DNA of 21,291 nucleotides from positions 1 through 21,291 of IMG/VR virus record IMGVR_UViG_3300037189_017163; one strand, given 5' to 3'. The translations under genes and the position numbers were made by a program. How positions within the stretch are numbered: position 1 is the first letter of the stretch; each line of letters opens with the position of its first letter. The stretch comes from a virus. Under the pieces are notes generated by a model. It was not told the DNA's origin and made no database searches. It saw only the letters and a list, made by a program, of their open reading frames with translations. Shown in pieces: positions 1-21,291 of the stretch.

Positions 1-669
1 GCGATGACCGTGGACGTTCAAGATGCAGGCGGTCGCCACTTCTGGGCCGTCATCCGCGATTGGTCAAAGGACGGACGCTCGCGCGGACGATTCGCGGGAC
101 GGATCGAAACGTGGGATGACTTGGAAAAGCTACGCGAGGAACACGAGATCCGCCCGCCCTGCGTCTTTGTCGATTCCGCCTTCGCTTCGCGGGAGGTTTA
201 TTTTGCCTGCTGCCGCTTTGGCTATGTTGCCCTGCGCGGTAGCGACAACGAAAGTTTCACGTGGAACGATCAAGGTCGCAAAGTGCAACGCGCTTACGCT
301 CGCCCCGAGCGCGGCGATCCTGCGGGCGGGGGAAGATGGGATGCCGGGACGCTCGCGCGCCGAACGTGTCCGCTGATTAAATTCTCCGCGCCAACGTGCG
401 AAGACATCCTTGACGCACTACGCCGCACGGAGCCGCCGCGCTGGGAGTTCCCCAAAGACTTCCCGCTCGATTGGCACGAACACCTTGCAAGCACGGTGCG
501 GAAGAAACTCCGCAACGCCGTGACGGGAAAGGTCACGACAAAGTGGAGCGTAGTCAAAGGTAGGCCGAATCACTTGCGCGACTGCGAGAAAATGCAGGTG
601 GTCGCCGCCCTGCTCGCCAAGGTCTTGACCCCCGCCGTCGAGCGTCCTTCAGAGAAGGCAACCCCGTAA
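1..669 (+). CDS. Phage terminase large subunit, C-terminal nuclease part (5' partial)
   Basis: This is the headful or cos nuclease part of the DNA packaging motor, which cuts concatemeric phage DNA and docks on the portal. The frame is open from base 1, so the ATPase half lies outside the window; the ATG at base 4 is not the real start. Numbering from that Met, the RNase H-like nuclease acids are visible: D4 in TVDVQ, D57 in VFVDSAF, and D193/E195 in NHLRDCEKMQ. Together they match the GpA-type terminase nuclease. A portal and a gpW-like gene follow about 2.5 kb downstream, which supports the call. The oddity is that the usual direct neighbour (gpW) is displaced by a block of small genes. Confidence 0.88.
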   Translation, partial: AMTVDVQDAGGRHFWAVIRDWSKDGRSRGRFAGRIETWDDLEKLREEHEIRPPCVFVDSAFASREVYFACCRFGYVALRGSDNESFTWNDQGRKVQRAYARPERGDPAGGGRWDAGTLARRTCPLIKFSAPTCEDILDALRRTEPPRWEFPKDFPLDWHEHLASTVRKKLRNAVTGKVTTKWSVVKGRPNHLRDCEKMQVVAALLAKVLTPAVERPSEKATP

Positions 670-702
670 AGCGGTCATTTGCAGGGGTTTAGGGGGGTGA
701 AA

Positions 703-730
703 AAAAAGATTAAAAAAGGTGAATCTTTTT
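703..730 (+). other. AT-rich hairpin after the terminase gene
   Basis: A 9-bp perfect inverted repeat (AAAAAGATT at 703-711, AATCTTTTT at 722-730) with a 10-base loop lies 33 bases after the terminase stop. The right arm ends in five T. The stem is AT-only apart from one G-C pair, so it would be a weak intrinsic terminator on either strand, or a protein-binding dyad just in front of the putative promoter that follows. Confidence 0.45.
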
Positions 731-731
731 C

Positions 732-760
732 TTTACAAACGCAAGCGGTTGGCTTTATCT
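732..760 (+). promoter_or_regulatory. Possible sigma70-type promoter for the small-gene block
   Basis: TTTACA at 732-737 and TTATCT at 755-760 are separated by 17 bases, in an AT-rich intergenic stretch. A GGGGAAG ribosome site and the ATG at 771 follow at once. The -10 match is poor. It would start transcription of the small genes separately from terminase. Confidence 0.35.
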
Positions 761-770
761 TGGGGAAGTA

Positions 771-1040
771 ATGAAAACCAATCACACACCACAAATCATC
801 AATACCAGCAAAAACGAAACCGGAGTCGGCATGGAAATCGCCTGCGGTAAAATTTCTGCCTACGTCTATTTCAACAAGTGGGGCATCGACATTTGCCAGA
901 ACAACGCGAGTCATCGCGCGTGGAAGGGCATGGGCAAATTCTACCGCAGCCTCGACGAAGCTCTTAATCATTACCGCTCGGACGCCATGCGTAAGATTCT
1001 TTTTGTTGCCGCTGCGCACCGCGAAGCCCTTGCTGCCTAA
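771..1040 (+). CDS. Hypothetical 89-aa protein
   Basis: I do not recognise this small protein. The start is supported by a GGGGAAG Shine-Dalgarno-like stretch ending 2 bases before the ATG, one of the few clear ribosome sites in the window. The protein is mixed in charge, with no signal peptide, membrane segment or cysteine motif. It contains an aromatic patch (AYVYFNKWGI, about residues 34-43) and ends in a short Ala-rich helix. It opens the eight-gene block between terminase and the gpW-like gene and lies just after a putative promoter, so it could be a regulator or a host-interaction protein. The opposite-strand ORF over the same bases is a shadow. Confidence 0.6.
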   Translation: MKTNHTPQIINTSKNETGVGMEIACGKISAYVYFNKWGIDICQNNASHRAWKGMGKFYRSLDEALNHYRSDAMRKILFVAAAHREALAA

Positions 1041-1066
1041 TCAATTAACCAACCGAATACAGAACA

Positions 1067-1300
1067 ATGAACACACCAACTGCCACCATCCAAGTCGCCG
1101 CCCGTTACGTCACTCGCAGCATTTGCGATAACAACTGCTTCTTTGAGCTGTTCGTCATCAAGCGCACGGCCAAAACCGCGACCATCCGCTACAACGGCGA
1201 AGTCCGCCGCACCAAGATTAAGACCGATTGCAGCGGCTTCGAATATCTCCGGCCCGACGATTACAGCATGGCCCCGATCTTCAGAGCGGATCTTGCTTAA
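1067..1300 (+). CDS. Hypothetical 77-aa protein
   Basis: A small protein that looks like a single beta-rich domain. It has alternating polar and hydrophobic strands (YVTRSICDNNCFFELFVIK, then TATIRYNGEV), a basic turn (RRTKIKTDC), and ends in EYLRPDDYSMAPIFRA. The Y-S-M-A-P-x-F-R-A ending resembles small uncharacterised phage and plasmid proteins I have seen, but I cannot name a family. No ribosome site is evident before the ATG (the leader is A-rich). It lies 26 bases after the previous gene and 4 bases before the next one, so it is probably in the same operon. Confidence 0.6.
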   Translation: MNTPTATIQVAARYVTRSICDNNCFFELFVIKRTAKTATIRYNGEVRRTKIKTDCSGFEYLRPDDYSMAPIFRADLA

Positions 1301-1304
1301 AAGC

Positions 1305-1478
1305 ATGAGCAAACAATCCGACATCAGCAAAGCCGCCGCCGCCCTCGGCAAGAGGGGCGGGCAGGCAGGCACAGGCAAGGCCAAGGCCCGCAGCAAAAAG
1401 CATTACTCCGAAGCGGGGAAGAAGTCCGGGGAGGTTCGCCGCCTCCGGGCCTTGCAGCGCAAGGGGGCGAAACAATGA
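1305..1478 (+). CDS. Small basic KGG-like protein, 57 aa
   Basis: A very basic small protein with the repeated pattern ALGKRGGQAG, then SKKHYSEAGKKSGEVRR. Lys/Arg-Gly-Gly motifs of this kind occur in small stress- or DNA-associated proteins, and nucleic acid binding is a fair inference. The same frame is open upstream to base 1143, but that stretch is a Ser/Pro/Arg-rich shadow of the preceding gene. The ATG at 1305, 4 bases after the preceding stop, is the sensible start. The stop overlaps the next start as ATGA at 1475-1478, which implies coupled translation. Confidence 0.55.
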   Translation: MSKQSDISKAAAALGKRGGQAGTGKAKARSKKHYSEAGKKSGEVRRLRALQRKGAKQ

Positions 1479-1744
1479 CCATCGCTCGCCTAAACGAAAT
1501 CCAAGCCGAGTGGATGGGTCTTTCCGGTAACGCGCCCGAGGCCGAGCAGCGGCGGGTCATGGCCCTCATGCGCGAGTTGCCTCGCAGCCATATCAGCATA
1601 GACACCGAGACGGGCGAGGCCACGCCGATGTGGCAGGGCCAACCCATGTCGATCCCGATGCCGCTGGAGGACTGTAAGCGAAGGCATCCCGATTTGGCCG
1701 CGCTGGGCTTTGCATGGCGCGCCCCGGAGTGGGTCGCTATTTGA
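1475..1744 (+). CDS. Hypothetical 89-aa protein
   Basis: Translation is coupled to the preceding gene through the ATGA overlap. The N-terminal half is helical and charged (RLNEIQAEWMGL, then RRVMALMRELPRSH). The C-terminal half is rich in Pro, Trp and Met (TPMWQGQPMSIPMP, then WRAPEWVAI). No membrane segment, signal peptide or metal-binding motif is visible, and I do not recognise a family. Its stop codon lies inside the -35-like box of the putative promoter of the next gene. Confidence 0.55.
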   Translation: MTIARLNEIQAEWMGLSGNAPEAEQRRVMALMRELPRSHISIDTETGEATPMWQGQPMSIPMPLEDCKRRHPDLAALGFAWRAPEWVAI

Positions 1745-1768
1745 CCGATTTCCGGTTTGTGGTAATCT
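1741..1768 (+). promoter_or_regulatory. Probable sigma70-type promoter of the HTH gene
   Basis: TTGACC at 1741-1746 and TAATCT at 1763-1768 are separated by 16 bases. This is the best -35/-10 pair in the window. Transcription would start near 1775, only about 25-30 bases before the HTH start codon, so the hairpin at 1793-1816 would be at the very 5' end of the message. Confidence 0.5.
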
Positions 1769-1792
1769 CTGCGCCCATGAGCTTACGCCCTC

Positions 1793-1816
1793 GGAGTCGT
1801 GATGAACCACGACTCC
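1793..1816 (+). promoter_or_regulatory. Perfect 9-bp hairpin enclosing the HTH gene start codon
   Basis: GGAGTCGTG (1793-1801) and CACGACTCC (1808-1816) are perfect reverse complements flanking a 6-base loop, ATGAAC, which carries the start codon at 1802. As DNA it is a good dyad for a dimeric regulator. As RNA it would present or hide the start codon. It sits just downstream of the promoter of a gene for a DNA-binding-type protein, so autoregulation is the natural reading. Confidence 0.65.
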
Positions 1817-2407
1817 AAATTCTCTGACCCTGCCAATTTTAACGAAGCATCCTGCGGCCCCGAGTTGCCGCACGATACCGCCGAGGACGTATTCCTCGAC
1901 GCGCGCCTTCGCGTCAATCTCCCGCCCGAGATAGCCGCGCAAGTTGCCCTGCTCAACTGGTGGTCGCTTGAAGTGTTCCGCGAGTTCTGGCGCGAGTGGG
2001 ACGCACAGGAGCACGGTCACGGAGCAAGCCGCTCCTTCGGGGATGAGGCAGCGATCCGCCTCCTGCAAGCATTGACCAACTCGCAGACCCGCCAGACTGC
2101 GATGAAGGCGGAATGTTATCTGGCCGTCATCAACCGCAAGCCCGAGTCGCAGACCGAGATTGCCAAGAAATACGGAGTGACCCGCGCCGCCGTCTCCAAG
2201 GTCATCGTCTCGATCAAGGACGATCTCGACCTCCCGACCGCGCGGCACATGAAAAGTGACACCGCGCGCGAGTCATATCGAACCCGCGCCCTGCGGATTC
2301 ACAAAGAAAGAAAATCAAATTTATGCAAAACCCCGAAATCCAACTCGTATCACCGTCTCTCGACCTTGCGATCTGCCTTGACGCAGACACTTGCGCCCGT
2401 GAGCTAA
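1802..2407 (+). CDS. Helix-turn-helix DNA-binding protein
   Basis: A protein of about 201 residues with a helix-turn-helix at about residues 117-139 (QTEIAKKYGVTRAAVSKVIV), of the kind seen in sigma-factor region-4-like and small-terminase DNA-binding domains. A helical, Trp-rich region (ALLNWWSLEVFREFWREW) precedes it and a basic tail follows. The start is GTG 1799 or ATG 1802; I prefer the ATG in the hairpin loop. It has its own promoter-like signal and an inverted repeat at the start, which favours an autoregulated transcription factor. A small terminase subunit encoded after terL is the main alternative. The last 28 codons overlap the next gene out of frame. Confidence 0.7.
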   Translation: MNHDSKFSDPANFNEASCGPELPHDTAEDVFLDARLRVNLPPEIAAQVALLNWWSLEVFREFWREWDAQEHGHGASRSFGDEAAIRLLQALTNSQTRQTAMKAECYLAVINRKPESQTEIAKKYGVTRAAVSKVIVSIKDDLDLPTARHMKSDTARESYRTRALRIHKERKSNLCKTPKSNSYHRLSTLRSALTQTLAPVS

Positions 2408-2874
2408 CCCGCTGCGCCGACGAAGCCGACCGCTGTGCGGCCCTTGCTCAAGCCGGGGCAGAGCTTGCCATCCGCCACGCATGGAACGCTGGCGCGGTTT
2501 GCTTGAAAGCCAAGGAGCTAATCGCGCACGGCGAGTTCCAATCATGGCTTGAGGCCAACGCAGGCGAGCGCGGTTATCGCACACTCGCCAAGTGGATGAA
2601 GCTGGCAAAAGTGAATCTAGATGCACTTTTGGCCGAGAACCCCACGCTCAAAGGATTGCAGGATGCCTACGTTGCCGCCGGGGTCTTGCCCGATGCGGAG
2701 CCGAAAGCGGACACCGGAGAGGGCGAGAAAGACAAGCCGCCCTTCACGCTGTCGTTTAAGACGCAATACCATCACCCCTCCGAGTGGCAGCGGGACGCCG
2801 CCCGTGACTTCCTCTACGAGTTCGACCGCTTGGCGAAACTGGCGATGCAACTGAAGACGGAGTTTGGACTGTGA
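2323..2874 (+). CDS. DUF3102-like phage protein
   Basis: A 183-residue protein. Residues about 41-96 resemble DUF3102: a helix with ALAQAGAELAIRHAW, then CLKAKELIAHGEFQSWLEAN, then YRTLAKWMKLAK. In that family a 'length of association, then sit-and-process' helical domain of unknown function occurs in phages and mobile elements. The middle (about 121-145) is acidic and Pro-rich, and the C-terminus is helical. The A-rich leader (AAAGAAAGAAAATC) stands in for a ribosome site. It starts 85 bases before the HTH gene ends, in another frame, and its stop overlaps the next GTG as GTGA. Confidence 0.65.
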   Translation: MQNPEIQLVSPSLDLAICLDADTCARELTRCADEADRCAALAQAGAELAIRHAWNAGAVCLKAKELIAHGEFQSWLEANAGERGYRTLAKWMKLAKVNLDALLAENPTLKGLQDAYVAAGVLPDAEPKADTGEGEKDKPPFTLSFKTQYHHPSEWQRDAARDFLYEFDRLAKLAMQLKTEFGL

Positions 2875-3098
2875 GAAGCTGCGGTCACTCGTTTGTTTTG
2901 TCGATAGGAACTGCTTCGCTCGCATTTCATTCGTTTCCCATGCATGACGAGGCTAAGGTCGAAGACTTGCCGTGGTTTTTAAGCGAGCTAATTGGCACTT
3001 TTATCTGCCGAAAGTGCGGACTAAACGAACAGCGCACTCTGAAGATTCCAGACGAATGGGCCAATCGCGCTTTGCATTTCAATAAAACACAACCATGA
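2871..3098 (+). CDS. Small probable zinc-binding protein, 75 aa
   Basis: The GTG start overlaps the preceding stop (GTGA). The putative metal ligands are C4 and H6 in SCGHSF and C46/C49 in CRKCG, spaced like a split zinc ribbon. The linker between them is acidic (DEAKVEDLPWF). If translation began at the ATG at 2940, C4 and H6 would be lost, which favours the GTG. The stop overlaps the next start as ATGA. The role is unknown; small zinc proteins in phages often bind nucleic acid or host proteins. Confidence 0.5.
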   Translation: MRSCGHSFVLSIGTASLAFHSFPMHDEAKVEDLPWFLSELIGTFICRKCGLNEQRTLKIPDEWANRALHFNKTQP

Positions 3099-3214
3099 GC
3101 GAACCGCGCTCCAGCCCGACCTTTTCCATCATGCTCTTTTGCTTTGCCGCTCTTGGCTTTGTCTGGTCGGTCGAGGCATTCGTAAAGGTCGCGCTGCGGT
3201 TGCTTGGCCTTTGA
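3095..3214 (+). CDS. 39-aa single-span membrane protein
   Basis: A short gene with an ATGA overlap to the gene before it, and a stop codon (3212-3214) buried in the TTGACA element of the next gene. The peptide has a polar N-terminus (MSEPRSSPTF) and one strongly hydrophobic stretch at about residues 9-30 (FSIMLFCFAALGFVW), then a basic, hydrophobic tail (KVALRLLGL). It would be an inner-membrane peptide. Its size and single span would suit a small holin-like or superinfection-exclusion peptide, but nothing proves this. Coupling to its neighbours by overlaps is the main reason to believe it is real. Confidence 0.5.
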   Translation: MSEPRSSPTFSIMLFCFAALGFVWSVEAFVKVALRLLGL

Positions 3215-3216
3215 CA
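3211..3216 (+). promoter_or_regulatory. TTGACA start-associated element (gpW-like gene)
   Basis: TTGACAG with 13 bases between the hexamer and the ATG at 3230. No -10 box follows at the normal distance and no purine-rich ribosome site is present. Confidence 0.5.
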
Positions 3217-3229
3217 GTTTGGCACAGTC

Positions 3230-3475
3230 ATGGCGCGTTCCGATTTCTTCGGTTTGGAGGTCGCAACTCTTGAGGAGTTGCGCGACGAATACGTTGCCGC
3301 GATCAAAGCCGTGGCGGTCAACGGCGTGAGCTATTCTATCGGCGGGAGGTCACTGTCCCGCGCTAACCTAACCGAGATGCGGAACACGTTGGGCGATGTG
3401 CTCATGGCCCTCGACCGCGCCTCTGGTCGCCGCCGCCGTACCGTCTTGGCCGACTTCTCCGGGGTGCGCTCATGA
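3230..3475 (+). CDS. gpW-like head-tail joining protein
   Basis: An 81-residue protein placed directly before the portal, where lambda has W. The pattern fits gpW-like proteins: a helix (ATLEELRDEYVAAIKAV), a beta hairpin (GVSYSIGGRSLSRA, about residues 32-45), and a second helix (LTEMRNTLGDVLMAL). A basic tail (GRRRRTV) follows. In the family this protein plugs the portal and forms a platform for the tail after packaging. The start is set by the ATG 13 bases after a TTGACAG element. The stop overlaps the portal start as ATGA (3472-3475), which argues for coupled translation. Confidence 0.7.
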   Translation: MARSDFFGLEVATLEELRDEYVAAIKAVAVNGVSYSIGGRSLSRANLTEMRNTLGDVLMALDRASGRRRRTVLADFSGVRS

Positions 3476-5748
3476 ACATTGTCGATCAAACCGTTGCCCT
3501 GTTCTCGCCCCGCGCGGCCCTGCGCCGGGAGATTGCGCGTCAGAAGCTAACTGCCTTCAGCCGCTTTGATGCGGCCAAGATTACCCGCGCCCGACCGCAG
3601 GCTCGTCGCAATATGCCCGCCGAGCAGATCGGGGGAACGACCGAGCGCATTCAGCTAATGAATCGCGCCCGCGACTTGGATGACAATTTCTCCACCGTCC
3701 GGGCGATCTTGACCCACTTCGTCATTCACACGGCGGGGTCGCTGGCCTACCAAGCCCGCACGGGCGACACGGGCCTTGACCAGCAAGTCGAAGCCTATCT
3801 GCGCGAGTGGTTCCGCAACTGCGACATCACCGGACGGCATAGCCTTCAAAACCTCACGCAGCTAATTTTTCGCTCGGTCTTGGTCGATGGCGATTGCGGA
3901 GTCCTCGTCACTCGGCAAGGCGGCGAGCTAAAGTTGCAGACCGTGACCGCCGACCGGATCGGCAAGGATACTGACCTCGACTCGCTCGATCCTTTCTACT
4001 TTGGCGGCATCACCATTGACGGAGTGGGCCGTCCGGTTAGCTATCGCGTCTTTTCCCGCGACAAGTTCGGAACCTACCGCGACCCCGAGGACATCAACGC
4101 CGATATGTTCTGCCACGTGGCGAACTTTACCCGCCCCGACGAATACCGGGGCCGCTCGGCCTTGGCCGCAATCCTTGATGACGCGCAGGACGTTAGCGAT
4201 CTGATCGAATACGAAAAGCTCGCCGCACGTTGGGCAAGCTCACAGGCAGGGGTGATCAAGACCGAATACGGAGCGGATGAGGAAATGGCCTCGGTTCTGC
4301 GCGGCGACCGCGACCAATTCGGCAACGACACCAAGCTGACCGCGCTGGAGCCGGGGCGCGTGAACTATCTCAACACGGGCGAGTCGATGGAGATGTTTAA
4401 GAGCGGCGACCGCCCCGCCGCAGCCTTCGCCAACTTCGTGCAATACCTTGAGAACCGGATGTGCCGCGCAATGGGAACCTCCGCTCGCGTCATGCTCGAC
4501 CGCCCGAGCGCGGGGCCGGAAGCGCGCAAGGATTTAAGGCAAGCCGAACGGACGTTTGATTTTTGGCGGGGGCAGATGGAAACGCAAATGCTCAACAAGG
4601 TCGTGCGCCTCGCCCTCTTGGACGCCGCCGCCCGAGGCATCTTGCCATCCAATCCCGAGGTCGTGCGCGGCGAATGGCAATGGCCGGGATCGGTCAGCAT
4701 TGACGCAGGCCGTGACGCTCGCGCCGACATCGAACTCTGGCGCATGGGTCTTGCTACCGCTGCGGAGCTTTACGGCGAGGCGGGCCACGATTGGCAGGCC
4801 AGCATGAGGCAGCGGGCCAAGGAGGCGGCGTATATCCGCGAGCTTTCCGTCGAGATGGGCGTTTCCCCGGCAGAGATCAGCGGCGGGGTGGAGTCCGTAG
4901 CGACCGATCCGAACCGCGCCCCGGTCGAGACTCCCGTCCCCGCAGTGCAGCCCACCCGCGAGTTGCAGATCAACCTTTCCCCCGAGAAATACGCACACAT
5001 TGATTTCAAGCCCTCCGAGGCATTAGCCAAGGAAGCCGCGCTCGGTCTGGAGTGGCGCGCTGAATACAACCGGGGCGGAACCGAAGTCGGAGTCGCCCGC
5101 GCCCGTGACCTCTCCAATCGCACAAACCTTTCCCCCGAGACGGTCCGCCGCATGAATAGTTTCCTTGCTCGCCACGAGGTCGATAAGCAGGGGGAGGGGT
5201 TCAGCCCCGGCGAGGACGGCTATCCGTCTGCGGGCCGCATTGCGTGGGCCTTGTGGGGAGGCGATGCGGGACAGTCATGGGCCAGAACGCGCGTAGCACA
5301 AATGGACGCTGCCGACGATAAAGAGGACTTGGCGGAAGTGGGGCCGCGCGGCGGGATCAAGTCATCCCCCAAGGCTCCGAAGTCCGACACCCCGAACCCG
5401 GACCCGAAGGGCGAAGGAACTGCCGAGGGAGACGCCTCCGGTAAACGCGGGGCCGAGGTCACGGCTGAACAAGAAGCTACGCTGCAAGCGAAGGCTGACG
5501 AATTTAACGAGAAGGAAAGCAACACGAAGAACGGCAGGGCCACACTCGGCGCGCTCAAGTCAGTCTTTCAGCGAGGACTCGGAGCGTTCAACACATCGCA
5601 CTCTCCCCGAGTGCAGTCCGCCGAACAGTGGGCATTTGCGCGCGTGAATGCATTCCTTTATCTGCTCAAGAACGGTCGCCCGGAGAATCCAAACTACACG
5701 ACCGATTACGATTTGCTGCCCGAGGATCATCCAAAGGCAGCTAAATAA
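3472..5748 (+). CDS. Lambda-family portal protein with C-terminal extension
   Basis: A 758-residue protein; about residues 1-480 form a lambda-type portal, the dodecameric ring through which DNA enters and leaves the head. Diagnostic stretches are RARDLDDNFSTVRAILTHFV (near 63-82), FRPDE-like FTRPDEYRGRS (near 219) and a GTSARVMLDRPSAG-type segment (near 335). Lambda gpB is about 533 residues, so this one is much longer. Two extra domains follow: about 505-617 with RGGTEVGVARAR and AGRIAWALWGGDAGQSWAR, and about 667-758 with EFNEKES, LKSVFQRGLGAFNTSH and EQWAFARVNAFLYLLKNGRP, which resembles a domain (DUF5824-like, from memory) found in other phage head proteins. A Pro-rich acidic linker separates them. 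Confidence 0.85.
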   Translation: MNIVDQTVALFSPRAALRREIARQKLTAFSRFDAAKITRARPQARRNMPAEQIGGTTERIQLMNRARDLDDNFSTVRAILTHFVIHTAGSLAYQARTGDTGLDQQVEAYLREWFRNCDITGRHSLQNLTQLIFRSVLVDGDCGVLVTRQGGELKLQTVTADRIGKDTDLDSLDPFYFGGITIDGVGRPVSYRVFSRDKFGTYRDPEDINADMFCHVANFTRPDEYRGRSALAAILDDAQDVSDLIEYEKLAARWASSQAGVIKTEYGADEEMASVLRGDRDQFGNDTKLTALEPGRVNYLNTGESMEMFKSGDRPAAAFANFVQYLENRMCRAMGTSARVMLDRPSAGPEARKDLRQAERTFDFWRGQMETQMLNKVVRLALLDAAARGILPSNPEVVRGEWQWPGSVSIDAGRDARADIELWRMGLATAAELYGEAGHDWQASMRQRAKEAAYIRELSVEMGVSPAEISGGVESVATDPNRAPVETPVPAVQPTRELQINLSPEKYAHIDFKPSEALAKEAALGLEWRAEYNRGGTEVGVARARDLSNRTNLSPETVRRMNSFLARHEVDKQGEGFSPGEDGYPSAGRIAWALWGGDAGQSWARTRVAQMDAADDKEDLAEVGPRGGIKSSPKAPKSDTPNPDPKGEGTAEGDASGKRGAEVTAEQEATLQAKADEFNEKESNTKNGRATLGALKSVFQRGLGAFNTSHSPRVQSAEQWAFARVNAFLYLLKNGRPENPNYTTDYDLLPEDHPKAAK

Positions 5749-5749
5749 C

Positions 5750-5811
5750 GGAGGCGATTGCTTCTTCTGTTCCTGCGGGAACTGGCAGGGGGGCGCAAGC
5801 CCCCCGCCTCC
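5750..5811 (+). other. Two-tier GC-rich stem-loop between portal and protease genes
   Basis: The inner hairpin is GGGGGGC (5788-5794), loop GCAA, GCCCCCC (5799-5805). A second complementary pair, GGAGGCG (5750-5756) and CGCCTCC (5805-5811), can close an outer stem sharing one base. GCAA is a stable GNRA tetraloop. There is no T tract, so it is not a standard intrinsic terminator. It could stabilise the downstream capsid mRNA or pause polymerase at the head-gene boundary. Confidence 0.6.
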
Positions 5812-5820
5812 ACCCTCCCT

Positions 5821-5826
5821 TTGACA
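5821..5826 (+). promoter_or_regulatory. TTGACA start-associated element (protease-scaffold gene)
   Basis: TTGACAG with exactly 13 bases to the ATG at 5840. No -10 box is visible at the normal distance downstream. Confidence 0.5.
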
Positions 5827-5839
5827 GTCCCGGCTTGGA

Positions 5840-6754
5840 ATGACCAAGACCGACCTCGCCATCCTCACAGGCGACATTGACTCCGCTGCGGCCACGATCA
5901 AAAACGTCTCCGTCATCACGGTGGGCGAGGCGCGCGGCCACGGGATGCAGATTGACGAGAAGACCCTGCTTCAAGTCAAGGCCGCTGCCGAGACTTACGT
6001 TGGCGGGCTGAAGGTCAAGACCGACCACTATTCGGGATTCAACGAGATTGTCGGCGCGCTCAAGAATTTCACTATCGACGGCGATCAACTCCGCGCGGAT
6101 CTCTTTCTGCTCAAGAACCACGACGCGACCGCTCGCATCATCGAGATGGCCGAACTCATGCCCGACACCTTCGGTCTGTCGATTAGCTTTTCCGGTGAGC
6201 ACGAAGAAAGCGGCGAGACGGTTTTAGCCCGCTGCTCTGAAATCTATTCCGCCGATTTAGTCGATACTCCCGCAGCGAACCCGACCGGGCTTTTTAGCGC
6301 GAAGGTTGACAGCGAGAAAAAGGTCATGGACGAAAAGCAAATCGCTGACGCTATCGCCGCCGCTCTGGCTCCGGTGATTGAAGAAATGGCCGCATTGTCG
6401 GCTAAACTCGCCGCTCTTGAAGTGACCGAGGAAAAGGAAATGACCGAGGACAAGCCCGAGGAAATGACCGAAGACAAGGAAATGAAAGAGCACGACAAGG
6501 AAGACATGACTGCAAAGCTGTCTGCCGAACTCTCCGAACTCAAAGCTCTCGTTTCCAACTTTGGCGCGAAGCCCGTTGCCCCCGCCGTTGCGACCGAAAC
6601 AAAGGTTGATGCGAAAGTCCCGACCAATTTTAACGAAGCCCTCGACCTTATCAAAGCCGAAGGATTGAGCGGCAGCGCGGCTACGAAAGCCGTCATCTCC
6701 CGCTTCCCCGACCTTTACCTCGCTGCCCGTAACAGCGGCATTCGCACTCTCTAA
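5840..6754 (+). CDS. Prohead protease fused to scaffold
   Basis: A 304-residue protein with a two-part layout. About residues 20-155 form a herpesvirus assemblin-like maturation protease. H63 in KVKTDHYSGF and S114/S116 in FGLSISFSG are the likely catalytic His and Ser; the block ends in SADLVDTPAANPTGLF. In the family this enzyme cuts scaffold and capsid protein inside the procapsid. About 163-304 form an alpha-helical, very charged scaffold, with repeats of Met-Thr-Glu-Asp (about 199-225) and a helix-turn tail. It lies between portal and decoration gene, as C/Nu3 do in lambda. The start is the ATG 13 bases after a TTGACAG element. Confidence 0.75.
   Translation: MTKTDLAILTGDIDSAAATIKNVSVITVGEARGHGMQIDEKTLLQVKAAAETYVGGLKVKTDHYSGFNEIVGALKNFTIDGDQLRADLFLLKNHDATARIIEMAELMPDTFGLSISFSGEHEESGETVLARCSEIYSADLVDTPAANPTGLFSAKVDSEKKVMDEKQIADAIAAALAPVIEEMAALSAKLAALEVTEEKEMTEDKPEEMTEDKEMKEHDKEDMTAKLSAELSELKALVSNFGAKPVAPAVATETKVDAKVPTNFNEALDLIKAEGLSGSAATKAVISRFPDLYLAARNSGIRTL
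6306..6311 (+). promoter_or_regulatory. Internal TTGACA start-associated element (nested scaffold)
   Basis: A TTGACAG element lies inside the protease gene, 14 bases before an in-frame ATG at 6326. The same window carries this element in front of other starts, so it is unlikely to be chance. A purine-rich GAGAAAAAGG stretch lies between it and the ATG. Confidence 0.45.
6326..6754 (+). CDS. Nested scaffolding protein from an internal start
   Basis: The in-frame ATG at codon 163 of the protease-scaffold gene would give a free scaffold of 142 residues, MDEKQIADAIAA onward, lacking the protease domain. Three things support it: a TTGACAG element 14 bases upstream, a purine-rich AAAAAGG 3 bases before the ATG, and placement exactly at the boundary between protease and helical scaffold domain. 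Lambda uses the same arrangement: Nu3 starts inside gene C. The product would be an acidic helical protein that organises capsid subunits and is then degraded. It is an inference; no protein evidence is available here. Confidence 0.5.
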   Translation: MDEKQIADAIAAALAPVIEEMAALSAKLAALEVTEEKEMTEDKPEEMTEDKEMKEHDKEDMTAKLSAELSELKALVSNFGAKPVAPAVATETKVDAKVPTNFNEALDLIKAEGLSGSAATKAVISRFPDLYLAARNSGIRTL

Positions 6755-6767
6755 CTAACTAACTACT

Positions 6768-7124
6768 ATGGCCTCACAAGTTGATTCAACCACTCGCAGC
6801 TTCGTCGCAAACGCGGCGATCAGCGCGTTCCGCCTCGTCAAACTCCACACCACCGAAAACGAGGTTGTGGCCGCGACGAACGGAGCCGCAATCGGGTTCA
6901 CGCAAGATGACGCTTCGGCGGCCTCGGTCGTGGGCGTAAAACTTTTCCACCCGACCTATCTTGCCACCGTTTCCGGTGCTGGTATTGCGGCTGGCGCGGT
7001 GGTTCACGCAGTTGCCGCTGGCACAGTAGCCTCGGCTGGTGGCATCTCTATGGGATACGCGATCAACGCTGGCACAACCAACGACATCATCGAGATCGTT
7101 GTTCCTGCGAAACCCTTCATCTAA
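6768..7124 (+). CDS. Head decoration (cement) protein, DUF2190-like
   Basis: A 118-residue protein rich in Ala, Gly and Val with a beta-strand pattern (GAAIGFTQDDASAAS, then GIAAGAVVHAVAAGTV, then GISMGYAINAGTTND). It resembles DUF2190-type capsid decoration proteins, which sit on the outside of the shell and stabilise it. Its position between protease-scaffold and major capsid genes, as with lambda D, supports that. The leader before the ATG is TAACTAACTAACTACT with no ribosome site; it shares a 13-base start context with the capsid gene. Decoration proteins are a plausible acceptor for the glycosyltransferases encoded downstream. Confidence 0.65.
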   Translation: MASQVDSTTRSFVANAAISAFRLVKLHTTENEVVAATNGAAIGFTQDDASAASVVGVKLFHPTYLATVSGAGIAAGAVVHAVAAGTVASAGGISMGYAINAGTTNDIIEIVVPAKPFI

Positions 7125-7136
7125 TCGGATACTACT

Positions 7137-8099
7137 ATGGCCTACTCCAACTCCAACGCCCTGCCTCGCGCTGAAATCAGCCAAGCTGTTTTCGAGTCGC
7201 AGAGCAACAGCAACGCCCTCCCCCTCATCGGTCTTGAGGTGCTTCCGATTTACTCGGTCGCCGCTCGCTCCGGTGAATACGTGAAGATCGAACTCGGCGG
7301 CGGTGAGGCTTATAACCTCGACGCGCTGAAGACCGATCCCGGCACGAACCGCTCACGGGTCACACGCCGCTTCACAACTGACAATTACGCGACCACCAGC
7401 TTTGAACTCGAGGAGCTTCTGCCCGACGAGACTGCCGCTGACCTTGGCCGCTACTTCGACGTTGAAGTTTCAAGCGCGACCTTCCTTAACAACAGCTTGC
7501 TCCTCTCGCATGAGCAGCGTGTGGCCGATCTGGTCTTCGGTTCCGGGGTTAGCGCGATCAGCGCAACCGCCGCTTATACCGCTGGCTCGGTCGATACGCT
7601 GGACATCGCCAAGGACGTTGATGATGCGATGACCGAACTGGCGAAGAAGAATGTCGTGGCCGACACGCTCATCCTCTCGCTGAATGTGTTCAACCGCATT
7701 CGTCGCACCACCAAGCTGCTCAACAACATCTTCGGCCCCGTCAAGAACGTGGCGCAGGCCCGTCCTGCGACCGCCGAGGAAGTTGCTGCCGCCCTCAATG
7801 TGTCTCGCGTCCTCATCGGTCGCGCTGCCCGCAACGGTGCGAAGAAGGGTCAGAGCTACTCGGGTTCCTTCATCTGGGGCAACAACAAAGTCGTCCTCGC
7901 CAAACTCGGCGCGGGTGAGTTCACCGCTGGCGGATTGGGCCGCACTCTCCTCTGGAACGAGGATAGCCCGACCCCGCTGGTCACCGAGACTTACCGCGAC
8001 GAAGCTCGCCGCAGCAACGTCATCCGCGCTCGCCACAACACGGCAGAGAAGCTGATCGACGCCTCCTGCGCCATCGGCATCGACACGTCCTACGCCTAA
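7137..8099 (+). CDS. Major capsid protein, HK97 fold (gpE-like)
   Basis: A 320-residue protein of the length expected for a lambda E-type capsid protein, which forms the icosahedral shell. The central stretch DDAMTELAKKNVVADTLIL, then NVFNRIRRTTKLLNNIFG (about residues 187-197), is typical of E-family capsids. The E-loop region is likely the acidic, Thr-rich part near residues 80-100. A clean intrinsic terminator follows, which fits a very highly expressed gene whose transcript must be isolated. There is no Shine-Dalgarno site; the ATG follows the same ACTACT leader as the decoration gene. Confidence 0.85.
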   Translation: MAYSNSNALPRAEISQAVFESQSNSNALPLIGLEVLPIYSVAARSGEYVKIELGGGEAYNLDALKTDPGTNRSRVTRRFTTDNYATTSFELEELLPDETAADLGRYFDVEVSSATFLNNSLLLSHEQRVADLVFGSGVSAISATAAYTAGSVDTLDIAKDVDDAMTELAKKNVVADTLILSLNVFNRIRRTTKLLNNIFGPVKNVAQARPATAEEVAAALNVSRVLIGRAARNGAKKGQSYSGSFIWGNNKVVLAKLGAGEFTAGGLGRTLLWNEDSPTPLVTETYRDEARRSNVIRARHNTAEKLIDASCAIGIDTSYA

Positions 8100-8122
8100 A
8101 GCTTGCTTGGTTCTGTGTTCAC

Positions 8123-8156
8123 GAAACCCCACCGGGAGGTGGGGTTTCTGCTTTTT
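8123..8156 (+). terminator. Rho-independent terminator after the capsid gene
   Basis: GAAACCCCACC (8123-8133), loop GGGA, GGTGGGGTTTC (8138-8148): an 11-bp perfect stem, followed by TGCTTTTT. This is the only textbook intrinsic terminator in the window. Its T run flows straight into the TTGACA element before the glycosyltransferase genes. Confidence 0.88.
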
Positions 8157-8160
8157 GACA
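8155..8160 (+). promoter_or_regulatory. TTGACA element, possible promoter of the glycosyltransferase genes
   Basis: TTGACAG with 16 bases to the ATG at 8177. Here a -10-like GCTAAA (8179-8184) follows at an 18-base spacing, with a TG at 8178-8179 overlapping the motif. After a terminator, some new start of transcription is expected. If it is a promoter, the message would start inside the coding frame, so the first ATG could not be used; that contradiction is unresolved. Confidence 0.4.
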
Positions 8161-8176
8161 GTTGCCCTCGGGGCAG

Positions 8177-9880
8177 ATGCTAAATTCTCTTGCGATCTGC
8201 ATGATCGCGGGCAACGAGGAAACATTGATTTCCCGCGCCCTCGATGCCGCCTTTTCCGTCACTCCTCACGTTGTCGTAGTCCGCGCTACCGGGGGCCAGA
8301 CGCCCGATCAAACGCTTGAGATCGCCCGCCAGCGCGGTTGCATTGTCGGGGAATACCACAACAGCCCCGCGACCGCCACATGGCCCTTCGTGGACGATTT
8401 CGCTGCCGCCCGCAATACCGCCTTCCGCCTCGGGGCCGAGGCTGTAGGGCCGCAGGGTTGGCTCATGTGGATGGACTGCGACGATACGCTTTCTGACGGG
8501 GCAGGGGAGGCAATCGCCACCGCCATTAAGGACTGCAAGGAGGAATGGATCTTGGCCGAATACTACCTTCCAGCGCACGGCAAGTCGGTCTGGCGCGAGC
8601 GGATCTTTAAGGCAGGCAGCGCGGGATGGGTCAACGCCGTCCATGAAAAGTGCGTCCCGGTGCTGACCGCCGAGGCCGTGAGCGAGCAGCGCGAGTCAAT
8701 CCAAGTGCGCGTCTGCCGCACGTTTCAAGTCATTCATCATCCGGGGGGCGACAAGACCCCGAGCCAAGAACGCAACATCAACATCCTGCGGTGGAAGGAC
8801 GAGGAAACGCAGCACATCAAGTTCTATTTGCACTACGAATACTACCTCCTCGGCAAGCGGGAGGAGGCCGTGCAATACGGCTTGGAGGCTTTGCGCCTCG
8901 GCAATCTTTGCGGGGTCTATCGCTACGAGGTCTTGATGAACCTTGCCCTCCTTGCCGAGAAGAACGAGCACGGGCAGGATATGTTGCAGCGAGCAATCAA
9001 ACTCTCGCCCGACCGCCGCGAAGCACACAGCTTGCTTGCTCTCTTGCAAATGGACGCAGGGCAGATCGAGGAAGCGATCAAGACCGCCGAACACACGCTG
9101 ACCATCCCGCTGCCCAAGATCACGGAATGGACCCACCGCCCGGACTGCTACGGATGGAAGGGCTTTGCCACGCTGGCATGGGCAAAGCGCATAGCGGGAG
9201 ACGAGGCCGAGGCAGCAAACATCGAAACAAAGATGCTGGAACAGGGCGGCAAGCCTCGCATTTCCCTCTTGCACGCTACCCGGGGCCGTTGGGCGCAGGC
9301 CACCGCGATGATGAACACATGGATGAGCCGTGCCGCTGATCCGTTCCGCGTGGAACATATTTTTGCTATCGACGAGGACGATACCGAAAGCCGCGAAAAG
9401 CTCGCTCGCTTTCGGCACATCATCGTCCCGGTAGGCGGGTATTCCGTAGCTGCGTGGAACTCTGCCGCCAAGGTAGCCACGGGCGATGTCTTGGTGCAGA
9501 TGGCCGATGACTTCATGCCGCCCGCCGAGTGGGACAAGGGCATTCTCGACGCCTTGGGAGGCAACGTCTTCGCGCCCTCCGTCCTGCGCGTTAATGACGG
9601 ACTTCGCAAGGACGGTCTTATCACGATGGCCGTCGTAACCCGCCGCTGGCTGGAGCAGGAAGGCACGCTCTTCGACCCCGCTTTCCGCAATGTGTATTCC
9701 GACAACGATCTGACCGCCCGAGCGCGCAAGGCCGGGGCGATCATCGAAGCCCCGCACCTTCTCTTTGAGCATCAGCACCCAATCGCGGGAAAGGCCGCGA
9801 CAGATGCGACCTACGAGCGCGGCAACGATCTTGCCGAATACGCTCGCGCCGAGGCGATCTACAAAGCGAAGCACACATGA
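8177..9880 (+). CDS. Bifunctional glycosyltransferase: GT2 - TPR - GT2
   Basis: A 567-residue protein. The first GT-A domain (about 1-190) opens with MLNSLAICMIAGNEE and carries the nucleotide-sugar/metal motif D100-C-D-D103 in MWMDCDDTLS. A helical TPR-like region follows (about 195-330, e.g. ALEAIRLG-type pairs and LLALLQMDAGQIEEAIKTAE). A second GT-A domain (about 360-567) starts with RISLLHATRGRW, has D444/D445 in MADDFMPPAEW, and ends in VYSDNDLTARARKAGA and LLFEHQHPI. It would transfer sugars from nucleotide-sugar donors. I chose ATG 8177 over the TTG at 8162, which lacks support. It couples by ATGA to the next gene. Confidence 0.8.
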   Translation: MLNSLAICMIAGNEETLISRALDAAFSVTPHVVVVRATGGQTPDQTLEIARQRGCIVGEYHNSPATATWPFVDDFAAARNTAFRLGAEAVGPQGWLMWMDCDDTLSDGAGEAIATAIKDCKEEWILAEYYLPAHGKSVWRERIFKAGSAGWVNAVHEKCVPVLTAEAVSEQRESIQVRVCRTFQVIHHPGGDKTPSQERNINILRWKDEETQHIKFYLHYEYYLLGKREEAVQYGLEALRLGNLCGVYRYEVLMNLALLAEKNEHGQDMLQRAIKLSPDRREAHSLLALLQMDAGQIEEAIKTAEHTLTIPLPKITEWTHRPDCYGWKGFATLAWAKRIAGDEAEAANIETKMLEQGGKPRISLLHATRGRWAQATAMMNTWMSRAADPFRVEHIFAIDEDDTESREKLARFRHIIVPVGGYSVAAWNSAAKVATGDVLVQMADDFMPPAEWDKGILDALGGNVFAPSVLRVNDGLRKDGLITMAVVTRRWLEQEGTLFDPAFRNVYSDNDLTARARKAGAIIEAPHLLFEHQHPIAGKAATDATYERGNDLAEYARAEAIYKAKHT

Positions 9881-10461
9881 AGCGCGCACCCGTCCCAAAG
9901 CTCTCGGTCCTCATCCCGACCATCACCGAACGGGAGGCCGAGGCAAATGTCCTCTACCGCTCGCTGGAGAAGCGCGTTGCGGGCAGGGATGTCGAGATCC
10001 TCATGCTGCGGGAAAACCTCTTGTGCGGCATCGGGGAGGCCCGCAACAAGCTCCTGCGCGCAGCGGGCGGGAAGTATATCACCTTCCTCGATGACGATGA
10101 CGCGCTGCTCGACGGATACTTCACGCTTGTTCTCGCCGCGATTGAGGATGATGCAGACGTAATCACATACGACCAGCACGCTGTTGTGGACGGAGCCGAA
10201 GGTCGAATCACTTGCTCCCTCGGGGCGCAGCTTCAAGCCTTCCGCCCCGGTGGAGTGGCGACTCGCCCGCCGTGGTTCTGGTGCGCGTGGCGGCGGGAGT
10301 TGGCTTGCGCCTATGCCGTCCCGCAAGTTCGTCGCAACGAGGATGTCCTTTGGCTGCGGCATCTTTGGGCCGAGGCCGAGACGGAGACGCACATTGACCA
10401 AGTGCTGCACCGCTATCAATTCGACTCGACCAAGACCACCCTGCAAAAGCCCAACGTATGA
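9877..10461 (+). CDS. Glycosyltransferase family 2 protein
   Basis: A 194-residue GT-A fold enzyme. It opens with LSVLIPTITEREAEANVLYRS. GIGEARNKLLRAAGGKYITFL leads to the acidic metal/donor motif D72-D-D-D75 in FLDDDDALLDGY. The later R-N-E155-D156 in RNEDVLWLRHLW is the usual acceptor-side catalytic acid motif of GT2 enzymes. It is compact, with no membrane segments, so it is cytoplasmic. The start is the ATGA overlap with the previous gene. It sits in the middle of three glycosyltransferase genes, so it likely adds one sugar of a short glycan. Confidence 0.8.
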   Translation: MKRAPVPKLSVLIPTITEREAEANVLYRSLEKRVAGRDVEILMLRENLLCGIGEARNKLLRAAGGKYITFLDDDDALLDGYFTLVLAAIEDDADVITYDQHAVVDGAEGRITCSLGAQLQAFRPGGVATRPPWFWCAWRRELACAYAVPQVRRNEDVLWLRHLWAEAETETHIDQVLHRYQFDSTKTTLQKPNV

Positions 10462-10468
10462 GGGGGGC

Positions 10469-11119
10469 ATGAAGTGTTCTTTTAACTTTCTGGTTTGCCG
10501 CGCTCTGCACGAATCTCGCACCCGTCAGCTTTGGGACACGACTTGCGCCATGCTGAAGCGAGATCATCCGGACTGCTCGGTGACTTTGCTCGGCGGCTTT
10601 GACCCCGTGGACGAGATCCCTGTCGTTCGGGTTTGCGACTCCGACGATTACGATTCCTGCCACGACAAGGTGTGGTCTGTGCTTCAACGCAATACAGGCG
10701 AGGAAGCCGAGTGGTTTATCATTGCGGACGATGACACATGGTTCAACCTCCCGAATCTGGCATCCATTCTTGCGGTCTTGCCGCAACAAGAAGCGGTGAT
10801 CTGCGGACACATCGGACCCGCGCCTGTGGGAAACAAGGTCATTCTGCACGCGCATGGCGGCTGCGGAATAATTGTTTCTTCTTTGGCCCTGCGAGCATTG
10901 CGCTCTGTGTCCATGCCTTGGCCTCGGCACACAATGTTTAGTGACGTTACCCTTGCGATGCTGGCCGATATAGCCTCGATCCGCTGGTGCAGCATTGTGA
11001 ATATGCACGACCATAGCGCGCCCATCGACAAGATTGATTTGAGCGACACGGTATCCGTTCACGTAAAGGATCGGGTCAGTTTTAGCAGGCTTTACGAAGC
11101 CTTGACAGTGGAGCCGTAG
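10469..11119 (+). CDS. Fringe-like (GT31-type) glycosyltransferase
   Basis: A 216-residue protein with the signature layout of Fringe and related beta-1,3-glycosyltransferases. EAEWFIIADDDTWFN has the D87-D88-D89 metal motif; LHAHGGCGIIVSSLALRAL has the Gly-Gly-x-Gly acceptor loop (G130-G133); FSDVTLAML has D159, the likely catalytic base (compare PDDCTIG in Fringe); NMHDHSAP carries H180/H182 in the place of the metal-binding His. The frame is open upstream to 10184, but that is a shadow of the preceding gene; GAGGGGGGC just before ATG 10469 is a good ribosome site. Unlike animal Fringe it has no signal anchor. Confidence 0.75.
   Translation: MKCSFNFLVCRALHESRTRQLWDTTCAMLKRDHPDCSVTLLGGFDPVDEIPVVRVCDSDDYDSCHDKVWSVLQRNTGEEAEWFIIADDDTWFNLPNLASILAVLPQQEAVICGHIGPAPVGNKVILHAHGGCGIIVSSLALRALRSVSMPWPRHTMFSDVTLAMLADIASIRWCSIVNMHDHSAPIDKIDLSDTVSVHVKDRVSFSRLYEALTVEP
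11102..11107 (+). promoter_or_regulatory. TTGACA start-associated element (connector gene)
   Basis: TTGACAG inside the end of the Fringe-like gene, exactly 13 bases before the ATG at 11121. No -10 box follows at the normal distance. Confidence 0.5.
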
Positions 11120-11120
11120 C

Positions 11121-11444
11121 ATGGCCCTCGACACCGCACGGCTCGCCACCGAACTCGACAGCATGATTGCCGACCTCCCGGCGACCGTGACCTTCGGGGA
11201 ATCGACCTTTAGTGCTGCCGTGACGCAGGGAACGGTTGGCAGCGACATTGCCGAGGGGGGATTTATGCCGAGCCGCGACATCGGCTTGCACGTTAAGTCC
11301 ACCACGACCACCCGCAGCGTCATTGTCGGGAGCAAGCTGACCGTCCTTTCGGCGGGCATCACCAAGACTTACCGCGTCATTTCCATCGAACGCTCGCAAG
11401 ACGGGCAAGAACTCATCATCTCATGCCAGAGTCCGTCCCGTTAA
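11121..11444 (+). CDS. Probable head-tail connector (gpFII-like)
   Basis: A 107-residue beta-rich protein in the position of a head completion protein. The N-terminal helix (TARLATELDSMIADLPATV) is followed by strands in TFGESTFSAAV and a run KSTTTTRSVIVGSKLTVL, then ITKTYRVISIERSQDGQELI. This shape fits gpFII-like proteins that form the interface between head and tail. Identification rests on position and fold impression, not on a unique motif. The gene starts 2 bases after the preceding stop and overlaps the next by 22 bases. Confidence 0.55.
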   Translation: MALDTARLATELDSMIADLPATVTFGESTFSAAVTQGTVGSDIAEGGFMPSRDIGLHVKSTTTTRSVIVGSKLTVLSAGITKTYRVISIERSQDGQELIISCQSPSR

Positions 11445-11926
11445 GTTACCAAGCCATTCAACGCCTCGCTCCGGAACCGTTGGAGGAGGCCGTAGAAAAG
11501 TGCGTGGCCGATGTCTTTGACTTTGCTATCCGCGCATACGGCCCGGATTTCACGGCAGTTAATGTGACTCGCGCAGACGTAGGCGATGACTTGGTTCTGC
11601 CAGCCATTGTCGTGCGAGCCGCCCGCCTGCGGGAGTCAATCCCTACGGGAGACGTTTACGAGATGCAGGTCGCCATCACGATGATGACTTTGATGGATCA
11701 AGATGACGATATTTCCCCGGCTACTCCTGCCGAGTTCTGCGACAGTCTGTGGGCCGCTTGCGTAGCTCTGATTGAAGACCCGAATCTGCTCTCTATCCTG
11801 CGGGACAGTCGCAGCACAGTTACTTGGCACGGGTTGGTTCGTCAGAGTGGCATGGAGTTCACTCGCCAAGAGCGGCACAGCACACGCTCCTATCGCTTCA
11901 ACGTCCACGTTTCCCGTCTTGTGTAG
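11423..11926 (+). CDS. Possible tail terminator or minor tail completion protein
   Basis: A 167-residue alpha/beta protein lying between connector and tail tube, where lambda has Z and U. The N-terminal helix (LEEAVEKCVADVFDFAIRAY) is followed by strands around VLPAIVVRAARLRE and YEMQVAITMMTL, an acidic segment (DQDDDIS), a helix and a beta-strand end (RSYRFNVHVSRLV). Tail terminators stop tube growth and join the tail to the head. I cannot cite a family motif; the position is the argument. No ribosome site is obvious; the 22-base overlap suggests coupled translation. Confidence 0.5.
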   Translation: MPESVPLSYQAIQRLAPEPLEEAVEKCVADVFDFAIRAYGPDFTAVNVTRADVGDDLVLPAIVVRAARLRESIPTGDVYEMQVAITMMTLMDQDDDISPATPAEFCDSLWAACVALIEDPNLLSILRDSRSTVTWHGLVRQSGMEFTRQERHSTRSYRFNVHVSRLV

Positions 11927-11929
11927 GGG

Positions 11930-11935
11930 TTGACA
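11930..11935 (+). promoter_or_regulatory. TTGACA start-associated element (tail tube gene)
   Basis: TTGACAG with exactly 13 bases to the ATG at 11949. The hexamer lies in a true intergenic gap of 22 bases. Confidence 0.5.
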
Positions 11936-11948
11936 GCACAAAACAGGC

Positions 11949-12320
11949 ATGGCCGCTACCATCGTTTCCAGTTCCGCTTCTACAAGCGTTGTTTTCGGAT
12001 GCACCGCCGAGACGGGCATCATCATCAATAGTTTTTCCCGCCAAGTCAGCCGCGAAAAAGCGGAGGTGATGGACAATGACGGAGACGTTGTTGCCGTTTC
12101 CTATTACAAGCCGACCGCGACGATCAGCATTGAAGGCACTCTTAACGGATCGACCGGAGTTGCCGCCGCTGTTCCCGGTGTCGCGCTGACGCTGGCCTCG
12201 ACAACGAGCGGAGCGGGAATCACCGGAGGCTCAATCCTTGTAGATTCTGTGACGCGCAGCGAGACGAGCGAAGGCTTCGCCACTTTTTCGGTTGAAGCAA
12301 CGCAGTATCCTTCGATCTAA
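11949..12320 (+). CDS. Major tail (tube) protein
   Basis: A 123-residue beta-rich protein, Ser/Thr/Ala/Gly-rich: SSSASTSVVFGCTAETG, KPTATISIEGTLNGSTG, TLASTTSGAGITGG, SEGFATFSVEATQY. Small tube proteins of this kind stack as hexamers around the tape measure. Position between terminator-like and chaperone genes, a TTGACAG element exactly 13 bases before the ATG, and a hairpin just after the stop all fit a highly expressed tail gene. The call is by position and composition; a baseplate or decoration protein cannot be excluded. Confidence 0.6.
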   Translation: MAATIVSSSASTSVVFGCTAETGIIINSFSRQVSREKAEVMDNDGDVVAVSYYKPTATISIEGTLNGSTGVAAAVPGVALTLASTTSGAGITGGSILVDSVTRSETSEGFATFSVEATQYPSI

Positions 12321-12334
12321 ACTTTCACCGCGCT

Positions 12335-12358
12335 GCGGGGGTCGCGTAATACCCCTGC
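12335..12358 (+). other. Hairpin after the tail tube gene
   Basis: GCGGGGGT (12335-12342) pairs with ACCCCTGC (12351-12358) at 7 of 8 positions around an 8-base loop. No T run follows (an A-rich stretch does), so it is more likely an mRNA stabiliser or a weak attenuator than a full terminator. Confidence 0.5.
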
Positions 12359-12370
12359 CTCAAATTAAAA

Positions 12371-12832
12371 ATGCAGCAAGAAAGTATCGGCAACGAAGAA
12401 ATCTTCGTTACATCATCCACCCGCCTCGCCACGGCCTTGCTCTGTCTCGGGCATACTTTGCGCCGACCTCCCTGCACTCGTCAGCTGCGGCGTGACGGAG
12501 CGCAGATCGTAACCTTCTTGTTCAATCCGAACACCGAAGGAGCATTAGAGCCGTGCGGAAAAATGGCAGCACGGTGGGCGAAGATTGAGGAGCAAGATCC
12601 CGGCAGCACCAGCGAACAGGCGTTGCGCGATCGCCTCAAATGGCTGCGGGAGTTATCGACTGCGGATGATGTCGTGGCCTTTGCTTACGCTAATTCAGCG
12701 TGGCGGGACATCGCGCTTTCCATTGTGAAATCAACTCCGCGCATGGTGCAGATCGAAGCGGCGGGGGCGATTGCCTTTATCCGCGAAGACGCCACATCGC
12801 AAGATCACCGTAACCTATCGAAATATATATGA
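12371..12832 (+). CDS. Hypothetical tail-region protein, DUF5659-like N-terminus
   Basis: A 153-residue protein. Residues about 11-60 (IFVTSSTRLATALLCLGHTL, then RDGAQIVTFLFN) resemble, from memory, the DUF5659 pattern of a conserved Thr-Ser followed by a helix and a beta strand. The rest is helical and charged (MAARWAKIEEQD, LRDRLKWLREL). It lies between tail tube and tail assembly chaperone. The A-rich AAATTAAAA leader replaces a ribosome site, and the stop overlaps the next start as ATGA (12829-12832). The function is unknown; a tail chaperone partner is a position-based guess. Confidence 0.5.
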   Translation: MQQESIGNEEIFVTSSTRLATALLCLGHTLRRPPCTRQLRRDGAQIVTFLFNPNTEGALEPCGKMAARWAKIEEQDPGSTSEQALRDRLKWLRELSTADDVVAFAYANSAWRDIALSIVKSTPRMVQIEAAGAIAFIREDATSQDHRNLSKYI

Positions 12833-13320
12833 ACCAATTTGCTACCGACGAAGAAGCGACCGCCGCCGACTTGCCGCCCCGTGAAGAATTGCTGGCTACG
12901 GCCACGCTACAAGCGGGGCGCAAGCTCGGTTCCCTTACCATCCGTAAGATGACTGCCGAGACTCTTTCCTACCTGTTCCAAGTGGAGAACTTCTTTATTC
13001 GCGGACTCAAGGGAGATCGGGTCAGTCCGAACAATGCCAACGCCATCTGGTCGACCGCCGAGTATGTCTACATCCACGCGGGCGATCCGGATGAAGTTGC
13101 CGAGTGCATCTGGTTTCGCAGCGACTTCCGAGCCAACGTCCGCGCAATGCTGCAAGGGCCGCTTAACGATCACAAGATTTTGACCGCAGCCTTGCCGATT
13201 ATTGAAACCAGCGTTGCCGAATACTTTGCCGCGCAGAGCGAGGTGCAAGAGCAACCGGGGATGACCAAGCTTTCCAAGCCGGGAAAAGCGTCAGCCCGTC
13301 ATGGCAAGCGGCCTACCTAA
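12829..13320 (+). CDS. Tail assembly chaperone, G-type (zero frame)
   Basis: A 163-residue, mainly helical protein (LSYLFQVENFFIRGL, ANAIWSTAEYVYIHAG, NDHKILTAALPIIETSVAEYF) in the slot of lambda gpG, between tail tube and tape measure. The product binds the tape measure and keeps it soluble during tail assembly. Its last codons carry a canonical -1 slippery heptamer, GGGAAAA, in the correct phase, which makes a fused longer product (GT-type) with the overlapping -1 frame. The zero-frame tail beyond it is basic (KPGKASARHGKRPT), as in many G proteins. Confidence 0.8.
   Translation: MNQFATDEEATAADLPPREELLATATLQAGRKLGSLTIRKMTAETLSYLFQVENFFIRGLKGDRVSPNNANAIWSTAEYVYIHAGDPDEVAECIWFRSDFRANVRAMLQGPLNDHKILTAALPIIETSVAEYFAAQSEVQEQPGMTKLSKPGKASARHGKRPT
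13281..13287 (+). promoter_or_regulatory. -1 ribosomal frameshift site, G GGA AAA
   Basis: Zero-frame codons are CCG GGA AAA GCG, so the heptamer reads G GGA AAA, an exact X XXY YYZ slippery site, close to lambda's G GGA AAG. The -1 frame is then open from 13287 to the TAG at 13524-13526. The heptamer is 33 bases before the zero-frame stop. Confidence 0.88.
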
Positions 13321-13526
13321 CGCTGCTTGCAAGTGTGACGGGCTGGACCGCTGACTATATCTTGCGACAGCTTCCAGTTGCCCTCGGCCTACAGATGATC
13401 ATGTGGCACGATATTAGAGGGGGTCGGCGTATGAGGTGGTCACACGCAATGCAATCGCGCGGTCATGCAAGGGTGGACATCAGCGCAGAGATACAGACCG
13501 CTCTCGCAAACGCCCATGAAGATTAG
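13287..13526 (+). CDS. T domain of the GT tail chaperone, reached by -1 frameshift
   Basis: The 79 codons read after the -1 slip encode a helical domain: SPSWQAAYLTLLASVTGW, then YILRQLPVALGLQMIMWHD, and a C-terminal helix. The aromatic/Leu pattern with a conserved TGW and a small GLQ core resembles T domains of siphovirus GT proteins. The fused product would have about 232 residues. The GTG at 13335 in this frame could start a free product, but nothing supports it. In the family, the T domain recruits tail tube subunits to the tape measure, and the G:GT ratio set by slippage matters for tail assembly. Confidence 0.8.
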   Translation, partial: SVSPSWQAAYLTLLASVTGWTADYILRQLPVALGLQMIMWHDIRGGRRMRWSHAMQSRGHARVDISAEIQTALANAHED

Positions 13527-14385
13527 CGCAATGGTAGACACATCCGACTTGCGCGAAAGAATGCGAGTGTGGGGAGGATTGGTCGCTAAAGAAACTTCAG
13601 AGGGCTTGCGTCAGCACGCTCGGGTTGCCTGCGTGGAACTTTCCAACACAACGCAACCTTTCGGCAGAGAAAAGCACAACAAACTACCCGGAGAAAAAGC
13701 CGTCGAGGTTGATATTTCCAAAGTTTTTTATACGGCAACGCAAAACGGCGGCTTCGTAAATGCTGTGACGGATGCTGCCAGCAAGTCTTTTAACTTCCGC
13801 AAGAATAGCTCCCCGAACTTTGACGCGAGTGGAGCAACCGAAAAATTCCGCACTCGCCTAAATGGTTATGCGGCTTCGGGAAACTTCACTGCTCTGCGAA
13901 AAGTCGCAAAAGACTTTTTGTGGATGGGCGTAGTGGACTCTATCGACCCGCAGATACACCAAACGGCAAGGACACAGAGCCGAAAAAGGGTTAAGAAAAG
14001 AGCGGGAACAATGTCCTTGTTTCTCGGGCAAAAGTCTGAACTGCAGGCCTACGTGGCGAAACAACAGAAAAAGGTTGGCATGGCAAAGGCGGGATGGGCC
14101 GTGTGCGCGGAGAAGATCCCGTTGCAAAGGGCAAGCTCCGCAACTCGGGGAATCCCGCAATGGGTTACTCGCAACAAAAGCAGAGCTTCGGCAAGCAACA
14201 TCGTGGATCAGAGTGGCGACCCGGACAATCCAAAGGTCACGATGACCAACGCAATTCCTTGGACTTCAGAGTGTTTAACCGCCTCGCAGACACAAGCCGC
14301 CCTCAATATCGCCCGCAATAAGTTCGTCAAATACATGAACACACAGATCAAATACGAACTGAAAAAGCAGGCTGGCCTTAAGTAA
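13516..14385 (+). CDS. Putative minor tail protein (HK97 gp10-like N-terminus)
   Basis: A 289-residue basic protein starting at the ATG at 13516, 11 bases before the T-frame stop; the longer frame from 13465 is a shadow of T. The N-terminus (VDTSDLRERMRVWGGLVAKE, then LRQHARVACVELSNTTQPFG) resembles the opening of HK97 gp10-like tail-completion proteins. A Lys/Arg-rich stretch (QSRKRVKKRAG, about residues 150-160) and a helical end (YELKKQAGLK) follow. Gp10-like proteins usually precede the tail tube gene, so here the position is displaced. The family is tentative; a role in tail assembly is inferred from position only. Confidence 0.5.
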   Translation: MKISAMVDTSDLRERMRVWGGLVAKETSEGLRQHARVACVELSNTTQPFGREKHNKLPGEKAVEVDISKVFYTATQNGGFVNAVTDAASKSFNFRKNSSPNFDASGATEKFRTRLNGYAASGNFTALRKVAKDFLWMGVVDSIDPQIHQTARTQSRKRVKKRAGTMSLFLGQKSELQAYVAKQQKKVGMAKAGWAVCAEKIPLQRASSATRGIPQWVTRNKSRASASNIVDQSGDPDNPKVTMTNAIPWTSECLTASQTQAALNIARNKFVKYMNTQIKYELKKQAGLK

Positions 14386-14445
14386 AACGCTGCAAAATAG
14401 CCCTTTACTTTGTGCTGATTTTAAGAGAGGGTTAGGCAGATTCAA

Positions 14446-14865
14446 ATGACCTTCACGGCACAAACAGGCTACCGCCGCTCGCACCCTCGCGGGATTTGCC
14501 AAAATCACGATTTCTTGCTGGCCGTGACGCAGTTCGACTTTGACCTTTTTGACCCCGACTTCGTTGCCTATTTTGAGGGCCGCACAGGTATTCAGCTTCG
14601 CAGCACCGGAGGATACTTCACCCCGCGCAATCGCTCGGTTGAGGAGTGGGACGAGATGGTTGCTGATCTTTCAAGCGCGGAGGATGAAACTACCCGCATC
14701 TTGCGCGGAAAACTGCAAGATTGTTGGGAGCTTTACAATAAACCAGCGAGCGACCAAGAGCCCAAATTTGAGAGGGCCGTTTGTTTTCAGAACGTAAAGC
14801 GCGAGAGGCTAATGCTCGACGAGGTTATCACGGCAAGCCCCGGTTACGTCTGTCCCCCTTGGTAA
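14446..14865 (+). CDS. Hypothetical protein upstream of the tape measure
   Basis: A 139-residue protein. It is acidic and aromatic (TQFDFDLFDPDFVAYFEG), followed by a beta hairpin (IQLRSTGGYFTPRNRSVEEW) and helices. Two cysteines lie at about 94 and 109 and one near the C-terminus. I do not recognise it. It sits between a gp10-like gene and the tape measure, and the 60-base gap before it holds nothing I can name. No ribosome site is evident. Confidence 0.5.
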   Translation: MTFTAQTGYRRSHPRGICQNHDFLLAVTQFDFDLFDPDFVAYFEGRTGIQLRSTGGYFTPRNRSVEEWDEMVADLSSAEDETTRILRGKLQDCWELYNKPASDQEPKFERAVCFQNVKRERLMLDEVITASPGYVCPPW

Positions 14866-14875
14866 GTTGATACGA

Positions 14876-14900
14876 GGCCAATGGGTAAAACCCAATGGCC
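14876..14900 (+). promoter_or_regulatory. Near-perfect hairpin covering the tape measure start codon
   Basis: GGCCAATGGGT (14876-14886), loop AAA, ACCCAATGGCC (14890-14900): 10 of 11 pairs, with one A-A mismatch. The start codon of the tape measure (14895) lies inside the right arm. A second ATG (14881) in the left arm opens an 8-codon frame ending at 14907. The structure could make translation of the tape measure dependent on ribosomes from upstream. Confidence 0.6.
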
Positions 14901-17282
14901 GATGTAACAACAGTATTTGCCGCAAAGGACGAGTCTTTTGCAAAGACGGTCGACAAGCTGCAGGGTCGCCTTACTGGTTTCAGCGGAAATGTTGAGTCCT
15001 TCAACAGCAAGGTTGCAGGCATGGCCTCCTCCTTTGCCAAATTTGCGGGGCCGATTGCAGCAGTTGGTCTGGCCTTCTTGGGAGCAAAGTCCGCCGTGCA
15101 ATCTTTCATGCAAGCTATCAGCATGGCAGGACAGCTGAACGATCTTTCGTCAAGAACTGGTGAAACCGCAGGAAACTTGGCAATTTTGCAGAGAGCTTTC
15201 GATAATGCCGGAAGTTCTGGCGAAGCTGTTGGACCCGTTATCAACAAAATACAGAGGGCAATCGTTGAGGCCGATGCGGGAACGCAGAAATTTGTCGATG
15301 CGTTTTCGGCTTTAGGCATTTCAATGGAAGAATTCAAGGGCAAGAGTCCTACCGAACAGCTACAAGTCATTGCTCAAGCTTTGAGCAAGATTGAAGACCC
15401 CACGCTGCGAAGTGCGCTTGCTATTGATCTTCTTGGCAAGAGTGGCGGGGAGCTAATCCCTCTGCTCCGAGCGATGGGGATCGAACTTGATACTGCACGC
15501 AAGCAACTTGGAAGTTATCCCGAAGCTATTGACTTGGCGGCGAAAGCTTTGGACGACATCGGTGATAATTTCAATGCCATTTCCAAGAAAGGAATGGAGT
15601 TTGCTACAGGCTTGATGGTCGATCTTGCTCCTGCTTTGGCTGAAATCACAGCAAAAATTGCGGAGATTGATGCTGCCGGATTTGGCATGATGATTTCAGA
15701 ATATGTAATGAAGATGGTGCAAGGTGTCGATGGAGCTTTGCGCTTCAGCGAGGCCATTGATAACATCAAGCTTGCTATTGAAGCAATGGCTCAAGGTGAA
15801 ATGGGCAAGGGTCTTGAACTCATGTGGGTCACCATGAAGATCACTGCGCTTAATGCCATCAATGAAATTGTAAGAAACTTCATGGCAGGACTTCAGACCA
15901 TTGGAGATTTCATTGGAAAGATGTTTTCGCCATCGGGAGCATTGATATTGCTGATTCAAACTGCTTTCACTATTGGAGCAAATTATTTCAAGGAAGCTTT
16001 GTTTTCCGCAATGGCAGAGGTTGCATCCAACTTTGGTCCGTGGGGTGAAAAAATTGCCAAGACAATGGTCTATAAAGCGGAGACAGCGTCCTCTCAAATA
16101 AAGACACTGACTCAAGGTATTGGCGCGCAGATTGAGTTGGTAGGGGAGCAAGCGGCTGACGCTGGAGCGGCGATGCCGGATACCTTTGCTGCAAAGAAAG
16201 CTGCATTAGATCCGCTATTTAATTTGAAGGATGAGTTTGCCCAGCAGAAAGCACTGCAAGAACAAATCACCGCGAAGATTCAAGAGGCCGCTGGTCCTGC
16301 TGAACAGATGTCCGAGTCAGCTAAAGCCTTCTCGGCTGCTCTTACTGACTCTGTATCGAGCCTAACGCTCGGAATGAATTTATCCGGAGACATATTTACT
16401 AACCTTAATAATTCCCAGATAGCGGCTCAAAATGTCGGCAAGGCGTTTGAACTTGGGACGGGATCATCTGGTCAAATTGCTACGGATATAAATAGTGCTC
16501 TTGCGGATGCGGGACTTGCTGCGAACTTTCTTGGTGAAGGTTCTGATGCAACCAATGCCTTAGCCATCAACGGAAGCAGCTACGCTGTCAGCGCGGCCGC
16601 CGCCGCCGATAACATCAATCGAGCCAAGGTCGACGCAATGATTGTAGCAGATGCCTTCACTGGCATGAGCGATCGTATGCAACAGGGAGCATCATCAGTT
16701 GAGGCAAGCTTGGACAAGATGCGCGAGGCCCATCACTTCGGTCAGCAGACCAGTGAGGAAGTCTATAAAAAATTAACAGACGGCGGCATGGGAATAGTCG
16801 AGGCTCAAAAGACTGCGTCGGATTACATGAAGCAGCAATCAAATATGAGTGCTGACATGCAAAAGGCAGAATTGCAACAACGACTTGCTCAAGAAAAAAT
16901 GGATCGTGCAGAAAAACGAGCGCAAGACTTGGAGGCGCGGGGTTTAGACAAGTCCGCGAATGATGTCCGTATGCGAGCGCAAGAGGCGTTTACTAAAAAG
17001 ATGGAGGAGATCGCCCCCGGATTGGAGAAGGGTGTCGAAACAGCAAAGAAGATGCTGGAGGAATCGGGCAAAGAGACTGGAGAAAAATTGAAAGACGGAG
17101 CTAAAGAAGCAGGGAAGACATTAACAGAAGCGGGCAAGGACGTAGCTAAAGCTTTGAAGGATGTCATTTCGCCGGAAGGAAAAGACAAAGAGCAAAACTT
17201 TGCCGAGCAAATCTTCAACTTCTTCAAGAATGAATTCTTCATGGATTTCAAAACTCGTCTCCCGCAAAACGCATTGAGCTAA
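14895..17282 (+). CDS. Tail tape measure protein
   Basis: A 795-residue protein, the longest helical gene here, immediately after the chaperone/tail block. It has the usual mix: N-terminal helices (DESFAKTVDKLQGRL), hydrophobic segments at about 49-70 (FAKFAGPIAAVGLAFLGAKS) and 345-365 (ALILLIQTAFTI), then long Ala/Gln/Met-rich coiled coils. The C-terminal 80 residues are a Lys/Glu repeat. The protein sets tail length and is ejected into the host. By the common approximation of 0.15 nm per residue, the tail would be about 120 nm. The start codon is in a hairpin; the base composition turns more AT-rich from about 15,100 onward. Confidence 0.85.
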   Translation: MADVTTVFAAKDESFAKTVDKLQGRLTGFSGNVESFNSKVAGMASSFAKFAGPIAAVGLAFLGAKSAVQSFMQAISMAGQLNDLSSRTGETAGNLAILQRAFDNAGSSGEAVGPVINKIQRAIVEADAGTQKFVDAFSALGISMEEFKGKSPTEQLQVIAQALSKIEDPTLRSALAIDLLGKSGGELIPLLRAMGIELDTARKQLGSYPEAIDLAAKALDDIGDNFNAISKKGMEFATGLMVDLAPALAEITAKIAEIDAAGFGMMISEYVMKMVQGVDGALRFSEAIDNIKLAIEAMAQGEMGKGLELMWVTMKITALNAINEIVRNFMAGLQTIGDFIGKMFSPSGALILLIQTAFTIGANYFKEALFSAMAEVASNFGPWGEKIAKTMVYKAETASSQIKTLTQGIGAQIELVGEQAADAGAAMPDTFAAKKAALDPLFNLKDEFAQQKALQEQITAKIQEAAGPAEQMSESAKAFSAALTDSVSSLTLGMNLSGDIFTNLNNSQIAAQNVGKAFELGTGSSGQIATDINSALADAGLAANFLGEGSDATNALAINGSSYAVSAAAAADNINRAKVDAMIVADAFTGMSDRMQQGASSVEASLDKMREAHHFGQQTSEEVYKKLTDGGMGIVEAQKTASDYMKQQSNMSADMQKAELQQRLAQEKMDRAEKRAQDLEARGLDKSANDVRMRAQEAFTKKMEEIAPGLEKGVETAKKMLEESGKETGEKLKDGAKEAGKTLTEAGKDVAKALKDVISPEGKDKEQNFAEQIFNFFKNEFFMDFKTRLPQNALS

Positions 17283-17287
17283 TCGTC

Positions 17288-18169
17288 ATGCCATCTCTCC
17301 TCCATCGCTCCGCTTTGATGCAGTCCCGCAAGGTCGCGCTGACTTCGCAGGATTTTGTCGAGCAGAGCAACGGTCTGGTGCAAGTATCTCTCGGCTATAC
17401 CGCCGCTGCCTCGGATGCAGCCAGCGTCTTGCCGCTGTTTCGAGTAGATAGTCAGCCTCCGATTACTCCAAGCATCATCGATTCCAATAGCTTGCAATCG
17501 CAGAAGCTTTACATGACGAACTTCAGCAGTTCGCAAGCCAATGGTCTTTTGCAGATCACGGCATCTTATGTCGGAGCAAGCCTAAACGCCCTACGCAAGC
17601 CTCTTATCTTTGACTCGGTGGAGCGGAGGAGTCTTACTATCACAGTTCCCTCATACCGAACCACTTCGGTATCCTTCAGCCTTACAGGGTTTGCAAATGT
17701 AGATACGCGCATCATCAGTGACTTCTATCGGATTGATTGTTACTTCCGGACTGAAGAACAACAAGTTGCCGTAGTTGCTAACGAAGTAATTGATTATACC
17801 GCGCCTCCTGTTGTCGCCACTAATGAACGTGCTGGCCTTTTGATGGGTGCAACATTTGCCTACAAGAATGTTGGAGCTACGTTTGATGCTGATCGCAATA
17901 GTGGAGTAGCTTTAGAAAGCGGAAGAACAGCGTTCAATCCGTGGGGAGACAAGAAGCTTCCGGGCTATGAGTTTCGTTCGCTTACTGCTCTGCAAATCTT
18001 GGAAGCGTTGGCAACTGCCTCAACATCCCTAACAAGATCGGGAATGAATATTATCAACAGCAGCAAACTTGAACATGTTACGCCTACCGTGAGACTGATT
18101 TCTAACATCTACGAACTGGAGTTTAATGCCGCAGTGTTGTATGGCAGATATGGCGCAACGATAGCATGA
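17288..18169 (+). CDS. Hypothetical distal tail protein, 293 aa
   Basis: A beta-rich protein directly after the tape measure, in the slot of a distal tail (Dit-like) or minor tail protein. I see an internal repeat: LTSQDFVEQSNGLVQVSL (about residues 18-35) and MTNFSSSQANGLLQITAS (about 76-93), both ending in a strand and a Y-rich turn. It has no transmembrane or cysteine pattern and no convincing family match. The start lies 5 bases after the tape measure stop, so translation is likely continuous. Its ATGA overlap with the next gene links the two. Confidence 0.5.
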   Translation: MPSLLHRSALMQSRKVALTSQDFVEQSNGLVQVSLGYTAAASDAASVLPLFRVDSQPPITPSIIDSNSLQSQKLYMTNFSSSQANGLLQITASYVGASLNALRKPLIFDSVERRSLTITVPSYRTTSVSFSLTGFANVDTRIISDFYRIDCYFRTEEQQVAVVANEVIDYTAPPVVATNERAGLLMGATFAYKNVGATFDADRNSGVALESGRTAFNPWGDKKLPGYEFRSLTALQILEALATASTSLTRSGMNIINSSKLEHVTPTVRLISNIYELEFNAAVLYGRYGATIA

Positions 18170-18480
18170 AGCCAGAACTTCATCTCTTTGAGAAGGATCT
18201 TAAAAACAAATCGCTTATCGGCAGCAATGCACCGCCACGGACGATTCGCGCCAAAGACCTTGACGAGAACAACAAGAAGCTAACTGTCTTGAAGGGCGAG
18301 GGTAATCCTCCGGCCTATCGCGTTAAGTATACAAAAGACGGGACCGTGCTGACGAATATTCAGAGCCTTCCCGAAAATGCTATCGCGAAGCAATTTTCTG
18401 TTTGCGAAAACGGAACACCAACAAGCTATTGGTTTGTCGTGTGGAACGAGGAGCCGGAGATTCCCGCCGCCGCAGAATAA
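18166..18480 (+). CDS. Hypothetical tail protein, 104 aa
   Basis: A small, mixed-charge protein (LHLFEKDLKNKSLIGSN, then KDLDENNKKLTVLKGEGNP, then SYWFVVWNEEPEIPAAAE). Strand-rich, with an acidic Pro/Ala tail. I do not recognise it. It is translationally coupled to the previous gene (ATGA at 18166-18169) and followed 3 bases later by the next gene, so it is part of a continuous distal tail operon. Confidence 0.5.
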   Translation: MKPELHLFEKDLKNKSLIGSNAPPRTIRAKDLDENNKKLTVLKGEGNPPAYRVKYTKDGTVLTNIQSLPENAIAKQFSVCENGTPTSYWFVVWNEEPEIPAAAE

Positions 18481-18483
18481 TTT

Positions 18484-19233
18484 ATGGCGGCATTTAATCA
18501 TTTGGGTTTGTTCCCGCGCTCGACGCCTTGTCCAAGGCAGGAAGATCCCATTAATGATGGTCTTGTCACAGACATTTGGATTGCAAGCAGTCCTGCATTT
18601 CTGTATGCGTGCGCTCATTATTGGAGAGTAAAAACGTGGCGAGTGATCGTAGACGCCACATTTAAAGAACGCAATGAAGACACAGTTTTTAGCACTTCAA
18701 CTTCAGACCTTATATCACAAGGAATTGAGCGACTTTATTATACATATCCAAGTCCTCCAGAAGAGGATGACTCATTTGGCACAACACCATCTTCAGAATC
18801 CGAACTTATTTGCGGTGCGGACGTCGACCATAGTCTGTTTCGATATCAGGAAGTAGGGAGTGGGGCAACTGAAACCTTTATATCTTATGCATACGATTAT
18901 AATTCTGGAGCTAGGCCAGCCATCTTTCGCCTCGACGGTTCTGGCAATGTTTCGGAAGTCAAAACGCCATTTTCTTTTTATGGCAATACTACCCGCTGGA
19001 ATTTTCGTGCATCTCCATTTGCTGAAAGCACTGGAACTTACGGAACCTTCACATATACGCTCTTGGGTCGGAATTTCACTACCCCCATTTACGCAAATAA
19101 CGACACAGGTGGAGGAAGTTTGAGCATTTCAGCATCTATTGTTCCTGAAGAATATTGGCCCTACGATCCCGGTGACGGCGAAGGACCGATATACGACAGC
19201 GCAACCGGAGCGCAGTTGAGGCCGTTCCCGTAG
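18484..19233 (+). CDS. Hypothetical tail protein, 249 aa
   Basis: A Ser/Thr/Tyr-rich beta protein with aromatic clusters (CAHYWRVKTWRVIVDATF, then ERLYYTYPSPPEEDDSFG, then FSFYGNTTRWNFRASPFA) and a Pro/Gly/Asp-rich end (PYDPGDGEGPIYDS). Such composition is common in receptor-binding or tail-tip proteins, though nothing identifies it. The base composition is visibly more AT-rich than in the head genes, which may mean a separate origin. The start is the ATG 3 bases after the previous stop, with no ribosome site. Confidence 0.5.
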   Translation: MAAFNHLGLFPRSTPCPRQEDPINDGLVTDIWIASSPAFLYACAHYWRVKTWRVIVDATFKERNEDTVFSTSTSDLISQGIERLYYTYPSPPEEDDSFGTTPSSESELICGADVDHSLFRYQEVGSGATETFISYAYDYNSGARPAIFRLDGSGNVSEVKTPFSFYGNTTRWNFRASPFAESTGTYGTFTYTLLGRNFTTPIYANNDTGGGSLSISASIVPEEYWPYDPGDGEGPIYDSATGAQLRPFP

Positions 19234-19242
19234 CCAATCCCT

Positions 19243-19248
19243 TTGACA
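19243..19248 (+). promoter_or_regulatory. TTGACA start-associated element (tail gene at 19265)
   Basis: TTGACAC with 16 bases to the ATG at 19265, in a gap of 31 bases between genes. A TATATC lies much further downstream (inside the gene). Confidence 0.45.
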
Positions 19249-19264
19249 CGCCGCAAGCCACAGG

Positions 19265-20374
19265 ATGGCGCGCAGTTTATATCTCGATGTCGAGTCGGCC
19301 CGTTTCATAAGCGGGTTTAATAGTAGCATTCCGGCTTCGCTGGAGTCGTTTTTCCAAGGCGATAACGCGGCATACGAGTTGTATTTCGTGCAGCGGAATA
19401 CCGCCGAGAATCCCGCGACCCTCTACGAGCCAGTCGACTATTCGGCGCGGACGGTCAAGCTGGCAATCGGCGCGGCCCCTCCCTCTACCGCCACGGCTTA
19501 TGTAGCGCAGAATACATGGGCGAACTTGGGCAGCACAGTCACGGCCACAGTGACCAGAACTGTGACCGGGAGTGCGACAACGAACGAGCAGCAGCTTCTT
19601 ACTCTATCCCCTGCGGCATGGTCGGGCAGCTTTGCTCTGACGATTCCAGCACGTTCCATATCGGTGAGCAGCGTCACCGGAGGCTTGTTTACGACGAGCG
19701 GCAATCACGGGCTGGCAACCTACGAGCCTTTTGTCCTCACCGGATTCACTACGCCGACAGGATTCACAAACGGCCAGACCCTATTCGTCGCCACGATCCT
19801 TTCCAGCACGACCTTCTTTGCCAACGCCACGCCTACCGCTACGGCGATCACGGCCTACACCGCAACCGGAAGCGGCACGCTCTCCACTGTCCTTGCCTCC
19901 ACTCCGTTGATCGACGCACGGGCATCGGGTCCGCAAATGCGCGAAACGCTGGAAGGTGTCACCAGCATTGGCATCGGCAACGTCTCCGTTGTCGCGGCTC
20001 CGGGCAGCACTTACCGGATCGCCTTCACTGGTGAGAAATCTGTTACGCAGCTTGCGCTCGCCACGGTAGCAGGAACATCGCTCGTTCCGGTCTATGGCAA
20101 ATCGGCCACGCTGAACTTCGCCACGAACGAACTCAATGCCGCCATCTCCGGATCGGCCTCGCTATCTGCCGTGCTGGAAGTGGAGACAACAGACGGCGCG
20201 ACGATTGAAACCAGTTGCCAAGTCGCGGTTACGTTGACCAACGACATCATCGCAGCGGGATCGCTCACACCAGTTACGGCAGGGATCACATCCTTCACCC
20301 TGCTCGATCCCACCTCTGCCGCATGGGTCATTTCCATCGACGCAGACGGAATCCTAACTGCTACCAAAGCGTGA
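19265..20374 (+). CDS. Putative tail-tip or baseplate-like structural protein
   Basis: A 369-residue, low-charge protein rich in Ser, Thr, Ala and Gly, with long beta-strand runs (TVTATVTRTVTGSATT, TATAITAYTATGSGTLST, LEVETTDGATIETSCQV). The N-terminus (FFQGDNAAYELYFVQRNT, then YEPVDYSARTVKLAIGA) resembles baseplate upper or tail-tip subunits that hold receptor-binding proteins. Ig-like folding is possible for the middle. The composition returns to GC-rich here. It starts 16 bases after a TTGACAC element and precedes a fibre gene, which supports a tail-tip role. Confidence 0.5.
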   Translation: MARSLYLDVESARFISGFNSSIPASLESFFQGDNAAYELYFVQRNTAENPATLYEPVDYSARTVKLAIGAAPPSTATAYVAQNTWANLGSTVTATVTRTVTGSATTNEQQLLTLSPAAWSGSFALTIPARSISVSSVTGGLFTTSGNHGLATYEPFVLTGFTTPTGFTNGQTLFVATILSSTTFFANATPTATAITAYTATGSGTLSTVLASTPLIDARASGPQMRETLEGVTSIGIGNVSVVAAPGSTYRIAFTGEKSVTQLALATVAGTSLVPVYGKSATLNFATNELNAAISGSASLSAVLEVETTDGATIETSCQVAVTLTNDIIAAGSLTPVTAGITSFTLLDPTSAAWVISIDADGILTATKA

Positions 20375-20377
20375 TTC

Positions 20378-20383
20378 TTGACA
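20378..20383 (+). promoter_or_regulatory. TTGACA start-associated element (fibre gene)
   Basis: TTGACAC with 21 bases to the ATG at 20405, the longest spacing seen. It is in the 30-base gap after the previous stop. Confidence 0.4.
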
Positions 20384-20404
20384 CTTCCGCAAACTAAAAA
20401 GCCA

Positions 20405-21291
20405 ATGAAACTCCTTCTCACCATCCTCGCTTGCTTGGTCGCTGCATCGGCAGGAGCGCAAACCATCAAGTCGCTGGGCTATAACACAACGAACGGCAAC
20501 ATCGTCGCCGCAACCAACGTGACCTTCACCAACTCGGTTGGTTTTGCGACTAACGCCCGAGCGGCAACGCGCACCAACCTTGACCTTGGCGCAGCGTGGC
20601 TGACTAATACCAGCGTCACGAATTTCCGCACGGCTATCGGCCTCGGCGCAACGTGGCTAACCAACACAAACGTCACGAATTTCCGCACGGCCATTGGCCT
20701 TGGCACAACCAACAGCCCAGTATTCTCGGCCCTTACTCTTGGCGCAGGCGACGAGCTTCAAATCAACGGTTCGGGCATTTATTCAGTGGGATTCGGCGGA
20801 CAAATAGAATTTGAAACGCAAACACTAGACCAAGACGGATTTAGGGTTTTTGCTTGGGCAAGCAACAGCTTTGCCGTCACTCCTGCCGCCACCTTCGCCA
20901 CCAACGTCTCAGTCGCAGGCTCCCTGTCAGTCGGCTCCTTCACCACCACCACACCCTCGACTTGGGCTCTGGACGCCACGCAAACCTCCGCCGCGACCAA
21001 CGGACGGCTAACCCTGCCATCGAACGCCAACGTCATTCGGCTGACCAACAACAACGCGATCAGTAGCGTGACCAACGGAGTCCTCGGTGCGTTCTACTAT
21101 CTGGTCAACCAAGCGACCAACGCCGTGACGCTCTCCAACGTGGGCGGCATCACCATAGACGGCGCACAAAACTTGACGCTCTCGCCTAATGAATCCGCCA
21201 CCCTCGTCGCCACCGGACCCACAAACGTCTCCGTGGCAAATCGCGGGGATCTGACGGATGTCGCCTTGGGCGGCACGGCGAACACTGCGCC
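20405..21291 (+). CDS. Tail fibre-like protein with signal peptide (3' partial)
   Basis: Open to the window end (295 complete codons visible). The N-terminus MKLLLTILACLVAASAGAQ is a clear Sec signal peptide, with AGA-Q as probable cut site near residue 18. Then comes the sequence style of phage fibres: ARTNLDLG-like repeats, two tandem 19-residue units (residues 61-98), and many Thr-Asn pairs. A signal peptide is unusual for a virion protein, which should fold in the cytoplasm. It may instead be an exported adhesin or a host-derived gene. The context (after a tail-tip gene) still favours a fibre. The end of the gene is outside the window. Confidence 0.6.
   Translation, partial: MKLLLTILACLVAASAGAQTIKSLGYNTTNGNIVAATNVTFTNSVGFATNARAATRTNLDLGAAWLTNTSVTNFRTAIGLGATWLTNTNVTNFRTAIGLGTTNSPVFSALTLGAGDELQINGSGIYSVGFGGQIEFETQTLDQDGFRVFAWASNSFAVTPAATFATNVSVAGSLSVGSFTTTTPSTWALDATQTSAATNGRLTLPSNANVIRLTNNNAISSVTNGVLGAFYYLVNQATNAVTLSNVGGITIDGAQNLTLSPNESATLVATGPTNVSVANRGDLTDVALGGTANTA
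20585..20698 (+). repeat. Two tandem 57-base repeats in the fibre gene
   Basis: Units at 20585-20641 and 20642-20698 are in frame and encode LGA-x-WLTNT-x-VTNFRTAIG. A third unit starts at 20699 (LGTTN) and diverges. The near-identical stretch CGTCACGAATTTCCGCACGG occurs in both. It is a normal fibre-type repeat that could expand or contract. Confidence 0.8.

Follow-up and report, generated by a model that had tools for sequence, protein, structure and literature searches.

Glycosylation of the phage virion is known from a few mycobacteriophages and has been discussed mainly as a protection against antibodies. Virion-glycosylation cassettes have been described in mycobacteriophages Che8 (gp108-110) and Corndog (Freeman et al. 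2023, as cited in PMC11256854, PMC11600133 and PMC12363180), and in two of these citing papers the Che8 capsid is reported to be glycosylated and gp110 is named as essential (PMC11256854, PMC12363180). A second point of reference is GmaR, a flagellin-modifying enzyme with an N-terminal glycosyltransferase plus TPR, for which its authors propose that the TPR recognizes the protein substrate (PMC9638930).

We have analysed a stretch of 21,291 nt, IMG/VR record IMGVR_UViG_3300037189_017163, referred to below as the window; coordinates are window positions unless a contig is named. This phage genome contains tandem cytosolic glycosyltransferase genes, and three intact ORFs on the + strand (GT1, GT2 and a Fringe-like gene) separate the major capsid gene from the connector genes. 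Reading from the genes alone, we think that this cassette is probably a virion-glycosylation module.

Organization of the cassette

The features of the locus are these:

7137..8099, +, major capsid protein gene (phrog_1005 major head protein, 5e-29), presumed to act as acceptor, alone or alongside others
8123..8148, +, intrinsic terminator hairpin 3' of the capsid gene, kept in both clades of relatives
8155..8179, +, conserved leader, TTGACAG - small hairpin - GGGCAG, ending in the GT1 start codon
8177..9880, +, GT1, a GT2-TPR-GT2 protein, proposed priming/extending protein glycosyltransferase (PF00535, phrog_13126, phrog_14945)
9877..10461, +, GT2, single-domain family-2 glycosyltransferase (PF00535, 8e-11; phrog_8858, 2.5e-23)
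10469..11119, +, Fringe-like (GT31-type) glycosyltransferase in the exchangeable second slot (PF02434, 5e-7)
11121..11444, +, first connector/head-completion gene after the cassette, named from position and synteny only, with no profile match

Genes for a decoration protein, a protease and a lambda-type portal protein, identified with Pfam and PHROG profiles, precede the capsid gene. The portal protein has an unusual extension, in that its C-terminal part (residues 684-736; window 5521-5679) matches DUF5824 slightly below the cut-off, at 7.5e-5. An earlier note on this DNA had placed the cassette between the capsid and connector genes and behind the terminator of the capsid gene. The three intact ORFs and their domain profiles bear out this placement, the connectors being named by position only, and the hairpin at 8123-8148 agrees with the terminator. 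Of the two gene junctions given there, the ATGA overlap of GT1 and GT2 stands, while the gap between GT2 and the Fringe-like gene is 7 bases and not 8. GT1 begins with the ATG at 8177, with an alternative TTG at 8162. The GC3 of GT1 and GT2 (0.75) is nearly equal to that of the capsid gene (0.76).

GT1 resembles protein glycosyltransferases

The first domain of GT1 matches Pfam Glycos_transf_2 (PF00535) at 3e-8, above the curated cut-off, the second matches PHROG 14945 (phrog_14945) at 1e-19, and the TPR has a weak profile match. In the AlphaFold (AF2) model (17 sequences, mean pLDDT 77) a GT-A domain is followed by TPR helices and then by a second GT-A domain, at residues 361-567; together with the domains of GT2 and of the Fringe-like protein this accounts for the four catalytic domains counted previously. 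The motifs conserved in the cassette are DCDD, ADDF/SDND, LDDDD and ADDDTW. The best PDB profile match of GT1 is GmaR, at 2.5e-5, and ThuS comes next at a marginal 0.006. A Foldseek comparison of the model returned the peptide glycosyltransferases SunS/ThuS as the best folds (4e-11); since the global TM-score is low (0.24-0.43) and the rmsd is 15-21, the domains match but a like arrangement is not implied. For the second domain, structure comparison gave several similar GT-A enzymes, with peptide-modifying GalNAc transferases among them but also polysaccharide enzymes. Thus, judged by its profile (GmaR) and by its predicted fold (SunS/ThuS), GT1 resembles protein glycosyltransferases.

These likenesses are partial. 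GmaR, the Listeria flagellin O-GlcNAc transferase, has, like GT1, an N-terminal GT domain and then TPR helices, but these are followed by a linker and antirepressor domains, where GT1 has its second GT-A domain instead; the C-terminal antirepressor domain of GmaR is absent from GT1, where GT-A occupies 361-567. The glycocin S-glycosyltransferases SunS and ThuS, although they are the best structural matches of the model, differ from GT1 in that it possesses an extra C-terminal GT domain, and no bacteriocin precursor peptide gene was found beside GT1, the neighbours of which are phage head genes. In those Streptomyces phages that we looked at, matches to the C-terminal domain of GT1 sit outside the head genes.

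GT2, the Fringe-like enzyme and the Che8 cassette

GT2 matches Pfam Glycos_transf_2 at 8e-11, above the curated cut-off, and is related to the N-terminal half of Che8 gp108, with which it has a common family (phrog_8858), 31% identity over 175 aa and an hhalign value of 2.4e-18. Inspection of the Che8 genome reveals three glycosyltransferase genes in tandem, as in the window. The sugar methyltransferase function also appears in both settings and is alike in kind: gp108 is similar in its C-terminal half to sugar O-methyltransferases, whereas in relatives of the window a methyltransferase is encoded by a neighbouring gene, and no sequence homology was detectable between these methyltransferases and the methyltransferase half of gp108. 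Unlike the cassette of the window, that of Che8 does not adjoin the capsid gene but is located at the right genome end. No GT2-TPR-GT2 enzyme was detected in Che8, and GT1 has no significant homology to gp108, gp109 or gp110. Isolated distant homologues of GT2 (26-39%) were also found, many belonging to replication-side sugar clusters in phages that we call T4-like because clamp, clamp-loader and RegA-like proteins were recognized there by eye rather than by profile search; membership in the GT2 family alone is therefore no sign of a virion role.

The Fringe-like protein matches PF02434 at 5e-7 (29.7 bits, against a curated cut-off of 21), with an invariant DDD in ADDDTW, and its PDB profile match is a beta-1,3-glucosyltransferase (1.8e-5). 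It has no match in 50,697 annotated phage records. Its AlphaFold model was poor (pLDDT 48) and was left out of the fold comparison. An opposite-strand Fringe-like gene, about 50% identical to that of the window, is present inside the late operon of one relative (L031:9458-10123, -) and also in L035.

The capsid-GT1 pair is conserved in two clades

Searches with the capsid protein and GT1 located GT1 directly 3' of the capsid gene in 32 of 32 close relatives (the first clade). A GT1 profile search then yielded a second clade, in which the capsid protein is at most 53% and GT1 44-45% identical to those of the first, and in all 48 sampled contigs GT1 is again directly 3' of the capsid gene, which lies 95-106 bases upstream. 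This arrangement, seen in 80/80 related contigs, is far beyond chance; the contigs are metagenomic and many are near-identical, so that 80 is not a count of independent events. GT1 is present in every capsid contig with room downstream, and the capsid contigs that lack it (L025, L036, L044, L160 and L162) stop at or inside the capsid gene. The best between-clade identities are 53% for the MCP, 49% for the portal, 44% for the protease, 45% for GT1 and 57% for the tube protein. GT1 thus diverges in step with the head genes, which suggests that it is inherited together with the head module as a core gene, and since it invariably follows the capsid gene in both clades we regard it as a core late gene. 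The dN/dS values of GT1, GT2 and the Fringe-like gene (0.04-0.27) indicate purifying selection. A scan of bacterial and archaeal genomes with the capsid protein revealed no relative, and a scan of cellular genomes with GT1 gave as its only match a phage contig, apparently misbinned in a Thermoleophilia MAG, which again carries the capsid-GT1 pair. The earlier note, which had treated the cassette as an oddity, must be corrected on this point: as a module, the cassette belongs to the conserved core of its lineage (32/32 and 48/48 contigs). The search of related phages for a cassette after the capsid gene, which the same note had suggested, recovered the capsid-GT1 pair throughout, with variation in the genes that follow GT1. 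Full-length GT1 relatives were never found beside LPS or cell-wall genes, a location that had been named as counting against a virion role.

A similar arrangement is seen in an unrelated podovirus, ctKR88 (MW202524), which encodes a GT2-TPR-GT protein in a sugar cluster just after the capsid gene, with further glycosyltransferases and methyltransferases. It differs from the window in its capsid family (phrog_1328), in the partner domain, which is Glycos_transf_1 (GT-B), and in the presence of one gene between the capsid gene and the enzyme.

These comparisons bear on the possibility that the linkage to the capsid gene reflects expression timing only and that the cassette glycosylates a host cytosolic protein or small molecule. 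The conserved terminator could indeed give the cassette separate expression, but the invariance of the capsid linkage across about 50% divergence, the parallel arrangement in ctKR88 and the family link to the Che8 cassette make such a host target very unlikely.

They also bear on a role at the host surface. Conversion of the O-antigen by gtr-type systems involves a GtrA flippase and a membrane-spanning glycosyltransferase. The cassette might change a surface polysaccharide or the wall late in infection, either excluding other phages or keeping released particles off debris. Host-surface conversion by phages is established, enzymes of the GT2 fold commonly build polysaccharides, the distant GT2 relatives are in sugar-gene clusters, and an integrase-like gene in one relative allows for a temperate life. 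We nevertheless consider this explanation unlikely. No membrane-spanning segments are predicted in GT1, GT2 or the Fringe-like protein, and neither gtr-type feature was found, the search for GtrA covering 19 records and the window being a fragment. Further, all relatives found have the module within the head operon, and GT1 is nearest to protein glycosyltransferases.

Finally, the cassette might glycosylate hypermodified phage DNA, as there are TET-type genes in two relatives. One (G002) has a TET oxygenase gene adjoining a TET-associated glycosyltransferase-like gene and the other (G004) has a TET-associated glycosyltransferase:

G002:8931-9290 and 8219-8800, TET oxygenase and adjacent TET-associated glycosyltransferase-like gene
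L055:10357-11133, TET-associated glycosyltransferase in another relative

However, these genes have other genomic locations and are not of the same family as the cassette enzymes. Among 21 first-clade records 20 are without a TET match and 19 without a match to the TET-associated glycosyltransferase, and no thymidylate-synthase/hydroxymethylase family was found in 19 records; most of the records searched, the window included, are fragments. A TET search of the second clade lacked a positive control and was left out of this comparison. One record, G006, is apparently complete, as judged from its 122-base end repeats, and it retains the full cassette without either TET-type gene. Within the window there is no match to the TET-associated DNA glycosyltransferase PF20691. 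Glycosylation of DNA seems to us very unlikely.

Variable slots and block exchange

In contrast to the capsid-GT1 pair, the genes after GT1 vary. Among first-clade contigs GT1 and GT2 may be adjacent or may enclose a methyltransferase gene, either FkbM-like (PF05050, below cut-off) or of the Methyltransf_24 type (2e-21). Between GT2 and the connector gene there may be no gene at all, Fringe, a Glyco_trans_1_2-like (GT-B-like) protein (5.6e-5, marginally under the cut-off), or a methyltransferase with an opposite-strand Fringe gene after it. The slot of the second clade is occupied by DUF5672 and a 220-aa protein, for which PDB, Pfam and PHROG gave no match; a short coiled-coil-like ORF often accompanies them, and in one contig a 195-aa ORF and a methyltransferase replace DUF5672. 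By eye the 195-aa slot ORF in L201 was a candidate sulfotransferase, which we rejected as it has no Pfam match.

The window was also compared with one relative (L033). The DNA identity is 93-95% for GT2 and Fringe, but 69% for GT1, 72% for the protease and 68% for the second connector gene. This high identity amid diverged neighbours points to exchange of GT2 and Fringe between phages as a block.

Probable glycosylation of virion proteins

As a whole, the invariant linkage to the capsid gene, the protein-glycosyltransferase architecture predicted for GT1 and the kinship of GT2 to Che8 gp108 make modification of the virion the best-supported reading of the cassette. The proposal that virion proteins are glycosylated, made when the DNA was first described, gains from these three lines of evidence and is in our estimation quite probably correct. 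Adjacency to the capsid gene alone is no proof of the identity of the acceptor. We suggest that the TPR segment of GT1 would recognize a new virion protein, for which the capsid and decoration proteins, encoded just upstream, are the likeliest candidates. One GT-A domain of GT1 would attach the first sugar and the other would probably extend it, and GT2 and the Fringe-like enzyme may then add further sugars from host nucleotide sugars. The absence of sugar-synthesis genes had been put forward previously in favor of host donors; this does not extend to all relatives, one of which carries a nucleotide-sugar epimerase, and for the window the use of host sugars remains a presumption. In the relatives, the slot genes would add methyl groups or other sugars instead; because these genes vary, the outer glycan would differ among phages while the priming step is kept. 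If so, the cassette works like those of the mycobacteriophages, with one enzyme family in common, and differs from them in position, priming enzyme and modular layout.

What such sugars would do for the particle is a separate matter. Antibody evasion is a doubtful benefit for environmental phages. A tentative possibility, to which we give somewhat less than an even chance, is a serotype-switching coat, in which a fixed, capsid-linked priming enzyme together with exchangeable glycosyltransferase and methyltransferase slots would diversify the outer glycan throughout this uncultured phage lineage, independently of animal immunity. If modification of the virion is confirmed, a phage lineage from environmental metagenomes would have coat sugars as a core trait, modular and linked to the capsid gene, and since selection by antibodies is improbable in that setting, the purpose of phage coat sugars becomes a testable question. 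The cassette also offers candidate protein glycosyltransferases with swappable partners.

Possible expression signals

The terminator and the TTGACA before GT1 are kept in both clades, and the small hairpin up to the GT1 start codon in many first-clade contigs; the terminator/TTGACAG/hairpin leader at 8123-8179 is a possible site of expression control. With a strong conserved terminator between them, the capsid gene and the cassette may differ in their expression. The window contains eight TTGACA hexamers (3211, 5821, 6306, 8155, 11102, 11930, 19243 and 20378). Every one has the orientation of the genes (+) and sits 19-27 nt (mostly 19-22) ahead of the ATG of an open reading frame. The hexamer likewise precedes an ATG in 8/9 cases in G006, 7/11 in G002 and 6/7 in a second-clade contig (L196), compared with a median of 17% for permuted hexamers. 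A sigma-70 motif was considered and rejected, since 19 nt to the start codon leave no room for a -10 box; from its distribution, TTGACA looks like a gene-start signal of an unfamiliar kind. One instance is in the protease gene, where an in-frame internal ATG is preceded by TTGACAG, and by analogy with lambda C/Nu3 the internal ORF (window 6326-6754) probably encodes a nested scaffold protein.
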